Assembly (NCBI RefSeq): GCF_900465355.1 | Contig: NZ_LS483254.1 | Span: 1,116,001 to 1,180,000 of the forward strand | Length of the DNA: 64,000 nucleotides | Direction: 5' to 3' | Source: Candidatus Bipolaricaulis anaerobius | Lineage (GTDB): Bacteria > Bipolaricaulota > Bipolaricaulia > Bipolaricaulales > Bipolaricaulaceae | Part shown: positions 1 through 64,000 of the stretch, piece by piece | Position numbering within the stretch: position 1 is the first letter of the stretch | How the letters are laid out: every line of letters begins with the position of its first letter | Made by a program: the position numbers and the translations under genes | Notes under the pieces: model-generated | What the model saw: the letters and a program-made list of their open reading frames with translations, nothing else | The model's database searches: none | What the model was told of the DNA's origin: nothing

Positions 1-321
1 GTGCAGGCGGGGCTCGCTGATGTTCTGATTGACGCAGTGAAGACGCGCCGCATACAGGTGATCCTGGAGAGCCACAGTGAGCATCTCCTGCGAAGACTGC
101 AGCGCCGAATGGCTGAAGGAAAGATCGATCCCGAGCAGGAGGTTGCGCTGTACTTCGTCCACCGGACTGGGCGGGCTTCTGATATTCAGCGCCTCTTGCT
201 GGATCTCTTCGGACGGATCTCGAACTGGCCACCGGGCTTCTTCGGAGATGACCTTGGCGAGGTTCTTGCCACGCAGGCTGCCATCCTCCGGCAGAAGGGT
301 GCAGATGCGCAGGGTGGTTGA
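1..321 (+). CDS. AAA-family ATPase, C-terminal fragment (DUF3696-like)
   Basis: Only the last ~106 residues lie in the window; the real start is upstream of base 1. The fragment has the end of an ABC/SMC-type ATPase fold: a strand followed by ESHSEHLLRRLQ, which matches the region after Walker B (the switch histidine) in OLD/AAA15-type ATPases. It is followed by a DUF3696-like tail (NWPPGFFGDDLGE). Such ATPases occur in defence operons and often work with a separate nuclease. The next gene, a PIN-like nuclease candidate, overlaps this one by 17 nt, so the two are translationally coupled. Base composition here is less GC-rich than in the genes to the right. Family assignment is fairly firm; the function is inferred. 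Confidence 0.7.
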   Translation: MQAGLADVLIDAVKTRRIQVILESHSEHLLRRLQRRMAEGKIDPEQEVALYFVHRTGRASDIQRLLLDLFGRISNWPPGFFGDDLGEVLATQAAILRQKGADAQGG

Positions 322-832
322 TGTCAACGTCCTTGTGGTAGCGAACGAGCGCTGCGACCACGCAACAGAGCGCTGCGTCCTGGCTGTGACTGGGGAGTTA
401 AGCCAGATAGTCAAGAAAGCTAACGAGGGAAGCCTGAAGGTGGTGATTGATGCAGGTGACGAGATCTTGAAGGAGTACGGTCGTCACGCCAGCCGCAGCG
501 GACGCCCGGGCGCAGGGGATTTCTTCTTCAAGTGGCTCTGGGACAGGCAGACAGACCCACACTTCTGTGAGCAAGCCTCCGTGAACCGAGATGCTCAGCG
601 CGGGTACAGCGAGTTCCCCGCAGATCAAGATCTTGCGGCCTTCGACAGAGGGGATCGCATCTATGTTGCAGTAGCGATTGTAAGCGGGGCAGATGTCGTG
701 AACGCCGTCGACACAGACTGGGCTATGTTCGAGATGGCGTTGCGGAAAAACGGTGTTCGCGTGAAGAACCTATGTGCTGACATGCTGCAGCACACAGGAG
801 GAGGTAACAGCCATGGCGACCACAAACCATGA
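305..832 (+). CDS. PIN-domain-like nuclease
   Basis: A 175-residue protein starting at ATG 305, inside the end of the ATPase gene. Longer in-frame N-terminal extensions only read through that gene in another frame. The start MRRVVDVNVLVVA has the first-strand Asp of PIN nucleases. Later acidic positions fit the fold: FDRGDRIYVA around residue 120 and NAVDTDW around residue 142, where PIN proteins carry catalytic Asp residues. PIN proteins are metal-dependent RNases, common as toxins or as defence effectors. It overlaps the DUF499 gene by 20 nt, so ATPase, PIN protein and DUF499 protein form one operon. GC content is visibly lower than in the housekeeping genes, which hints at transfer. I infer an effector role; the substrate is unknown. 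Confidence 0.6.
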   Translation: MRRVVDVNVLVVANERCDHATERCVLAVTGELSQIVKKANEGSLKVVIDAGDEILKEYGRHASRSGRPGAGDFFFKWLWDRQTDPHFCEQASVNRDAQRGYSEFPADQDLAAFDRGDRIYVAVAIVSGADVVNAVDTDWAMFEMALRKNGVRVKNLCADMLQHTGGGNSHGDHKP

Positions 833-3800
833 GCGAGTAGGGAAGGCGCTGGAGCTCCTGAAGATCGGACTCGGGCCGTTCATCGAACGTGAGGTGAAGA
901 CGCTCTCCGACGACGAGGCGCACAGGCTCGTCGAGCGGCTTTCGGCCGACGAGCGCCTCGCCTCGGGGAAGCCCCTCTCCCAGTGGGACGCCGCGGCTCT
1001 CCTCAAGCTGATGTGGGACGGGTGGCAGCCGGTGTTCCGCCGCACGCTCGGTCCAGTGGAGCGAAGCCTCGTCTCGGAACTGCGCGAGATCCGGAACCGC
1101 TGGGCTCACCAGGAGGCGTTTTCGAGCGACGACGCGTACCGTGCCCTCGACTCCGTGGAGCGCCTGCTCACGGCGGTATCGGCCCGAGAGGCGGCGGAGG
1201 TGGCGAAGATGAAGCGCCAGCTCCTCCGCCAACAGTTCGACGAAGAGGTGCGCGGCGAGAAGCGGCGCGTGGGCGGCTCGCTCGTCGAGGCTGCGGCCAC
1301 AGGCGCGCTTAGGCCATGGCGCGAGGTCATCTCCCCCCACCCCGACGTGGCGAGCGGCCACTACCAGGAGGCGGAGTTCGCCGCCGACCTGTGGCAGGTC
1401 TACCGCGGCGAGGGGAGCGACGAGTACAAGAACCCGGTGGACTTCTTCCGCCGCACCTACCTCACCGAGAGCCTCCAGCGGCTCCTCGTGCGGGCCGTGG
1501 AACGCCTCGCCGGCACGGGCGGAGACCCCGTGGTCCAGCTCCAGACGAACTTCGGCGGCGGGAAGACCCACTCGCTTCTTGCCCTGTACCACCTCTTCTC
1601 GGGGAAGGCCCCGCGCGAGCTCCCGGGAGTGGAGGAACTCCTCGCCGAGGCTGGGGTGGAGAAGCTCCCGGCGGTCCACCGGGTGGTCCTGGTAGGGAAC
1701 AAGATCTCGCCAGCCAACCCAACGAAGAAACCCGACGGAACGGAGGTTCGCACCCTATGGGGTGAACTCGCCTGGCAGCTCGGCTACGCCAAGGGCGGAG
1801 AGAAGGAGGCGCGGAAGGCGTTCGACCGGATCCGGGCCGACGATGAGCGAGCAACGAGCCCCGGCGACCGGCTACGGGAGCTCCTGCGCGACTACAGCCC
1901 GTGCCTCATCCTCATTGATGAGTGGGTGGCCTATGCCCGCCAGCTCCACGACGGCGCCGACCTCCCCGCGGGAAGCTTCGAGACCCAGTTCACGTTCGCC
2001 CAAGCCCTCACCGAGTCGGCAAAGGCGGCCCCGCAATGCCTGGTGGTGGTGAGCTTGCCGGCGTCGGAGAGCGAGGTCTCGCCCCACGCCCAGGTCGAGG
2101 ATGCCGAGGTGGGGGGGCTGCGCGGACGTGAGGCCCAGGATCGGCTGCGAAACGTGATCGGCCGGGTGGAGTCGTCGTGGCGGCCGGCCAGCGCCGAGGA
2201 GAGCTTCGAGATCGTCCGCCGGCGCCTGTTCCAACCCCTGGCTGGCCCAGAGGAGTTCAAAGCCCGCGATGTGACCGCGCGGGCGTTCGCCGACTTCTAC
2301 CGCCAGCACCGCGACGACTTCCCCCCGGAATGCCGCGAGGCGGACTACGAGGCGCGGATCAAAGCCGCGTACCCCATCCACCCCGAGATCTTCGACCGCC
2401 TGTACAGCGACTGGTCCACGCTCCTCAAGTTCCAGCGGACGCGGGGCGTGTTGCGGCTGATGGCAGCGGTCATCCATTGCCTGTGGGAACGGGGTGATAA
2501 GAACCCGCTCATCCTCCCCTCCACGATCCCGCTCGACGAGCCACGGGTCCAGTTCGAGCTCACGCGGTACCTCTCGGACAACTGGGCCCCGGTGATTGAG
2601 AAGGACATCGACGGGCCGAACTCTCTTCCCGTGAGGCAGGATGGGGAGGCGTCGAACCTCGGGAAGTACGCGGCGTCACGACGCGTGGCGCGGACGATCT
2701 TCCTTGGGTCGGCCCCGATCCAGAAAGCGGCCCACCAGGGGATCGAGGACCGGCGCGTCCACTTGGGGTGCGTGATGCCGGGCGAGCCGGTGGCCGTGTT
2801 CGGGGATGCCCTCCGCCGGCTGGCCGCAGGGGCGACGTACCTCTACCAGGACGGCCACCGCTACTGGTACGCGACCCAGCCGACCGTGACCAAACTCGCC
2901 GAGGACCGGGCCGAGCAGTTGGTGCGCGAACCGGATAGGGTCGCGAAGGAAATCGAGGCCTGCGTGCGCAGGGATGTACGGGAGCGCGGGGACTTCGCAG
3001 GGGTGCACCCGTTCCCGCAGTCGAGCGCAGACGTGCCCGACGATCGCGATGCCCGGCTCGTGGTGCTGGGGATCTCCACCCCGCACGGCAAGGGGGAGGA
3101 GAGCCCGGCCCTGGTGGCAGCCCAGAAGATCCTGGAGACGCGGGGCAATGCGCCCCGCCTCTACCGCAACGCGCTTGTGTTCCTGGCTCCCGACCGATCC
3201 CACCTCCCGGATCTGGAGGCGGCCCTGCGGCGGTACCTCGCCTGGGGTTCGATCCTCCGGGACAAGGACACCCTCGACCTCTCGCCATCTCAGGTGCGCA
3301 GCGCCGAGGAACGGCTGCAGGGGGAGGAGGCTACGGTCGCGGCCAAGCTCCCCGAGGTCTACCAGTGGCTCCTCGTCCCTGTTCAGCCGAGCCCCCAGGA
3401 GCCGGTCCGATGGGAGGAGTTCCGCCTCCAGGGGAGCGATCCGCTCGCCGTGCGGGCGGGGAAGAGGCTGCGGAACCAAGAGCTCCTCGTGACGAGCTTG
3501 GGCGGAACGCGGCTGCGGCTGGAGCTCGACCGGGTGCCGTTGTGGCGCGGAGACCACGTGGAAGTGCGCCAGCTCGGGGACGACTTCGCGCGGTACGTGT
3601 ACCTGCCACGCCTGAAGAGCCCGGCCGTGCTCGCCGCGGCGGTGAGCGATGGCGTTGGACAGCTCACATGGCAGAAGGACGGGTTCGCCTACGCGGAAGA
3701 CTACGACGTGGCCACCGGGCGCTACCGCGGGTTGAGGGCAGGGGCCCAGGTGCGGGTGACGGAGGACGACCCAGGCCTCGTGGTGAAACCCGACGTGGCG

Positions 3801-4145
3801 CAGCGCCAGCTCGCGGCGGAGGTGCCGGCCGCCCCGCCGGCGCGCGCTGCGGACGGGAAGGTGCAGACCGGGGCGGGGGAGCCGCCCGAGAAGGAGAAAA
3901 AGCCCCGCCGGCCGAAGCGATTCCATGGGACCGTGGTGCTCGACTCCACCCGCGCGGGGCGGGACGCGAGCCGGGTGGCCGAAGAGGTCGTGGCGCACCT
4001 GGCGGGGCTGCCGGGAGCAGAGGTGACCGTGACCCTCGAGATCGAGGCCCTGATCCCCGACGGGGCGCCGGAGAACGTGGTGCGGACCGTGACCGAGAAC
4101 GCAGCGGCGCTCAAGTTCGCGTCCCACGGGTTCGAGGAGGAGTAG
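813..4145 (+). CDS. DUF499 ATP-binding protein with Swt1-like HEPN N-terminus
   Basis: A 1110-residue protein; ATG 813 has an AGGAGGAGG ribosome site just upstream. The first ~130 residues resemble Swt1-like HEPN domains and contain the HEPN RNase motif R-N-x3-H (R94, N95, H99). The ATPase core has a Walker A with FGGGKTH (247-253) and a Walker B ending in IDEW (D369, E370). A Lys/Pro-rich linker near residue 1030 leads to a C-terminal domain. DUF499 proteins are found in bacterial and archaeal defence clusters, commonly with a DUF1156 methylase and a helicase; those partners would lie left of this window. It ends the operon: miaB follows after 62 nt and has its own promoter-like element. Function as an anti-phage component is inferred. 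Confidence 0.8.
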   Translation: MATTNHERVGKALELLKIGLGPFIEREVKTLSDDEAHRLVERLSADERLASGKPLSQWDAAALLKLMWDGWQPVFRRTLGPVERSLVSELREIRNRWAHQEAFSSDDAYRALDSVERLLTAVSAREAAEVAKMKRQLLRQQFDEEVRGEKRRVGGSLVEAAATGALRPWREVISPHPDVASGHYQEAEFAADLWQVYRGEGSDEYKNPVDFFRRTYLTESLQRLLVRAVERLAGTGGDPVVQLQTNFGGGKTHSLLALYHLFSGKAPRELPGVEELLAEAGVEKLPAVHRVVLVGNKISPANPTKKPDGTEVRTLWGELAWQLGYAKGGEKEARKAFDRIRADDERATSPGDRLRELLRDYSPCLILIDEWVAYARQLHDGADLPAGSFETQFTFAQALTESAKAAPQCLVVVSLPASESEVSPHAQVEDAEVGGLRGREAQDRLRNVIGRVESSWRPASAEESFEIVRRRLFQPLAGPEEFKARDVTARAFADFYRQHRDDFPPECREADYEARIKAAYPIHPEIFDRLYSDWSTLLKFQRTRGVLRLMAAVIHCLWERGDKNPLILPSTIPLDEPRVQFELTRYLSDNWAPVIEKDIDGPNSLPVRQDGEASNLGKYAASRRVARTIFLGSAPIQKAAHQGIEDRRVHLGCVMPGEPVAVFGDALRRLAAGATYLYQDGHRYWYATQPTVTKLAEDRAEQLVREPDRVAKEIEACVRRDVRERGDFAGVHPFPQSSADVPDDRDARLVVLGISTPHGKGEESPALVAAQKILETRGNAPRLYRNALVFLAPDRSHLPDLEAALRRYLAWGSILRDKDTLDLSPSQVRSAEERLQGEEATVAAKLPEVYQWLLVPVQPSPQEPVRWEEFRLQGSDPLAVRAGKRLRNQELLVTSLGGTRLRLELDRVPLWRGDHVEVRQLGDDFARYVYLPRLKSPAVLAAAVSDGVGQLTWQKDGFAYAEDYDVATGRYRGLRAGAQVRVTEDDPGLVVKPDVAQRQLAAEVPAAPPARAADGKVQTGAGEPPEKEKKPRRPKRFHGTVVLDSTRAGRDASRVAEEVVAHLAGLPGAEVTVTLEIEALIPDGAPENVVRTVTENAAALKFASHGFEEE

Positions 4146-4194
4146 CGTCCGAAGGGCACAGCCTCGTCCCCTCGTCGGGGCGTCCGCAACCGGG

Positions 4195-4200
4195 TATCGT
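4195..4200 (+). promoter_or_regulatory. Putative -10 element for leaderless miaB
   Basis: TATCGT ends 7 nt before the miaB ATG at 4208, and there is no Shine-Dalgarno sequence between them. Transcription would start at or next to the start codon. No convincing -35 is visible. The same spacing recurs before several other genes in the window. Confidence 0.45.
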
Positions 4201-4207
4201 TCGGGCG

Positions 4208-5503
4208 ATGAAGGCGTGCATCCTGACCTGGGGCTGCCAACAGAACGAGCACCATAGCGAGGAGATCGCGGGCGTCCTCCGGGAGGCTGGCTACACCGTC
4301 GTGGACGACCCGGAGGACGCCGACATCGTCCTCCTCAATACGTGCATGGTCCGCGGGCGGGCGGAGGAGAAGGTGATCGGGCGCGTCGGGGAGCTCCAAC
4401 GCCTGCGCCGGACGCGCCCCCGCCTGATCGGGGTCGGAGGATGCATGGCCCAGGGCCGGGGGGAGGGGATCCTCGACCTCCTCCCCGGGGCGGACTTCGC
4501 GTTCGGGACGAGCGGGGTCGCCGAGTTGCCGGCCCTCATCTCCCGCGCCCAGGCCGGGGAACGGTTTGCCTCCCTCCCGAGCCCGAACGGGCTCGACCGC
4601 CTGCCCATCGCGCGACGGAGCCCATTCCAGGCCTATGTGACGATCGCCGAGGGCTGCTCGCATGGCTGCGCCTACTGCGTCGTCCCCCGGGTGCGGGGCC
4701 CGCTCCGCTCCCGGCCGATGGGGGAGGTCCTCGCCGAGCTCGCGGGCCTCGCTCGCGCCGGGTACCAGGAGGCGACGCTCCTCGGGCAGAACGTGGATGC
4801 CTACGGCCGCGACCTCGGCGACGGACCAGACTTCGCCGCGCTCCTCCGCGCGGCAACCCAGATCCCCATCCCCCGCATCCGCTTCACGTCCTCTCACCCC
4901 GCGTACATGTCCGACGACGTCATCTCCGCCCTCGCCAACGGCGGGAACCTCTGTCCCCACGTCCACCTCGCCGTCCAATCGGGGAGCGACCGCGTGCTTC
5001 AGGCGATGGGGCGCGGCTACACCCGGGCAAGGTTCCTCGCCCTCGTCCACCGCCTGCGGGAGGCGATCCCGGAGGTGAACGTGACCACGGACGTGATCGT
5101 CGGGTTCCCCGGCGAGACGGAGGAGGACTTCGCCCTCACCCTGTCGCTCATCGCGGAGGCGCGGTTCGGCACGGTGTACGTGGCAGCGTACTCCCCCCGG
5201 CCAGGGACGCGGGCGGCGCGGCTTCCCGACTCCGTCCCGGCGCGGGTGAAGGCCGAACGCCTGGCCAGGGCCCTCGACGCGTCCCGCCAGGTGGCCCTCT
5301 CCCTCCACCGGGCGCGGGTCGGGACGACGGTCGAGGTCCTGGTGGAGGCGTTCCTCCCCGCGAAGGGGCGCCTCGTCGGCAAGACCCCGGACTTCCGGAC
5401 CGTGCTCTTCCCCGGGGATCGGGCTATGATCGGGGGGCTCGCGATGGTGACGATCGAGGGGGCCACAGCCGGGGCGCTTCACGGGCGGGTGGAGGGGGAA
5501 TGA
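4208..5503 (+). CDS. miaB: tRNA-2-methylthio-N6-dimethylallyladenosine synthase
   Basis: Radical-SAM methylthiotransferase of 431 residues that adds the 2-methylthio group to i6A37 of tRNAs. The N-terminal UPF0004 domain has the auxiliary cluster cysteines C10, C46 and C79. The radical-SAM motif CxxxCxxC is at C150, C154 and C157, followed by VVPRVRGPLRSR, which is the MiaB rather than RimO form. The last ~65 residues form a TRAM RNA-binding domain. ATG 4208 is chosen because it gives the standard family N-terminus; a longer frame upstream only overlaps the DUF499 gene. Its stop overlaps the start of the PfkB gene (ATGA), so miaB begins a run of four tightly coupled genes. Confidence 0.93.
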   Translation: MKACILTWGCQQNEHHSEEIAGVLREAGYTVVDDPEDADIVLLNTCMVRGRAEEKVIGRVGELQRLRRTRPRLIGVGGCMAQGRGEGILDLLPGADFAFGTSGVAELPALISRAQAGERFASLPSPNGLDRLPIARRSPFQAYVTIAEGCSHGCAYCVVPRVRGPLRSRPMGEVLAELAGLARAGYQEATLLGQNVDAYGRDLGDGPDFAALLRAATQIPIPRIRFTSSHPAYMSDDVISALANGGNLCPHVHLAVQSGSDRVLQAMGRGYTRARFLALVHRLREAIPEVNVTTDVIVGFPGETEEDFALTLSLIAEARFGTVYVAAYSPRPGTRAARLPDSVPARVKAERLARALDASRQVALSLHRARVGTTVEVLVEAFLPAKGRLVGKTPDFRTVLFPGDRAMIGGLAMVTIEGATAGALHGRVEGE

Positions 5504-6468
5504 TCCTCACCGTCACCCTCAACCCGACCCTCGACAAGTTCTACTGGGTGGATAAGCTCCCCCTTTCCCTCGACCAGCCGGAGGAAGCGATCCTCATCCG
5601 GTCAGAGAAATCGCACATGTTCGCTGGGGGGAAGGGGATCAACGTGTCCACGTTCCTCGCCGGTGAAGGGGTAGAGACGGTGGCGCTGGGGTTCCTCGCC
5701 GGCCACACGGGGCAGATCATCCTCCAGGATCTCCTCTCCCGCGGGGTGACGGTGAACTTCGTGTGGATGCCCGGCGAGAGCCGGACCAACGTCACGGTGA
5801 TCGCCAAGGGTCAGGAGTACCACCCCCTCCTCATCCACGAGGAGGGCCCGCCCGTGCCGGAGGAGGCGATGAGGATCTTCCTCCGCAAGTACGAGCGGAT
5901 GGTGCGCCGGGCGGAGTACGTTGTCCTCGGGGGAGCCCTTCCCCCCGGCTGCCCCCCCGACTGCTACCGCACGCTCGTCCAGCTCGCGCACCGCGCGGGG
6001 GCGCGCGTGGTCGTCCACGCCGGCGGCGAGGCGTTGCAGCGGACGATCGCGGAGGGCCCATTCCTCGTGAAGCCCGATGTCCGCACGGAACTCGAACTGC
6101 AGGGGATGCCGGTGCGCTCGGCCGAGGAGATCATCCACGCCGGGAAGAAGGTCATCGAGCAGGGGGTCGAGGCGTGCCTCATCTCCCACCGCATCACGGG
6201 CGATATCCTCGTCACCCGGGACGGGGTGTGGGAGTTCGAGGCCCGGGTCCCGCTTACCACGTTCAAAAACCTCGTCGGCGCCGATGACGCCCTCGTGGGA
6301 GGGCTCCTCGCGGCGCTCCTCCGCGGCGAGCCGTTGGTGGAGGCGGCCCGGTACGGGATGGCAGCAGCCGTGGCCTCAGCGGGGGTCGAGGAGAAGCTGT
6401 GCCTGGACCCGGGTGCGATCCGCCGCGAGCTCGATCACGTGGGGGTCCGCCGAAGGGGGGAGGGATGA
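5500..6468 (+). CDS. PfkB-family hexose kinase (1-phosphofructokinase-like)
   Basis: A 322-residue ribokinase-superfamily sugar kinase. It begins MILTVTLNPTLD, the typical start of 1-phosphofructokinase/tagatose-6-phosphate kinases, and has the sugar-binding GGKGIN motif near residue 47. The ATP-site signature is altered: where the family reads GAGD, this protein has G260-A-D262-D263. The likely catalytic Asp (D263) is kept but the anion-hole Gly is replaced by Asp. The start overlaps the miaB stop (ATGA) and the stop overlaps the next CBS gene. No PTS genes are nearby, so the substrate cannot be named. Family is certain; exact sugar is not. Confidence 0.85.
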   Translation: MILTVTLNPTLDKFYWVDKLPLSLDQPEEAILIRSEKSHMFAGGKGINVSTFLAGEGVETVALGFLAGHTGQIILQDLLSRGVTVNFVWMPGESRTNVTVIAKGQEYHPLLIHEEGPPVPEEAMRIFLRKYERMVRRAEYVVLGGALPPGCPPDCYRTLVQLAHRAGARVVVHAGGEALQRTIAEGPFLVKPDVRTELELQGMPVRSAEEIIHAGKKVIEQGVEACLISHRITGDILVTRDGVWEFEARVPLTTFKNLVGADDALVGGLLAALLRGEPLVEAARYGMAAAVASAGVEEKLCLDPGAIRRELDHVGVRRRGEG

Positions 6469-6902
6469 AGGCCCACGAGGTCATGCGCCGCGACCTGACA
6501 TCGGTGGACCTCGACACCACGGTATCCCACGTCATGTACCTCCTCTACCAGTCCGGCCTGTCGTCGCTCCCGGTCGTGGACGAGGACGGCCGCGTGGTGG
6601 GCGTGATCTCTGAGCGAGACCTGATCCGGGCTGTCCTCCCGGGGTACGTGGACATGCTCCAATCGACGGCGTTCCTGCCGAGCCTCGATCAGCTGAGCCG
6701 CCGGCTGCGCGAGATCGGGGGGGAGCCGGTGGCAGAGTTCATGGTGCGCGACGTCATCGCCGCGCGGCCCGACGACACCGACCTCCACCTCGCCGACCTC
6801 ATGATCCGCAAGGGATTGAAGCAGATCCCGGTGCTGGATAAGGAGAGGCGGCTGGTGGGGGTGGTGCGGAGGATCGACCTCCTCCACCACCTCCAACGGT
6901 GA
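6465..6902 (+). CDS. Tandem CBS-domain protein
   Basis: A 145-residue protein made of two CBS motifs (about 1-60 and 85-145), each with the usual VVDEDGRVVGVISERDL or VLDKERRLVGVVRRIDL pattern. CBS pairs bind adenine nucleotides and act as energy or ligand sensors. It has no enzyme domain, so it probably acts as a stand-alone regulator. ATG 6465 sits behind a GGGGGGAGGG purine stretch and overlaps the kinase stop. The gene is coupled at its end to dinG by GTGA. Co-transcription with a sugar kinase suggests, but does not prove, nucleotide-linked control. Confidence 0.85.
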   Translation: MKAHEVMRRDLTSVDLDTTVSHVMYLLYQSGLSSLPVVDEDGRVVGVISERDLIRAVLPGYVDMLQSTAFLPSLDQLSRRLREIGGEPVAEFMVRDVIAARPDDTDLHLADLMIRKGLKQIPVLDKERRLVGVVRRIDLLHHLQR

Positions 6903-9304
6903 GCGTCGAGTTCGTCGCCCTCGCCGTGGCGGGGGATAGCGTCGGGGCGGTTCAGTTCCAGAACGGTAAGCCGATCGCGCGGGCCTCGTTTCCCTTGACG
7001 AGCGACGGCCTCCCCAAGGGGGCACTCGCCCGGTTCGCGAGGCTCCCCCTCGTGGGCCACGACCTGGCCCCCCTGCGGGCGCGGCTCGGTGGGGCGGACA
7101 CGGTCGGGGCACCCTGGGTGGACACGCGGGCCCTGGCGTGGGCGGTGTGGTCGGAGGACCCGGATCCCTCCCTCCCTGGCCTCGCCCGGCGCCTTGGCCT
7201 CCCGGTCCCAGACAATGCCGTAGGCTGGGCGGAGGTCACCGGCGCCCTCCTCCTCTCCCTCCTCGTGGCCGCAGGGGCGTTCCCCCCCTACGCCCGCTCC
7301 CTCGTCGCCGATCTCCTCCCGGACCCCAACTGGATCGGCCCTCCCCCCGCTCCCCCCGCACGGGGGAGGACCCCTGCGCCGCCGCGGACGGTGGAGGAGG
7401 CGTTCGCGGGCCTCACCTCAGCCGGCCTCCTCGCCCGGCGAGAGGGGCAGCTCGCCTACGCCCAGGCCGCAGGGGAGGCCTTCATGGGGGGAGGGATCCA
7501 ACTCCTTGAGGCCGGCCCGGGGACGGGGAAGACGATCGGGTACCTCGTCCCGCTCCTCCTCTCCCTCGCCGACGGGACGGGGCGGGCGGTGGTGGCAACC
7601 CGCACCCGCGCCCTCCAGGAACAGCTTTGGCGCCGCGACCTTCCCTTCCTCCTCGAAACGCTCGCCCTCGACCCCACGTGCGCGCTCCTCAAGGGGCGCG
7701 AGAACTACCTCTGCCTGCGGCGGCTCGAGGAAGTCCGGCACCAGCTCGTCGCCCGGGAGGTGCTCGTGCCGCTCCTTTCCTGGGCGGCGCGGACGGAGAC
7801 GGGCGACCTCGACGAGGTGGCAGGGTTGCGGACGGATCCGGTCGGACGTGAAGTCCTCCGCCAGCTACCGGACCTCCCCTTCCGGTGCGGGGGGCGGTTG
7901 TGCCCGTTCTGGGAACGGTGCCCATCGCGCCGGGCCCGGGACCGAGCTCGTGCCGCCCGCCTCGTGGTCGTCAACCACGCCCTCCTCGGCGCGGACCTCG
8001 CGAGCGGGGGGGCGATCCTCGGCCCGTACGATCTCCTCGTCGTGGACGAGGCCCACGCCCTGCCGCAGGGGATGCGCGATGCGCTGAGCGCCGCCCTCTC
8101 CCCGCCGGTCATCCCGCGCCTCCTGGGGGAGCTGCGGCGGGGCGCGGGGGGGTTGCTTGCGGCGTGGGGGACGGACGAGGCGGTCGCGGCTTGGGAGAAG
8201 GCGGCGGCGGCCCATCGCCAGTTCTGGGCCACGGCCGGGGCCGTCCTCCCCCGGGAGATCGGCCGCTACAGGGCAGCCGACGTCGCCCCCCTCCTCCCTG
8301 CCGGTGCGCTCCTTACGGAGGCGCTCGACGACCTCGCCGCCGCGATCGGGGAGGTGGCGCGGGACCTCGCCGAGGAGGATGGGGCACAGGCCCGTGGCCT
8401 GGCGGGCGAGATCCGCCGCGCGGCGGGGCTGGTGGGGCACCTCCTCCGCCCCGACCGCGACGATGCCGTGTTCTGGTACGCCCGGGGGGCTCACGGGCTC
8501 ACCCTCACCGCATCGCCGGTGGATATCGGGGATCACCTCGGCGCGGCCCTGTGGCCGAACCTGAGAGGCGGGATCCTCACCTCCGCCACCCTGTCCGTGG
8601 GGGACGACGGGAGGACGCTCGCCCGCGAGCTCGGGCTCGACCCGCCGCCCCCGTTTCGGGCGTGGCCCTCCCCGTTCCCCTACGACCGGGTGGGGGCGTT
8701 CGTCCTCCGCTACCTCCCTCACCCCGACGATCCCGGCTTCCCGGAGGCCCTCGCTGCTACCCTGCGCCAGGTCATGACCGCGGTGCCGCGGCGGGCGCTC
8801 GCCCTGTTCACCTCCCGCCGCCTCCTCGACGCCACTGCCGCCCACCTCGCGGGAACGCCCCACCTCGTCCAGCGCCGGGACGGGGAACGGGAGCAGCTCC
8901 TCACCCGGTTCCGCCACCACCCCCCACCGGTGGTCCTTCTCGGGCTGGACACGCTGTGGGAGGGGATCGACCTCCCGGGGGAGGAGCTCGAGATCCTCCT
9001 CGTGGTGCGCCTGCCGTTTCCCGTCCCGACGGACCCGTTGATCGAGGCCCAGTCAGAACGGATCCTCGCCCGAGGGGGAAGCCCGTTTCAGGAGCTGTTC
9101 CTTCCCCGAGCGGTGCTCCGCCTGCGCCAAGGGGTAGGGCGGCTCGTGCGCACCCCGGCCGACCGCGGGGCCCTCCTCCTCGCCGACCCCCGCCTCGCCA
9201 CCCAGCGGTATGGGGACGCGTTTCTCCGTGCCCTCCCCGTCCCGGGGCGCTGGATGGACGATCCAGACCAGGTGGCCGTTGCCCTGGCCGACCTTTTCCG
9301 CTAA
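6899..9304 (+). CDS. dinG: DinG/XPD-type ATP-dependent DNA helicase
   Basis: An 801-residue superfamily-2 helicase of the Fe-S type. Walker A (GPGTGKT) lies near residue 205 and the DEAH box (VVDEAHALPQ) near residue 382. Between them a cysteine set (NYLCLRR, then CGGRLCPFWERC) matches the 4Fe-4S cluster that DinG/XPD enzymes need to unwind DNA. The C-terminal motif VI (RLRQGVGRLVR) is intact. The first ~130 residues are placed like the DnaQ-type exonuclease of DinG-exo fusions, but the DEDD catalytic acids are missing, so this part looks like a dead remnant. It starts at GTG 6899, overlapping the CBS stop. DinG enzymes resolve R-loops, G-quadruplexes and repair intermediates. Confidence 0.85.
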   Translation: MSVEFVALAVAGDSVGAVQFQNGKPIARASFPLTSDGLPKGALARFARLPLVGHDLAPLRARLGGADTVGAPWVDTRALAWAVWSEDPDPSLPGLARRLGLPVPDNAVGWAEVTGALLLSLLVAAGAFPPYARSLVADLLPDPNWIGPPPAPPARGRTPAPPRTVEEAFAGLTSAGLLARREGQLAYAQAAGEAFMGGGIQLLEAGPGTGKTIGYLVPLLLSLADGTGRAVVATRTRALQEQLWRRDLPFLLETLALDPTCALLKGRENYLCLRRLEEVRHQLVAREVLVPLLSWAARTETGDLDEVAGLRTDPVGREVLRQLPDLPFRCGGRLCPFWERCPSRRARDRARAARLVVVNHALLGADLASGGAILGPYDLLVVDEAHALPQGMRDALSAALSPPVIPRLLGELRRGAGGLLAAWGTDEAVAAWEKAAAAHRQFWATAGAVLPREIGRYRAADVAPLLPAGALLTEALDDLAAAIGEVARDLAEEDGAQARGLAGEIRRAAGLVGHLLRPDRDDAVFWYARGAHGLTLTASPVDIGDHLGAALWPNLRGGILTSATLSVGDDGRTLARELGLDPPPPFRAWPSPFPYDRVGAFVLRYLPHPDDPGFPEALAATLRQVMTAVPRRALALFTSRRLLDATAAHLAGTPHLVQRRDGEREQLLTRFRHHPPPVVLLGLDTLWEGIDLPGEELEILLVVRLPFPVPTDPLIEAQSERILARGGSPFQELFLPRAVLRLRQGVGRLVRTPADRGALLLADPRLATQRYGDAFLRALPVPGRWMDDPDQVAVALADLFR

Positions 9305-9317
9305 CCTCAGGCCCATC

Positions 9318-11039
9318 ATGGCGTACGTCCGTTGGAGCCACTATTTCCTCCCCACGTGGAAGGAGGAGCCCGCTGAGGCCGACCTCGCCAGCCACAGGTT
9401 GATGCTCCGCGCTGGCTTGATCCGCCCCCTGGCGACGGGGATCTACACCTACCTCCCCTGCGGGTGGCGCGCCCTGCGCAGGGTGGAGGCGATCGTGCGC
9501 GAGGAGATGGACGCGATCGGGGGCGCGGAGCTCCACATGCCGGTCGTTCACCCCGCTGAGCTGTGGGCGAGGACGGGGCGGCTGAGCGACTTCGGCCCGA
9601 GCCTCGTCCGGTTCCAGGACCGGGCGGGGCGGGAGATGGTCCTCGGGCCAACCCATGAAGAGGTCGTGACCGACCTCGCCCGGCGGGAGATCCAATCCTG
9701 GCGCCAGCTCCCCCTCATGCTGTACCAGATCCAGACCAAGTTCCGCGACGAGCCGCGCTCGCGGGGCGGGCTCATCCGGGCTCGGGAATTCACGATGAAG
9801 GACGGGTACAGCTTCCACGAGGACGCCCCCGACCTCGATCGGTACTACCCTGAGGTGTACCGCGCCTACGAGAGGATCTTCCGCCGCTGCGGGCTCTCCC
9901 CGGTGCCGGTGGAGGCCGATCCGGGGCTGATGGGCGGATCGGGCTCGCACGAGTTCATGCTCGCCCATGACCAGGGCGAGGACACGTTCGTCCGCTGCGC
10001 GGGGTGCGGGTACGCCGCCAATCGCGAAGGGGCAGTGGCGGTGAAGGAACCGGACCCCGACGAGGCATTGCTCCCCCGGGAGGAGGTGGCCACCCCCAGC
10101 TGCACCACGATCGAGGCGGTGGCGGCCTTCCTCGGCATCCCCACCCGCAAGACGGCGAAGGCCGTGTTCTACCGGGCGGGAAAGGCGCTCGTGTTCGTCG
10201 TGATCCGCGGCGACCTCGAGGTGAACGAGGCAAAGCTCGCCCGCGTCCTCGGGACGGCGGAGCTCTCCCCGGCTACGGAGGAGGACATCGTGGCCGCAGG
10301 GGCTGTGCCGGGATACGCATCCCCGATCGGCATCTCCGGCGACGAGGTCGTGGTGGTGGTGGATGACTCAATCCCCCCGGCGCGGAACCTCGTGGCGGGA
10401 GCGAACAAGGAAGGGTTCCACCTCCGCAATGTGAATTTCCCGCGCGACTTCCAGACTCAGCTCGTCGCTGATGTCGCCCTTGCCCGCGACGGGGATCCCT
10501 GCCCGCGCTGCGGGGGGACGCTCCACATCCAGCATGGGATCGAGCTCGGGCACATCTTCAAGCTGGGAACAAAGTACTCCCAGTCCCTGGGGGCGACGTT
10601 CCTCGACCGAGACGGCCAGGCGCGGCCCCTCGTCATGGGCTGCTACGGGATCGGGATCGGCCGCCTGTTGGCGGCGGTGATCGAATCCCATCACGATGAG
10701 GAGGGGATCGTGTGGCCGACGGCGGTGGCCCCGTTCCACGTCCTGGTGGCGGTCCTCAACCCCAAAGATGGGAACCAGGTCGCGCTCGCGACCTCGGTCG
10801 CCGCACACCTTGCCGAGGCGGGTTGGGACGTCCTCCTCGACGACCGGGAACGGAGCCCCGGGGAGAAGTTCCACGACGCGAAGCTCGTCGGGATCCCGGT
10901 CCTCGCCGTGATCGGCCCCCGCAGCCTGCGCACGGGGGAGGTGGACCTCGAACGCCGCCACAACGGGGTGCGGAGCCCGGCCCCTGCGTCGCCGGATTCG
11001 ATCCAGCGCGCGGTGCAGGACCTCCTCCGCACCGAGTAG
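9318..11039 (+). CDS. proS: Prolyl-tRNA synthetase
   Basis: A 573-residue class II aminoacyl-tRNA synthetase that charges tRNA-Pro. Motif 2 is visible as RDEPRSRGGLIRAREFTMKD. A YbaK-like editing insertion (about 230-380, with TRKTAKAVFYRAG) marks the bacterial-type ProS. Motif 3 lies in GCYGIGIGRL and an anticodon-binding domain fills the C-terminus. ATG 9318 gives the family start (MAYVRWSHYF) and lies 14 nt after dinG; no ribosome site is evident, and TAACCT 10 nt upstream could be a -10. It converges on the MNT gene at 11084. Confidence 0.95.
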   Translation: MAYVRWSHYFLPTWKEEPAEADLASHRLMLRAGLIRPLATGIYTYLPCGWRALRRVEAIVREEMDAIGGAELHMPVVHPAELWARTGRLSDFGPSLVRFQDRAGREMVLGPTHEEVVTDLARREIQSWRQLPLMLYQIQTKFRDEPRSRGGLIRAREFTMKDGYSFHEDAPDLDRYYPEVYRAYERIFRRCGLSPVPVEADPGLMGGSGSHEFMLAHDQGEDTFVRCAGCGYAANREGAVAVKEPDPDEALLPREEVATPSCTTIEAVAAFLGIPTRKTAKAVFYRAGKALVFVVIRGDLEVNEAKLARVLGTAELSPATEEDIVAAGAVPGYASPIGISGDEVVVVVDDSIPPARNLVAGANKEGFHLRNVNFPRDFQTQLVADVALARDGDPCPRCGGTLHIQHGIELGHIFKLGTKYSQSLGATFLDRDGQARPLVMGCYGIGIGRLLAAVIESHHDEEGIVWPTAVAPFHVLVAVLNPKDGNQVALATSVAAHLAEAGWDVLLDDRERSPGEKFHDAKLVGIPVLAVIGPRSLRTGEVDLERRHNGVRSPAPASPDSIQRAVQDLLRTE

Positions 11040-11083
11040 CCTCCGGCGGGCCTAGCGCGGGCGGGACCTCCGGGCGTTCCGGC

Positions 11084-11401
11084 TCACAGTTCGATGCCCA
11101 CCGGCTTGACCTCATCGCCGACGAACGTCCCCTCCCCGAGCGCGGCGTACTCCTCCGCCGTGTAGCCGAGGGCCTGAACGGGCTCCCTGATCCGGGCGGC
11201 GGCCATCCCCAAGAGCTCCAGCCGCTCCCGCAGGTTCAGACGGGAAAAACCCGACGCGATGACCACCAGATCAATGTCCTTATCCTCCGCGACGATCCCC
11301 TTGGCGCGGGACCCGTAGAGGATGACCCGCTCCGGCTCGATCCCAAGCCGGCGCAGTTCGTCCTTGTACTGCCTCACGGCTTCAACTGTCCCGCGATCCA
11401 A
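11084..11401 (-). CDS. MNT-type nucleotidyltransferase (antitoxin-like)
   Basis: A ~105-residue minimal nucleotidyltransferase. The motif LYGSRAKG followed by KDIDLVV is the Pol-beta fold GS-x10-DxD active site. In HEPN/MNT modules this partner AMPylates the HEPN toxin. I chose TTG 11401 because GGAGG stands about 7 nt upstream; a GTG at 11422 would add a poly-Gly start. It overlaps the HEPN gene by 28 nt with the HEPN gene first, the usual order. A DNA polymerase role is unlikely at this size. Confidence 0.75.
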   Translation of the reverse strand: MDRGTVEAVRQYKDELRRLGIEPERVILYGSRAKGIVAEDKDIDLVVIASGFSRLNLRERLELLGMAAARIREPVQALGYTAEEYAALGEGTFVGDEVKPVGIEL

Positions 11402-11760
11402 CCCACCGCCTCCTCCGCCCACCGCAGGTGCTCCTCGGCCACCTCGCGCGGGTAGCTGCGCACCACTTCCTCCAGGTCCGCCGGGTAGCGGGTGGCCGTG
11501 CTGGTCCCCGCCATCTTGCCGAGGGAGTCCCGCAGATCCGGAGGGGGATAGAGCTTCGCCCGCTTCAGGAGGACGATGAGGTCGTGGACCCGCGGCGGGG
11601 TCTTCCCCGTCTCCTCCTGGACCTTGGCCTTGAGCGCCTTCTCCACCGCGAGGTGAGAGAAGAAGATCGTGTACACGAACCGGCCTGCGGCCAGCATGTC
11701 CCGCGCTGCAGCGAGGTCGTAGCGCGCCGAGTTCAGCCAGTTCTCAACCCTGGGGTCCAT
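11374..11760 (-). CDS. HEPN-domain protein (toxin-like partner of MNT)
   Basis: A 128-residue all-helical HEPN protein (MDPRVENWLNSARYDLAAA at the start, FFSHLAVEKALKA in the middle, a PPRVHDL turn). HEPN proteins of this group are RNases or nucleotide-binding partners of MNT proteins. ATG 11760 is preceded by GGGGAGGAAG at good spacing; in-frame codons further upstream only add non-conserved sequence. The gene is divergent from the EF-G-like gene. Together with the downstream MNT gene it forms a two-gene toxin-antitoxin-like unit. Which member is toxic here is inferred from related systems. Confidence 0.75.
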   Translation of the reverse strand: MDPRVENWLNSARYDLAAARDMLAAGRFVYTIFFSHLAVEKALKAKVQEETGKTPPRVHDLIVLLKRAKLYPPPDLRDSLGKMAGTSTATRYPADLEEVVRSYPREVAEEHLRWAEEAVGWIAGQLKP

Positions 11761-11877
11761 CTTCCTCCCCACCATCCCCTGATCAGGCCCGTCGGGGCCC
11801 CATCGCCCCTCGGGTGTCCCCTCCCGGGTTAGGATATACTGCCGCCGCGTCGCCAAGCAACTTCTGAGGTGATCGGG

Positions 11878-13836
11878 ATGAGACAAGCCCACAGCGTATG
11901 CTTCGTTGGCCACTCCGGATCGGGGAAGACCGCGCTCGCGGAGGCGATGCTCCGCACCGCGGGGACCACCGGAGAGGTCGCCCTCGACCGCACGCCGGAG
12001 GAAAAGAGCCGCAAGCAGTCCATTGACCTCTCCATCGGCTCCTGCACCTGGCACGGGAAGCGGATGGACCTCCTCGTGACCCCCGGCCTGGGGGAGTTCA
12101 TCGAGGAGATCTACAAGGGCGTGGACGCGGCTGACATCGTCGTGCTCGTCGTGAACGCGGAGAAACCGGTGGAAGTGGTGACGGAGCAGGCGTGGGAGAT
12201 CCGCCGCGCCGCCCGTCGCCCGGCGATCGTGTTCGTGAACATGCTCGACAAGCCCCTCGCCGATCCCGACGCCGCGCTCGCCGCCGTCCGCAGCTCCCTC
12301 GACGGGGCGTTCGTCCCCCTCGAGCTCGCGGTCCGAGAGGGCGACACGTTCGTGGGCGTGGTGGATGTCCTCACCGGCGCTCCCACCTCCGGCCAGTTCG
12401 CCGTCACGGCGGAGATCAAGGCCCGCGCCGAGGAACTGCGCGCCGAGCTCGTCGAGGAAGCAGCGACGTGCGACGACGCCCTGTTGGAGAAGGTGCTCGC
12501 CGACGAGACGCCATCGCGGGAGGAGATCCTGGCGGCGGTGCGGTCGGGGATGCTCTCCGGCCGCCTCGTCCCCGTGCTGTTCGGGTCAGTCCCGAGCGGG
12601 CACGGCGTGCCGGAGCTCCTCGATGCCCTCCATCTCCTGTCCCCCGACGGGGCGGAGGGCGCCGGGACGCGGCTCCGCGTGTTCTCCCTCTCCCTCGACC
12701 CTTACCTCGGCCGGCTCGCCTACGTGAAGGTGATGAGCGGCGAGGTCCGCGACGGGGACACGCTGTTCAACCTCGCGACGAAGGACAAGGTCCAAGTCCG
12801 CGACGTGTACGCCTTCAACGGGGCGAAGCTGGAGAAGGCTGGCCACGCGGTAGAGGGGAGCATCGCCGCCCTCGGGAAGCTAGAGGGCATCGAGCTTGGG
12901 GCCACCCTCGCCGCGGATGCAACCGCCGCTTCTGAACCCCCGATCCCGTTCCCGAAGCCGGTGTTCATCCGGGCGATCGCCGCCAAATCGCAGGCCGAGG
13001 AAGAAAAGGTGAGCTCAGCCCTCCGTGACCTCGTGACCACCAAGGCCACCCTCACCTTCCAGCGCGACCCGGTGACGAAGGAAGGGCTCGTCTCGGGGAT
13101 GGGCGACGTCCAGCTCGATGTCCTGGCCGAGCGGCTGCGCAACAAGTATGGGGTGGAGGTCCACTACAAGGTCCCCAAGGTCCCGTACCGGGAGACGATC
13201 CGCAAGACGGCGAGCGCCATGTACCGCCACAAGAAGCAGACCGGGGGACACGGGCAGTTCGGGGAGGTCCACCTCCGCATCGAGCCCCTGCCGCGGGGAG
13301 CGGGGTTCGAGTTCGTCGACGAGATCAAGGGTGGGGTGATCCCACAGCAGTTCATCCCGGGGGTGGAGAAGGGCGTGCGCGAGGCCCTCGAGGAGGGGGT
13401 CCTCGTCGGGTTCCCGGTGGTGGACGTGAGGGCCGCCGTCTACTACGGGACCTACCATGAGGTGGACTCCTCCGAGCTCTCGTTCAAGATCGCGGCGCGC
13501 ACGGCGTTCAAGTTGGCGGCCGAGAACGCTGACCCAACGCTTCTCGAGCCGATCATGTCCCTCACCGTGACCGCCCCCGACACGTTCACCGGGGACATCA
13601 TCTCCGACATCACGTCCCGCCGGGGGCGGATCCTTGGGATGGAGGCCGGGGGGGGGCGGACGACGATCCGGGTGGAGGTCCCGATGGCAGAAACGCTCTC
13701 CTATGCGCTCGACTTGAAGGCACTCACCCAGGGCCGGGCCACATTCCAAATGGCGTTCGCTCGCTACGATTTCGTGCCTGCACAACTCCAGGAGCGGCTG
13801 CTTGGGCAGCTGCGGGCGGCGGCCCATGAAGGTTAG
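11878..13836 (+). CDS. EF-G-like translational GTPase with degenerate G motifs
   Basis: A 652-residue protein with the domain order of EF-G, about 40-50 residues shorter than usual. It belongs to the EF-G-like paralogue group rather than canonical FusA. The P-loop is GHSGSGKT (11-18), but G3 DTPG reads VTPG (V68) and G4 NKxD reads NMLD (N121, M122, D124). Domain IV (YRHKKQTGGHGQFGEVHLRIEP) and domain V (RRGRILGME) are well kept. ATG 11878 follows GAGGTGA; a TATACT at 11835-11840 may be its -10. The downstream CBS gene overlaps its end. It could act in ribosome recycling or a stress role; the canonical fusA should lie elsewhere. Confidence 0.8.
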   Translation: MRQAHSVCFVGHSGSGKTALAEAMLRTAGTTGEVALDRTPEEKSRKQSIDLSIGSCTWHGKRMDLLVTPGLGEFIEEIYKGVDAADIVVLVVNAEKPVEVVTEQAWEIRRAARRPAIVFVNMLDKPLADPDAALAAVRSSLDGAFVPLELAVREGDTFVGVVDVLTGAPTSGQFAVTAEIKARAEELRAELVEEAATCDDALLEKVLADETPSREEILAAVRSGMLSGRLVPVLFGSVPSGHGVPELLDALHLLSPDGAEGAGTRLRVFSLSLDPYLGRLAYVKVMSGEVRDGDTLFNLATKDKVQVRDVYAFNGAKLEKAGHAVEGSIAALGKLEGIELGATLAADATAASEPPIPFPKPVFIRAIAAKSQAEEEKVSSALRDLVTTKATLTFQRDPVTKEGLVSGMGDVQLDVLAERLRNKYGVEVHYKVPKVPYRETIRKTASAMYRHKKQTGGHGQFGEVHLRIEPLPRGAGFEFVDEIKGGVIPQQFIPGVEKGVREALEEGVLVGFPVVDVRAAVYYGTYHEVDSSELSFKIAARTAFKLAAENADPTLLEPIMSLTVTAPDTFTGDIISDITSRRGRILGMEAGGGRTTIRVEVPMAETLSYALDLKALTQGRATFQMAFARYDFVPAQLQERLLGQLRAAAHEG

Positions 13837-14386
13837 CGATTTCATGATGCGCGACCCGCCCGTGGCCCGGGCGGACGCCCCGGTCGCCCAGGCACAGAAG
13901 CTCGCCGCCGAGGTGGGGGTAGCGGTGTTGTTCGTCGTGGATGGTGAGGGGCACCTCGTTGGTTTCCTCACGCGCAAGGCGCTCTCCGCCGCCCCGGACC
14001 CAACCCTCCCCGCGGGGAAGCTCGCCTCGTCCCCCACGGTCACGATGAGCCCCGACGATCCCCTCGAGCGGGCGGTGGTCCTCCTCTCCGAGCGCTACCT
14101 CCTCCTCCCGGTGGTGGATGGGGAGAAGCGCCTCGTGGGGGTCCTCACGAGCGTGGGCCTCCTGCGGGGGCTCGCCCAGATGGCGGGGCTGGGGGAGGAA
14201 GGGACACGCATCCTGATCCAGCCTTCGTCCCCCGCGGATGCCTACCGGGCGCTGGGCGCCCTCGGGGCACGGGGGTTGCCCCTCGTGGCCGTCCTCCGCG
14301 GCCACGGCGGGGAGCTCATCATCCACGTCCAGGGGGTGCAGGACCCAGCGCAGCTCCTTGCTGAACTGGAGGGGACCCTGCGGTGA
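13826..14386 (+). CDS. CBS-domain protein
   Basis: A 186-residue protein with a tandem CBS pair in the first ~125 residues (MKVSDFMMRDPP, then LLPVVDGEKRLVGVLTS) and a ~60-residue C-terminal domain that resembles a small ACT-like ligand-binding fold. ATG 13826 lies inside the end of the EF-G-like gene, so translation is coupled. CBS domains sense adenine nucleotides. Its place between a translation factor paralogue and YjbQ suggests a regulatory rather than enzymatic role, but no target is evident. Confidence 0.75.
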   Translation: MKVSDFMMRDPPVARADAPVAQAQKLAAEVGVAVLFVVDGEGHLVGFLTRKALSAAPDPTLPAGKLASSPTVTMSPDDPLERAVVLLSERYLLLPVVDGEKRLVGVLTSVGLLRGLAQMAGLGEEGTRILIQPSSPADAYRALGALGARGLPLVAVLRGHGGELIIHVQGVQDPAQLLAELEGTLR

Positions 14387-14778
14387 CGTACGCGAGGATT
14401 CCCGTCCGCACCCGGGCCCGCGAAGAGGTCCTCGACATCACGGGACCCGTCGCCGACGCGCTCCCGGCGCTCGGCGTGACCGAGGGCGCGGTCCTCCTCT
14501 TCTGCCCCCACACCACGGCCGCCCTCACCGTGAACGAGGCCGCCGACCCCGACGTGCGGACCGACGTGGGGGCCGCGCTGTCGGCCCTCGTGCCGCGCCT
14601 CCCGTTTCGCCATCCGGAGGGCAACTCCCCCGCCCACGTTCGCTCCGCCCTCCTCGGGCCGTCGCTCGTCCTCCCCGTCGTCGCGGGCAAGCTTGAGCTT
14701 GGGACCTGGCAAGGGGTCTACTTCTGTGAGTTCGACGGCCCGCGCGAGCGCGAGGTGTGGGCGTTCCCCTTGCGCTGA
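14383..14778 (+). CDS. YjbQ/UPF0047 family protein
   Basis: A 131-residue protein of the YjbQ family. The conserved signature is present: CPHTTAALTVNE near residue 43 and, near the C-terminus, LELGTWQGVYFCEFDGPRER. Family members form trimers with a metal site built from conserved His and Glu residues; E. coli YjbQ has weak thiamin-phosphate synthase activity, and the true role is unclear. It starts at GTG 14383, overlapping the CBS stop (GTGA). A second, more complete YjbQ paralogue is encoded at 42554-43021 in the hopanoid locus. Confidence 0.8.
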   Translation: MTYARIPVRTRAREEVLDITGPVADALPALGVTEGAVLLFCPHTTAALTVNEAADPDVRTDVGAALSALVPRLPFRHPEGNSPAHVRSALLGPSLVLPVVAGKLELGTWQGVYFCEFDGPREREVWAFPLR

Positions 14779-14789
14779 ACCGTGGGGCC

Positions 14790-14818
14790 TTGCCCCGTTC
14801 CACGCCTCCCGGTATATT
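14790..14818 (+). promoter_or_regulatory. Promoter of the tRNA-tuf-rpl-rpoB super-operon
   Basis: A -35 TTGCCC (14790-14795) and a -10 TATATT (14813-14818) are separated by 17 nt. The first tRNA starts 42 nt after the -10. This is a good sigma-70-type promoter for the tRNA and translation operon. Confidence 0.7.
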
Positions 14819-14860
14819 CGTGCTCGGTTCCCCCGGGAGTACGGTTCCTTCGGCGGCGCA

Positions 14861-14933
14861 GCCAGTGTAGCTCAATTGGCAGAGCATCCGCCTTGTAAGC
14901 GGAAGGTTGCCCGTTCGATTCGGGCCACTGGCT
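14861..14933 (+). tRNA. tRNA-Thr (TGT)
   Basis: A complete cloverleaf: acceptor GCCAGTG pairs with CACTGGC, the anticodon loop is CTTGTAA with TGT at 14894-14896, and the T-loop is TTCGATT. The 3' CCA is not encoded. It is the first gene of the tRNA-tuf operon. Confidence 0.95.
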
Positions 14934-14996
14934 CAAATCGGTGCCTCAGCTACCGGCCCGCGGAGGCGGCACCGACACCCGGAGAACCGGTTGCCC

Positions 14997-15083
14997 GGAG
15001 GGGTAGCAAAGTGGTCAAACGCACCGGGCTGTAAACCCGGCGGCCTGAGGCCTTCGGGGGTTCGAATCCCTCCCCCTCCACCA
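14997..15083 (+). tRNA. tRNA-Tyr (GTA)
   Basis: A class II tRNA with a long variable arm; acceptor GGAGGGG pairs with CCCCTCC, anticodon GTA at 15031-15033, T-loop TTCGAAT, and an encoded 3' CCA. The order Thr-Tyr-Thr-tuf resembles the tufB tRNA cluster of proteobacteria, without the tRNA-Gly. Confidence 0.95.
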
Positions 15084-15127
15084 TGACTTGCGCGCCATGG
15101 GCGCGGTAGGGTAGACTGTGCCTCCTC

Positions 15128-15200
15128 GCCCGTGTAGCTCAGTCGGCAGAGCACTTCCTTGGTAAGGAAGAGGCCGTCGGTTCGATTCCGACCGCGGGCT
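15128..15200 (+). tRNA. tRNA-Thr (GGT)
   Basis: Acceptor GCCCGTG pairs with CGCGGGC with one G-U pair; the anticodon stem CTTCC/GGAAG holds loop TTGGTAA with GGT at 15161-15163. CCA is not encoded. It lies 74 nt upstream of tuf. Confidence 0.95.
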
Positions 15201-15274
15201 CTTGGATAGGAGCGGGCAGCGAGCGGCCCGGCGATCCGGATCCGAGCTGGGGAGGAAAACGAGGAGGATGGAGG

Positions 15275-16489
15275 ATGGCAAAGGAACAATTCGTACGAAC
15301 GAAGCCGCACGTCAACATCGGCACGATCGGGCACATCGACCACGGTAAGACGACCCTGACCGCGGCGATCACGAAGGTGCTCGGGCTCAAGGGGCTGGCC
15401 AAGCAGCGGTCCTACGACGAAGTCGCGAAGGCCGATGCGAAGCTATTCCGCCGTGATGCGACGAAGATCCTCACCGTGAACGTGGCCCACGTTGAGTACG
15501 AAACGGATACCCGCCACTACGCGCACATCGACTGCCCGGGGCACCAAGACTACATCAAGAACATGATCACCGGCGCCGCGCAGATGGACGGGGCGATCCT
15601 CGTCGTTTCGGCGGCCGATGGGCCGATGCCGCAGACCCGCGAGCACGTGGTGCTCGCCCGCCAAGTGAACGTTCCGGCGATCGTCGTCTTCCTGAACAAG
15701 GTGGACCTCGTCGATGACCCTGACCTGGTGGACCTCGTCGAGATCGAGATCCGCGATCTCCTCTCCAAGTACGAGTTCCCCGGCGACAAAACGCCCATCA
15801 TCCGCGGGTCGGCATCGAAGGCGCTCACGGTGGAGTCGCCGGATGACCCGGCCGCCAAGCCGATCCTCGACCTGATGGATGCCGTGGACAGCTTCATCCC
15901 GCTCCCGAAGCGCGAGGAGGACAAGCCTTTCCTGATGCCGATCGAGGACATCTTCTCCATCAAGGGCCGCGGCACGGTCGTCACCGGCCGCGTGGAGCGG
16001 GGCCGGATCACCCCCGGGGCGGAAGTGGAGATCGTCGGGCTCACGGACGAGATCCGCAAGACCGTCGCCACGAGCCTCGAGATGTTCAACAAGACCCTCG
16101 ACGAGGCGATCGCCGGGGACAACGTGGGGATCCTCCTCCGCGGCATCGAAAAGGACGAGGTGGAGCGCGGACAGGTGCTCGCCGCACCTGGCTCGATCAC
16201 CCCCCATACGGAGTTCGAGGCCCAGGTGTACGTCCTGTCCAAGGATGAAGGAGGGCGGCACAGCCCGTTCTTCAACGGCTACAAACCGCAGTTCTACTTC
16301 ACGACCACCGACGTGACCGGTGAGGTCCAGCTCCCACCGGGGGTGGAGATGGTCATGCCCGGCGACAACGTGGATCAGCTGCGGTGCAAGCTCATGAAGC
16401 ACATCGCGATGTCGGAGGGCCTGCGGTTCGCGATCCGCGAGGGCGGGCGCACCGTCGGGGCGGGCGTGGTGACGAAGATCATCAAGTGA
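15275..16489 (+). CDS. tuf: Elongation factor Tu
   Basis: A 404-residue EF-Tu that delivers aminoacyl-tRNA to the ribosome. It starts [28 protein letters not shown] with a normal P-loop (GHIDHGKT), G3 DCPGHQDY and G4 NKVD. Domains 2 and 3 follow ([24 protein letters not shown]). ATG 15275 has GAGGAGG a few bases upstream. The length is slightly above E. coli EF-Tu because of a short insertion after the switch regions. It sits behind three tRNAs and before rpmG, all on one strand. Confidence 0.98.
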
Positions 16490-16490
16490 C

Positions 16491-16652
16491 ATGGCGAAAA
16501 AGGATACGATCCAGCTTGTGACGCTGGCTTGTTCCGGATGTGGACGGCACAACTACCACACCCGCCGCAACCGGAACAACACGCGGCAGAAGCTCGCCTT
16601 AAGCAAGTACTGCCGTTGGTGCGGGAAGCACACCGAACATAAGGAAGCCTAG
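16491..16652 (+). CDS. rpmG: 50S ribosomal protein L33
   Basis: A 53-residue protein that starts 2 nt after the tuf stop. It has the zinc-ribbon form of L33, with cysteine pairs CSGC and CRWC, and the conserved YHTRRNRNN stretch. The tuf-rpmG-tRNA-Trp-secE-nusG order is common in bacteria, which supports the call. Confidence 0.93.
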
Positions 16653-16702
16653 CCCCTCGACGGAGGGGAGCGGTATCCCCGCCGGCCGATCGGGCGGCGG
16701 GG
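16653..16702 (+). other. Two GC-rich hairpins between rpmG and tRNA-Trp
   Basis: CCCCTC-GACG-GAGGGG (16653-16668) is followed by CCCCGCCG and its complement CGGCGGGG around a 10-nt loop (16677-16702). There is no run of T, so they are more likely RNA-processing or stability elements next to the tRNA than terminators. Confidence 0.5.
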
Positions 16703-16706
16703 TTCG

Positions 16707-16782
16707 AGGCCCGTAGCTCAAGTGGCAGAGCGGCGGACTCCAAATCCGCAGGCTGGGGGTTCAAGTCCTCCCGGGCCTGCCA
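16707..16782 (+). tRNA. tRNA-Trp (CCA)
   Basis: Acceptor AGGCCCG pairs with CGGGCCT, discriminator G, encoded 3' CCA. The anticodon loop is CTCCAAA with CCA at 16740-16742. It lies between rpmG and secE, the usual place for tRNA-Trp. Confidence 0.95.
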
Positions 16783-16795
16783 GCGAGGGAAGAGG

Positions 16796-16987
16796 ATGAA
16801 TGCGATGCAGAGGGTCCGGAACTACCTGACGTCCGTCCGGACGGAGGTCGCTCGGGTGAGCTGGCCATCGCGCAAGGAAGTGGTGAGCCTGACCGTGCTC
16901 ATCATCATCCTGTCCGTGGTGCTGGGGGTCTACCTCGGGCTCGCCGACCTGATCATCACCCAGATCCTCCGCCTCCTCCTCAGCTAA
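16796..16987 (+). CDS. secE: Preprotein translocase subunit SecE
   Basis: A 63-residue single-span membrane protein. The amphipathic part ends in the conserved ARVSWPSRKEV, followed by one transmembrane helix (about 30-56, rich in L, I and V). SecE clamps SecY in the Sec channel. ATG 16796 follows GAGGGAAGAGG. It lies between tRNA-Trp and nusG, as in most bacteria. Confidence 0.93.
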   Translation: MNAMQRVRNYLTSVRTEVARVSWPSRKEVVSLTVLIIILSVVLGVYLGLADLIITQILRLLLS

Positions 16988-16997
16988 GGTATCCACG

Positions 16998-18107
16998 ATG
17001 CAACGGAAGCGGTGGTACGCCATCCAGACGTACGCGGGTTCGGAATTGCGCCTCAAGCACCAGCTCGAGGAGCGGGTCCGCAACCTGGGTTGGGAGCGGC
17101 AGTTCGAGCCATTGCGCACCGGAGAGGAGGAGGAGTTCTTCTTCGTCCCGGTGGAGGAGGTGGTCACGTCCCGTTCGGGGAGGGGCCGCGCGAGCGAGTA
17201 CCGCATCCCCTACGACTACGACCTGCTGGTGGCGAACAATGAGCGTGTCCAGCGGGGCGATGTGATCGCCCGCCGCCCCCCCACCCACCTCGCCCGCCCC
17301 GCGGAGGTGGTGGCGATGGAACCCCTGTGGCGGGTGGTGGTGGAGACCCCCACCCACGCTGAGATCGAATACCTGGTCCCTCAGGAGAAGGGGTTGCGCC
17401 GCGATGTGCGGGTCGGGGAACGGACCCGGCCGGGCCTGCCGCTCACGGTGGACTCCGACGACCGCTACACCGCCGGCGAGCGCGGGGAGATCGTGGCTCG
17501 GGAGAGGGTGAAGCGCGTCACGCTGCGCTACGGGGACGGGACAGAGGAAACGCGGATCATCCCTGAGGCCTACCTCCATCCCCAGGTCCGCGTGGGGGCA
17601 GCCCTGGACGAGGGGGCGGAGATCGAGCGGGAACACAAGATCCAGGCCCGTGCCTCGGGCCTCGTCAAGGTCAAGGAGTACAAGGACAAGCGCGAGGTAT
17701 CCGTGCAACGGATCGAGAAACGGCGGTTGATCCCGGGGTACGTGTTCACCAAGATGGGCCTCGACGAGGAGGAGATGTTCGAGCTCCTCCGGGGCCTGGA
17801 GCGGTCGGCGCGGTTCGTGGGGAGCAAGACCCGGCCCGTGCCGATCGAGGGCCCGGAGATCCTGCTCGTGCAGCGCAAGGCGGGCCTCGTGGAGACCCCC
17901 CAGGCCGCGGAGGCAGCGAAGGCGCCGCGGGTCGAGGTCGAGTTCGAGGTGGGAGAGGTCATCCAGATCGTGGAGGGGCCGTTCGCCGACTTCACGGGCG
18001 AGATCCGCGAGATCGACAAGGAAGCCGAGGAAGCGGTGGTCATGGTGAAGATCTTCGGGCGGGAGACGCCGGTCCGCATTTCGTTCGACGGAATCGAGAA
18101 GGTGTAA
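16998..18107 (+). CDS. nusG: Transcription factor NusG with large NGN-domain insertion
   Basis: A 369-residue NusG, about twice the usual length. The NGN domain starts [12 protein letters not shown] and resumes at RRLIPGYVF (about residue 242). Residues ~60-235 are an insertion rich in beta strands, with turns such as VQRGDVIAR and [13 protein letters not shown] that recall barrel-sandwich folds. The KOW domain (about 317-369) has [10 protein letters not shown]. Thermotoga maritima NusG is known to carry a large insertion at the same place. NusG binds RNA polymerase, affects pausing and couples transcription to translation. It lies 10 nt after secE and before rplK. Confidence 0.93.
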
Positions 18108-18117
18108 GGAGACGACG

Positions 18118-18546
18118 GTGGCGAAACAACAGGTGGCGAAGATCAAGCTCCAGATCCCGGCCGGGCAGGCCAACCCCGCCCCCCCGGTGGGACCGGCGCT
18201 CGGGGAGCACAAGGTCAACATCATGGACTTCTGCAAGAAGTTCAACGAGGCGACGAAGGGAGAGGAGCCCGGCCTCATCATCCCCGTGGAGATCACGGTG
18301 TACACGGACCGCTCATTCGACCTCACGTTGAAGCAGCCGCCGGTGGCGGTCCTCCTCCGCAAGGCAGCGGGGGTGGACAAGGGTTCACCGACCGCGAAGC
18401 GGTTGCGGGTGGGACGGGTGAGCATGGAACAGGTGCGCCGGATCGCGGAGCGGAAGCTCCCCGATCTCAACACGGATGACCTCGCGGCGGCGATCCGGAT
18501 GGTGGTGGGCACGGCGGAGAACATGGGGCTCGAGGTGGTGCCATGA
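18118..18546 (+). CDS. rplK: 50S ribosomal protein L11
   Basis: A 142-residue L11 with the N-terminal [15 protein letters not shown] and [10 protein letters not shown] signatures and the RNA-binding C-terminal half. Start GTG 18118 follows AAGGAG. It overlaps rplA by 4 nt. Confidence 0.97.
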
Positions 18547-19250
18547 AGCGCAGCCGAAGTTACGAGGCGAAGGTCGCCCTCCTGGAGCGGGAGAAGGCCT
18601 ACCCCGTCCGCGAGGCGATCGAGCTCCTCAAGAAGACGAGCACCGCCAAGTTCCCGGAGACGGCGGAGGCCGCGATCGTGCTCGGGATCAACCCCTCGCA
18701 GCACCAGGTGCGGGGGACCTGTGCACTCCCTCATGGGACGGGCAAGGCGGTGCGGGTGCTCGTGTTCGCCCGCGGGGAGAAGGTCCGCGAGGCGGAGGCC
18801 GCGGGGGCCGACTACGCGGGGGGGGAGGAGCTCGCCGAGAAGATCCAGAAGGAAGGGTGGCTTGAGTTCGAGCGGGTGGTCGCCACCCCGGACATGATGT
18901 CGGTCGTGGGAAAGCTGGGGAAGATCCTCGGCCCCCGTGGCCTCATGCCCTCCCCGAAGACCAACACCGTGACGATGGACGTCGCGGCGGCGGTGCGGGA
19001 ACTGAAGGCGGGGATGATCGAGTTCCGTGCGGATCGGGCGGGGATCGTCCATTCCATTTTCGGCAAGACGGATTTCACGGCCGAGGCGCTCCAGGAGAAC
19101 CTGGTCGCCCTCATCCGCGCCGTGCTCGAACGGAAGCCGGAGGGAGTGCGGGGACGGTACATCCAGCGCGTGTTCATCTCCGCGACGATGGGACCGGGGA
19201 TCCGCGTGGACGAGACGGACCTCCTCGCCGCCGCACAGAGGAAGGGGTGA
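18543..19250 (+). CDS. rplA: 50S ribosomal protein L1
   Basis: A 235-residue L1 of the ribosomal stalk. It has the signatures VRVLVFARG and [18 protein letters not shown] 18543 overlaps the rplK stop. In other bacteria L1 represses its own operon; no clear repeat of its rRNA site was found in the leader here. Confidence 0.97.
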
Positions 19251-19255
19251 GGGAG

Positions 19256-19780
19256 ATGCCGCGACAGGAGAAGGTGGCGGCGGTGGAGGACCTGCGGGAG
19301 AGGCTGTCCCGCGCTCGGGCTGTGGTGATCGTGGACTACCGCGGGCTCTCCGGCCCAGACGTGACGGCCCTGCGCCGATTCGTCCGCAAGCAGGGGGTCG
19401 AACTGCGGGTCGTCAAGAACACCCTGACCCGCATCGCGGCGAGCGAGGCCGGGCTCAAGGGCTTCCCCACGAACCTCACCGGCACGAACGCCCTCCTCAT
19501 GGGGGAAGGGGATCCCGCCGTCCCGTTTCGCGTGGCGCGGGAATGCGCCCGGCGCTACCCCCAGCTCAAGGTGAAGGCGGGGGTGTTCGATGACCTGCCG
19601 GTCTCGGCAGAAGAGGCGGATTGGTACGCGACCCTTCCCACACGGGAGGAACTCCTTGGGCGGTTGGCGGGGGCCCTCGCTGGCCCCATCCGGGGGCTCG
19701 CGGTCGCGCTGTCCGGGGTCACGCGCAAGTTCGCGGTGGCGCTCTCGGAAGTCCAAAAGAAGAAAGGAGCGGAGGGATAG
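19256..19780 (+). CDS. rplJ: 50S ribosomal protein L10
   Basis: A 174-residue L10, the base of the L7/L12 stalk. It has VVIVDYRGLS and LRVVKNTLTRIA. ATG 19256 gives the family start (MPRQEKVAAVEDL); a GTG at 19247 that overlaps the rplA stop is the alternative. Confidence 0.95.
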   Translation: MPRQEKVAAVEDLRERLSRARAVVIVDYRGLSGPDVTALRRFVRKQGVELRVVKNTLTRIAASEAGLKGFPTNLTGTNALLMGEGDPAVPFRVARECARRYPQLKVKAGVFDDLPVSAEEADWYATLPTREELLGRLAGALAGPIRGLAVALSGVTRKFAVALSEVQKKKGAEG

Positions 19781-19783
19781 ACG

Positions 19784-20158
19784 ATGACAAAGGAAGAGTT
19801 TCTCCAAGCGATCGAACAGATGACGGTGAAGGACCTCGCCGAGCTCGTGTCGGCGATCGAGGAGCGGTTCGGCGTGTCGGCGCAGGTGGCGGCCCCGGTG
19901 GCCGTGGCCACCGCGGCCCCGGCCGCGGACGCTGCTGCCCAGGCGAAGTCCACGGTGGACGTCGTCCTCACGAACGCGGGTCAGCAGAAGATCCAGCTCA
20001 TCAAGGTCGTGAAGGACATCACCGGGAAGGGCCTCAAGGAGTGCAAGGACCTCGTGGACAAGCTCCCTGCGGTGATCAAGGCCGGGGTGAGCCCGGAGGA
20101 AGCCGACGACATCCAGAAGAAGCTCGTCGCCGCCGGCGCCGAAGTCGAGCTCCGCTAG
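19784..20158 (+). CDS. rplL: 50S ribosomal protein L7/L12
   Basis: A 124-residue L7/L12. It has the N-terminal dimer helix (LIKVVKD comes later), an Ala/Pro-rich hinge (about 43-60), and the C-terminal factor-binding domain with [12 protein letters not shown] and [11 protein letters not shown]. It follows rplJ by 3 nt and has AAGGAG before its ATG. Confidence 0.97.
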
Positions 20159-20177
20159 GGAAGGACGAGCGACCCTC

Positions 20178-23100
20178 TTGGCCCAGCCTAGTCACGCTCG
20201 ACGCGGATACGGACGAGCCCGGCGGTGGAGCGAACCGCCGGCCCTCATCTCCGATCAGGTTGCGTCCTATGAGCAGTTCCTGCGCCAGGGCATCGCCGCT
20301 GCCTTTGCCGCGGTGAGCCCGATTCGCGCTCCCAATCGGGATCGCCTCTATATCGAGCTCGTCGACCCCCTGTTGGGGGAGCCGCGCTACGATGAGTGGG
20401 AGTGCCGGGACAAGGACCTCTCCCTCGCCGTGCCCCTCAAGGCCACCGGCCGCCTGTGGGAGGAGGGGCAGCTGCGGCAGGAGGCGGAGCTGTACCTGGT
20501 GGAGATCCCGCTCATGACGCCGCGGGGGACGTTCGTGATCAACGGCACGGAGAACGTCCTCGTCAACGAGCTCATCCGTTCGCCGGGGGTGTACATCACC
20601 CAGGAGGAGCCCCACCTCTACCGCGCCCACTTCCTTCCCGAGTCGGGGGCGTGGCTCGAGCTCGACCTGGACACGAAACGGTGGACGCTGCGCGCCAACC
20701 TCGACCGGCGGGGCAAGGTGCCCGTGACGACCCTCCTCCGCGCGGTCGGCCTCGCCGAACAGGAGATCCTCACCCAGTACGCCGTGACGGTGCCGGTGGA
20801 GGACCTCCCGGAGCGCCTCGCCCTGTGGAAGCGAGCGACGCTCGCCGAGGCCATCGCCGCCGGTGATGCGGAATGGAAGCCGGGCGAGGAGATCACCCCC
20901 GAACGGGCGGCGGCCCTCGTGCGCCTGGGGAAGTCCCGGGTCCGCCTCGTCCACCCGGCGATCGCCAAGTCGCTTGACGAAGAACATGAGAAGCGGATCA
21001 CGACCCAGGAGGAGGCGGCCCGCTACATCTACCTCCGGCTCCGCTCCGGGGAGAGGGTGACCTCCACCCAGGCATTCGAATACCTGCACAACCTGTACTT
21101 CAACCCGGAAACGTACCGGCTGACCCATGTCGGCCGGTTCAAGGTCAACCGCAAGCTTGGCCTGACGGGCGAGGAAACCTGCCTCACCCCGCCGGACCTG
21201 TTCGAAGCGCTCGCGCTCCTCCTCCGCACGCCCGAGGATCCATCCCTCGTGGACGAGACGGACCACCTGGCCAACAAGCGGGTCCGCCTCCCCGGGGAGC
21301 AAGCCCAGATGGCGTTGCGGGAGGGCCTGACCCGCATGGCGCGCATCGCCCAGGACAAGCTGTCCCACTACGACCCGGAGGACAAGGATGCCCTGCGCCG
21401 CATCGTCTCCGCCCGGACGATCCAGGCCTCGCTGAACTACCTCTTCTACACGGGGCGCCTGTCCCAGTTCCTCGAGCAGACGAACCCGCTCTCCGAGCTC
21501 ACCCACAAGCGCCGCTTGTCGGCCCTGGGGAGCCTCACCGCGCGGCGGGCGAAGATCGAGATCCGCGACGTCCACGCCTCCCACTACGCCCGGATCTGCC
21601 CCATCGAGACCCCAGAGGGCCAGAACATCGGGCTCATCACGTCGCTCGCGCTCCACGCTCGGGTCAACGACTACGGGTTCCTGGAGGCGCCGTACGTGGT
21701 GGTGAAGGGCGGGCGGGTCACGGGAGAGATCCGGTACCTCATGGCCGATGACGAGCGGCAGTACAGGATTGCCCCCGCCACGATCTCCATCGGAAAAGAC
21801 GGGCGGATCGTGGACACGCGCGTCCAGGTGCGTACCGGAAACGAGGAGGTCCACTTCGTATCTCCGGAGGAGGTGGACTTCGTCGAGGTGGCCCCGGACA
21901 TCATCGTCGGGGCATCGGCGGCCCTGATCCCGTTCCTCGAACACGACGATGCCAACCGGGCCCTGATGGGCGCGAACATGCAACGGCAGGCGGTGCCCCT
22001 CCTCCGCCCGGAGAGCCCCCTCGTGGGGACGGGCCTCGAGGGCAAGGCCGCGCGCGACTCAGGGGCGACCCTCCTCGCGGAGGAGGGCGGGAGCGTGGCC
22101 TACGTCGACGCGCAGCGGATCGAGGTCAAGGGGAAGAAGGAGACGAAGGCCTACCGTCTCCTCAACTACGAGCGCTCAAACCAGGATACAATCCTGCACC
22201 AGTGCCCCGCGGTCCGGATCGGGGACAAGGTGAAGCGGGGAGACGTGCTCGCCGACAGCCAATCCTCCGTGAACGGGGAGCTCGCCCTGGGGACGAACCT
22301 CCTTGTCGGGTTCCTCCCGTTCGAGGGGTACAACTACGAGGACGCGATCGTCCTCTCCGAGAAGCTGGTGCGGGAGAACCGCCTCGACTCGATCCACATC
22401 CAGGAGTTCGAGGTCCGCGCCGAGGAGACGAAGCTCGGGCCGGAGGAGATCACGGCCGACATCCCCAACATCTCGCGGGAGGCGCTCCGCAACCTGGACG
22501 AGCACGGGATCGTGCGCGCGGGGACCGAGGTCCAGACGGGGGATGTCCTCGTGGGGAAGATCACCCCCCGCGGGGAGGCCGAGCCAACGCCGGAGGAGCG
22601 GATCTTCCGGTCCATCTTCGGGGAGCGGATGCGCAACTTCAAGAACACGTCGCTCAAGATGCCCCCCATCTCCGGCACGGCGACCGTGATCCGCGTCAAG
22701 CGGATGTCCCGCGCCGCGGGGGACGAGCTCGAGGCCGGGGTCAACGAGCTCGTCAAGGTCTACGTCGCCCAGCGACGGCGGATCGCAGTGGGGGACAAGC
22801 TCGCCGGCCGCCACGGGAACAAGGGCGTGATCTCCGCGATCCTCCCCGACGAGGACATGCCGTTCCTGCCGGATGGCACGCACCTCGACGTGGTCCTGAA
22901 CCCGCTTGGTGTCCCGTCGCGCATGAACCTGGGCCAGATCTTCGAGGCCAACTTGGGGTGGCTCGCCGCCCTGCGGGGGGAAACGGTCGCCTCCCCGGTG
23001 TTCGACGGCGCCCGGGAGGAGGAGATCCTGACCGATCTCACCCAGGCCCTCGTCGAGCACGGCCTTGCCGATGGAAAGCAGTTCGATGGGAAGGTCGTGT

Positions 23101-23519
23101 TGCGGGATGGCCGCACCGGGGAACCGTTCCAGGCGCCGATCACGGTCGGCGTGCTCTACCTCCTCAAACTCGAACACATCGCTGCGGAGAAGATCCATGC
23201 CCGCTCCACTGGCCCGTACGCCCTCATCACCCAGCAACCGTTGGGGGGCAAGGCCCAGTTCGGAGGCCAGCGGCTGGGGGAGATGGAGGTGTGGGCCCTC
23301 GAGGCCTACGGCGCGTCTGCCCTCCTTCAGGAGATGGTGACCCTCAAGTCGGATGACGTGAAGGGGCGCGTTCAGCTGTACAAGGCGATCCTGCGCGGGG
23401 AGGACTTCCCCCGACCCGGCATCCCCGAGTCGTTCCGCGTCCTGTGGCAGGAGCTACGGTGCCTCGGGCTATCCGCCAAGGCCTACGACGAGGCCGACCG
23501 AGAACTGGAGATCGTGTGA
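20178..23519 (+). CDS. rpoB: RNA polymerase beta subunit
   Basis: A 1113-residue beta subunit, short like those without lineage-specific inserts. The rifampicin region reads SQFLEQTNPLSELTHKRRLS. Other signatures are ETPEGQNIGLI, the NTP-site GRHGNKGVIS, and KAQFGGQRLGEMEVWALEAYG near the end. The start is TTG 20178, with GGAAGGA ahead of it; no ATG or GTG in frame gives the expected N-terminus. Normally rpoC follows directly. Here the stop is followed 4 nt later by a NUDIX gene, and rpoC is nowhere in the window. Confidence 0.97.
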   Translation: MAQPSHARRGYGRARRWSEPPALISDQVASYEQFLRQGIAAAFAAVSPIRAPNRDRLYIELVDPLLGEPRYDEWECRDKDLSLAVPLKATGRLWEEGQLRQEAELYLVEIPLMTPRGTFVINGTENVLVNELIRSPGVYITQEEPHLYRAHFLPESGAWLELDLDTKRWTLRANLDRRGKVPVTTLLRAVGLAEQEILTQYAVTVPVEDLPERLALWKRATLAEAIAAGDAEWKPGEEITPERAAALVRLGKSRVRLVHPAIAKSLDEEHEKRITTQEEAARYIYLRLRSGERVTSTQAFEYLHNLYFNPETYRLTHVGRFKVNRKLGLTGEETCLTPPDLFEALALLLRTPEDPSLVDETDHLANKRVRLPGEQAQMALREGLTRMARIAQDKLSHYDPEDKDALRRIVSARTIQASLNYLFYTGRLSQFLEQTNPLSELTHKRRLSALGSLTARRAKIEIRDVHASHYARICPIETPEGQNIGLITSLALHARVNDYGFLEAPYVVVKGGRVTGEIRYLMADDERQYRIAPATISIGKDGRIVDTRVQVRTGNEEVHFVSPEEVDFVEVAPDIIVGASAALIPFLEHDDANRALMGANMQRQAVPLLRPESPLVGTGLEGKAARDSGATLLAEEGGSVAYVDAQRIEVKGKKETKAYRLLNYERSNQDTILHQCPAVRIGDKVKRGDVLADSQSSVNGELALGTNLLVGFLPFEGYNYEDAIVLSEKLVRENRLDSIHIQEFEVRAEETKLGPEEITADIPNISREALRNLDEHGIVRAGTEVQTGDVLVGKITPRGEAEPTPEERIFRSIFGERMRNFKNTSLKMPPISGTATVIRVKRMSRAAGDELEAGVNELVKVYVAQRRRIAVGDKLAGRHGNKGVISAILPDEDMPFLPDGTHLDVVLNPLGVPSRMNLGQIFEANLGWLAALRGETVASPVFDGAREEEILTDLTQALVEHGLADGKQFDGKVVLRDGRTGEPFQAPITVGVLYLLKLEHIAAEKIHARSTGPYALITQQPLGGKAQFGGQRLGEMEVWALEAYGASALLQEMVTLKSDDVKGRVQLYKAILRGEDFPRPGIPESFRVLWQELRCLGLSAKAYDEADRELEIV

Positions 23520-23523
23520 TCCT

Positions 23524-23958
23524 ATGCCGGACGAACGCGCGTCCGGGGTGATCCTGTTCCGCACCACGCCGGCAGGGCGCCACTACCTCATCATCAAGAA
23601 CAGGATCGGCGGGCACTGGGGGTTCCCCAAGGGGCGCCTCGAACCGGGGGAGGACGAGCTCCAGGCCGCGCTGCGGGAGGTCAGGGAGGAGGTTCGGATC
23701 ACCCGCCTCAACTTGCGGCCGGAGTTCAGGGAGCGCCTCGCGTACCGGTTCGTCCGCGACCGGGAGGTCGTGAACAAGGAGGTCACCCTATTCCTCGCCG
23801 CGACGGATGAGGAGGGGATCGCGGAGGGAAGCGAGATTATGGCCCTGGAATGGCTCCCCCTGCCGCAAGCGCTGGCGCGGCTGACCTATCCTGAGCAGCG
23901 GACCGCCCTCCTCCGTGCTGACGCGTTCCTCCAGGCGCTCCCCCGCGCGGAGGGGTGA
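23524..23958 (+). CDS. NUDIX hydrolase, Ap4A-hydrolase-like
   Basis: A 144-residue NUDIX protein. GHWGFPKGRLEPGED leads into the Nudix box with REVREE, which supplies the metal-binding glutamates. The box's usual final Gly is Arg (EEVRI instead of ExxGU). The GFPKG form is typical of bis(5'-nucleosyl)-tetraphosphatases, which remove the alarmone Ap4A. It occupies the place of rpoC, 4 nt after rpoB, and is likely co-transcribed. Exact substrate is inferred. Confidence 0.85.
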   Translation: MPDERASGVILFRTTPAGRHYLIIKNRIGGHWGFPKGRLEPGEDELQAALREVREEVRITRLNLRPEFRERLAYRFVRDREVVNKEVTLFLAATDEEGIAEGSEIMALEWLPLPQALARLTYPEQRTALLRADAFLQALPRAEG

Positions 23959-23964
23959 CCGAAC

Positions 23965-25263
23965 GTGGGCTGGCCCGTCCTCGCCTCGGCGCTCGCCATC
24001 TTCGCCGCTTCGTACGCCCTCATCTTCTCCGGGTACGTCCACCGCGCGCTGGCCGCCCTCGTCGGTGCGGTGACGATGATCGTGGCCGGAAGCGCCCTCG
24101 GGTTCTACCCTTACCACGCGGCGGTGGCGAGCATCGACATGGACACGTTGTGGCTCCTGTTCGGGATGATGGCCATCGTCGGGCTGCTCCGGGAGACCGG
24201 GTTCTTCCAGTACATCGCGATCCGGGCGGCAAAGATCGCGCGCGGCAACCTGACCATCCTCTTCCTGTCGCTGGGGGCCGCTACCGCGATCGCCTCGATG
24301 TTCCTCGACAACGTAACCACCCTCCTCACCGTGGTCCCGGTAACGATCTCCGTGACCGAGGTGCTAGGCATCCCCGCGGGGCCCCTCCTCCTCATGGAGG
24401 CGATGGCCTCCAACATCGGGGGGACCGCGACCCTCATCGGTGATCCGCCGAACATCCTCATCGGGTCAGCGGCGGGGCTCTCGTTCAACGCGTTTCTCAC
24501 CCACACCCTGCCCGTGGCCCTCGTCGTTTTCGCAGCCGCGATGGCATTCCTCCTCGCCCGGTTCCGGCGGCTGGCTACCCCCCACGCCGCGGACGTGGAG
24601 GCGGTGATGGCGATGGATGAGCGCCGGGCGCTCACCCACCCCCAGGCAATGGGGAAGCTGGTGGCCGTGCTGGGCCTCGTGTTCGCCCTGTTCGCTTCCC
24701 ACAGCGCCCTCGGCCTCACCCCAGGCGTGGTCGCCCTCGTCGGGGCGGCTCTGTGCGCCCTCATCGTTCGCCCAAACGTGGAGGCGTTCCTGCACGGCGT
24801 GGAGTGGGACCTCCTCATCTTCCTCGCCTCCCTCCTCGTGCTCACGGGCGGGCTCGAGGCGAGCGGGGCCCTGGCCGTGGTCGGCCGGTGGACGGTGAGC
24901 CTCGCCGGCGGGTCCACGCTCCTCCTGGCGCTGATCCTCCTCTGGGTGGGGGCTGGCCTGAGCTGGGTCCTGAGCGCGATTCCGACCACGGTAACCCTCG
25001 CCGCCGTCGTGCGGGGCCTGGCGGGGACGGGGATCCCCCTCACCCCCCTGTGGTGGGCCCTTGCCCTTGGGATCGGACTGGGAGCGAACGGCACCCCACT
25101 GGGCTCAGCGGCAAACATGGTCCTCATCTCCATCGCTGACCGAACCCACCAGGGAGTGAAGGCCCGGGCCTGGTTCCGCGACGGGATCCCGGTGGCCCTC
25201 CTTTCCTGCCTGATCGCCAGTGCCTTCCTCTGGTTGGGGATCGCTACGGGGTGGTTCCTGTGA
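23965..25263 (+). CDS. ArsB/NhaD-type ion transporter
   Basis: A 432-residue membrane protein with about 10-12 hydrophobic segments. The motifs FLDNVTTLLTVVPV and NIGGTATLIGDPPN are characteristic of the ArsB/NhaD/P-protein ion-transporter superfamily, and GLGANGTPLGSAANMV is the matching second repeat. Members export arsenite or exchange Na+ and H+. There is no arsenic gene nearby, so Na+/H+ exchange is a reasonable but unproved guess. Start GTG 23965; it overlaps the next gene by GTGA. Confidence 0.85.
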   Translation: MGWPVLASALAIFAASYALIFSGYVHRALAALVGAVTMIVAGSALGFYPYHAAVASIDMDTLWLLFGMMAIVGLLRETGFFQYIAIRAAKIARGNLTILFLSLGAATAIASMFLDNVTTLLTVVPVTISVTEVLGIPAGPLLLMEAMASNIGGTATLIGDPPNILIGSAAGLSFNAFLTHTLPVALVVFAAAMAFLLARFRRLATPHAADVEAVMAMDERRALTHPQAMGKLVAVLGLVFALFASHSALGLTPGVVALVGAALCALIVRPNVEAFLHGVEWDLLIFLASLLVLTGGLEASGALAVVGRWTVSLAGGSTLLLALILLWVGAGLSWVLSAIPTTVTLAAVVRGLAGTGIPLTPLWWALALGIGLGANGTPLGSAANMVLISIADRTHQGVKARAWFRDGIPVALLSCLIASAFLWLGIATGWFL

Positions 25264-26156
25264 CGGCCCTCCCGTTGACCGAGGTTCACCCCGCGGTGTG
25301 GCTCCTCGACGTGGACCAGTTCGGCGCCCCCCGCCAAGGCGGCGTCTACATCCTCCCTGGAAAGCCAACGGCCCTCGTCGAGGCGGGGACCTCGCTCGCC
25401 CGCGACCGGATCCTCGCCGCGTTGGCCCACCTCGGGATCGCCCGTGAGGACGTGGGGTGGATCTTCCTCACCCACATCCATCTCGACCACGCCGGGGGTG
25501 CAGGGGGGCTCCTCCAGGAGCTTCCGCAAGCGCGCGCCGTCGTGCATGCGCGGGGGGCGCGCCATCTCGTGGACCCAGCACGGCTCGTCGCCTCGGTGAG
25601 GGAGGCGGCCCGCGATCGGTTCCCCCTCTACGGGACGATGGACCCGGTCCCCGCGGGGCGCCTCCACGTGGCCCAGGATGGGGAGGTGTTCCCCGGGGGG
25701 CGGTTCCGCCTCCGGGCCGTGGATGCGCCGGGACACGCCCCCCACCACCTGTGCTACTTCGCTGACGGGGAAAGTCTCCTCTTCACCGGGGACGCCGTCG
25801 GGCTGTACCTGGGGGGGGTGCTCCTTCCATCCACCGTCCCCCCGCGCTTCGACCTCGAGGCGTCGCTCGCTACACTGCGCCGCCTCGCCGACCTCGACCC
25901 GCGGCTGCTCCTCTTCACCCACTTCGGGCCCGGGTCCCCCGATCTCCTCTCCCAGTACGCCCGCCTCCTCCCGGCGTGGGTGGAGCGGGTGAGGCAGCTG
26001 GGGCGGGGCCCGGTCGCGGAGGAGGAGCTCGTAGCGAGCGTCGTGGCCGAGGCAGCCAGGGAGGGCCTGATCCCGCCGGGCCCCGCCCGGGGCGACCTCG
26101 CGATGGCCGTCCGTGGCGTGCTCGGCTACCTCCGCCAACGGGAGGGCACGGCGTGA
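25260..26156 (+). CDS. MBL-fold metallo-hydrolase
   Basis: A 298-residue metallo-beta-lactamase-fold protein. The zinc motif HIHLDH is near residue 78, followed by APGHAPHH, FTGDAVG and FTHFGPG at the expected spacing for a two-metal site. The group resembles glyoxalase II/lactonase-like hydrolases of unknown substrate. GTG 25260 overlaps the transporter stop and the gene overlaps priA at its end (GTGA). Confidence 0.8.
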   Translation: MTALPLTEVHPAVWLLDVDQFGAPRQGGVYILPGKPTALVEAGTSLARDRILAALAHLGIAREDVGWIFLTHIHLDHAGGAGGLLQELPQARAVVHARGARHLVDPARLVASVREAARDRFPLYGTMDPVPAGRLHVAQDGEVFPGGRFRLRAVDAPGHAPHHLCYFADGESLLFTGDAVGLYLGGVLLPSTVPPRFDLEASLATLRRLADLDPRLLLFTHFGPGSPDLLSQYARLLPAWVERVRQLGRGPVAEEELVASVVAEAAREGLIPPGPARGDLAMAVRGVLGYLRQREGTA

Positions 26157-28216
26157 TCGCGCGGGTGGCCCTTCCCGTCCCCCGGGCCGCCCCGTTCGAC
26201 TACGAGGTCCCGCCGGATCTAGCCGTGGCGATCGGCGATCGCGTGCGCGTCCCGTTTGGAACGCGTCACATGTGGGGGATCGTGGTGGAGCTCGCCCACG
26301 AGCCCGCGTTCTCAGGGCGCCTCCTCCCGATCGAAGCCACGTCGGGCCCTGCTCTACCCGGTTCGGCCCTGGAGCTCATCGCCGCGGTCGCCCGTCAGTC
26401 GTTCGTAGGCCACGGCCTCGCGCTGGCCCGGCTCGTCCCTCCTCCGAGCCGAAGCCGAGCGAGGGAGGTGGAGCTGGCCCTATCTCCCGACGCCGCCCCC
26501 CCGCCGATGGCCGCGCTCCCCAGCCCCTCTCAGGCGCGGGTCCTCGCCGCCGTCGCGGCGGGGACGACCGAAGTCAGGGAGCTGCGGAAGCTCCCCGGCG
26601 GGAGCCGGGCCGTGGGCTCCCTCCTCCGCGCCGGGATCCTCCGCCCGCGGCGACTCCCGTTCTCGTACCGGGAAGAGGGCAATGCGATCACGCTTCACCC
26701 GCGCCAGGGGGAAGCGGTGGAGGCGATCCGGGCTGGGATCGGCCACGGCCGGGTGTACCTCCTGTTCGGGCCCCCGGGGTCGGGGAAGACCGAGGTCTAC
26801 CTCCGTTCCGCCGCCGAGGGGCGGACCAAGGGCACAACCTCGCTCCTCCTCGCCCCGGAGGTATCCCTCCTCCCCCAGCTGTGGGCGCGGGCGGCGCGCG
26901 TCCTCGGCTCCCCGCCGGAGACCTACTTCGGGGAGCTCCCGCCGGGGGAGAGGTGGCGGACGTGGGACGGTGCGCAGCGGGGCGAGGTCCGGTGTGCGGT
27001 GGGCACACGATCGGCGGCATTCCTCCCCCTCCCGAACCTGGGCCTGATCGTCCTCGATGAGGAAGGGGAGCCCTCCTACAAGCAGGAGGAGATGGCACCC
27101 TACTACCATGCCCGCACCGTGGCCGAGCTGCGGGCGGAGCGGGAGGGGGCAGCGGTGGTCCTCGGCGCGGCCGCGCCCTCCGTCGAAACCTACTTTCGTG
27201 CCGAACGGGGAGAGATCGGGCTCCTCCCCCTCCCGGACCGCGTCGTCGGCGCTCCCCCCGCGGTCCGCGTCGCCCCGCGGGGGGACGACGTGATCGGCCC
27301 CATCCTCGCCGAGGCGATGGGGCGCCACCTCGCCCGGGGTGGCCAGGTCCTCCTCTTCATCAACCGCCGTGGGTTCTACACCGGCGCGGCTTGTCGCTGC
27401 CGCGCGATCCTCCGGTGCCCCCAGTGCCAGATCCCCCTCGTGTTCCACCTCTCCGAGCGGGCCTTCCGGTGCCACGCCTGCGGGAGGGTGGTGCGGGATC
27501 CGTCGTGCCCGAACTGCGGGGAGACGCGCTTCCACCTGTTCGGGGCGGGGACGGAACGGGCCGAACACGAGGCGAAGCGGCTCTTCCCTCAGGCCACCGT
27601 GGCCCGCCTCGACGCCGACACGGCGCGGGATCGGGACCGCATCCTCTCCTCCGTCGCCCGCGGCGAGGTCCAGATCCTCGTCGGGGCGCAGATGGTGGGG
27701 AAGGGCCTCGATTTCCCGGGGATCTCCCTCGTCGGGATCCTGAACGCTGACCAGCTCCTCTCCGTCCCCGACTTCCGTGCCGGGGAACGGACCTACCAGC
27801 TCATCGCCGGGGCCGCAGGCCGGGCCGGGCGAGGCGAGCGCCCCGGCGAGGTGATCGTGCAGTCCGACCAGCCGGACTACTACGCGATCCGCTCTGCCCT
27901 GGCCGGGGACTACACGGCCTTCTACATGGAGGAAATGAAGTACCGGGAGAGCCTGCGCTACCCCCCGTTCTCCCGCCTCGTGCGGTTGATCGCCACCGGC
28001 CGGGAAGCCGAAGCGAAGGCCGGATCCCTGGCGGAAGACCTCAGCGGGCACGGGTTCGAGGTCCTCGGGCCGGCCCGCCTCTTCCCCCGCCGCGGGGTCC
28101 CCCGCGCCCAGCTCCTCGTGCGGGGAAGAAGGGACGTGGTGGATCTCCTCGCCCATGCCCTTCCCCACCTCCCGCCGTGGCTACGGGTGGATCCTGACCC
28201 GATGTGGCTCGGCTAG
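26153..28216 (+). CDS. priA: Primosomal protein N' (PriA) with altered helicase motifs
   Basis: A 687-residue PriA, which reloads the replicative helicase at stalled forks. The DNA-binding N-terminus starts VIARVALPVPRAAPFDYEVP. Walker A is GPPGSGKTEVYL. Motif II reads D302-E-E-G305 instead of DEEH, and motif III reads GAAAP (338-342) instead of GSATP. The zinc-binding cysteines are all present (CRCRAILRCPQC; CHACGRVV; CPNC). Motif V/VI region (GAQMVGKGLDFPG) is kept. The start is GTG 26153. The stop shares the palindrome CTAG with the convergent ferritin-like gene. Helicase activity may be weakened; fork binding should remain. Confidence 0.9.
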   Translation: MIARVALPVPRAAPFDYEVPPDLAVAIGDRVRVPFGTRHMWGIVVELAHEPAFSGRLLPIEATSGPALPGSALELIAAVARQSFVGHGLALARLVPPPSRSRAREVELALSPDAAPPPMAALPSPSQARVLAAVAAGTTEVRELRKLPGGSRAVGSLLRAGILRPRRLPFSYREEGNAITLHPRQGEAVEAIRAGIGHGRVYLLFGPPGSGKTEVYLRSAAEGRTKGTTSLLLAPEVSLLPQLWARAARVLGSPPETYFGELPPGERWRTWDGAQRGEVRCAVGTRSAAFLPLPNLGLIVLDEEGEPSYKQEEMAPYYHARTVAELRAEREGAAVVLGAAAPSVETYFRAERGEIGLLPLPDRVVGAPPAVRVAPRGDDVIGPILAEAMGRHLARGGQVLLFINRRGFYTGAACRCRAILRCPQCQIPLVFHLSERAFRCHACGRVVRDPSCPNCGETRFHLFGAGTERAEHEAKRLFPQATVARLDADTARDRDRILSSVARGEVQILVGAQMVGKGLDFPGISLVGILNADQLLSVPDFRAGERTYQLIAGAAGRAGRGERPGEVIVQSDQPDYYAIRSALAGDYTAFYMEEMKYRESLRYPPFSRLVRLIATGREAEAKAGSLAEDLSGHGFEVLGPARLFPRRGVPRAQLLVRGRRDVVDLLAHALPHLPPWLRVDPDPMWLG

Positions 28217-28704
28217 AACGGCCAGAAGCGCTGGTCGTTCCAGACCTTCTGGCGCAGCTCCTGGTCGAGCGAGGTGAGGAGATCGAGGTGGGACCGCTCC
28301 CAGCTGGCGAGCCAGCTGTAGAGGGCTTTGGCCTCGCCGGGCGACGTGCGCTCCGCCTCGGAGTAGAACGCGACCGCGCGCTCCTCGAGCGCCATCGCGG
28401 CGTAGAGCGCCGCTGCCTCGTAGGAAGCAGCGGAGATCTCTGCCTTCACCGCCTCTGTGAGCACGCCGCCCGCGATGTCGGCCGGCCTCTCCGCCGGAGC
28501 CCCCGTGCTCACCCGGCCCGTGCGCATGAGGTCCGCGAACGCCTGGGACAGGACCTCGATGTGGCGCCCCTCCTCGTGGGCCAGGGTGAGGAAGATCTCC
28601 CGCACCGCCGCGCTCTGGGCTCCCTGCACGCTCCCCTCGTACAGCGCCTTGCTTCGCTGCTCGAGGAGCAACGCTCCCTTCAGGATGTCCTCTTGGTTTC
28701 CCAT
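28213..28704 (-). CDS. Ferritin-like diiron protein (rubrerythrin family)
   Basis: A 163-residue four-helix protein. Diiron ligands fit two ExxH pairs: AHEEGRHIEVL in the first half and ASWERSHLDLL in the second, with extra Glu in LEQRSKALYE and LEERAVAFYSE. It has no rubredoxin domain. Such erythrin-like proteins remove peroxide or store iron in anaerobes. ATG 28704 has CAAGGAGG upstream, and TAGCAT 12 nt before the ATG is a candidate -10. It ends on the priA stop (shared CTAG). Confidence 0.8.
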   Translation of the reverse strand: MGNQEDILKGALLLEQRSKALYEGSVQGAQSAAVREIFLTLAHEEGRHIEVLSQAFADLMRTGRVSTGAPAERPADIAGGVLTEAVKAEISAASYEAAALYAAMALEERAVAFYSEAERTSPGEAKALYSWLASWERSHLDLLTSLDQELRQKVWNDQRFWPF

Positions 28705-28738
28705 CAGTCCTCCTTGATGCTACAGTGTGGACCCATCC

Positions 28739-29662
28739 TCAGAAAAATCTCCCCCCCTGATCCCGGCAGTAGCCGCGGGCGAACTCGGGGCCGGAGAGGA
28801 CACGGCACCCCGCGGGCTGGATCTCGAGGACCTCCACGACCCCGTGCCCCGCGGCGACGAGGAGGCGGTCCCGACGGGGAAGGATCGTCCCTCCCGGTGC
28901 CTCAGCCTCTCCCTCGTCCACGACCCGCGTGCGGTGGACCTTCACCAGTTTGTCCCGGAGGGTCGTGTGGGCGCCGGGCCACGGGTTCGTGCCGCGCACG
29001 AGGTCATGAATCCGCCGCGCCTCCCACTCCCACCGGATCCGCCCGTCCTCCTTGTGAAGTTTGGGGGCGAGCGTCCCCTCCTCCGGCTGGGGCCGGGGAA
29101 CGACCTCCCCCCTCGCCATCCCATCGAGGGACTCCACGATGAGGTCCGCCCCCACCCCGGCGAGCCGCGCCTCCAGTTCCCCCGCCGTCTCATCCGGCCC
29201 GATGGCGACCGCCCGCTGGAGGAGAAGGGGCCCCGTATCCATCCCCTCGTCGAGGACGAACGTGGTGACCCCGGTCTCCCTCTCCCCGCGGATGATCGCC
29301 CACGCCACGGGCGCTGCGCCGCGGTAGCGGGGGAGGAGGGAAGCGTGGATGTTCACCGCCCCCTGCCGCGGGAGCCCGAACACCGCCGGGCGCAGGAACT
29401 GCCCGAACGCGGCCACGACGAGGGCGTCGAGGTCGAGCGCCTGGAGTTGGTCAAGGACGGGGGGAGCGTTGATCGTGCGTGGCTGGAGGATGGGGATCCC
29501 CAGCTCCTGGGCAGCGACCTTGACCGGAGGCGGGGTCAGCTTGAGGCCCCGTCCGGCGGGTCGATCGGGCTGGGTGATGGCGAGGAGGACCCCGTAGGTC
29601 TCGGCGAGCCGATGGAGGGCGGGCACGCCGAACGATCCCGTGCCGGCGAACGCAATCCGCAT
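28739..29662 (-). CDS. fmt: Methionyl-tRNA formyltransferase
   Basis: A 307-residue Fmt that formylates initiator Met-tRNA. It starts MRIAFAGTGSFGVPALHRL and has the N10-formyl-THF site signature NIHASLLPRYRGAAP with the catalytic Asn-His-Asp set (DTGPLL), plus the C-terminal OB-like domain. Its ATG overlaps the def stop by one base (TAATG), so def and fmt are coupled. Confidence 0.95.
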   Translation of the reverse strand: MRIAFAGTGSFGVPALHRLAETYGVLLAITQPDRPAGRGLKLTPPPVKVAAQELGIPILQPRTINAPPVLDQLQALDLDALVVAAFGQFLRPAVFGLPRQGAVNIHASLLPRYRGAAPVAWAIIRGERETGVTTFVLDEGMDTGPLLLQRAVAIGPDETAGELEARLAGVGADLIVESLDGMARGEVVPRPQPEEGTLAPKLHKEDGRIRWEWEARRIHDLVRGTNPWPGAHTTLRDKLVKVHRTRVVDEGEAEAPGGTILPRRDRLLVAAGHGVVEVLEIQPAGCRVLSGPEFARGYCRDQGGRFF

Positions 29663-30171
29663 TACTCGAGCGAAGATGCCCTCTTTTCGCGCTGTGCGCA
29701 GGCAGCGCGAAACTCGGCGAGGACCCGCCGGCGCTCGTCCTTGGGAAGGAGGTCCACGTACAGTTCGCCGTCGAGATGATCCACCTCGTGCTGCAGGATG
29801 CGGGCCTCGAGCTCGGACAGGTGGAGCTCGACCGGCGCCCCGGCCTCGTCGAGGGCCCGCACCACCACCTCCTTCGCCCGCGGAACCTCCGCCTCCACCC
29901 CCGGCAGGGACAGGCATCCTTCCCACTCCACCTCCAGCTCCTCGCTCCGCGCGATGATCTCGGGGTTGAAGAACACCCACTCCTCGTCCCCAAGGCGGAC
30001 GAGAGCCGCGCGCACCGGGAGGCCGATCTGGTTCGCGGCGAGGCCATGGGCCTCGATCTCCGCAAACGCAGCGCGCAGGGCATCCGCGACGTCGCGAGCC
30101 TCGCGGCTCCCCGGCTCGACCGGCCGCGTCGGACGGCGCAGGATCGGGCTCGGATACGTCAGGATCTCCAG
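29662..30171 (-). CDS. def: Peptide deformylase with CTG start
   Basis: A 169-residue deformylase. All three motifs are present: HGLAANQIG (motif 1), EGCLS (motif 2, metal Cys) and QHEVDH (motif 3, metal His and Glu). The conserved start LTYPSPILR lies upstream of any ATG or GTG in the frame. An in-frame TAA 27 nt upstream leaves no ATG, GTG or TTG before this motif, and the codon at its front is CTG 30171, 9 nt after GGAGGAGG. So a CTG start is the simplest reading. The downstream GTG would remove motif 1. It is divergent from recG. Confidence 0.88.
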   Translation of the reverse strand: MEILTYPSPILRRPTRPVEPGSREARDVADALRAAFAEIEAHGLAANQIGLPVRAALVRLGDEEWVFFNPEIIARSEELEVEWEGCLSLPGVEAEVPRAKEVVVRALDEAGAPVELHLSELEARILQHEVDHLDGELYVDLLPKDERRRVLAEFRAACAQREKRASSLE

Positions 30172-30216
30172 TTTGGATCGCCTCCTCCAGGTCCTTTAGT
30201 ATAGGAGGATCCGATC

Positions 30217-32484
30217 ATGCCGACAACGGACCGGGGGAAAGCCCAGCGCGCGGTGGTAGAGAAGGTGCTCGCTCTGGAACGGGAGAAAGCGTTCGCCGAC
30301 ACGGCCGTCGTGGGGGGGCTGGAGGGCTTCATCGCCCGCCACGTCCCTGAGGCATCCCACCTCGTGTCAGGCTATGCCGGCCGTGACCCGGAGTCCCGGG
30401 CGCAGGCGGTCACCGCGCTCGAGCTCTGGCTGGCGACCCCCCATCCCCGGGAACCCCTGTCCGCGATCCCCGTCTCCCGCCTGCCCGGGGTGGGCAAGAA
30501 ACGGGCCGAGCTCCTCGGCCGGCTCGGGATCCGCACCGTGGAGGACCTGCTCACGTTTTTCCCCCGCCGCTTGGAGGACCGCTCCCAGCTTCGCTCGATC
30601 GCCCAAGTACGGGACGGCGAGGTCGTGCTCGTCCGGGGGGCGGTGCGCGCCAAGTCACGGGTGAAGGTCCGGCGGGGGCTCGAACTGGTCAAGGTCGCCC
30701 TCGACGATGGCACGGGGCTCCTGTTCGCGATCTGGTTCAACCAGCCCTGGATCTGGGACCAGATCGTCCAAGACGGGCGGTACGCCCTGTACGGCAAAGC
30801 CCAACTGCGGTACGGGGAGATGCAGCTGGAGAACCCGGTGTGGGAGGAAGAGGGGACGGGCCTCCAGACCGGGCGCTGGGTCCCGATCTACCCGACCACG
30901 GAGGGCCTCACCCAGCCCATCCTCCAGAACCTGATCCGCCATGCCCTCCACCGGTTCGGGGGGCAGGTGGACGACGTGGTGCCGAAGGAGATCCGGGATC
31001 GCTTCGGCCTCCCCACGCGGCGCGACGCGATCTCCCGAATCCACGCCCCCGCAGACCCCCCCGACTTCGAGGCCGCCCGGCGGGCCCTGGCGTTCGAGGA
31101 GCTCCTCCTCCTCCAGCTGGGGATCGCTCAGCGCCGCGCTCCCGTCCCCAGCGGGGGACGGAGCCTCGCCCCGGACCGGACGCTCCTCGGCCGGTTCGTG
31201 AACGGGCTCCCGTTCGCCCTCACCCCATCCCAGCAGCGGGCTGTGCACGCGATCGAACAGGACCTCCGTTCCCCACAGCCGATGCTTCGCCTCCTCCAGG
31301 GCGACGTCGGGTCGGGGAAGACCGTGGTCGCCGCTGCCGCGTGCCTGATGGCCGTCTCGGCGGGAGCCCAGGCGGCGGTGATGGCCCCCACGGAGATCCT
31401 CGCCGAGCAGCACCACCTCGTGGTGCAGGACCTCATGCGGGACCTCCCGGTGCGGGTGGGGTACCTCTCCGGCGGGTTGGGGCGCAAGGAGCGACGCGAG
31501 CTCCTCCGGGCGATCGCGGACGGGGAGGTGGACTTGGTTGTGGGCACCCACGCCCTGATCGAGGAGGACGTGGTGTTCCGCGATCTCGCCCTGGCGGTGG
31601 TGGATGAGCAGCACCGGTTCGGGGTCGTCCAACGGGCGGCGCTGGAAGCGAAGGGGAGGGGCACGAACATCCTCGTCATGTCGGCGACCCCAATCCCGCG
31701 CACGGTGGTCCTCACCCTGTACGGCGAGTTCGCGGTGTCCGTGCTCGACGAGATGCCGAGCTCGCGCGGGGCCGTGCGCACGGTGTGGCTGTCGGAGTCA
31801 CGGCGGGAGGATGCTTACCGGGACGTGGCGGACTGGCTTTTGCGGGGGGAGAAGGGGTACGTGGTGTTCCCCCTCGTCGCGGAGTCGGAGGAGCTCGACC
31901 TGCGGGCGGCCTCGGAGGGATACGAGGAGCTGCGCGCGCGGTTCCCCGAACACGGGGTCGCCCTCCTCCACGGCCAGATGCCGTCCGAGGACAAGCGGGC
32001 GGCGATGGCGGCGTTCCGGGCGGGGGAGGTCCAGCTCCTCGTGGCGACGACCGTGGTCGAGGTCGGGCTCGATGTCCCCGATGCGTCGTTCCTCGTGATC
32101 GAGCACGCCGACCGATTCGGGCTCGCCCAGCTGCACCAGCTGCGGGGCCGCATCGGGCGCAAGGGTCAGCCCGCCGTGTGCTATGCGATCGGCGACCCGA
32201 CGACCGACGAGGCGCGCCAGCGGCTGGCGGCGTTTCGCGACCTCACGGACGGGTTCAAGATCGCGGAGGCCGATCTCCGCATCCGCGGTCCCGGGGACCT
32301 CCTCGGCACGGAGCAGTCCGGGTTCGTGTCCCAGCTCCGGGCAACGGATCTTACGCGCGACCTTCCGCTTCTGGAGAGGGCCCGGGAGGAGGCGCTGCGC
32401 CTGGCGAAGGAGGGGATCCCCCCGGAACTGGGCCGCGAGGCCACGCGCAGGTTCGGGGAATCCCTCTCCCTCCTCGGGGTGTAG
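30217..32484 (+). CDS. recG: ATP-dependent DNA helicase RecG
   Basis: A 755-residue RecG that remodels stalled forks and Holliday junctions. After a ~70-residue N-terminal extension comes the wedge OB domain (about 130-270), then a helicase core with GDVGSGKT, DEQH (VVDEQHRFG) and the RIGRKGQPAVCY region. The TRG/C-terminal motif GPGDLLGTEQSG is intact. ATG 30217 lies 13 nt after AGGAGG. A Qng1-like gene follows after 6 nt. Confidence 0.95.
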   Translation: MPTTDRGKAQRAVVEKVLALEREKAFADTAVVGGLEGFIARHVPEASHLVSGYAGRDPESRAQAVTALELWLATPHPREPLSAIPVSRLPGVGKKRAELLGRLGIRTVEDLLTFFPRRLEDRSQLRSIAQVRDGEVVLVRGAVRAKSRVKVRRGLELVKVALDDGTGLLFAIWFNQPWIWDQIVQDGRYALYGKAQLRYGEMQLENPVWEEEGTGLQTGRWVPIYPTTEGLTQPILQNLIRHALHRFGGQVDDVVPKEIRDRFGLPTRRDAISRIHAPADPPDFEAARRALAFEELLLLQLGIAQRRAPVPSGGRSLAPDRTLLGRFVNGLPFALTPSQQRAVHAIEQDLRSPQPMLRLLQGDVGSGKTVVAAAACLMAVSAGAQAAVMAPTEILAEQHHLVVQDLMRDLPVRVGYLSGGLGRKERRELLRAIADGEVDLVVGTHALIEEDVVFRDLALAVVDEQHRFGVVQRAALEAKGRGTNILVMSATPIPRTVVLTLYGEFAVSVLDEMPSSRGAVRTVWLSESRREDAYRDVADWLLRGEKGYVVFPLVAESEELDLRAASEGYEELRARFPEHGVALLHGQMPSEDKRAAMAAFRAGEVQLLVATTVVEVGLDVPDASFLVIEHADRFGLAQLHQLRGRIGRKGQPAVCYAIGDPTTDEARQRLAAFRDLTDGFKIAEADLRIRGPGDLLGTEQSGFVSQLRATDLTRDLPLLERAREEALRLAKEGIPPELGREATRRFGESLSLLGV

Positions 32485-32490
32485 CAAGCG

Positions 32491-33438
32491 ATGGAAAACC
32501 CAGTGCGAGCGGGGTCGCAATGGATCATGCGCGCGGCGCGATGGGTGCGCGCGGATTTCGACGGGATTGCGGCCCTCGCCACCAAGCTCCGGGATGTGCC
32601 GCCTGTCGGGTGGGAGGGTCGGTACCACTTCCGCGGCGAGGAGGAACTCACCCTGCGGTACCTCCTGGCCCTCGACGCGCTCAACTTCTGCTTCTGGCCC
32701 CCCTCGCCGGCCACGGGGGAGAAGTGGTCCGTGCCCGGGCCAGGCGGGGGAAGGCTGACCGGCTACTTCGCCCTCGCCTATGCGTTGCGCCAGGTTGCGG
32801 AAGCTGACCCGTCGTTCTTCGCCCCCGCGGCCCTCCGTCGCATCGGTAGGGACCGAGTCAGGGACGCCCTTGGGGAGATCCCCCTCCTCCCCTGGCGGGT
32901 CCGGGCGCTCCAGGAGGTAGGGGAGGCCCTCTTCCGGTTCGGGTCAGCCCAGGGGTTCTTCGCCCGGGCCCAGGGCTCGTGTCGGCGGCTCGTGGAGCTC
33001 GTCACCGCCCATCTTCCCTTGTTCCGCGACGCGGCCCTGTACCGCGGCCGGGAAGTGCTCTTCCACAAGCGGGCCCAGATCCTGTGCGCCGACCTCGCGG
33101 GGACGTTTGGGGGAGAGGGCCCGGGCGCGCTCCGCGACCTCGGTTGGCTGACGGCGTTCGCCGACTACAAGCTCCCCCAGCTCCTCGCGGCCCACGGGGC
33201 ACTCGTCCTCCACCCCACGCTCGCCGGGCGGATTCGCCGCCTCATCCCACTCGCCGCGGGATCCCCCGAGGAGGTGGAGCTGCGGGCGGCGACGGTCATG
33301 GCCGTCGAGGAGCTCACCTCCACCCTCCGCGCCGGCGGGAGGAGCGTCCTCCCGTGCGAAGTGGATTGGATGCTGTGGAACCTAGCCCAGGACCGGCTGC
33401 CCATTCCCCACCCCCGCGTCCTGACCCCGTTCTACTGA
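32491..33438 (+). CDS. Queuosine salvage protein (DUF2419/Qng1-like)
   Basis: A 315-residue member of the DUF2419 family, whose characterised members are queuosine-5'-phosphate N-glycosylases that release queuine. Family hallmarks are visible: LALDALNFCFWP near residue 60, LFHKRAQILCADL near 190, and LTAFADYKLPQLLAAHG near 225, the most conserved block. The next gene, 2 nt downstream, is tRNA-guanine transglycosylase, which uses the product. That pairing strongly supports the call. Specificity for QMP rather than Q nucleoside is inferred from family. Confidence 0.85.
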   Translation: MENPVRAGSQWIMRAARWVRADFDGIAALATKLRDVPPVGWEGRYHFRGEEELTLRYLLALDALNFCFWPPSPATGEKWSVPGPGGGRLTGYFALAYALRQVAEADPSFFAPAALRRIGRDRVRDALGEIPLLPWRVRALQEVGEALFRFGSAQGFFARAQGSCRRLVELVTAHLPLFRDAALYRGREVLFHKRAQILCADLAGTFGGEGPGALRDLGWLTAFADYKLPQLLAAHGALVLHPTLAGRIRRLIPLAAGSPEEVELRAATVMAVEELTSTLRAGGRSVLPCEVDWMLWNLAQDRLPIPHPRVLTPFY

Positions 33439-33440
33439 CC

Positions 33441-34628
33441 ATGTTCAGAGTCCTCGCCCGCGCGACGGGATCCGCAGCCCGGCTGGGGGAGCTCGCGACC
33501 CCGCACGGGACGATCCGCACCCCGGCGTTCGTGTCCGTGGCCACCCGGGGCACGGTGAAGGCCCTCGGGGCGGATGACCTCCGCGGCCTGGGGGTCGAGG
33601 CCCTGATCGGGAACACGTACCACCTCTCCCTCCGGCCGGGGGCGGAGACGATCGCCTCCCTCGGCGGGCTCCACGGGTTCACCGGCTGGACGGGCCCGTG
33701 GGTCACGGACTCCGGCGGGTTCCAGGTGTTCAGCCTCGGGGCAGGGAAGGTCCACGGGGTGGGGAAGCTCGCGACGATGTTCCCCGGCGATGCCCCGGCG
33801 AAGCGTGAGGGGGAGTCCCTCGTGGCCCTCACCGAGGAGGGAGCCCACTTCCGATCCGTGGTCGACGGTTCCCGTGTGTTCTTCTCCCCAGAGGAGGTGG
33901 TCCGCCTCGAGCGCCTGCTCGGGGCAGACGTGATCCTCCCGCTGGATGAGTGCACATCCCCGTTCCACGACCACGCCTACACCCGGGCGGCGATGGACCG
34001 CACCCATCGCTGGGCGGAGCGGGCGCTCGCCGCGTTCGCGAAAACGAAGGGTCTCGGGCCGAACCCAGGCCAGGTTCTGTGGGGGATCGTCCAGGGCGGG
34101 GCGTACGAGGAGCTGCGACGGGCCTCAGCGCGGACGATCGCGGCACTGGGGTTCCCCGGGGTCGCGATCGGCGGATCGCTGGGTCGGTCGAAGGCTGACA
34201 TGCTGCGCGTGATCGAGTGGACGGTCGCCGAGCTCCCCGAGGATCGGCCCCGGCACCTCCTCGGGATCGGGGGAGTGGAGGACATCCTCGCTGCGGTGGA
34301 CCGCGGTGTGGACACGTTCGACTGCGCTGCCCCGACGCGGCTCGCCCGGAACGGGGTCCTCCTCACGCTGGCCGAGGACGGGTTCCGGATCGCGATCAAG
34401 AACGCCCGGTTCGCCCGGGACGACCGGCCCGTCGAGGAGGGCTGCGACTGCCCGACCTGCGCCCAGTACCCGCGGGCGTTCCTGCGGCACCTCGTTCAGA
34501 CGGGCGAGCTCTCCTACTACCGCCTCGCCACCCTTCACAACGTGCGGTTCATGGTCCGCTTTCTGGACCGGGTGCGGACGGCGCTCGCCGAGGGCCGGCC
34601 CGCCTCAAGCTCCGTCCTGAATCCCTAA
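33441..34628 (+). CDS. tgt: tRNA-guanine transglycosylase, probable queuine type
   Basis: A 395-residue Tgt that swaps G34 for queuine or preQ1 in tRNAs with GUN anticodons. It has TDSGGFQVFSLG (D90), LDECTSP (169-174), GVDTFDC near 290, and the zinc set C335, C337, C340 with H350. A ~30-residue insertion follows FSLG (about 100-131). The substrate loop reads GGSLGRSK (244-251) where preQ1-using enzymes usually have GG(L/V)xVGE. The change, plus the adjacent Qng1-like gene, points to queuine as substrate. ATG 33441 lies 2 nt after the previous stop. Confidence 0.93.
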   Translation: MFRVLARATGSAARLGELATPHGTIRTPAFVSVATRGTVKALGADDLRGLGVEALIGNTYHLSLRPGAETIASLGGLHGFTGWTGPWVTDSGGFQVFSLGAGKVHGVGKLATMFPGDAPAKREGESLVALTEEGAHFRSVVDGSRVFFSPEEVVRLERLLGADVILPLDECTSPFHDHAYTRAAMDRTHRWAERALAAFAKTKGLGPNPGQVLWGIVQGGAYEELRRASARTIAALGFPGVAIGGSLGRSKADMLRVIEWTVAELPEDRPRHLLGIGGVEDILAAVDRGVDTFDCAAPTRLARNGVLLTLAEDGFRIAIKNARFARDDRPVEEGCDCPTCAQYPRAFLRHLVQTGELSYYRLATLHNVRFMVRFLDRVRTALAEGRPASSSVLNP

Positions 34629-34704
34629 TCCCATCGCCGCCCGGTTGGCGCGACGCTCGCGCGCACTCGAAGGTAAGACTGGATCGGCCAACCATGGGGG
34701 ACCG

Positions 34705-35376
34705 ATGACGATCCTCGCCGCACTTCTGACCAGCCTCAGCTTCCCCCTGTCCCCCGAGTCCACCGCCGCGGCTGAGGGATCGAACATCGCTCCCACCGAT
34801 CTCGCCCGGGGGCGGTGGGCTCTCCTGTTCGTGGTTGTCCCCCCGGCTGTCCGGCTTACGAAGACGCGATCCGTTGGCTCGGGAAGGCCCATGGTGCTCA
34901 CCCTGAAGTCCATCCCCTCCTCGTCGGACCATGGCGAACGAGGGAGCGGGAGGCCACGGCGTCCTAGGCCGGACTGCGACTTGCGGCGGGCACCGACCGT
35001 GGTGTTCCTCCTCAACGGGTGCCCCCTGGTCCGACTCGACTGGCCGTTCACCGGGGACAACCGTGGCGTTGAGGAGCTGGCAACCGCGCCGCGCGAGGGG
35101 CCGCAGCAGCACCTGGGAGCCGCGCTCTCGTGGGGCGTCGCGCGCACGCTGGTGAATCCCCCCGATGGACGACCAAGCCGTGTTGTACCAGATGGGGCTG
35201 AGGGTCGTGCGGACGCGGGAGAGTTGGTACGCAGGATCGCCCTCCGCGCCACTCCCCGTACGTGATTCTGGACCGCGAGGGACGTGATCCACTGGGTACC
35301 CGAAGGCGCAGTTGAGCTGGAGGAACTCCGGACTGCGGCCCTCGCCGTGCCAAGCGAGGACGAAACCGATGAATGA
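34705..35376 (+). pseudogene. Decayed TlpA/thioredoxin-like secreted protein
   Basis: ATG 34705 opens a signal-peptide-like start (MTILAALLTSLSF). Coherent protein pieces then appear in different frames: AYEDAIRWLGKAHG (from about 34857), PTVVFLLNGCPLVRLDWPF (about 34990), RIALRATP (about 35232), YVILDREGR (about 35259) and VIHWVPEGAVELEELR (about 35285), ending at TGA 35374. The order ATP-TYVILDREGRV is the C-terminal cis-Pro region of TlpA-like thioredoxins. At least three frameshifts and one stop separate the pieces. No CxxC is readable in the remains. Assembly or sequencing error is an alternative. Confidence 0.6.
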
Positions 35377-35400
35377 AGGAACACGCTGCGGAAGTGCGCG

Positions 35401-35743
35401 ATGCGAGTTGTGCTGTCTATGCTAGGGACATTAATAGCCCTTGGTTCAATCGCTATAGCCAACAACGGGAGCATGGCGGGCAGGACACCTGGACCTACCG
35501 GGTCACCCATGTCGAGAACCCACAGCCGTCCCACCTTTCACCAGTACGGACTCACGATGACCGTCGTGGGGGGGATCGTTCGATGCCTTGTACGATCTGG
35601 GAGTCAAGATGCGGACCTGGATTGTGGAGGTGGAGTCAGAGAGGTACGGGTTCCCCGAAATCTGGGAGGAGGATGGGCGGGTGATGCGCGAGCACCAGCT
35701 GAACCTCGTCTCGCTCTCAACCGAGGGAACATCGCGCCCCTGA
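35401..35743 (+). pseudogene. Decayed small secreted protein gene
   Basis: ATG 35401 starts a signal-like peptide (MRVVLSMLGTLIALGSIAIA). A second frame then carries DTWTYRVTHVENPQP (from about 35487), and a third carries SFDALYDLGVKMRTWIVEVE and GFPEIWEEDGRVMREHQL up to TGA 35741-35743. The pieces read like one protein broken by two frameshifts. I do not recognise the family. It directly follows the other decayed gene, so 34629-35777 is a stretch under weak selection. Confidence 0.45.
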
Positions 35744-35777
35744 GGGGCCCGGCGTGACCCCTCGCGCGGGGCTCCTG

Positions 35778-36200
35778 CTACTCGGAGAGGGCCATGCTCG
35801 TCTGGCGCAGCCGGCGGGTGAGCTCGCTGATCAGCTCGAGGGCGATGTCGGGGTAGGTCGTGATGAGCGCCTTGATGTCCCAACTGGCGAGGACGAGGCA
35901 CTTCGTCGGCGTCACGGCGACGACGTCGGCCGACCGCGGCTGGCCATCGAGCACCGCCATCTCCCCGAAGAACTGGCCCGCGCCGAGGCGGGACAGGACC
36001 TTTGTTCCCTTGCGCACCTCGACCTGTCCGTCCAGGATGAGGAAGAATCCGACCTTGCTTCGGTCCCCTTCCCTCACGATCGCCGTCCCGGGCGGGAACT
36101 CCATCTCCTTCGCCGTCCGCACCACCGCCTGGAGATGTTTCTCGCTGAAGGACGAGAACAACGGGACATCCTTGAGTAGCTCGATCGCGTTCTTGGCCAT
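35778..36200 (-). CDS. Cyclic-nucleotide-binding-domain protein
   Basis: A 140-residue single cNMP-binding domain (PLFSSFSEKHLQAVV; GFFLILDGQVEV; GAGQFFGEMAVLDGQPRSADVVA). The phosphate-binding cassette FGEMAxLDxxPRSA is complete enough to bind a cyclic nucleotide. It lacks the HTH domain of Crp-type regulators, so it should work through protein contacts. ATG 36200 has ATAGGAGGAATCCG upstream, a strong ribosome site. Confidence 0.85.
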   Translation of the reverse strand: MAKNAIELLKDVPLFSSFSEKHLQAVVRTAKEMEFPPGTAIVREGDRSKVGFFLILDGQVEVRKGTKVLSRLGAGQFFGEMAVLDGQPRSADVVAVTPTKCLVLASWDIKALITTYPDIALELISELTRRLRQTSMALSE

Positions 36201-36306
36201 CGGATTCCTCCTATCCAGTGTGGAAGGATGGTAGCGCTTCCGGTTCCTTCGCACAACCAGAGCACGGGTCCCGGGGAGGAACTGCTGTGGGGACAGGAAC
36301 GCGCGG

Positions 36307-36335
36307 TTGAGGGCGCAGAGGGGCGCGGCTAAGAT
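36307..36335 (+). promoter_or_regulatory. Promoter of tRNA-Ile
   Basis: TTGAGG (36307-36312) and TAAGAT (36330-36335) are 17 nt apart. The tRNA starts 11 nt after the -10, so the transcript begins almost at the tRNA 5' end. Confidence 0.65.
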
Positions 36336-36345
36336 GGGCTCGTTG

Positions 36346-36422
36346 GGGTCCGTGGCTCAGGTGGTTAGAGCGCGCGCCTGATAAGCGCGAGGTCCCTGGT
36401 TCGAGTCCAGGCGGGCCCACCA
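36346..36422 (+). tRNA. tRNA-Ile (GAT)
   Basis: Acceptor GGGTCCG pairs with CGGGCCC, discriminator A, encoded CCA. The anticodon loop CTGATAA has GAT at 36380-36382. This tRNA often sits in the 16S-23S spacer; here it has its own promoter 2.8 kb from the lone 16S gene and on the other strand. Confidence 0.95.
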
Positions 36423-36445
36423 GAGGCGGTGAGCGGGGCGCCACT

Positions 36446-37198
36446 TCACAGGAACTCCACCGCCGTCAGATCGGGCAGAACGGCATCGGCAACGGGCGCC
36501 AGGTCCTCCTCCTTCCCCAGTCCGGTCAGCACACCCACCGTAAGCTGGCACCCCGCAGCGCGCCCGGCCGCGAGGTCGCTCGCCGTGTCCCCCACCATCA
36601 CCGTCTCCCCCGGGGCGAGACGGAGGGCGCGGCAGGCGGTGAGGAGGGGTTCCGGGCTCGGCTTGCGCTCCGCACACATCTCGAGCCCGATCACCGCGTC
36701 GAGAAGCTCCGCCCATCCCAACGCCGCCAGGTGGTGCTGTGCCGCCGCACCTGCGTCGTGGGTGACGATCGCCGTGCGACCTCCCGCCCGTCGGATCGCC
36801 CGCAGCCCCTCTTCCGCCCCGGGGGTGGGACGGAGGTAGCGCTCAAAGGGGAACGCTTCATCCACCTCGCGGAACGCCCGCGCCACCAGGGATCGCATCT
36901 TCGCCCGTTCCCCTTTCCCGTCCTTGGCGAGGTAGAGGGCGGTCGCCTCCTCGGCGTCGGCGCGGGGAACGGGGATGAGGCCCCCGGTCGCGTCCTCGGG
37001 CCGCGCCGGGTCAAGCCCCATGAACCGCCGCAGCGCGGCGTGCTCGAGCTCAGTCAACCTAAGGGCCGCCGCGATCCGTCGTGCTCGCTCTGCCATCACC
37101 GCCCGCCAGTGATCGAAGGTGAGTAGGGTCCCATCCTTGTCGAACAGAAACCCCGATGCGGAACACGGACGGCCGGAAACCACGAAATGCACGGACAT
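36446..37198 (-). CDS. HAD-family phosphatase
   Basis: A 250-residue HAD hydrolase. Motif I is FLFDKDGTL, motif II is AIVTHD, motif III is the Lys of CAERKPSPEP and motif IV is MVGDTASD. The helical cap lies between ~30 and ~130. It resembles phosphoglycolate-phosphatase-like enzymes; substrate unknown. ATG 37198 is preferred over an in-frame TTG at 37228 because TACCAT ends 6 nt before it, the leaderless pattern seen elsewhere in this window. Confidence 0.8.
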   Translation of the reverse strand: MSVHFVVSGRPCSASGFLFDKDGTLLTFDHWRAVMAERARRIAAALRLTELEHAALRRFMGLDPARPEDATGGLIPVPRADAEEATALYLAKDGKGERAKMRSLVARAFREVDEAFPFERYLRPTPGAEEGLRAIRRAGGRTAIVTHDAGAAAQHHLAALGWAELLDAVIGLEMCAERKPSPEPLLTACRALRLAPGETVMVGDTASDLAAGRAAGCQLTVGVLTGLGKEEDLAPVADAVLPDLTAVEFL

Positions 37199-37294
37199 GG
37201 GCGAATGGTACCCCGGGCGGAGGGTCAAGTTCTGCCGTCCCCAGGACCTGGGTCCCTACCGCGGCGGGCGGCACCGGCTAGGCTGAGCCGCCCC

Positions 37295-38311
37295 ATGACG
37301 AACCACTTCAAAGCCGCGTTCCTCGCCCTGATCATCGGGTTGGTAGCGCTCCACTGGTGGGGACAGGCCCCAGCACCGGCTGTGCTCAGCTCCCCCGCTC
37401 CTCCGACAGCCTCGCTCCACGGCCGCCGGGGCGTGTACCTCACCGCCTATGCCGCGAGCCAGGTCGGGTTCTTGGACGAGGTCCTCGACAAGCTGGCCCA
37501 GTACGGGCTCAACACAGTCGTCGTGGACGTGAAGAACAACCACGGTGAGGTGTGCTATCCGTCCCAGGTGGCCCTCGCCCGCCAGTGTGGGGCAGTGAAG
37601 CCGCTCCTCGACCTCCCGGCCCTCGTTCGGACGGTCCACGCCCGGGGGATGTACGCGATCGCCCGCCAGGTGGTGTTCTACGACCCGTTCCTCGCACGCC
37701 ACCTCGGCCTCACCACCGCACCGTGGGTCCTGCCCACCGTCGCAGCGGCGACCGCCTATAACCTGGACCTCGCCGCCGAAGTCGTGAAAGCGGGGTTCGA
37801 TGAGATCCAATTTGACTACATCCGATTCCCGGACGATGGGCCGATCGGCCCCGACTACTCCCCCCGCTGTCAGGCGGTGGAGGCGTTCCTCGCCCAGGCC
37901 CGCTCCCGTCTGGATCTGCCGCTATCGGTGGACGTGTACGGGCGAGTGACGTTCCCCTGGAACGCCCATCGCAGCGATCCGATCGGGCAACACCTCGAGG
38001 GGATGGCGCGTTGGGTGGACAGTGTCTCCCCCATGCTCTACCCGTCCCACTACGTGGAGCGCGCGTTCAAGGACGATCCGTATGGGACGGTCCTCCAAGC
38101 GCTCGTCGACAGCACAGCGCGCACCACGACCCCCATCCGCCCCTACCTCCAGGCGTTCGAGATGGCGATCCCGGGCGGGATGAGCATGGCGGACTACATC
38201 TCCGCCCAGATCCGCGCCGCGGAGGAGGGAGGGGCAGACGGCTACCTCTTCTGGAACCCGCGGGCGGACTACACGGCACTATGGCAGGCCTTGGCGGGCC
38301 GGCAAGGGTAG
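37295..38311 (+). CDS. DUF4015 putative glycoside hydrolase, membrane-anchored or secreted
   Basis: A 338-residue protein. Residues 5-25 form a signal peptide or anchor (AAFLALIIGLVALHWW). The rest is a TIM-barrel-like domain of the DUF4015/putative glycosyl hydrolase family: GVYLTAYAAS, TVVVDVKNNHGEV, EIQFDYIRFPDDGP and WVDSVSPMLYPSHY. The acidic residues in VDVKN and FDYIRFPDD are candidate catalytic groups. It probably acts outside the membrane on cell-envelope or extracellular sugar; the substrate is unknown. The end overlaps a possible small minus-strand gene. Confidence 0.75.
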   Translation: MTNHFKAAFLALIIGLVALHWWGQAPAPAVLSSPAPPTASLHGRRGVYLTAYAASQVGFLDEVLDKLAQYGLNTVVVDVKNNHGEVCYPSQVALARQCGAVKPLLDLPALVRTVHARGMYAIARQVVFYDPFLARHLGLTTAPWVLPTVAAATAYNLDLAAEVVKAGFDEIQFDYIRFPDDGPIGPDYSPRCQAVEAFLAQARSRLDLPLSVDVYGRVTFPWNAHRSDPIGQHLEGMARWVDSVSPMLYPSHYVERAFKDDPYGTVLQALVDSTARTTTPIRPYLQAFEMAIPGGMSMADYISAQIRAAEEGGADGYLFWNPRADYTALWQALAGRQG

Positions 38312-38428
38312 CGTCGCGACGAACTTGGAGCCTGACCCGACGGCCCTCAGGTGGGCCGCGAGGAGCCCGGACACGAAGAGGAAGGCGGCCCCGTGGGCCG
38401 CCTCATACCACCGTGGATCCCACTCCAT
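38279..38428 (-). CDS. Possible small membrane protein coupled to Crp/Fnr gene
   Basis: A 49-residue reading frame whose ATG overlaps the stop of the Crp/Fnr gene (TAATG), the same kind of overlap that couples def and fmt. It has one hydrophobic segment (about 9-26: AAHGAAFLFVSGLLAAHL). It overlaps the end of the DUF4015 gene by 33 nt. No family recognised; it may be a chance frame. Confidence 0.3.
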   Translation of the reverse strand: MEWDPRWYEAAHGAAFLFVSGLLAAHLRAVGSGSKFVATLPLPARQGLP

Positions 38429-39087
38429 TAGGACTGGCACTTCTCCTTCAGCCCCTCCAGGTCCTTGATCACGATCTGGTAGCGGCGCTTGTCGAGGATC
38501 CCCTCCCGTTCGAACCTGTTCAGGACCACGGTCGTATTCTCCCGCGCCGACCCGATCATCTCCGCGAGGTCGCGGTGGGTCAGGCGGAACCCGATCATGA
38601 TCCCGCTCTTGGTCTTCACCCCGTATTCGTTCGACAGGCGGAGAAGCTGCCGCGATAGCCGGGTCTGGATATCGCGGAATGCGAGGTCCTCCACGATCTC
38701 CTCGAGTTCTTGCACCCACAGCCCGAACACCCCCAACAGGGCGGAGTACACCTCCGGCCGCTGCCGGGCCGCGAGGAGGAAGGCATCCTTCTCGACGCGG
38801 ACGAGCTCGGTATCCTCGAGCGCCTCGGCATGATGGCGGCGCCGCTTCTCCCCCACGATGGCCATCTGCCCAAACACCTCGCCCGGGCCCCGGAGGGCAA
38901 GCGTGATCCGCTTCCCCGATGGATGAAGGTAGGAAAGCTTCACCCGCCCCTCCTCGACGAGGTACATCGCAGTACTGGGGGTCCCCGGGTGGTACACGGT
39001 CTCACGGGCCAGCACCCGCAGCCGATCCCCTGTGGTCCAGATGGGGTCATCCCGTGTGAGAAGGTTCCTCGTTTGGGTGGTTTCCAT
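38428..39087 (-). CDS. Crp/Fnr-family transcriptional regulator
   Basis: A 219-residue regulator: N-terminal cNMP-binding-like beta roll (about 15-125, GPGEVFGQMAIVGEKRRRHHAEA), dimer helix, and C-terminal winged HTH (FRLTHRDLAEMIGSARENTTVVLNRFEREGIL). It has no Fnr-type N-terminal Cys cluster, and the phosphate-binding Arg-Ser pair is not evident, so the ligand may not be cAMP. It is transcribed toward the DUF4015 gene and may be coupled to the small frame after it. Confidence 0.88.
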   Translation of the reverse strand: METTQTRNLLTRDDPIWTTGDRLRVLARETVYHPGTPSTAMYLVEEGRVKLSYLHPSGKRITLALRGPGEVFGQMAIVGEKRRRHHAEALEDTELVRVEKDAFLLAARQRPEVYSALLGVFGLWVQELEEIVEDLAFRDIQTRLSRQLLRLSNEYGVKTKSGIMIGFRLTHRDLAEMIGSARENTTVVLNRFEREGILDKRRYQIVIKDLEGLKEKCQS

Positions 39088-39174
39088 AGTGACGCCAGCC
39101 TACCCTAGGGGGGGAAGGGAACGGAAGGAATCGGGGTGCCTTGGAAGGGACTCCTCGGACTCCCCAAGGAAGAA

Positions 39175-39196
39175 GCGCGTCCATCGTGGGACGCGC
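39175..39196 (-). terminator. Terminator downstream of 16S rRNA
   Basis: An 8-bp stem GCGCGTCC/GGACGCGC with a 6-nt loop. On the minus strand it is followed by TTCTTCCTT. It lies about 75 nt past the 16S 3' end, with no 23S or tRNA between. The 181 nt between the Crp/Fnr start and the 16S end hold nothing else that I can see. Confidence 0.6.
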
Positions 39197-39268
39197 GGAT
39201 GTGCTGTGAACAGGGGGACGACGGGCCCTATCGGGCGGGAAGACTGGGTGTTACCAAAGTTACTCCCT

Positions 39269-40838
<1,570 letters not shown>

Positions 40839-40882
40839 AGCCTCAAGGGTCCACGATAGGATTCCCGTCTCTCCCTGTCCAC

Positions 40883-40923
40883 TTGTCAAAGACCAGTCTT
40901 CCCAACGGATGCCCTTACGGGCA
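40883..40923 (-). promoter_or_regulatory. rRNA leader antitermination elements (boxA, upstream hairpin)
   Basis: On the minus strand TGGTCTTTGACAA (40895-40883) matches the boxA consensus TGCTCTTTAACAA at 11 of 13 bases. Just upstream, TGCCC-GTAA-GGGCA (40923-40910) forms a small hairpin in the boxB position, at the expected transcript start. Such elements load the Nus antitermination complex on rRNA transcripts. Confidence 0.65.
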
Positions 40924-40928
40924 AGGCA

Positions 40929-40957
40929 AGTATAGTCGGGGGTCGGAACCCGGTCAA
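40929..40957 (-). promoter_or_regulatory. 16S rRNA promoter
   Basis: On the minus strand TTGACC (40957-40952) and TATACT (40934-40929) are 17 nt apart, a near-consensus sigma-70 promoter about 90 nt before the 16S 5' end. The remaining ~190 nt up to the hpnA start at 41151 show no further feature. Confidence 0.75.
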
Positions 40958-41150
40958 GGCATCCCCTGTGGAAAACCATGGGTCACGTGTCCGCGGGGCT
41001 CGGGACAGATGTCCAAAAGGTGGGGCAGTGAGCCCGTTTTGCGGGCCACGTCGTTATCCCCAGGTCTTTCCCCAATGGGATGTGCCGCCACGCACCCTCG
41101 GGGGGGCCTTGGGCGTTTCCCGGATGGCGCTCCGACCGCGAGGCCGCAGA

Positions 41151-42185
41151 ATGGTCGCGATGCGGGCACTGGTGACCGGAGCGGGGGGGTTCATCGGAGC
41201 GAACGTCGTGCGGGCGCTCCTCGGACGGGGGTACGAGGTACGGGCCCTCGTGCGCCCGGGAGCGGAGGTGGCGAACCTCCGGGGCCTCGCCGTGGAGCAG
41301 GCGTACGGGGATGTGCGGGACCCGTCTGCGATGCGCGCCGCCGTCGTTGGATGTGACCTCGTATTCCACGTTGCCGCTCTGTACGCGTTGTGGGTCCGCC
41401 CACGGCGGCCCGTCTACGAGACGAACGTGGATGGGACACGCCAGGTCCTCCGCGCGGCGTGGGAGGCGAGGGTGGAGCGGGTCGTGTACACGAGCTCGGT
41501 GGCCGCCCTCGGCCTGCGGGAGGACGGCCGTCCGGCGGACGAGACAACACCTGCCAACCGGAGGTCCCTCGTCGGGGACTACAAAAGGAGCAAGTACCTC
41601 GCCCAGATGGTCGCCGCCGAGTTCGCGGCGCGCGGGCTCCCCGTGGTCATCGTGAACCCGAGCTTCCCCGTCGGGCCGTACGACCGTAAGCCGACCCCCA
41701 CCGGCCAGGTGATCGTGGACTTCCTCAACGGACGGATGCCGGCCTACGTGGACACCGGAATGAACGTGGTGGCGGTGGAGGACGTGGCACTGGGCCATGT
41801 CCTCGCCGCGGAAAAGGGGCGACCGGGGGAGTGCTACATCCTCGGAGGGGAGAACCTCCCGATGCGGGACCTCCTCCACCTCCTCGCCGCAGCGAGCGGA
41901 CTCCCCGCACCGCGGGTGGGCCTGCCCTCTTTTCCCCTCGTCCCCCTCGCCTACCTCAACGCAGCGTGGGGTGCCCTGACCGGGACGGTCCCCCGGCTCA
42001 CCCCAGACACGGTGCGGATGGCGCGCCACCGGATGTTCTACGATCCGGGCAAGGCAGTGCGCGAGCTCGGGCTCCCCCAGACGCCGGCCCGGGAGGCGCT
42101 CCGACGGGCGGTGGCGTGGTTCCAGGACAACGGGTACGTCAAGGTATCCCGGCACGGAGGAGGGCGAGCGCCGCGTCGAGGTTGA
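41151..42185 (+). CDS. hpnA: Hopanoid-associated sugar epimerase HpnA
   Basis: A ~344-residue extended short-chain dehydrogenase. It has the Rossmann motif VTGAGGFIGANV, the catalytic Tyr-Lys in GDYKRSKYLAQ, and the HpnA hallmarks NPSFPVGPYDRKPTPTGQ and DFLNGRMPAYVDTGMNVV. HpnA-type enzymes act on the sugar-derived side chain of extended hopanoids. ATG 41151 has GAGG 7 nt upstream; ATG 41160 is an alternative. It faces the minus-strand hopanoid operon and overlaps the DUF116 gene by 47 nt at the 3' end. GC content is normal for the window. Confidence 0.88.
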   Translation: MVAMRALVTGAGGFIGANVVRALLGRGYEVRALVRPGAEVANLRGLAVEQAYGDVRDPSAMRAAVVGCDLVFHVAALYALWVRPRRPVYETNVDGTRQVLRAAWEARVERVVYTSSVAALGLREDGRPADETTPANRRSLVGDYKRSKYLAQMVAAEFAARGLPVVIVNPSFPVGPYDRKPTPTGQVIVDFLNGRMPAYVDTGMNVVAVEDVALGHVLAAEKGRPGECYILGGENLPMRDLLHLLAAASGLPAPRVGLPSFPLVPLAYLNAAWGALTGTVPRLTPDTVRMARHRMFYDPGKAVRELGLPQTPAREALRRAVAWFQDNGYVKVSRHGGGRAPRRG

Positions 42186-42561
42186 CCTCCGTATCCACGC
42201 ACCCGTCGCGGGATAGGGGGACGACCGCAACGAAGGGGGGCGCGGGGCCGAGATCGGCCAGGGCCTCCTCCCCTTCCCGGAGTTCCTTGGCGCAGGCGAT
42301 GGCGACCACGGCCCGCGGGCGGACCTCGCGCACGAACCGCAGGGCGAGCGCCCCGCCGGGGGCGACACAGACCCCCTTGTAGCCGAGGCGGAGGGCTTCC
42401 GTGCGCAGGGACCGGATCCCACAACGCTCCCCACAGTCCTCCGGGCACTGAAACCCGTCGCGCGACGAGCGGCCGGGACAGGTCTGACTCGGGCGCAGGC
42501 AGTGCGGGAGGAGGAGCACACGCTCCGCCGGCGGGATCCCCGCGAGCCCGGCCTCACCCAT
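42139..42561 (-). CDS. DUF116 cysteine-rich protein
   Basis: A ~140-residue DUF116 protein. Conserved cysteines lie in LLPHCLRPSQTCPG, FQCPEDCGERCGI, KGVCVAPGG and AIACAKEL, suggesting a metal or Fe-S site. The motif SRDGCVDTEVNLD near the end is typical of the family. No function is established. It starts 8 nt inside the end of the YjbQ gene and is the last gene of the minus-strand hopanoid operon. Fe-S-dependent IspH, IspG and HpnH are in the same operon, so a role linked to them is possible but only inferred. Confidence 0.75.
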   Translation of the reverse strand: MGEAGLAGIPPAERVLLLPHCLRPSQTCPGRSSRDGFQCPEDCGERCGIRSLRTEALRLGYKGVCVAPGGALALRFVREVRPRAVVAIACAKELREGEEALADLGPAPPFVAVVPLSRDGCVDTEVNLDAALALLRAGIP

Positions 42562-43021
42562 GGCCGAAGGCCTGGACCGTGACCTCCCGTTCCCGCGGCC
42601 GGTCCAGCTCCACGAGGAACACCCGCTGCCACCGTCCGAGGACGAGCTTCCCGTCCTCAATCGGGATCGCCTCGCTCGATCCCAGGAGGAGGTGCTGGCA
42701 GTGGGCGTGGGCGTTGGGGCACTCGTCGGGCGTCATGTTGTGCGTGCGGATGGTGAAGTCGTTGTGCCGGTAGTAGAGGTCGCGCGGGGCGACCCGCTTC
42801 AAGAACTCCTCCATGTCCGAGATGAGAAGGGGCTCGTTCTCGTTCACCCGGATGGCCGCGGTTGTGTGGCGACAAAACACGAGGGCGAACCCGTCCCGGA
42901 CGCCGCTTTCGCGGACGAGCTGCTCCACCTGGTCGGTGATGTCGATGAACTGCGGCGCCCGTTCCGTGGGGACCGTGAACGTCGCCCGTCGCAGGATCGG
43001 CCCGGCGTAGGTGGGGTTCAT
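42554..43021 (-). CDS. YjbQ/UPF0047 family protein (paralogue 2)
   Basis: A 155-residue YjbQ protein with a fuller metal-site region than the 14383 copy: FCRHTTAAIRVNENEP, YRHNDFTIR, NAHAHCQHLLLGSSE, and WQRVFLVELDRPRER. The His residues in HTTA and NAHAHCQH are the likely metal ligands. It is coupled to ispH upstream (TGATG) and to the DUF116 gene downstream. Family members have weak thiamin-phosphate synthase activity in vitro; the role in this operon is unknown. Confidence 0.85.
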   Translation of the reverse strand: MNPTYAGPILRRATFTVPTERAPQFIDITDQVEQLVRESGVRDGFALVFCRHTTAAIRVNENEPLLISDMEEFLKRVAPRDLYYRHNDFTIRTHNMTPDECPNAHAHCQHLLLGSSEAIPIEDGKLVLGRWQRVFLVELDRPREREVTVQAFGHG

Positions 43022-43872
43022 GGCTCCCCCCTCGGCCCGCGTAGGCGAGCGATCACGGCCTGGACGGCCTCATCGGGGGTCGAGGCCCCCGCCGTGACCC
43101 CGACGCGGGACAACCCCGTAAGCCACTCCGGGTGGATCTCGTCCTCCGACTCGATGAAGTGGGTGCGCACGCCGGTCGCGCGGACGACCTCTGCCAGGCG
43201 ACGGGTGTTGGCCGAGTTCCGGGAGCCGACCACGAAGATCGCCTCCACCTGCCGCGCCAGGTCCTGGGCCGCTTGGTAGCGCCGCCCCGTCTCCGGGCAC
43301 GTCGTGTCCACCACCTGCAGCTCGCGGAGCGCCCCGCGCTCCCGACCGACCACGGCCTGCACGAACTCCCAGAACGCCTCCCTCTCCTTCGTCGTCTGGG
43401 AGACGATCGCCAGGCGCCCGGCCCGGGCCAAGGGGGAATCCGACGGGACAAGCGTCGCGTGCCCGTTCCCCCCTGCCCACGCCAGGAGACCCTGCACCTC
43501 GGGGTGCGTCGCCTCACCGTAGATGAGGACGGTGAACCCCCCCTCGCTCAGGCGGTGGACCTCTTCCTGGGCGCGCTTCACGATCGGGCACGTCGTGTCC
43601 ACCAGGCCCAACCCCCGCCGGTGGATCTCCTCGACCACGTTCGGCCCCGCCCCGTGGGCGGTGATGGCCACGGCGGAGGTCGCCACCTCGTCCAACGAGC
43701 GCACCCCTTGAGCCCCACGGGAGGCGAGCCGATCCACGACCCGCGCGTTGTGGACGATCGCCCCCAGGGTGGCGAGCGGCCCCCGCTCGCGGAGGTGCTC
43801 CTCCACCATCTCCACTGCCCGCCGCACCCCCGGGCAGAACCCGTACACGCGGGCAAGCTCGATCTCGATCAT
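43018..43872 (-). CDS. ispH: 4-hydroxy-3-methylbut-2-enyl diphosphate reductase
   Basis: A 284-residue IspH, the last MEP-pathway enzyme, making IPP and DMAPP. The Fe-S ligands are C13 (GFCPGV), C95 (DTTCPIV) and C192 (DTTCPET), with catalytic E-T-H region GEATHPEV and NSANTRRLAEV near 217. The length is normal. ATG 43872 overlaps the shc stop (ATGA). It supplies C5 units to the prenyl synthase and cyclase genes in the same operon. Confidence 0.95.
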   Translation of the reverse strand: MIEIELARVYGFCPGVRRAVEMVEEHLRERGPLATLGAIVHNARVVDRLASRGAQGVRSLDEVATSAVAITAHGAGPNVVEEIHRRGLGLVDTTCPIVKRAQEEVHRLSEGGFTVLIYGEATHPEVQGLLAWAGGNGHATLVPSDSPLARAGRLAIVSQTTKEREAFWEFVQAVVGRERGALRELQVVDTTCPETGRRYQAAQDLARQVEAIFVVGSRNSANTRRLAEVVRATGVRTHFIESEDEIHPEWLTGLSRVGVTAGASTPDEAVQAVIARLRGPRGEP

Positions 43873-45755
43873 TGTCCCTCCCGGGCCCGGCCGAGGGCCA
43901 TCAATGGGAACACGTGCCGGTAGAGGTGGTAGCGGATCATGAAGTCAGTGGGGAAGCCAGTCCCCGTGAAGTAGGGCTCGTCCCAGGTGCCGTCCTCGCG
44001 CTGGGTGCGGACGAGGTAAGCGATCCCCCGTCGGACGGCCTCGCCTTCTTCCTCCCCGGCGGCGAGGAGGGCGAGGAGGGCCCACGCGGTTTGGGAGGCG
44101 CAGGACGGCCCGCGTCCCCTGAGCTCCGGCTCATGGTAAGAGAGGACGTCCTCCCCCCAGCCGCCGTCCTCGTTCTGGCGGGCGAGGAGCCAGCCCACCG
44201 CCCTCCTCACCCGCGGATCGTCCAGGGGAAACCCGCAAGCCTGCAGGGCCGGGAGGACGTACCCTGTCCCGTAGATGAAGTTGACCCCCCAGCGGCCGTA
44301 CCAGGGGCCGTCCGGCTCTTCCTCCCGGAACATGTACCGGAGGGCCCGGTCGAGGGGCCGGAACCCCGGCCGGTACCCCATCCTCCCCAGGAACTCCACG
44401 ATGTGGGCGGTGACGTCGACCGACGGGGGATCCACGAGCTCACCGAAGTCGGCGAACGGGATCTCCCGGAGGAAGACCTGGGTGTTGTTCCGGTCAAACG
44501 CTCCCCAGCCCCCGTTCCTAGACTGCATCCCAAGGAGCCAGTCCCGCCCTCGGGAGAGGGCGAACTCCTTGGCCTCCTCCGAGAGCTCGGTCCCCTGGAG
44601 GGCCATCAACACCACGGAGGTGTCATCGGTGTCGGGGTAGATGTCGTTATCGAACTCGAACGCCCACCCGCCGGGACGGGCCGTGCACTTCACCTGCCAG
44701 TCGCCCCCCACGAAGATCTGCTCCCCGAGGAGCCATTCCCCGGCCTTGACCAGGGCCGGGTGGTCCTCCGGGAGTCCGGCGTCGTGGAGGGCGATCATCG
44801 CCAGGCCGGTATCCCACACCGGGGAGATGCAGGACTGGAGGCGCCATGTCCCCTCCTCCTCGATGGCGTACCGGTCAAATCCAGCGACGCCCTTTCGCAT
44901 CACCGGGGATTCCCAGGGATGGCCCAGGGCATGGAGGGCGATGAGGGAGTACACCCACGGCGGCTGGATCCCGCCCCAGCAGCCGTCCGCCTCCTGCCTC
45001 TCCACAATCCACTCCTCGGCCCGCTTCAGGGCGAGGCGTCGCAGGGGCCGGATGTGCGCCCGCTCGTAGGCCCGGAGGAGCTTATCCGCCGCGGAGAAGA
45101 ACCGCCCCCAGGCGCTCTTCTTGCGGGGAAGAGAGTGGTCGGCATTTCCCCTGCCCCTTAGGAAGAGCTCGTCGATCCGGGCATGCTCGGGGATGGGGTA
45201 AACCGGCCGCTTGACCCGCAGGATGGCCAGGGGGAGGATCGTCCCCCGGGCCCAGGAGGCAAACGAGTACAGGTTCACCGGGAACCAGGAGGGGAGGAGG
45301 ACGAGCTCCGGGGGAAGCATGGGGGTGGCCTCCCAGGGCCACTCCCCGAGGAGCGCTAGCCAGATCTTGGTGAACACCCGGGCCTTCTCCACCCCTCCCT
45401 GGGAGAGGATCCACCCCCGGGCCCATTCCATCTCCTCGGAGGCGGGATCGACCCCGGCCAGCTTCAGGGCGAGGTAGGCCTCCACCGTGGTAGAGAGGTC
45501 CCCCGGCCCGCCGTACCAGTTGGCCCAGCTCCCGTCCTCCCGCTCCTGTCCTAGGATGTAGCGGGCGATCTTGTCCCACAGCTCCGGGGAGCCGACCCCG
45601 AGGATGTGGGTGAGGAAGAGGTGTTCGGCGGTGATGGTGGCGTTGGACTCGAGCTCCCCCCAGAAGTAGCCCGCGGGGTATTGGTGGGAAAGGAGCCAGC
45701 CTACCGCCCGGTCGATCGCGTGGTCGAGCCCGGCGACGGGAGCATGGTCAGGCAT
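43869..45755 (-). CDS. shc: Squalene-hopene cyclase
   Basis: A 628-residue cyclase that folds squalene into hopene/hopanol at the membrane. The catalytic DxDD motif is D375-T-D-D378, inside YPDTDDTSVVLMAL. Repeated QW motifs are clear (EDGSWANWYGG, NGGWGAFDR, EDGGWGEDV, EDGTWDEPYFTGTGFP). The C-terminal FMIRYHLYRHVFPLMAL is typical of hopene cyclases. The start overlaps ispG by 8 nt and the stop overlaps ispH. No squalene synthase genes (hpnCDE) are in the window. Confidence 0.96.
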   Translation of the reverse strand: MPDHAPVAGLDHAIDRAVGWLLSHQYPAGYFWGELESNATITAEHLFLTHILGVGSPELWDKIARYILGQEREDGSWANWYGGPGDLSTTVEAYLALKLAGVDPASEEMEWARGWILSQGGVEKARVFTKIWLALLGEWPWEATPMLPPELVLLPSWFPVNLYSFASWARGTILPLAILRVKRPVYPIPEHARIDELFLRGRGNADHSLPRKKSAWGRFFSAADKLLRAYERAHIRPLRRLALKRAEEWIVERQEADGCWGGIQPPWVYSLIALHALGHPWESPVMRKGVAGFDRYAIEEEGTWRLQSCISPVWDTGLAMIALHDAGLPEDHPALVKAGEWLLGEQIFVGGDWQVKCTARPGGWAFEFDNDIYPDTDDTSVVLMALQGTELSEEAKEFALSRGRDWLLGMQSRNGGWGAFDRNNTQVFLREIPFADFGELVDPPSVDVTAHIVEFLGRMGYRPGFRPLDRALRYMFREEEPDGPWYGRWGVNFIYGTGYVLPALQACGFPLDDPRVRRAVGWLLARQNEDGGWGEDVLSYHEPELRGRGPSCASQTAWALLALLAAGEEEGEAVRRGIAYLVRTQREDGTWDEPYFTGTGFPTDFMIRYHLYRHVFPLMALGRAREGQ

Positions 45756-46800
45756 GGGCGCTCACCTCGGCACGGACGATCCGCACGAGCTCTTTGACGA
45801 GCTTCTCCTCCGGGACTCTGGGGAGGACGACCTTCCCGTGGGCGTACACCGTCCCGTAGCCCTTCCCTCCCAGGATCCCGCAGTCCGCCCGCCCCACCTC
45901 GCCAAGCCCGTTCACCGGGCAGCCCATGATGGCGATGGAGACCGGCTCAGCGACATCAGATAGGGCCTGTCGCACCGCCGCGGCGATCCCGGCGATGTCG
46001 ATCCCGGTCCGGCCGCAGGTGGGACAGACAACAAAGGAGGGCCCCCGCCTTCGGAGCCCGAGGGATTTCAGGATCTCCCACGCCGCCTCCACCTCCCGCA
46101 CCGGATCCCCGGGGAGGGAGACCCGGATGGTGTCCCCGATCCCTTGCGCGAGGAGGATCCCGATCCCGACCGCAGAGCGGATCGCCCCTTCCCACTCCGT
46201 CCCTGCCTCGGTGATCCCGAGGTGCAGCGGCCAATCCCCCTCCTTTGCCACGAGCTGGGTGGCCTCCACCGTGAGGGGCACGTCGTGCGCCTTGAGGGAG
46301 ATGACGATGTCCCGGAACCCCACCCCTTCCAGCAACGAGACCTCCCACAGGGCGGCCTCGGCCATCCCCTCCGGGGTGACCTCTCCTCGTTTCAGAAATC
46401 TCTCGTCGAGGGAGCCGGCGTTCACCCCGATCCTTATCGGCACCCCCTGATCCGAGGCGGCTGCCGCCACCTCCCGAACCTTCTTGGGATCGCGGATGTT
46501 CCCGGGGTTGAGGCGCAGCTTATCCGCTCCGGCCGCGAGGGCCGCGAGGGCCAGTCGGTGATCGTAGTGGATGTCGGCTGCGAGGGGGAGGCTCGCCTCC
46601 TTCTTGATCTCCCGAATGGCGTGGGCCGCGGACATATCGGGGACAGCGACCCGCACCAGCTCGCATCCGGCCCGCGCCAGGGCCGAGATCTGGGCCACCG
46701 TGGCCCGGACGTCCTGGGTGTCGGTGGTGGTCATGGACTGGACCACAACCGGGTTCCCACCCCCGATCGCGACCCCGCCCACCCGGACGACGCGGGTCAT
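45748..46800 (-). CDS. ispG: (E)-4-hydroxy-3-methylbut-2-enyl-diphosphate synthase
   Basis: A 350-residue IspG (GcpE), the penultimate MEP enzyme. The TIM-barrel part starts VRVGGVAIGGGNPVVVQSMT; the C-terminal domain binds 4Fe-4S through CPTCGRTGID and MGCPVNGLGE. It is the short bacterial form without a central insertion. ATG 46800 overlaps the hpnG stop, and the stop overlaps shc. It lies with ispH in one operon with the cyclase, so MEP flux and hopanoid output may be co-regulated. Confidence 0.95.
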   Translation of the reverse strand: MTRVVRVGGVAIGGGNPVVVQSMTTTDTQDVRATVAQISALARAGCELVRVAVPDMSAAHAIREIKKEASLPLAADIHYDHRLALAALAAGADKLRLNPGNIRDPKKVREVAAAASDQGVPIRIGVNAGSLDERFLKRGEVTPEGMAEAALWEVSLLEGVGFRDIVISLKAHDVPLTVEATQLVAKEGDWPLHLGITEAGTEWEGAIRSAVGIGILLAQGIGDTIRVSLPGDPVREVEAAWEILKSLGLRRRGPSFVVCPTCGRTGIDIAGIAAAVRQALSDVAEPVSIAIMGCPVNGLGEVGRADCGILGGKGYGTVYAHGKVVLPRVPEEKLVKELVRIVRAEVSAHA

Positions 46801-47351
46801 CGCCCCTCCAGGATCGGGACCAGTGCGGACGCGGCCTGGCCTAACTTCCGCGCCGCGGCGACCGCCCGTCCCGTCCACCGGACGGGGAACTGCGATACGT
46901 CCTCCCACAGCTCGTCGAGGATGACCCTCACCACGAGGAACGGAATCCCCCGGCCGGCGAACTCCTCCGCAAGGTGGGCCGATTCCATGTCCACCGCCAG
47001 GGCATCCAGCCCGAGGCGGGCCTTCTCCGCCGGGTCGGCGGGCTGCGCCACGGTGGCCACGGCCCCCACGGTGGCGCCCGGGAGCGCCCTCTGTGCACGC
47101 ACAATGAGCGCACGGTCGAGCGGGATCGGATCGCGGCCATCGGACACGATGCCCTCCACGAGGACGAGCGACCCCGCGCCCAGGGAGGCATGGGTCGCGC
47201 CGGAGAACCCGATGATGACGGCCCCTGCCGGACGGTGCTCGCTCAACCACGCGCCAACCCGGCCCCTCCCTCCGGCCCCTACCCCCGCCCGCAGCTGAGG
47301 GCGGGGGGCGAAGAGGAGTTCCGTCCCCAGCGCGGCCACGGTGAGGATCAT
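46797..47351 (-). CDS. hpnG: Hopanoid-associated nucleosidase/phosphorylase HpnG-like
   Basis: A 184-residue phosphorylase-superfamily protein. The substrate motif AVDMESAHLAEEFAGRGIPFLVVRVI has the Met-Glu pair that binds ribose, and DELWEDVSQF follows as in HpnG. HpnG removes adenine from adenosylhopane to give ribosylhopane. ATG 47351 is chosen because it gives the short family-like start MILTVAALGTE; it overlaps the hpnH stop. Position between hpnH and ispG in a hopanoid operon supports the call over a general MTA/SAH nucleosidase. Confidence 0.82.
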   Translation of the reverse strand: MILTVAALGTELLFAPRPQLRAGVGAGGRGRVGAWLSEHRPAGAVIIGFSGATHASLGAGSLVLVEGIVSDGRDPIPLDRALIVRAQRALPGATVGAVATVAQPADPAEKARLGLDALAVDMESAHLAEEFAGRGIPFLVVRVILDELWEDVSQFPVRWTGRAVAAARKLGQAASALVPILEGR

Positions 47352-48340
47352 CGCCCCCTCCGGAGGAGTCTCCACGGGTGGGAGAGGAGATCGAACACGC
47401 TCGCCGGCTCGAAGCCGGCATGGAGCATGCACCCCGCGCAGCGGGGGTCGTTCCCCGGCCCGTAGCGGGTCCACAGCTCCGGATCGAGGACCTCCCCAAG
47501 GTCGGGCGTGTGCCGATCGGCGATGAGGTAACAGGGGACCCGCCACCCGAGGACCGTATAGGTGGGAATGGCCCACGCCGCGCAGGGGTAGGTCACCTCC
47601 CCCCGCAGGAAGTCGAGGAACAGGGGGTTATCGTAGAATGGGAACTTCTCCCCATCGAGGATCTCCCGAAACACGCGCACCGCCTCTTCCCGCTTGAGGA
47701 AGAGCTCCCGCTCCGGCACCTGCTCGTAGGCATAGCCCGGGGAGAGCATGATCCCCTCCACCCCCAGCCCAGCCAAGGTGCGGAAGAGCTCGTGGAGGTC
47801 GGCAGGATCGGAGCCGTGGAACGCGGTCGTGTTCGTCGCCACCCGGAACCCCTTCTCGCGGGCGGCCGCGATCGCCGCCACCGCCTCGGCATAGGCCCCG
47901 GGGTGGCCCGTCACCTCGTCGTGGACGCGGGCCGTGCCGTCGAGGTGGACGACGAAACACAGCCGCTTGTCGGGCCGGAATCGGGGGAGGGATCTCCGGA
48001 GGAGGAGGCCGTTCGTGCACAGGAAGATCCATCGCCCCTGTCCAATGAGACCTTCGACGATGCCCGCGATCTGGGGATGGAGGAGGGGCTCCCCACCGGA
48101 GACGGACACGACAGGAGCCCCGGCGCGGTGGGCTACGTCCAAGGCCTCCTCGACCGGCATGAGGCGCTCCATGACGCCGGTGTACTCGCGCACTCGGCCG
48201 CAACCGGCGCAGCGCAGGTTGCACGCCTCGAGGGGCTCGAGCATGAGGACCATCGGGAACAAGCGGCCCTTCCCCGGCCAGCTCCGGCGGGGGAGGAGGT
48301 AACGGGCCAATTCCACCGTCATCGCCAGGGGGCGGCTCAT
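47348..48340 (-). CDS. hpnH: Adenosyl-hopene transferase HpnH (radical SAM)
   Basis: A 330-residue radical-SAM enzyme that joins a 5'-deoxyadenosyl group to hopene, the first step to extended hopanoids. The CxxxCxxC motif is C40, C44 and C47 (EACNLRCAGCG). Family features follow: REYTGVMERLMPVEEAL, VSGGEPLLHPQ, TNTTAFHGSDP and MLSPGYAYEQVPERELFL. A C-terminal Cys pair (CAGCMLH) may bind a second site. ATG 48340 overlaps the prenyl synthase stop (ATGA). Confidence 0.92.
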   Translation of the reverse strand: MSRPLAMTVELARYLLPRRSWPGKGRLFPMVLMLEPLEACNLRCAGCGRVREYTGVMERLMPVEEALDVAHRAGAPVVSVSGGEPLLHPQIAGIVEGLIGQGRWIFLCTNGLLLRRSLPRFRPDKRLCFVVHLDGTARVHDEVTGHPGAYAEAVAAIAAAREKGFRVATNTTAFHGSDPADLHELFRTLAGLGVEGIMLSPGYAYEQVPERELFLKREEAVRVFREILDGEKFPFYDNPLFLDFLRGEVTYPCAAWAIPTYTVLGWRVPCYLIADRHTPDLGEVLDPELWTRYGPGNDPRCAGCMLHAGFEPASVFDLLSHPWRLLRRGR

Positions 48341-49305
48341 CTCACCCGGGCGGCGAGCCCACGACAGAGGTCCCGGAACGCCGCCCGGGCCCAGCCCGGC
48401 CAGGGGAGAGCTCCCGCCCTCTCCTCGGCCACAGTGAGCAGCCGTTCCGCCTTGGCAGCGGTCGCCTCGTCCGCCCCCAGCTCGGCCAGGCGCGCCCGGG
48501 CCTCGTCCGGGGTCCCCTCGTTGAGGAGGGTGGAAAAAGAAGGATCCCGCTCCAGCGCCCACGCGATCGGGAACGAGCGCTTCCCCCGTACGAGGTCCGC
48601 CCCCACCGCCTTCCCGAACTCGCGCGGATCGCCCCACAGGCCAAGCCAATCATCCCGCAGCTGGAACGCCACCCCGAGGGCCTCCCCGGTCGCACGGTGG
48701 GCGAGGGCGAGATCGGGGCGGCGGGCCGCGATCGCCCCCAGTTCGAGGGCACACCCGAGAAGGGCCCCCGTCTTGCCACGGGCCATCTCCAGGTACAGGT
48801 CTGTCCCCGCGCACATCCCCTCGAGCTCTAGGTCGCGGGCTTGCCCCCCGACCATCGCCACCGTGGCGGTGGCGAGGGAGGCGACCGCGCGCGCCACCCC
48901 CTCCGCGGGGATGTCCGCCTGGGCTGCGGTGCGGAAGGCGAGCGCGAGGAGACCATCCCCGGCATGGATCGCTTGGTGCTCGCCGAGGACCACCCACGCC
49001 GTGGGCCGGCCCCGGCGGACCCGATCCCCATCCACGATGTCATCGTGGACGAGGGAGAAGGTGTGGACGAGCTCGATCGCCGTCGCGAGGGGAAGGGCTC
49101 CCTCCGGCTCCTCCCCCAGCGCCTCGCAGGCGAAGCACACGAGGGATGGGCGAAGGAGCTTCCCCCCGATCCCTGGCCCCGGCCCACCGTCGGCCCCCAC
49201 CAGCCCGAGGGGGTAGCCGATGAGCTGCCTCAGGATCCCCTCTCCGGGCACGACCGCGGCGAGGGAGGACGCGATCTCAGTGCGGTACCGCTCAAGGATG
49301 TTCAT
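48337..49305 (-). CDS. Polyprenyl (farnesyl/geranylgeranyl) diphosphate synthase
   Basis: A 322-residue trans-prenyltransferase. The first Asp-rich motif is HDDIVDGD (DDxxD without the two-residue insert of bacterial FPP synthases), with Phe five residues before it. The second reads LRDDWLGLWGD, lacking the last Asp of DDxxD, a form seen in some members. GKLLRPSLV and GKTGALLGCA are also typical. It likely makes the C15 or C20 precursor; chain length cannot be fixed by reading. ATG 49305 overlaps the stop of the response regulator gene by 14 nt. Confidence 0.9.
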   Translation of the reverse strand: MNILERYRTEIASSLAAVVPGEGILRQLIGYPLGLVGADGGPGPGIGGKLLRPSLVCFACEALGEEPEGALPLATAIELVHTFSLVHDDIVDGDRVRRGRPTAWVVLGEHQAIHAGDGLLALAFRTAAQADIPAEGVARAVASLATATVAMVGGQARDLELEGMCAGTDLYLEMARGKTGALLGCALELGAIAARRPDLALAHRATGEALGVAFQLRDDWLGLWGDPREFGKAVGADLVRGKRSFPIAWALERDPSFSTLLNEGTPDEARARLAELGADEATAAKAERLLTVAEERAGALPWPGWARAAFRDLCRGLAARVR

Positions 49306-49912
49306 GGCCCCCCTTGTAGTTCGGGATGCAGACGAGCCCCCGGTCGAGCGCTGTGCGGACGAGGGCGGCGGTGGTGTGCGCACCGAGCTTGCGCATCGCC
49401 GATGCCTTGTGCGCCCGGACCGTGGCCACGGACCGCGAGAGGAGATGGGCGATCTCCGACGTCTTCTTCCCCTCAGCGACGAGCTGCACCACCTCCCGCT
49501 CGCGGGCGGTGAGCGAGGACGCATCCGGCGGAGGCGGGGGCAGGAGGACCTCCCCGCGGGCTGCGCGGCGGACGGCATCCACAAGGGCAGCGGGCGGGTC
49601 GCCCTTCAGCACGTACGCCGCTGCCCCGGCCCGCGCTGCCTCGGCCCGCCACTCCGGGTCGTCGAACATCGAAAGCACGACCACCGCCACCCCGCGCTGC
49701 CTCAGCCGGCGGCAGAGATCGACCCCGGATAGCTCGGGCAGGGCCGCGTCCAGGATCGCCACATCGGGCGAGGTATCCCGGACGAGCCGCCACCCCTCCC
49801 GACCCGACGCCGCTTGGCCCACCACCTCGAACCCGGCCTCGGTCAGGATCCGGGCGATCCCCTCCCGAACGAGGGTGTGGTCGTCCACAATAGCTGTCCT
49901 CACGGGGACCAT
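49292..49912 (-). CDS. NarL/FixJ-family response regulator
   Basis: A ~206-residue response regulator: receiver domain with phospho-acceptor D55 (DVAILDAALPE) and acidic pair D10-D11, then a LuxR-type HTH (SSLTAREREVVQLVAEGKKTSEIAHLL). It is the second regulator after a sensor kinase, 41 nt behind the first one, and its 3' end overlaps the prenyl synthase gene. It may control the hopanoid operon it leads into. ATG 49912 is chosen; GTG 49903 is possible. Confidence 0.88.
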   Translation of the reverse strand: MVPVRTAIVDDHTLVREGIARILTEAGFEVVGQAASGREGWRLVRDTSPDVAILDAALPELSGVDLCRRLRQRGVAVVVLSMFDDPEWRAEAARAGAAAYVLKGDPPAALVDAVRRAARGEVLLPPPPPDASSLTAREREVVQLVAEGKKTSEIAHLLSRSVATVRAHKASAMRKLGAHTTAALVRTALDRGLVCIPNYKGGHEHP

Positions 49913-49953
49913 CGTACGGGAAGGCCCCGCGCAGGGGCGATCGGGGGAGCGCA

Positions 49954-50520
49954 CTATCCGCCCCGCTGCAGGGCGCGGGCTCGGAGCTCGGCGGTGGTCC
50001 GGCACCCCAGCTTCGCCTTCAGCCCCTCGAGGTGAGACTCCACCGTCTTCACCGAGATCCCGAGCGCGCGGGCGACCTCGCGGTTGGGGAGCCCGGCCGC
50101 GAGGAGGCGGAACACCTCCTCCTCGCGGGGGGAAAGGTCACAGGCGGCGGGGAACGGTCCCCGACCGCGGAGGCAGTCCTCGATCGCCCCCCGCAGCTCA
50201 TCGGGGGAGGCTGCCTTCGAGAGGAACCCATCCGCCCCTGCCCGCGCCGCCTCCCTTCCCAGCCACGGGTCATCGAGGGCGGTGACGGCGAGGACGCGGG
50301 ACTGAGGGGCTGCCTCCTTCAGCCGGGCCAGGCCGGCAAGCCCTCCACCGGGCATGGCGAGGTCCCACAAGACGAGGTCCGGCCCCTCGCTCTGGGCGAG
50401 GCGAATCCCCTCCTCTCCATCAACGGCGAGCCCGACGACGGAGATCCCCTGCCCGGCGAGGAGGCGGGCGAGCCCCTCCCGCACGAGCGGGTGATCATCC
50501 ACGATCAGGGCGCGGATCAT
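49954..50520 (-). CDS. NarL/FixJ-family response regulator
   Basis: A 188-residue regulator: receiver with acceptor D53 (LVLWDLAMPG), Lys near 102, and a C-terminal LuxR-type HTH (CDLSPREEEVFRLLAAGLPNREVARALGISVKTVESHL). It starts 26 nt inside the kinase gene, so the two are translated together. It is the cognate partner of the kinase on position alone. Confidence 0.9.
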   Translation of the reverse strand: MIRALIVDDHPLVREGLARLLAGQGISVVGLAVDGEEGIRLAQSEGPDLVLWDLAMPGGGLAGLARLKEAAPQSRVLAVTALDDPWLGREAARAGADGFLSKAASPDELRGAIEDCLRGRGPFPAACDLSPREEEVFRLLAAGLPNREVARALGISVKTVESHLEGLKAKLGCRTTAELRARALQRGG

Positions 50521-51706
50521 GGCACGGAATCGAGAACGTGACGTGCGTCCCCTTCCCCGGCCCGGAGCGCACGCGGAGCTCCCCGCCGAGGAGGCCCACC
50601 CACTCCTTCATCCCGGACAGGCCCAACCCTGACCCGGCTCGCTCCGGGTCGAACCCCTGCCCGTCGTCGGTCACCTCGCCCACGATTCCCCCCCGGGTCC
50701 GCGCCAGGCGGATCTCTACCCGCCGCGCCGCGGCGTGGCGCTGCGCGTTCTCCAGCGCCTCCTGGATCACGCGGTACGCTGCCGTCTCCACCTCGGGGGG
50801 GAACCTCCTCCCCGGCGGGACGTCCACCTCGACCGCGATCCCCGTCGAGGCTGCGCAGCTCTCCGCCAGCGCCTCCAACGCCGGGCCGAGGCCGAGCTCA
50901 TCGAGGAGGGGTGGCCGCAGCTCCCGCGCCAGGGTCCGCACTCCGTCCACACTCAGGCTGAGGAGCCGCTCCGCTTCCGCCGGATCCCCGCCCGAGAGGG
51001 CCCACCGCGCCGCGGCCAGGGTCTGCCCCAGTTCGTCGTGAAGCCTCCGGGCGATCCTCACCCGCTCCTCCTCGCGGGCCGTGAGGAGCCGCGCGGAGAG
51101 CTCAGCCAAGGCCCGCCGCCGCTCCTCGTACATCGTGGCGAACGCCCGCACCGTGAACGCTAGCACCGCGTAGAAGCCGACCCCGCCCACGAGAACGGTC
51201 GCGATAACCCGTACCGGATCGCGGTGAGGGGGCACATCCCCCCGAAACGGGAGGTAGTGCGGGATGAGGCCCACCATCTCCAGCACGGCAACGAGGGCGA
51301 ACCCGAGCAGGGCGAGGCCGGTCACCACATATCCCGCCAGCGGGGGGAGGAAAAAGTTCGCGTAGATCACGGTGAACAGGTAGAACAGGACCCCCATCCA
51401 CTCCACACCCCCCAGCCGGTGGATGAGGTAGGTCACGAGCACGCTCTCCAGGGCCAGGAACGCAGCGTGCACATTCTGGAGCGAGCGAAGCGTCCGCTGG
51501 CGGCGGAGGAGCCACTGGAAGGGCAGGGTGAGGAGGAGCCACGCAAACGGGACGGCGAACACGGGGTTGAACGGGAAGCCCGGCATCCCTAGCACGATCA
51601 ACGTGACCGCGCAGAACACCGCGAGCGTGACGCGGCGGACGAGGAACGTCCGGTCCACGATCGCCCGCATCTCCCCGAACTCCCGCCCTTCGATCACTGG
51701 GTTCAT
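50495..51706 (-). CDS. Membrane sensor histidine kinase (HisKA_3 type)
   Basis: A 403-residue kinase. Five or six transmembrane segments fill ~25-190 with almost no external loop, so it probably senses a signal within the membrane. The dimerisation motif RIARRLHDELGQTL holds H223, the usual form for NarL-type partners. The ATPase has VIQEALENAQRHA, DDGQGFDP and GLGLSGMKEW. ATG 51706 has TACAAT ending 12 nt upstream as a likely -10. It begins the operon kinase-regulator-regulator-prenyl synthase-hopanoid genes. Confidence 0.9.
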   Translation of the reverse strand: MNPVIEGREFGEMRAIVDRTFLVRRVTLAVFCAVTLIVLGMPGFPFNPVFAVPFAWLLLTLPFQWLLRRQRTLRSLQNVHAAFLALESVLVTYLIHRLGGVEWMGVLFYLFTVIYANFFLPPLAGYVVTGLALLGFALVAVLEMVGLIPHYLPFRGDVPPHRDPVRVIATVLVGGVGFYAVLAFTVRAFATMYEERRRALAELSARLLTAREEERVRIARRLHDELGQTLAAARWALSGGDPAEAERLLSLSVDGVRTLARELRPPLLDELGLGPALEALAESCAASTGIAVEVDVPPGRRFPPEVETAAYRVIQEALENAQRHAAARRVEIRLARTRGGIVGEVTDDGQGFDPERAGSGLGLSGMKEWVGLLGGELRVRSGPGKGTHVTFSIPCHDPRPDRG

Positions 51707-51838
51707 CGGCTGGAGAGAATTGTAACGCTACGGTCCGCATATGGTCCTGGGGGCGCGGGGCTCGCTCCCCGCGAGGTGCCCGGGGGTTGTCCGATCTCCC
51801 GATACCCCGTCCCCGGCGGGGGCGGTAGCGTCTCCCGC

Positions 51839-53128
51839 ATGGCCCTCGTCATCCTCGTCGGGGCACACCTCGGTTACGACCCGCACGAGGTCCCCCTCGG
51901 GGGAGGGGCCGCGGTGGGGACCGCCCTCGCCCGGCGCTGGCTGGAGACGCAGCCGTTCCCGTTCCTCGTCCTCGGGTCCGGGGAGAGGCCGCCGCACCCG
52001 GGGGTCCCGTACCAGCCAGTGGTGTGGGATGACGGAGCCAGGGCACGCCATCCGGCCGGCCTCTCCATCCGCCAGTACGCCCGGTTCTCCCGGCAGTTCG
52101 AGCGCGGCGTCACCGGGTTCCTGCGCTCGCTCGCCCGCGACGTCGACCCGTCGCGGGCCTGCGTCCTCCACAACGACATCGCCGAGGCCGGCGATTTTGC
52201 CCAGATCGCGGCCCTGGGCTACCGCCAGGCCGCGATCTTCCACGTCGATGTGGTGGATTACGTCGCCCAGATCTACCTCCGCGGCCACCTGTCCTCCCGG
52301 GGCCTCGCCCGCGCGTACCGGACCCTGGAACGAGCGCACGTCGCGCCCTTCCTTCCCGACGTGGCGAAGCTCGCGTTCGGGAAGCAAGAGGCCTGCGCCC
52401 GCCACTGCGACCTCCTGATCGTCCCCTCCCCGCGGATGGCGGAGATCCTCACGGCCGCCTACCCCTGGCGGACGGAGGACGACACCCTCGCCCTCCCGTG
52501 GGGGACGATCTCCGCACCCGAACCCCCCGACCTCGAAGGGGCGCAAGCGGAGCTCGAACGGCGCTACGAGCCTGGGGGCCGACCGGTGCTCCTCACCCTG
52601 TCCCGGATCTCGCCGGAGAAGGGGCAAGACCTCCTCCTCCAGGCTTTGCGGCTCTGGGAGCGGCGAGGCGGGGGCGAGCTCCTCGTCCTCATCTGCGGGA
52701 GCGCGGCCTACATGCACGGGCCAAGCTACCTGCGCACCCTGCAGCGGCTCGCGCGGGGCCTGCGGAAGGTGGAGGTGCACTTCCCGGGCTACGTCTCCGG
52801 GGCGGTGAAGCACGCCTTCTTCCGCCTAAGCGACCTCTACGTGTTCCCGTCCCGCCATGAGAGCTACGGGCTGACCCTCATGGAGGCCCTCGCCGCCGGC
52901 CTCCCCGTCCTCACCACCGACCACCGCTCGGCGCACGATCTCGTGCGGCCGGAGTTCGGGTGCGTCGTTCCCGCGCAGCCCGGGTCCCTGTACCAAGGCC
53001 TCCGGGAGCTCCTCGCGCGGCGGGAGGAGCTCCCGCGGATGGGCGAGGCCGCCCGGCGGTTCGCCGGGGACCAGCCGTTCTCCCTGGCTGCCGACGGGCT
53101 GGCCGCCCACCTGGTGCGTCTCCTCTGA
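51839..53128 (+). CDS. Glycosyltransferase family 4 protein
   Basis: A 429-residue GT-B fold transferase. The N-terminal acceptor half starts ALVILVGAHLG. The donor-binding half has LLTLSRISPEKGQDLLLQAL near 255 and FPSRHESYGLTLMEALAAGLPVLTT near 338, the E-x7-E nucleotide-sugar motif of GT4. TAGCGT ends 7 nt before the ATG and no ribosome site is visible, so it may be leaderless. It is divergent from the kinase. Sugar and acceptor are unknown; a hopanoid or lipid head group is possible given the neighbours. Confidence 0.85.
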   Translation: MALVILVGAHLGYDPHEVPLGGGAAVGTALARRWLETQPFPFLVLGSGERPPHPGVPYQPVVWDDGARARHPAGLSIRQYARFSRQFERGVTGFLRSLARDVDPSRACVLHNDIAEAGDFAQIAALGYRQAAIFHVDVVDYVAQIYLRGHLSSRGLARAYRTLERAHVAPFLPDVAKLAFGKQEACARHCDLLIVPSPRMAEILTAAYPWRTEDDTLALPWGTISAPEPPDLEGAQAELERRYEPGGRPVLLTLSRISPEKGQDLLLQALRLWERRGGGELLVLICGSAAYMHGPSYLRTLQRLARGLRKVEVHFPGYVSGAVKHAFFRLSDLYVFPSRHESYGLTLMEALAAGLPVLTTDHRSAHDLVRPEFGCVVPAQPGSLYQGLRELLARREELPRMGEAARRFAGDQPFSLAADGLAAHLVRLL

Positions 53129-53161
53129 TCTCCTCGCCCACCGCACGCGGTTCGAGAGGGG

Positions 53162-53563
53162 CTACGGGCGGGCCTCGACCTCGACCGTGACCTCGGCGGA
53201 GAGCGAGTTCCCCACAGAGCAGTACCTGTCGCGGGAGAGTTGGGCCGCCTGGCGCAGGTTCCCCTCGGGCACGCCCTCCGCCCGGACGAGGACCCTCGCC
53301 TTACGAAACGCCTTCGGGTGATCCGGGGCCCGCTCCGCGGTGACGGCGATCTCCAGGCTCCGCGGCGGGGTGCGCATCTTCCCCAGGATCGAGACCACGT
53401 CCATCCCCATGCACCCCCCGAGGGCGACGAGGAGGAGCTCGGTCGGCCGCGGCGCGGTGTCGCTCCCGCCGGACTCCCGCCCCGCATCCATGGCCACCGG
53501 GTGGCCGGAGGGCCCCCCGCCCACGAACCTCATCCCTTCTTGCCAGGTCACCTTCGCGTCCAT
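53162..53563 (-). CDS. OsmC-family peroxide reductase
   Basis: A 133-residue OsmC/Ohr-type protein. The two redox cysteines are C51 (LGGCMGMD) and C115 (DRYCSVGN). The family reduces organic hydroperoxides or handles other small oxidants. ATG 53563 has TACCCT ending 6 nt upstream and TTGAGA 17 nt further up, so it is probably leaderless. It is divergent from the arsR-glutaredoxin pair and shares the intergenic region with it. Confidence 0.88.
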   Translation of the reverse strand: MDAKVTWQEGMRFVGGGPSGHPVAMDAGRESGGSDTAPRPTELLLVALGGCMGMDVVSILGKMRTPPRSLEIAVTAERAPDHPKAFRKARVLVRAEGVPEGNLRQAAQLSRDRYCSVGNSLSAEVTVEVEARP

Positions 53564-53592
53564 GCGCTGAGGGTACCTCGCCGCCCCTCTTA

Positions 53593-53640
53593 TCTCAACG
53601 TTTCAACGACAGTTGAACCTTAAAGGGGGCGGGCTATACT
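53593..53640. promoter_or_regulatory. Divergent promoters with shared ArsR-type operator
   Basis: For the arsR gene (+): TTGAAC (53613-53618), 16 nt, TATACT (53635-53640), then ATG 6 nt later. For osmC (-): TTGAGA (53598-53593), 17 nt, TACCCT (53575-53570). A perfect inverted repeat TTCAAC-GACA-GTTGAA (53602-53617) overlaps the arsR -35 and abuts the osmC -35. Such palindromes are typical ArsR-family operators, so autorepression and shared control are likely. Confidence 0.7.
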
Positions 53641-53646
53641 CGCCCC

Positions 53647-53964
53647 ATGGAGCGGGGGATCGCGGACCTCGCCAAGGCACTCGCGGCCCTGGGGAGCGTG
53701 GAGAGGATTCACATCCTGAGCTACCTGCTCGCCCAGGGGGGCTCTCCCTGTGGGCGGATCGCTCACGCCCTGGGGATGTCCACCTCCGCGTTCTCGTACC
53801 ACCTCCGGATCCTGGAGGATGCCGGGCTCGTCACGCGGAACCGCCGCGGTCGGCTGCACTGCCTGAGCCTGACCCCGATCCTGGACGAGCTCCTTGCGCC
53901 GGGGATCCGGCAGACACTGACCGAGGAGGGAGAACAATGGATCAGCAAGTCGAGCACGAAGTGA
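53647..53964 (+). CDS. ArsR-family transcriptional regulator
   Basis: A 105-residue winged-helix repressor. The recognition helix region reads CGRIAHALGMSTSAFSYHLRILEDAGLV and the wing RNRRGRLHCLSL. Cysteines C35 and C72 could sense metal or thiol oxidation, but the classical ELCVCDL metal site is absent. It is probably transcribed without a leader from the promoter at 53613-53640. It overlaps the glutaredoxin gene by 28 nt. The gene context suggests a redox rather than arsenic signal. Confidence 0.88.
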   Translation: MERGIADLAKALAALGSVERIHILSYLLAQGGSPCGRIAHALGMSTSAFSYHLRILEDAGLVTRNRRGRLHCLSLTPILDELLAPGIRQTLTEEGEQWISKSSTK

Positions 53965-54188
53965 TCGTGTACAGCACCCCCACCTGCCCGTGGTGCCACG
54001 TGGCGAAGAGGTACCTCACCAGCCGGGGGATCGCCTACACCGAGGTGGATGTGGCTGCCGACCCGGCAGCGGCGATGGAGATGGTGCGCAAGACTGGGCA
54101 GCAGGGCGTGCCGGTGATCGAGATCGACGGCGAGTGCGTGATCGGGTTCGACCGCGCCCAGATCGATGCCCTGCTTGGGTTGGACTAG
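53937..54188 (+). CDS. Glutaredoxin-like thiol-disulfide protein
   Basis: An 83-residue glutaredoxin/NrdH-like protein. The active site is TCPWC near residue 17-21, followed by AKRYL; the cis-Pro is in GVPVIEIDG. It keeps the substrate groove YTEVDV. It is translated from inside the end of arsR (ATG 53937, GGAGGGAGAAC before it), so regulator and enzyme are made together. Likely a small reductase, possibly for OsmC or ribonucleotide reductase. Confidence 0.88.
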   Translation: MDQQVEHEVIVYSTPTCPWCHVAKRYLTSRGIAYTEVDVAADPAAAMEMVRKTGQQGVPVIEIDGECVIGFDRAQIDALLGLD

Positions 54189-54215
54189 GGTGGAGCCCGC
54201 TCCGGACGCTGCCCC

Positions 54216-54626
54216 CTACCGGCCGGTAACGCGGTAGCAAACGGTGTAGCCGTGCTGCCGGGCGATGCCTTCGATCGCGCTACGGACCTCCCCGTGGTCG
54301 AACGTGGTGGCGTAGACCTTCCCGAACAGTCGCGATCGCTCAGCGAGGTCCCCTTCGCGTGGCCCGCGGCCGGTCCGGTACGTCTCCACCTTGAACCCGG
54401 CCCCGCCGTCCGCGGCGAGGCCGGAGCCGACCTCGGTGAGGGACTCAGAGAGGTGCACCTCGCGCTTCCCCTCGTCCACGCGCAGCCGCGCCCGGTAGAC
54501 GAGCCTCCTTCGGGAGAGGAGCACCCGCCGCTCGGCAAGGACCTTCGTGAGCTCGATCTCCCCTCCCCGCTCGGAGATCTCACCGCCCACCGTGCGCACT
54601 AGGTCGTGCAGAGCTTGGGTGAGCAT
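54216..54626 (-). CDS. Hypothetical protein
   Basis: A ~136-residue soluble protein, mostly helix and strand with many charged residues and no membrane segment. I do not recognise a family. ATG 54626 is preceded by GAGGAGGGATGG, a strong ribosome site; an in-frame ATG at 54647 is possible. It follows the PC4-like gene on the same strand after ~100 nt, so the two may share a transcript. Codon use is like its neighbours, which argues for a real gene. Confidence 0.6.
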   Translation of the reverse strand: MLTQALHDLVRTVGGEISERGGEIELTKVLAERRVLLSRRRLVYRARLRVDEGKREVHLSESLTEVGSGLAADGGAGFKVETYRTGRGPREGDLAERSRLFGKVYATTFDHGEVRSAIEGIARQHGYTVCYRVTGR

Positions 54627-54726
54627 CCATCCCTCCTCATCAGCCACTGGGAATGGGAGAAGAACCGCGCGGCCAGTGTAGTCGCCGTCGCGCTCACCGG
54701 ATCCGGTCCCCCCGCTTCCGGCGCGG

Positions 54727-54939
54727 CTACGGTTCCTCCTTCTGCAGGGCCTCGATCAGGGCCAACCGGGTCTCCCACGGGAGGGAGACCCCCTTCTTCG
54801 TCGGCAGCCACTGGCCGTCGTCCCCCTGAAAGAACTGGCGCAGGTCGAGGTACTCCTTGCCGCGAAACTGCGTCCGCCGGACGACGACCTTCTGTCCGGC
54901 CCCCCGTTCGAACTCCGCGATGACCCTCTCTGCGTCCAC
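54727..54939 (-). CDS. PC4/YdbC-like ssDNA-binding protein
   Basis: A ~70-residue protein that matches the transcriptional coactivator PC4 fold: KVVVRRTQFRGKEYLDLRQFF, then GQWLPTKKGVSLP, the signature of the PC4 core that binds single-stranded DNA. GTG 54939 is chosen because the family begins shortly before IAEFERG; the frame extends further upstream without conserved sequence. Bacterial members are small ssDNA- or RNA-binding proteins. Its role here is unknown. Confidence 0.75.
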   Translation of the reverse strand: MDAERVIAEFERGAGQKVVVRRTQFRGKEYLDLRQFFQGDDGQWLPTKKGVSLPWETRLALIEALQKEEP

Positions 54940-54992
54940 AGAACCCCCTTCGCGCGCCCGACCCGTCCGGGTCCCGCGGCGACCGGGGCATT

Positions 54993-57086
54993 CTAGGGCT
55001 GGCCCCGGCCCCACGGCAACCCCTCGGCCCCGGAGACGGTGACCCGCAGGTCCACGGCCACGACGCGGTCCGGGTAACAGAGGATCGGGTTCACATCGAG
55101 CTCCGCGATCTCGGGGAACTCCGCCGCAAGGTGGCTGATCCGCTCCACCGCCGCGACGAGGCCCGCCAGGTAAACGGGGGGCCTCCCGCGTGCCCCAGCC
55201 AGGAGCGGGAAGGCGCGGATGCCCCGCACGAGCTCCTCCGCCTCCGGCGCGGAGAGGGGGGCGAGGGCGAACGCCACGTCGCCCAGGGCCTCCACGAACA
55301 CGCCTCCCAGCCCAAACATGACGAGGGCCCCGAACGTGGGGTCGCGCACGATCCCCGCGATCACCTCCTGTCCGGGCGGGAGGAGCTCCTGCACGTACAC
55401 GCCCACGGCGGGAGCAAGCCCCACCATCTCCCGGTACGCGCCGCGGACCTCATGCGCGGGGACGCCGATCCTCACCCCGCCCACGTCGGACTTGTGGACG
55501 ATCTCGGGCGCGACGACCTTGAGGACGACCCTCTCCCCGAGATCCTGGGCAAGGGCGGCCGCCTCGTCCGCACTGCGGGCGAGCCCGCCCCGCGCGATGG
55601 GGATCCCGTAGGCGGCGAGGAGGCCGAGTGATTCCACCCCCAGTCGCGGGCCGCCTGAGGCGAGGAGCACCCGCACGCGGGCTCGGTCGGCCGCAGGCGG
55701 GGGTCGCACGGGGAGGGGACGGTCCCGGATCTCCCGGTACCGGGCGAGCGTCGCCAGCGCCCGCACGGCCCGGGCCGGCTCGAAGTATGCCGGGATCCCG
55801 GCCGCGCGGAGCGTCTTCTCCGCCTCCTCCCCAAGCTCACCGGCCAGAAAGCTCGCCACAGCCGGCTTCCCGTGCTTGCGATGGGATGCGGCGAGGATCC
55901 GTGCCAGTTCCGCGAAGGTCAGGATGGGATGCGGGGCAGTGAGGACGAGGCCCATGTCCACCCCCGGGTCGGAGAGGACGAGGTCCACCGCGTCCCGAAA
56001 CCCATCAGCGGAGGCATCGGCGAGGATGTCCACGGGATTGGCGGTGCTCGCCGTGGGGAAGCGTTCAGCGAGGGAGCGGACGGTGGGCGGGGAGAGGGGG
56101 GGCACCGCAAGGCCCTGCTCGGCAGCGGCATCCGCGGCCAGGATCGCCGGCCCGCCGGCGTTGCTCACGATCCCAAGCCGGCGCCCACGCGGCAACGGCT
56201 GCTCGGAGAGGGCCACCGCGGCCTCGAGCAGTTCCTCCACCGACCGGACGCGGAGGACGCCGCCCCGCCGGAACGCGGCCCCGTAGGCGCGGTCCGACCC
56301 AGCGAGGGCCCCGGTGTGGGACGAGGCCGCCCGCGCCCCAACTTCAGTTGCCCCAGCCTTGAGGACGAGCACAGGCTTCTCCCGCGTCACCTCGCCCGCG
56401 ATGCGCACGAACTCCGGCCCATCCTCGATCCCCTCCAGGTAGGCGGCGATGACCACCGTCTCCCGGTCGCGGGCCAGGGCGGGGAGGAAGTCGGTCTCGG
56501 TGAGCACGGCCTTGTTCCCCAGCGACACGAAGAACGAGAGTCCCACCTCGTTCTGCCATGCCCAGTCGAGCACCGCGCTGCCGAGGGCGCCGGACTGGGA
56601 GATGAACGCGATCGCGCCCGCGAACGCCCCTCGCGGGGCGAAGGTCGCGTTGAGCCCCGCCCGCGGGGAGATGAGCCCGAATGAGTTCGGTCCAAGCACG
56701 TTCATCCCGTACTGGGAAGCGATGCGGACGAGCTCCCGTTCCCGCTCGATCCCCTCTCCCCCCTGTTCCTTGAACCCAGCGGTGATGACGACGGCGTTGC
56801 GGATCCCCTTCCTTCCGCAGGCGGCGAGGGAGCGCAGTGCGTCGGCGGGGGGGACGGCGATGATGGCGAGGGCCACGGGCTCAGGAAGATCGTCCACCGT
56901 TGGGACGCACGGCCGGCCGAGGATCTGGCTGCGGCTCGGGTTCACCCCGTACACCGGCCCCGGGAAGGCAGCGACGTTCGAGAACAGGGCGTGCCCGATC
57001 TTCCCCGGCGTGGCCGACGCCCCGACCACCGCAATCGAGGAGGGGGTGAGGAGGCCGGTGAGGTCGCGTGGCATGTCCGGGGACAT
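54993..57086 (-). CDS. acd: ADP-forming acetate-CoA ligase (acetyl-CoA synthetase), fused subunits
   Basis: A 697-residue enzyme that converts acetyl-CoA, ADP and phosphate to acetate and ATP. The alpha part has the CoA-binding start LTPSSIAVVGAS, the loop VLGPNSFG, and the phosphorylated His in ASSHTGALAGSD (H257). The beta part, fused behind it from ~470, is an ATP-grasp domain (VLKVVAPEIVHKSDVGGVRIG; LDVNPILCYPD). ATG 57086 has GGAGG 8 nt upstream. The fused form is common in archaea and in fermentative bacteria. It signals ATP formation by substrate-level phosphorylation during acetate production. Confidence 0.9.
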   Translation of the reverse strand: MSPDMPRDLTGLLTPSSIAVVGASATPGKIGHALFSNVAAFPGPVYGVNPSRSQILGRPCVPTVDDLPEPVALAIIAVPPADALRSLAACGRKGIRNAVVITAGFKEQGGEGIERERELVRIASQYGMNVLGPNSFGLISPRAGLNATFAPRGAFAGAIAFISQSGALGSAVLDWAWQNEVGLSFFVSLGNKAVLTETDFLPALARDRETVVIAAYLEGIEDGPEFVRIAGEVTREKPVLVLKAGATEVGARAASSHTGALAGSDRAYGAAFRRGGVLRVRSVEELLEAAVALSEQPLPRGRRLGIVSNAGGPAILAADAAAEQGLAVPPLSPPTVRSLAERFPTASTANPVDILADASADGFRDAVDLVLSDPGVDMGLVLTAPHPILTFAELARILAASHRKHGKPAVASFLAGELGEEAEKTLRAAGIPAYFEPARAVRALATLARYREIRDRPLPVRPPPAADRARVRVLLASGGPRLGVESLGLLAAYGIPIARGGLARSADEAAALAQDLGERVVLKVVAPEIVHKSDVGGVRIGVPAHEVRGAYREMVGLAPAVGVYVQELLPPGQEVIAGIVRDPTFGALVMFGLGGVFVEALGDVAFALAPLSAPEAEELVRGIRAFPLLAGARGRPPVYLAGLVAAVERISHLAAEFPEIAELDVNPILCYPDRVVAVDLRVTVSGAEGLPWGRGQP

Positions 57087-57260
57087 GGTAACGGCCTCCG
57101 CGGGATCTTCACACCCCCTCCACCTCCCCTCGACGCTAGAGGGGGACAGTGGAGCGAGGTGGAAGCGCACGCGAGAGCCCGACCACCACAAACCGCCTCC
57201 GATCGTCGCGGGGGAGGGAAGGCTGTGTAGCCCTCTTCCCCCCCTTGAGGTAGGCTACCG

Positions 57261-57956
57261 ATGCAGATGAAAACGATCCTCGTCGTGGAAGATGAGCGGG
57301 AAATCGCGCGCATGGTGCAGGCGTACCTCATGCGCGAGGGGTACCGGGTGGAGGTGGCGTTCGCCGGGGAGGAGGGGTGGGCGATGTTCAAGGCCCTCCA
57401 GCCGGACCTGGTGGTGCTCGACCTCATGCTCCCCGGGATGCACGGGTTGGAGGTGGCGCGGCGCATCCGCCAAGAGGCGACGACCCCGATCATCATGCTC
57501 ACCGCGCGCACGGAGGAGGCAGACCGCGTCGCCGGCCTGGAGATGGGCGCCGACGACTATGTGACGAAGCCGTTCAGCCTGCGGGAGCTCGCGGCGCGGG
57601 TGCGGGCCGTCCTGCGCCGCACCGAGGGCGGGACAGTCCCGGAGGTGATCCGCGTCGGCCCCCTCACGGTGGACCTGGCAGCACGGGAGGCGCGCCTCGC
57701 CGGAACGGTCCTCGACCTGACCCCCACGGAGTTCGACCTCCTCGCGTTCTTCGCCCGTCACCCGGGGCGGGTGTTCACGCGGCGCGAGCTCCTGGAGGCC
57801 CTGCAAGAAAGGACCTACGCCACCCTCCCCCGCACCGTGGATTCCCACGTGAAGAACCTCCGTCGCAAGATCGAACCGGACCCGGATGATCCCACCTACA
57901 TCCTCACCGTCCACGGGGTGGGGTACAAGTTCCGTCCGGATGCTGGCGAAGGATAG
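57261..57956 (+). CDS. OmpR-family response regulator
   Basis: A 231-residue regulator: receiver domain with D54 (LVVLDLMLPGMHG) and switch Lys in VTKPF, then an OmpR/PhoB winged helix (LDLTPTEFDLLAFFARHPGRVFTRRELL; RTVDSHVKNLRRKIEPD). ATG 57261 or 57267 may be used; TAGGCT just upstream could be a -10. The cognate kinase follows after 3 nt. The 174 nt before it, shared with the divergent acd gene, show nothing else that I can call. Confidence 0.93.
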   Translation: MQMKTILVVEDEREIARMVQAYLMREGYRVEVAFAGEEGWAMFKALQPDLVVLDLMLPGMHGLEVARRIRQEATTPIIMLTARTEEADRVAGLEMGADDYVTKPFSLRELAARVRAVLRRTEGGTVPEVIRVGPLTVDLAAREARLAGTVLDLTPTEFDLLAFFARHPGRVFTRRELLEALQERTYATLPRTVDSHVKNLRRKIEPDPDDPTYILTVHGVGYKFRPDAGEG

Positions 57957-57959
57957 CCC

Positions 57960-59342
57960 ATGTCGTTTCGGTGGAAGCTCTTCGCTGCGTTTGCCCTGGT
58001 CGCGTTCCTCGCGGCCGGGGGGACGTACTTCCTCAGCACGCGCGAGGTGAGCTCCCAGTTCGACGCGTTCCGGGAGGAGAACCGGCACCTGGCGGCCCAG
58101 GAGTTCGCCGCCGCGCTAGCCCAGATCTGGGAATCAACTGAGAGCTGGGAAGTGCTTAAGTCCATCTTCGCGTCTGTGGCTGTGATCGTGCGCGGACGGG
58201 AGGTGATCTACGAGCAGAGTGCATGGGGCCAATTCATGGTGTTGGATGATACCTATACGGTGGTGGGCTGTGCTCAACAGGAGAGGCTCGGCCAGTGTAT
58301 GGCGGACGACCCCCAATTCAGGCCGATCGTCGATCGGTATGGAGTGCCGATCACGGTGAACGGGGTGAAGGTGGGAACGGTGGTGCCCCTCGACATCGCC
58401 GCCCTGAATCCCCTCGAGGAGGACTTCCTCGGCTCCCTCCAACGGGCGGTGCTCGTGGGAGGGGCCGCGGCCCTCGTGGCGGCGGCCCTCCTCGCGGTGA
58501 TCCTCACCGCCCAGCTCTCCCGGCCCCTCAAGCGGCTCATCCTGGCCACGACCCGCATCGCCGCAGGCGACCTCTCCCACCGCGTCGCCATCCGGACCCG
58601 GGACGAGATCGGCCGGCTGGGGCAGGCGTTCAACGAGATGGCCGCGGCCCTCGAACACTCGGAGAAGGCCCGTCAGAACCTCCTCACCGATGTCGCCCAC
58701 GAGCTGCGCACCCCGTTGGCGGTGGTGCGGGGGAACCTCGAGGGGATGCTCGATGGGGTGTTCCCCCTCACGCCGGAGGCCCTCGCGCCGGTGTACGACC
58801 AGACCCTCCACCTGGGGGAGCTGGTGGAGGACCTCCGCACCCTGACCCTCGCCGAGGCGGGCCACCTCCAGCTCCTGCGGGAGCCGACCGACATCGGGGA
58901 GCTCGTCGGGGCAGTGGTGGAGGCAGCCCGCACCGCGGCCGTCGAGGATGGGGTGACGGTCGCGGCCCAGGTCGAGCCCGGGCTCCGGGCCAACGTTGAC
59001 CCCCGCCGCATCCGGCAGGTGCTGGGCAACCTCCTCGATAACGCCCTCCGCTACTCCCCGCCGCGGGGGACGGTCACGGTGACGGTGGCGCGAGCGGACT
59101 CGGAGATCCGCGTCTCGGTGAGGGACGAGGGGCCGGGGGTGTCGCCCCACGACCTCCCCCACGTGTTCGAGCGGTTCTACCAGGGCGACACATCGCGGAG
59201 CGGAGAGGGGACCGGGCTGGGGCTTTCGATCGCCCGCGAGCTCGTGCAGGCCCATGGTGGGCGGATCTGGGTGGAGAACCAGGGCGGGGCCGTGTTCACC
59301 TTCACCCTGCCGTTGCTTGATTCACCTCGGGCCGACGCCTAA
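57960..59342 (+). CDS. Sensor histidine kinase (BaeS-like)
   Basis: A 460-residue kinase. A first transmembrane helix (about 7-25), an extracytoplasmic domain of ~135 residues with two Cys (VVGCAQQ; GQCMADD), a second helix (about 160-182), and a HAMP domain (LSRPLKRLILATTRIAAGDLSHRV). H247 lies in DVAHELRTPLA. The ATPase has NLLDNALRYSP, DEGPGV and GTGLGLSIA. It is paired with the OmpR regulator just upstream. The signal is unknown. Confidence 0.92.
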   Translation: MSFRWKLFAAFALVAFLAAGGTYFLSTREVSSQFDAFREENRHLAAQEFAAALAQIWESTESWEVLKSIFASVAVIVRGREVIYEQSAWGQFMVLDDTYTVVGCAQQERLGQCMADDPQFRPIVDRYGVPITVNGVKVGTVVPLDIAALNPLEEDFLGSLQRAVLVGGAAALVAAALLAVILTAQLSRPLKRLILATTRIAAGDLSHRVAIRTRDEIGRLGQAFNEMAAALEHSEKARQNLLTDVAHELRTPLAVVRGNLEGMLDGVFPLTPEALAPVYDQTLHLGELVEDLRTLTLAEAGHLQLLREPTDIGELVGAVVEAARTAAVEDGVTVAAQVEPGLRANVDPRRIRQVLGNLLDNALRYSPPRGTVTVTVARADSEIRVSVRDEGPGVSPHDLPHVFERFYQGDTSRSGEGTGLGLSIARELVQAHGGRIWVENQGGAVFTFTLPLLDSPRADA

Positions 59343-59354
59343 GATCGGTGCGCT

Positions 59355-59837
59355 ATGGGCGAAGGTTCGTGTTACCACAGTCCAACCCTCGGCAGGCTCT
59401 CGTTCCAAGAAGTGGTGGATGAGATCTTGGCGATGATGGCGGCTGCCCCGGAAGCCCCGTACGAAGTCGTCGTCGGCACCGATTCCCAGATCTACGCCGA
59501 CGAGGTGGATTACGTATCGGCGATCGTCGTGCACCGGGTGGGGCGGGGCGGCCGCTACTTCTGGCGCCGGGAGAAGGACGAGCGACCGCAGAGCCTACGC
59601 GAGCGCATCTACCGCGAGGCGTGGCTCTCCTACGAGACGGCGGAGGAACTGATCCGGGCCCTGAAGGACCGCGGGGTGAGCGGGTTCCAGCTCGAGATCC
59701 ACGTGGACATCGGCCGCAACGGCCGGACGCGGGACCTCGTGGAGGAAGTGGTGGGGATGATCCTCGGGGTGGGGTACCGCGTGCGCACCAAGCCCGAAGC
59801 CTACGCTGCTTCCGCCGTTGCCGATCGGTACACCTAG
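59355..59837 (+). CDS. YkuK family (DUF458) RNase H-like protein
   Basis: A 160-residue DUF458 protein. Signatures are YHSPTLGRLSFQEVV at the start, VVGTDSQIY near 40, EIHVDIGRNG near 116 and KPEAYAASAVADRYT at the end. The Asp in GTDSQ and HVDIG are placed like RNase H-fold metal ligands, but no activity is known. TAAGAT ends 9 nt before the ATG. Neither neighbour suggests a pathway. Confidence 0.85.
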   Translation: MGEGSCYHSPTLGRLSFQEVVDEILAMMAAAPEAPYEVVVGTDSQIYADEVDYVSAIVVHRVGRGGRYFWRREKDERPQSLRERIYREAWLSYETAEELIRALKDRGVSGFQLEIHVDIGRNGRTRDLVEEVVGMILGVGYRVRTKPEAYAASAVADRYT

Positions 59838-59913
59838 AGCCGTTGGGCACGCGGGATGCGGCGCGCTCCCGCGTGTCCTGCCCCGCGCGCCGAGAACCCC
59901 CTAGCATGGCGGC

Positions 59914-61350
59914 ATGCCCACGGTTGGTGCGCTGTTGCCTTCGCTTTCTTCCGTTCCTGGGATCAGGGAGGTCGAGGTCCGAGGACTGGCCTGGGACTCC
60001 CGCCGCGTCGTGCCGGGAGATTTGTTCTTCGCCCTCGTGGGCGAACGGACGGATGGGCACCGGTTCATCGCCGATGCCATGGCGCGCGGGGCAGTGGCGG
60101 TGGTGGGCGAACGCGTGCGGCCACGCGCCGGGGTCCCCTACGCCCGCGTCCCGGATGCCCGGTCCGCCCTCGCCCACGCCGCGGCCGCCTTCTATGGCCA
60201 CCCCACCCGCGAGCTCCGCACAATCGGCGTCACGGGCACGAACGGGAAGACGACCGTCGTCCACCTCCTCGGCCAGCTCCTCCCGGAGTGCGAGACCCTG
60301 ACCACGGTGCGGGTGGAGCGGGAGGGCCTGTCCTGTGTGACCACCCCCGAGGCCCCCGACCTGCAGCGGCTGGCCGCCGAAGCGCGGGCGGCGGGGAGGA
60401 AAGCGTTCGCGTTCGAGGCGTCCTCGATTGGACTCGCCCAGAGGCGGGTGGCGGGCATCCACGTTGCGGCAGCCGTCTTCACCGGGCTGGGACGGGACCA
60501 CCTCGATTTCCACCGCACGATGGAGGCCTACCTCGATGCGAAGCTCCGCCTGTTCCGGATGCTCCCCCCAGACGGCGTGGGCATCGTGAACGCCGAGGAC
60601 CGCCATGCCGATCCGTTCCTCGCGGCGTGCCGCGGCCACGGGGTCCGGTATGGGCTGGGCCGCGGCGATGTCCGCGCCGAGGGGCTGCGCCTGGACCGAA
60701 CGGGCGCGGAGTTCGCGCTCGAGACGCCGGACGGATCGGAGGAGGTGCGTCTGCCGTTCCCGGGCCGCCACAACGTGGCCAACGCGCTTGCCGCTGCGGC
60801 CACGGCGTGGGCGCTGGGCACGCCCCTTCCCGAAATCGCATCCCGCCTGATGACGGCGACGCTCCCCCCAGGGCGGTTCGTGCAGTTCCCGCTCCGGAGC
60901 GGGGCGACGGCCGTGGTGGACTATGCCCACAACCCGCCAGCGCTAGCGGAGATCCTTTCCTCGCTCCGCCCCCACGCCCGGCGCCTGGTGGTCGTGTTCG
61001 GGGCCAACGGCGAGGCCGACCCGGGGAAGCGGCCCCTGATGGGGGGGATCGTGGGCCAGCTCGCCGACCTCGCCGTGATCACTGCCGATAACCCCAAGGG
61101 TGAGGATCCGCGGGCGATCGCCGAGGGGGTGGCCCGCGGGGTGCGGGCGGTGGGGGGGAGGTACCGGATCGAGCTCGACCGGGCGGAGGCGATCCGCTGG
61201 GCGTTGGGGGACGTCACGACGGGGGACGTGGTGCTCCTCGCGGGGAAGGGCCACGAGCGCTACCAGATCACGTCCCAGGGGGCCATCCCCCACTCCGATC
61301 TCGACCTCGTGCTCTCCGAGAGCTCACGGTCCACCCCACGCCCGCAGTAG
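59914..61350 (+). CDS. murE: UDP-N-acetylmuramyl-tripeptide synthetase
   Basis: A 478-residue Mur ligase that adds the third amino acid to the peptidoglycan stem. It has GVTGTNGKTT (ATP loop), the carbamylated-Lys region LDAKLRLF, FPGRHNVANALAA and VVDYAHNPPAL. The residue-3 recognition motif, DNPR in DAP-adding enzymes, reads DNPKGEDP (about 391). So the added residue could be DAP, Lys or another diamino acid. TAGCAT ends 6 nt before the ATG, a leaderless pattern. No other mur gene is close. It converges with coaE by 27 nt. Confidence 0.92.
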   Translation: MPTVGALLPSLSSVPGIREVEVRGLAWDSRRVVPGDLFFALVGERTDGHRFIADAMARGAVAVVGERVRPRAGVPYARVPDARSALAHAAAAFYGHPTRELRTIGVTGTNGKTTVVHLLGQLLPECETLTTVRVEREGLSCVTTPEAPDLQRLAAEARAAGRKAFAFEASSIGLAQRRVAGIHVAAAVFTGLGRDHLDFHRTMEAYLDAKLRLFRMLPPDGVGIVNAEDRHADPFLAACRGHGVRYGLGRGDVRAEGLRLDRTGAEFALETPDGSEEVRLPFPGRHNVANALAAAATAWALGTPLPEIASRLMTATLPPGRFVQFPLRSGATAVVDYAHNPPALAEILSSLRPHARRLVVVFGANGEADPGKRPLMGGIVGQLADLAVITADNPKGEDPRAIAEGVARGVRAVGGRYRIELDRAEAIRWALGDVTTGDVVLLAGKGHERYQITSQGAIPHSDLDLVLSESSRSTPRPQ

Positions 61351-61926
61351 CTCCGCCACCCGCTCGGCGACCTCCTGCGGCTCCCCACGGCCATCCACGG
61401 CGTAGACGCGGGGATCCTGTGGGGGCACGAGGTCCCGCTGCGCGCGGAGGCGCCGCGCCACGGCCTTTCGATCCAGCCCCGAATCAAGGAGCCGCGCCCG
61501 CCGCTCCTCCTCCGGGACCTCCAGCCACAGGACTGCATCGAACAGGGACCGATCCACATCGGGCGAAGCAAGGAGGAGCGCGCCCTCCACGAGGAGGATC
61601 CGCGTCCCGGCATCACGATGGCGCTCGATCGCCCGCCGCACCTCGTCCATCACGCGCGGGTGCACGATCGCTTCCAGATCGGCCTTCGCCTGAGGCGTCG
61701 CGAACGCAACCCGCGCCAGCCGCGCCCGATCCACCGTCCCGTCCTCGGCGAGGATGTCCTCCCCAAACCGGGCAACGAGGGGGAAGTAGGCCGGTCCACC
61801 GGGGGCGTACGTCGCCCACGCCAGGGCGTCGGCATCGAGGTGGACCACCCCCGGCTCGGTCGCGAGGTGGCGGGCGAGGGTGGACTTCCCGGATCCGGAC
61901 GGGCCAGCGATGCCGATCACCTTCAT
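61324..61926 (-). CDS. coaE: Dephospho-CoA kinase
   Basis: A 200-residue P-loop kinase for the last step of CoA synthesis. It has GIAGPSGSGKSTLA, then LDADALAW, IVHPRVMDEV and LLVEGALLL, all CoaE signatures. TAGGCT ends 7 nt before ATG 61926 with no ribosome site, so it may be leaderless. It overlaps the end of murE. Confidence 0.9.
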   Translation of the reverse strand: MKVIGIAGPSGSGKSTLARHLATEPGVVHLDADALAWATYAPGGPAYFPLVARFGEDILAEDGTVDRARLARVAFATPQAKADLEAIVHPRVMDEVRRAIERHRDAGTRILLVEGALLLASPDVDRSLFDAVLWLEVPEEERRARLLDSGLDRKAVARRLRAQRDLVPPQDPRVYAVDGRGEPQEVAERVAELLRAWGGP

Positions 61927-61992
61927 CGTGGGGAGCCTAGCCCCCCCGGCGCCGGTCCGCCAGGGTGGCCGGGGAAGGACCCTTGGAGGAGC

Positions 61993-62068
61993 TGGTACGC
62001 CCGGCAGGATTTGAACCTGCGGCCTTTGGCTCCGGAGGCCAACGCTCTGTCCCCTGAGCTACGGGCGC
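61993..62068 (-). tRNA. tRNA-Arg (CCG)
   Basis: Acceptor GCGCCCG pairs with CGGGCGT (first pair G-U), then discriminator A and encoded CCA. The anticodon stem TTGGC/GCCAA holds loop CTCCGGA with CCG at complement 62033-62035. It lies 67 nt behind tRNA-Ser and is probably co-transcribed. Confidence 0.93.
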
Positions 62069-62135
62069 CTAGCGGCGGTCCACAGTTTACGGTGCACCCG
62101 TTCTCGGTTCACGCCAACCGATGGCCGCCTCGCTG

Positions 62136-62227
62136 CGGAGGGAGTGGGATTCGAACCCACGGCTAAGGCTCAACACCCCAGCAACGGCTTAGCAAGCCGT
62201 CGTCTTCGGCCACTCGACCATCCCTCC
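62136..62227 (-). tRNA. tRNA-Ser (GCT)
   Basis: A class II tRNA with a long variable arm. Acceptor GGAGGGA pairs with TCCCTCC, discriminator G; CCA is not encoded. The anticodon loop TTGCTAA has GCT at complement 62191-62193. Confidence 0.94.
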
Positions 62228-62236
62228 GACCGCCCC

Positions 62237-62266
62237 ATTCTACGCTTGTCCCGAACGGGATGCCAA
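62237..62266 (-). promoter_or_regulatory. Promoter of tRNA-Ser/tRNA-Arg
   Basis: On the minus strand TTGGCA (62266-62261) and TAGAAT (62242-62237) are 18 nt apart; the tRNA-Ser 5' end follows 9 nt after the -10. Confidence 0.6.
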
Positions 62267-62311
62267 ACTCTTGACCGGAACCACACTCCCCCTAGCGGCT
62301 ATCATCGCCCC

Positions 62312-63118
62312 ATGGCCCACCATCCACTCGATCCCTACCGGGGGTTCCTCCTCGACCTCGATGGGGTCCTCGTGCGAGGGAGGAACGTTCTCCCGGGGGC
62401 GGCGGACGCCCTAGCGGCCCTTCGCAACCGCGGCCCGGTGGCCCTCCTCACGAACAACTCCACCCAGTCCCGTTTGGCTGTGGCAAGGCGACTGAGCGAA
62501 CGGGGGCTCCCCGTGAGCGCGGCGGAGGTGATCCCGAGTTGCTACGTCGCGGCCCACTACCTGCGGGAGGAGATCGGCACGGTGCAGTTCTGGTACCTCG
62601 GTGAGGAAGGGATCGCCGCGGAGATGGGCCTCGCCGGCCATCGGCATGTGGAACCCGCACAGGCGGAGTGGGTCGTGGTGGGGATGGATCGCGCCCTGAC
62701 CTACGGCAAGCTCTCCCACGCCCTCCAGGCGCTCCTCGCGGGAGCGCGGCTCCTGGCTACGAACCGTGACCCGACCTACCCCACCGAGACCGGCCTCATC
62801 CCGGGGGCAGGGGCGGTCGTGGGGGCGCTGGGGGGGATGGGGTTCCCCCCCGCGCTCGTGGTCGGCAAACCCTCGCCCATCGCGTACCGCGTGGCCCTGA
62901 CCGCACTGGGGATCGGCCCGGCCGAGGCGCTGATGATCGGGGACCGGCTGGAGACGGACGTCCGCGGCGCCCAGCGCCTGGGGATGGACACGGCCCTCGT
63001 CCTGTCGGGGGTCTCCACCGCAGAGGACATCGCGCGGACCGGGATCCAGCCGACGTGGGTCGCCCCGGACCTCCCGGCTCTGGTGCGGGGGGAGGTCCTC
63101 CCGCCGCCCCAGCGGTAG
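62312..63118 (+). CDS. HAD-IIA family phosphatase (NagD-like)
   Basis: A 268-residue HAD phosphatase. Motif I is FLLDLDGVL, motif II LLTNNST, motif III the Lys of VVGKPSP and motif IV MIGDRLETDV, the exact arrangement of the NagD/p-nitrophenylphosphatase group with a C2 cap. Members act on nucleotides, glycerol phosphate or phosphoglycolate. TATCAT ends 6 nt before the ATG and no ribosome site is visible, so it is probably leaderless. Confidence 0.9.
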   Translation: MAHHPLDPYRGFLLDLDGVLVRGRNVLPGAADALAALRNRGPVALLTNNSTQSRLAVARRLSERGLPVSAAEVIPSCYVAAHYLREEIGTVQFWYLGEEGIAAEMGLAGHRHVEPAQAEWVVVGMDRALTYGKLSHALQALLAGARLLATNRDPTYPTETGLIPGAGAVVGALGGMGFPPALVVGKPSPIAYRVALTALGIGPAEALMIGDRLETDVRGAQRLGMDTALVLSGVSTAEDIARTGIQPTWVAPDLPALVRGEVLPPPQR

Positions 63119-63151
63119 GCGGGGAGCAAGCGGCTCGGTCCCGGGTGCGGC

Positions 63152-64000
63152 TCACCCCGCCTGACTGGCGGCGCGGAAGGTGAACCCGTTACGGAATACC
63201 ACCAGACAAGCGTCCACGACCTGCGGGTCGTAGAGCTTGCCCCGGCCAGCCTCGACCTCGGCGAGGGCGGCCTCGATCCCGAGCGCCGCCCGGTACGGCC
63301 GGTGGGAGCTGATCGCCTCCACAACATCGGCCACGGCGAGGATCCGCGCCCCAAGGAGGATCTCTTCGCCCGCGAGCCCCTGAGGGTAGCCGGAGCCATC
63401 CAGCCGCTCGTGGTGCTGGTGGACGACCTCCGCCACCGGCCACGGGAAGTCAATGCCCTGTAGCACGTTCCACCCCGCCTCGGGATGGACCCGCACCATG
63501 TCCATCTCCAACGGGCTCAGCCGGCCGGGCTTGCTCAGGATCTCGCTCGGGACGACGATCTTCCCCACATCGTGCACGAGCCCCGCGATCCGCAAGCCGG
63601 CCTGGTCCTTCGCCGACAGGCCCAGTTCGCGGGCGATGGCCACAGCGAGTTCGGCCACCCGCCGCTGGTGTCCGGCGGTGTAGGGGTCGCGGAGCTCGAT
63701 CGTCGAGGCGAGGGCGTCCACGATGGCGTCGAACAAGTGCTGTATCCTGGCGTAGCTCTCCGCGAGCTCCGCCTCCGTGCGCTTGCGGGCGGAGATGTCG
63801 CTCATCACCCCGCGCACACCCGCGGGCTTCCCATCCCGGAAGAACGGCTTGGTCAAGGTGCGGACCCAGATGAGATCCCCGGACTTGGCGATCACGCGGT
63901 GCTCAAACGGCGCCGGTTCCCGGCCGGAGAGGGTCTCCTGGAAGGCCTGGAAGAGCCCCGGGAGGTCGTCCGGATGGATGAACCGGGCGAACGGCTGGCC
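63152..64000 (-). CDS. PAS/HD-GYP domain protein, 5' end beyond the window
   Basis: The frame is open to the window edge, so the N-terminus is missing; 282 residues are visible. First comes the end of a PAS domain with its PAC motif (FIHPDDL; GVRGVMSDISARKRTE), then a coiled linker and an HD-GYP domain with HDVGK and HHERLDGSGYPQGL. HD-GYP proteins hydrolyse cyclic di-GMP. The complete set HD...HDxGK...HH...GYP suggests an active enzyme. It probably has further sensor domains to the right. Confidence 0.9.
   Translation of the reverse strand, partial: GQPFARFIHPDDLPGLFQAFQETLSGREPAPFEHRVIAKSGDLIWVRTLTKPFFRDGKPAGVRGVMSDISARKRTEAELAESYARIQHLFDAIVDALASTIELRDPYTAGHQRRVAELAVAIARELGLSAKDQAGLRIAGLVHDVGKIVVPSEILSKPGRLSPLEMDMVRVHPEAGWNVLQGIDFPWPVAEVVHQHHERLDGSGYPQGLAGEEILLGARILAVADVVEAISSHRPYRAALGIEAALAEVEAGRGKLYDPQVVDACLVVFRNGFTFRAASQAG

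Follow-up and report, generated by a model that had tools for sequence, protein, structure and literature searches.

Separation of rpoB and rpoC throughout the Bipolaricaulota by a break at their ancestral junction

The genes for the β and β' subunits of RNA polymerase, rpoB and rpoC, rank among the best-conserved neighbouring genes of bacteria and often serve to illustrate selection for stoichiometric co-expression. In Candidatus Bipolaricaulis anaerobius, rpoB is followed instead by a gene for a NUDIX hydrolase. Where is rpoC, how and when did the two genes part, and what does their separation mean for the making of the polymerase? The window, the whole stretch of 64,000 nucleotides that was analysed (G000:C1:1116001-1180000), comes from a genome of a single contig of 1,324,338 bp, 96.9% complete, with dnaA at 178.7 kb. 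We searched 100 Bipolaricaulota genomes from 9 families and 39 genera and compared the neighbourhoods of 40 rpoB and 40 rpoC loci from relatives, spanning most genera; counts of rpoB loci out of 41 are these 40 and the window.

The rpoB half of the cluster begins with three tRNA genes, tRNA-Thr, tRNA-Tyr and tRNA-Thr (14861..15200, +), and a putative sigma-70-type promoter, P1 (TTGCCC-17-TATATT, 14790..14818, +), lies 42 nt upstream of the first. The three tRNAs are kept immediately 5' of tuf in nearly all relatives, an arrangement that brings to mind the tufB operon of E. coli. Next come tuf itself (EF-Tu, 15275..16489, +), identified by sequence and with orthologues 70-97% identical in relatives, rpmG (L33, 16491..16652, +), read from the sequence, a further tRNA (16707-16779), secE (16796..16987, +), assigned by position and sequence, and a long form of nusG (16998..18107, +; PF02357, PF18298, PF00467). 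The encoded NusG has 369 aa, and with its extra domain (PF18298, NusG_add) it resembles the long NusG of Thermotoga. As in the canonical operon, rplK, rplA, rplJ and rplL (18118..20158, +), each above its NCBIfam cut-off, stand 5' of rpoB (20178..23519, +; 1113 aa), which scored 1348 bits (cut-off 896) and 1327 bits (cut-off 801) against the NCBIfam rpoB models. The break point, the ancestral rpoB/rpoC junction, is now a gap of 4 nt (23520..23523, +). Pfam and NCBIfam matches bear out the order that the first-pass annotation had read beyond it: an Ap4A-hydrolase-like NUDIX gene (23524..23958, +; PF00293, 64 bits), a CitMHS-family ion transporter (23965..25263, +; PF03600), an MBL-fold hydrolase (25251..26156, +; PF00753) and priA (26150..28216, +; TIGR00595, above cut-off). 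A search of this region and seven related loci with Rfam at the gathering threshold gave tRNAs only and no leader RNA, the L10 leader included, and a scan for intrinsic terminators near rpoB did no better than on shuffled sequence.

The window was said to contain no rpoC, and this is correct: a search of the genome placed the gene, complete and encoding 1642 aa, at C1:635776-640704 (+), about 0.5 Mb from rpoB on the same contig. Both rpoB and rpoC are full-length intact reading frames above their family cut-offs, and neither is a pseudogene. An internal TGA stop had been reported in rpoC of three relatives (G002, G008 and G010), but the one case that was checked, G010, proved to be the normal end of the gene after 1640 residues. 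The order on the rpoC side is CCA transferase, HerA, HPF, gene X, zinc ribbon, rpoC, rpsL, rpsG, fusA, rpsJ and rplC. Gene X (L003:8483-9454) had no family match in Pfam, and the zinc-ribbon gene (L003:9520-9747; 75 aa, PF09723) is of the FmdB type. In the window's genome one unbroken run on a single strand extends from rpoC over S10, spc and alpha as far as rpoA-rplQ. Of the 36 loci whose sequence reaches far enough beyond rpoC, 33 have the canonical succession of rpoC, rpsL (S12), rpsG (S7) and fusA, and on to S10 and L3; the three that do not (L195, L196 and L197) are all from family f3, in which rpoC seems to have been relocated a second time. The zinc-ribbon gene precedes rpoC in 33/41 loci, and in two or three of the other eight the sequence is too short to show it. 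Family f6 (L160, L162, L176) has neither the NUDIX gene 3' of rpoB nor the zinc-ribbon gene 5' of rpoC.

This separation extends across the phylum. rpoB and rpoC were each matched in 98 of the 100 genomes and were adjacent in none, so that the canonical arrangement, with rpoC directly 3' of rpoB on the same strand, was not seen. As most relatives are fragmented metagenome-assembled genomes (MAGs), the long-range distance is available only for the four genomes in which both genes lie on one contig, 61-664 kb apart: 495 kb in the window's genome, 664 kb in G009, 342 kb in G075 and 61 kb in G094. G009 is a second single-contig genome of the window's genus, with about 90% protein identity. On the rpoB side the relatives have tuf, secE, nusG, L11, L1, L10, L12, rpoB and the NUDIX gene, often followed by CitMHS, MBL and priA. 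The comparison of rpoB neighbours that the first-pass annotation had proposed found the NUDIX gene in 35 of the 40 relatives as well as in the window, in eight of the nine families. Gene order agrees between families at both loci, and this conserved order on either side shows that the ancestral cluster broke cleanly, exactly at the rpoB/rpoC junction. Each half thus has the genes of the canonical bacterial cluster in the same order. The Bipolaricaulota cluster differs from the canonical one in being cut precisely between rpoB and rpoC, with the halves hundreds of kilobases apart in the one-contig genomes, in having tuf nowhere but at the start of the rpoB half, and in its new neighbours, a predicted promoter and zinc-ribbon gene 5' of rpoC and the genes from nudix to priA 3' of rpoB.

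In most loci the NUDIX gene starts no more than 10 nt from the rpoB stop or overlaps rpoB, which suggests that it is probably translationally coupled to rpoB. The protein has the NUDIX domain and a NUDIX box (GRLEPGEDELQAALREVREEVRI) that fits GX5EX7REUXEEXGU with one deviation: close to its end an R stands where the consensus and most relatives have G. In the PDB it comes nearest to Chlamydia CT771 and to Ap4A hydrolases of animals (C. elegans and human), which outrank MutT and RppH (E values of 1e-16 to 1e-9, from sequence alone), and a putative Ap4A-type label is reasonable by sequence. The suggestion that this enzyme has taken the place of rpoC is not supported. rpoC, rpsL, rpsG and fusA left as a block and the NUDIX gene is just the first one past the break; in family f6, moreover, it is missing, yet rpoB and rpoC are not reunited. 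It is a conserved neighbour of rpoB and no functional replacement for rpoC.

Are the two halves transcribed separately? We scored sigma-70 matches over 12 hexamer positions, with 16-18 nt spacing, and took Markov sequences as controls. P1, 5' of the first tRNA, had a mean of 9.8 against 5.3 in the controls, with a P1-type site of at least 9/12 matches in 30 of 34 relatives, and P2, 5' of the zinc-ribbon (fmdB) gene before rpoC, had a mean of 8.75/12 against 5.43 over 40 loci; both consensuses were sought by matching in related genomes, and the counts are not independent. The predicted P2 is situated some 50 nt 5' of the zinc-ribbon gene; in the window's genome it reads TTGATC-16-TATAAT and was the only match, shuffled sequences giving 0.0. 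The 12 gene-start regions from tuf to priA had means of 3.7-6.6 against controls of about 5, none clearly off background (nusG was highest, at 6.6 against 5.2, and rpoB gave 4.0 against 5.3), in a scan that would miss a promoter of another sigma type nearer rpoB. Each half therefore appears to have its own conserved sigma-70-type promoter, as predicted from sequence, and separate transcription of the rpoB and rpoC halves is a well-supported prediction. In the closed genomes the distance between the two genes makes co-transcription impossible. The earlier proposal that the two largest subunits are under separate control thus gains support from two conserved predicted promoters, one for each half.

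Taken as a whole, the best explanation, which we hold with considerable confidence, is that an ancestral cluster was cut at rpoB/rpoC and that its halves have since been on two separate promoters. The upstream block (tRNA-Thr/Tyr/Thr, tuf, rpmG, secE, nusG, rplKAJL and rpoB) would have gained nudix, with or without CitMHS and MBL, and priA downstream; the downstream block (rpoC, rpsL, rpsG, fusA, and S10 to alpha with rpoA) would have gained the FmdB-type zinc-ribbon gene and a promoter upstream. β would then be expressed from P1, before the tRNAs, and β' from P2, before the zinc-ribbon gene, both of them sigma-70-type. With two separate promoters, β' would probably be made with S12, S7, the S10 proteins and α, and β with L11-L12. 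This picture builds on gene positions, their conservation, the direction of change and promoter conservation, all of which were observed in the analysis. It supposes that P1 and P2 are active and that each drives its whole operon, and the balance of β and β' may be held by a like response of both operons to growth rate.

Breaks of this kind have to be set against those in other bacteria. The first-pass annotation had called a split of rpoB from rpoC rare, a view that stands for most bacteria and has to be qualified for a few groups. Wherever the sequence suffices, rpoC follows rpoB in 80 named loci of other bacteria, except on two MAG contigs (L036 and L054). Some Chloroflexota and some spirochaete MAGs do show splits or insertions. 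Among 24 from the spirochaete family to which L054 belongs, 7 have no rpoC within about 1.5 kb, and at least 2 of these carry inserted genes 3' of rpoB. One Chloroflexota genome (L311) has a homing-endonuclease-like open reading frame between the two genes, and in 3 of 27 testable Chloroflexota genomes (G171, G184 and G194; loci L315, L318 and L320) rpoB is followed by rpsL, rpsG and fusA and rpoC lies elsewhere, in G171 on the same contig at a distance of 2.65 Mb. The two genes are non-adjacent in these three genomes, as in the Bipolaricaulota. However, in these Chloroflexota rpoC moved alone and rpoB kept rpsL-rpsG-fusA, whereas in Bipolaricaulota the str operon stayed with rpoC and was lost from rpoB; the two splits are independent events. 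A departure of another kind from the two-gene unit is the fusion of rpoB and rpoC in Helicobacter and Wolinella, Wolbachia and some Patescibacteria, where a single polypeptide is made, the opposite of two separate operons. The Bipolaricaulota split is thus a phylum-fixed variant of operon break-up and not a new kind of thing. Our literature search, which covered open-access papers only, found no description of it.

Such sporadic breaks make it somewhat more likely than not that the rearrangement was neutral and without regulatory meaning, both operons having the constitutive co-regulation usual for ribosomal operons and the site of the break being a matter of chance. Brandis (2021, PMC8046335) lists 115 cases from two bacterial groups in which this cluster was rearranged, and P1 and P2 both resemble ordinary sigma-70 sites. 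Fixation across the phylum and the retention of both new junctions point the other way, to a stable arrangement, though they are not evidence of adaptation. A functional split, in which two operons under independent control govern the assembly of the polymerase and the coupled NUDIX enzyme removes Np4A-type caps or initiating nucleotides that the polymerase adds to RNA under stress, seems improbable. If it were true, β' would be tied to α, S12, S7 and S10 and β to L11-L12, with the NUDIX enzyme working alongside RNA polymerase.

Whatever its meaning, the split has a clear direction. For 37 genomes, one of them from Thermotogota, quick maximum-likelihood trees were built of both RpoB and RpoC; they placed Thermotogota as sister of Bipolaricaulota in both cases (SH-aLRT 99 for RpoB and 100 for RpoC), with similar branching inside Bipolaricaulota. 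Thermotogota share with Bipolaricaulota a very long RpoC (1680 aa in Thermotogae genome L107, compared with 1642) and a long NusG with an additional domain. Unlike Bipolaricaulota they keep the two genes side by side, with rpoC immediately 3' of rpoB in 30/30 genomes. Because Thermotogota keep the pair together and the RpoB and RpoC trees agree, the split is derived on the Bipolaricaulota stem, old and vertically inherited. The MAG Thermotogae ADurb.Bin062 (L237-L240) has two rpoC genes, one adjoining rpoB and the other without rpoB upstream, a case of either duplication or contamination. The same data bear on gene replacement, in which the native rpoC was lost and a foreign one, alone or together with the str operon, was gained elsewhere. 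The altered rpoC neighbourhood, with its new upstream gene, would fit such an event, but the common sister group and similar branching of the two trees, and the ancestral downstream neighbours rpsL-rpsG-fusA-S10 still attached to rpoC, make it very unlikely.

An assembly or binning artefact, in which a misjoin near 23520 would conceal that rpoB and rpoC are neighbours in the cell, has next to no chance of being right: the relatives are mostly fragmented MAGs and the window lacks rpoC, but the rpoB-nudix junction recurs in 36/41 loci from independent assemblies, the second one-contig genome G009 included, and many independent assemblies share the fmdB-rpoC-rpsL junction, so that the misassembly first feared at this point is excluded. 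The rpoB/rpoC split is real, phylum-wide and ancient.

As a phylum-defining rearrangement, the split can be used in checking the assignment of MAGs and in placing Bipolaricaulota beside Thermotogota. A phylum that lives with the pair divided is also a natural experiment on whether the linkage of rpoB and rpoC is needed at all.
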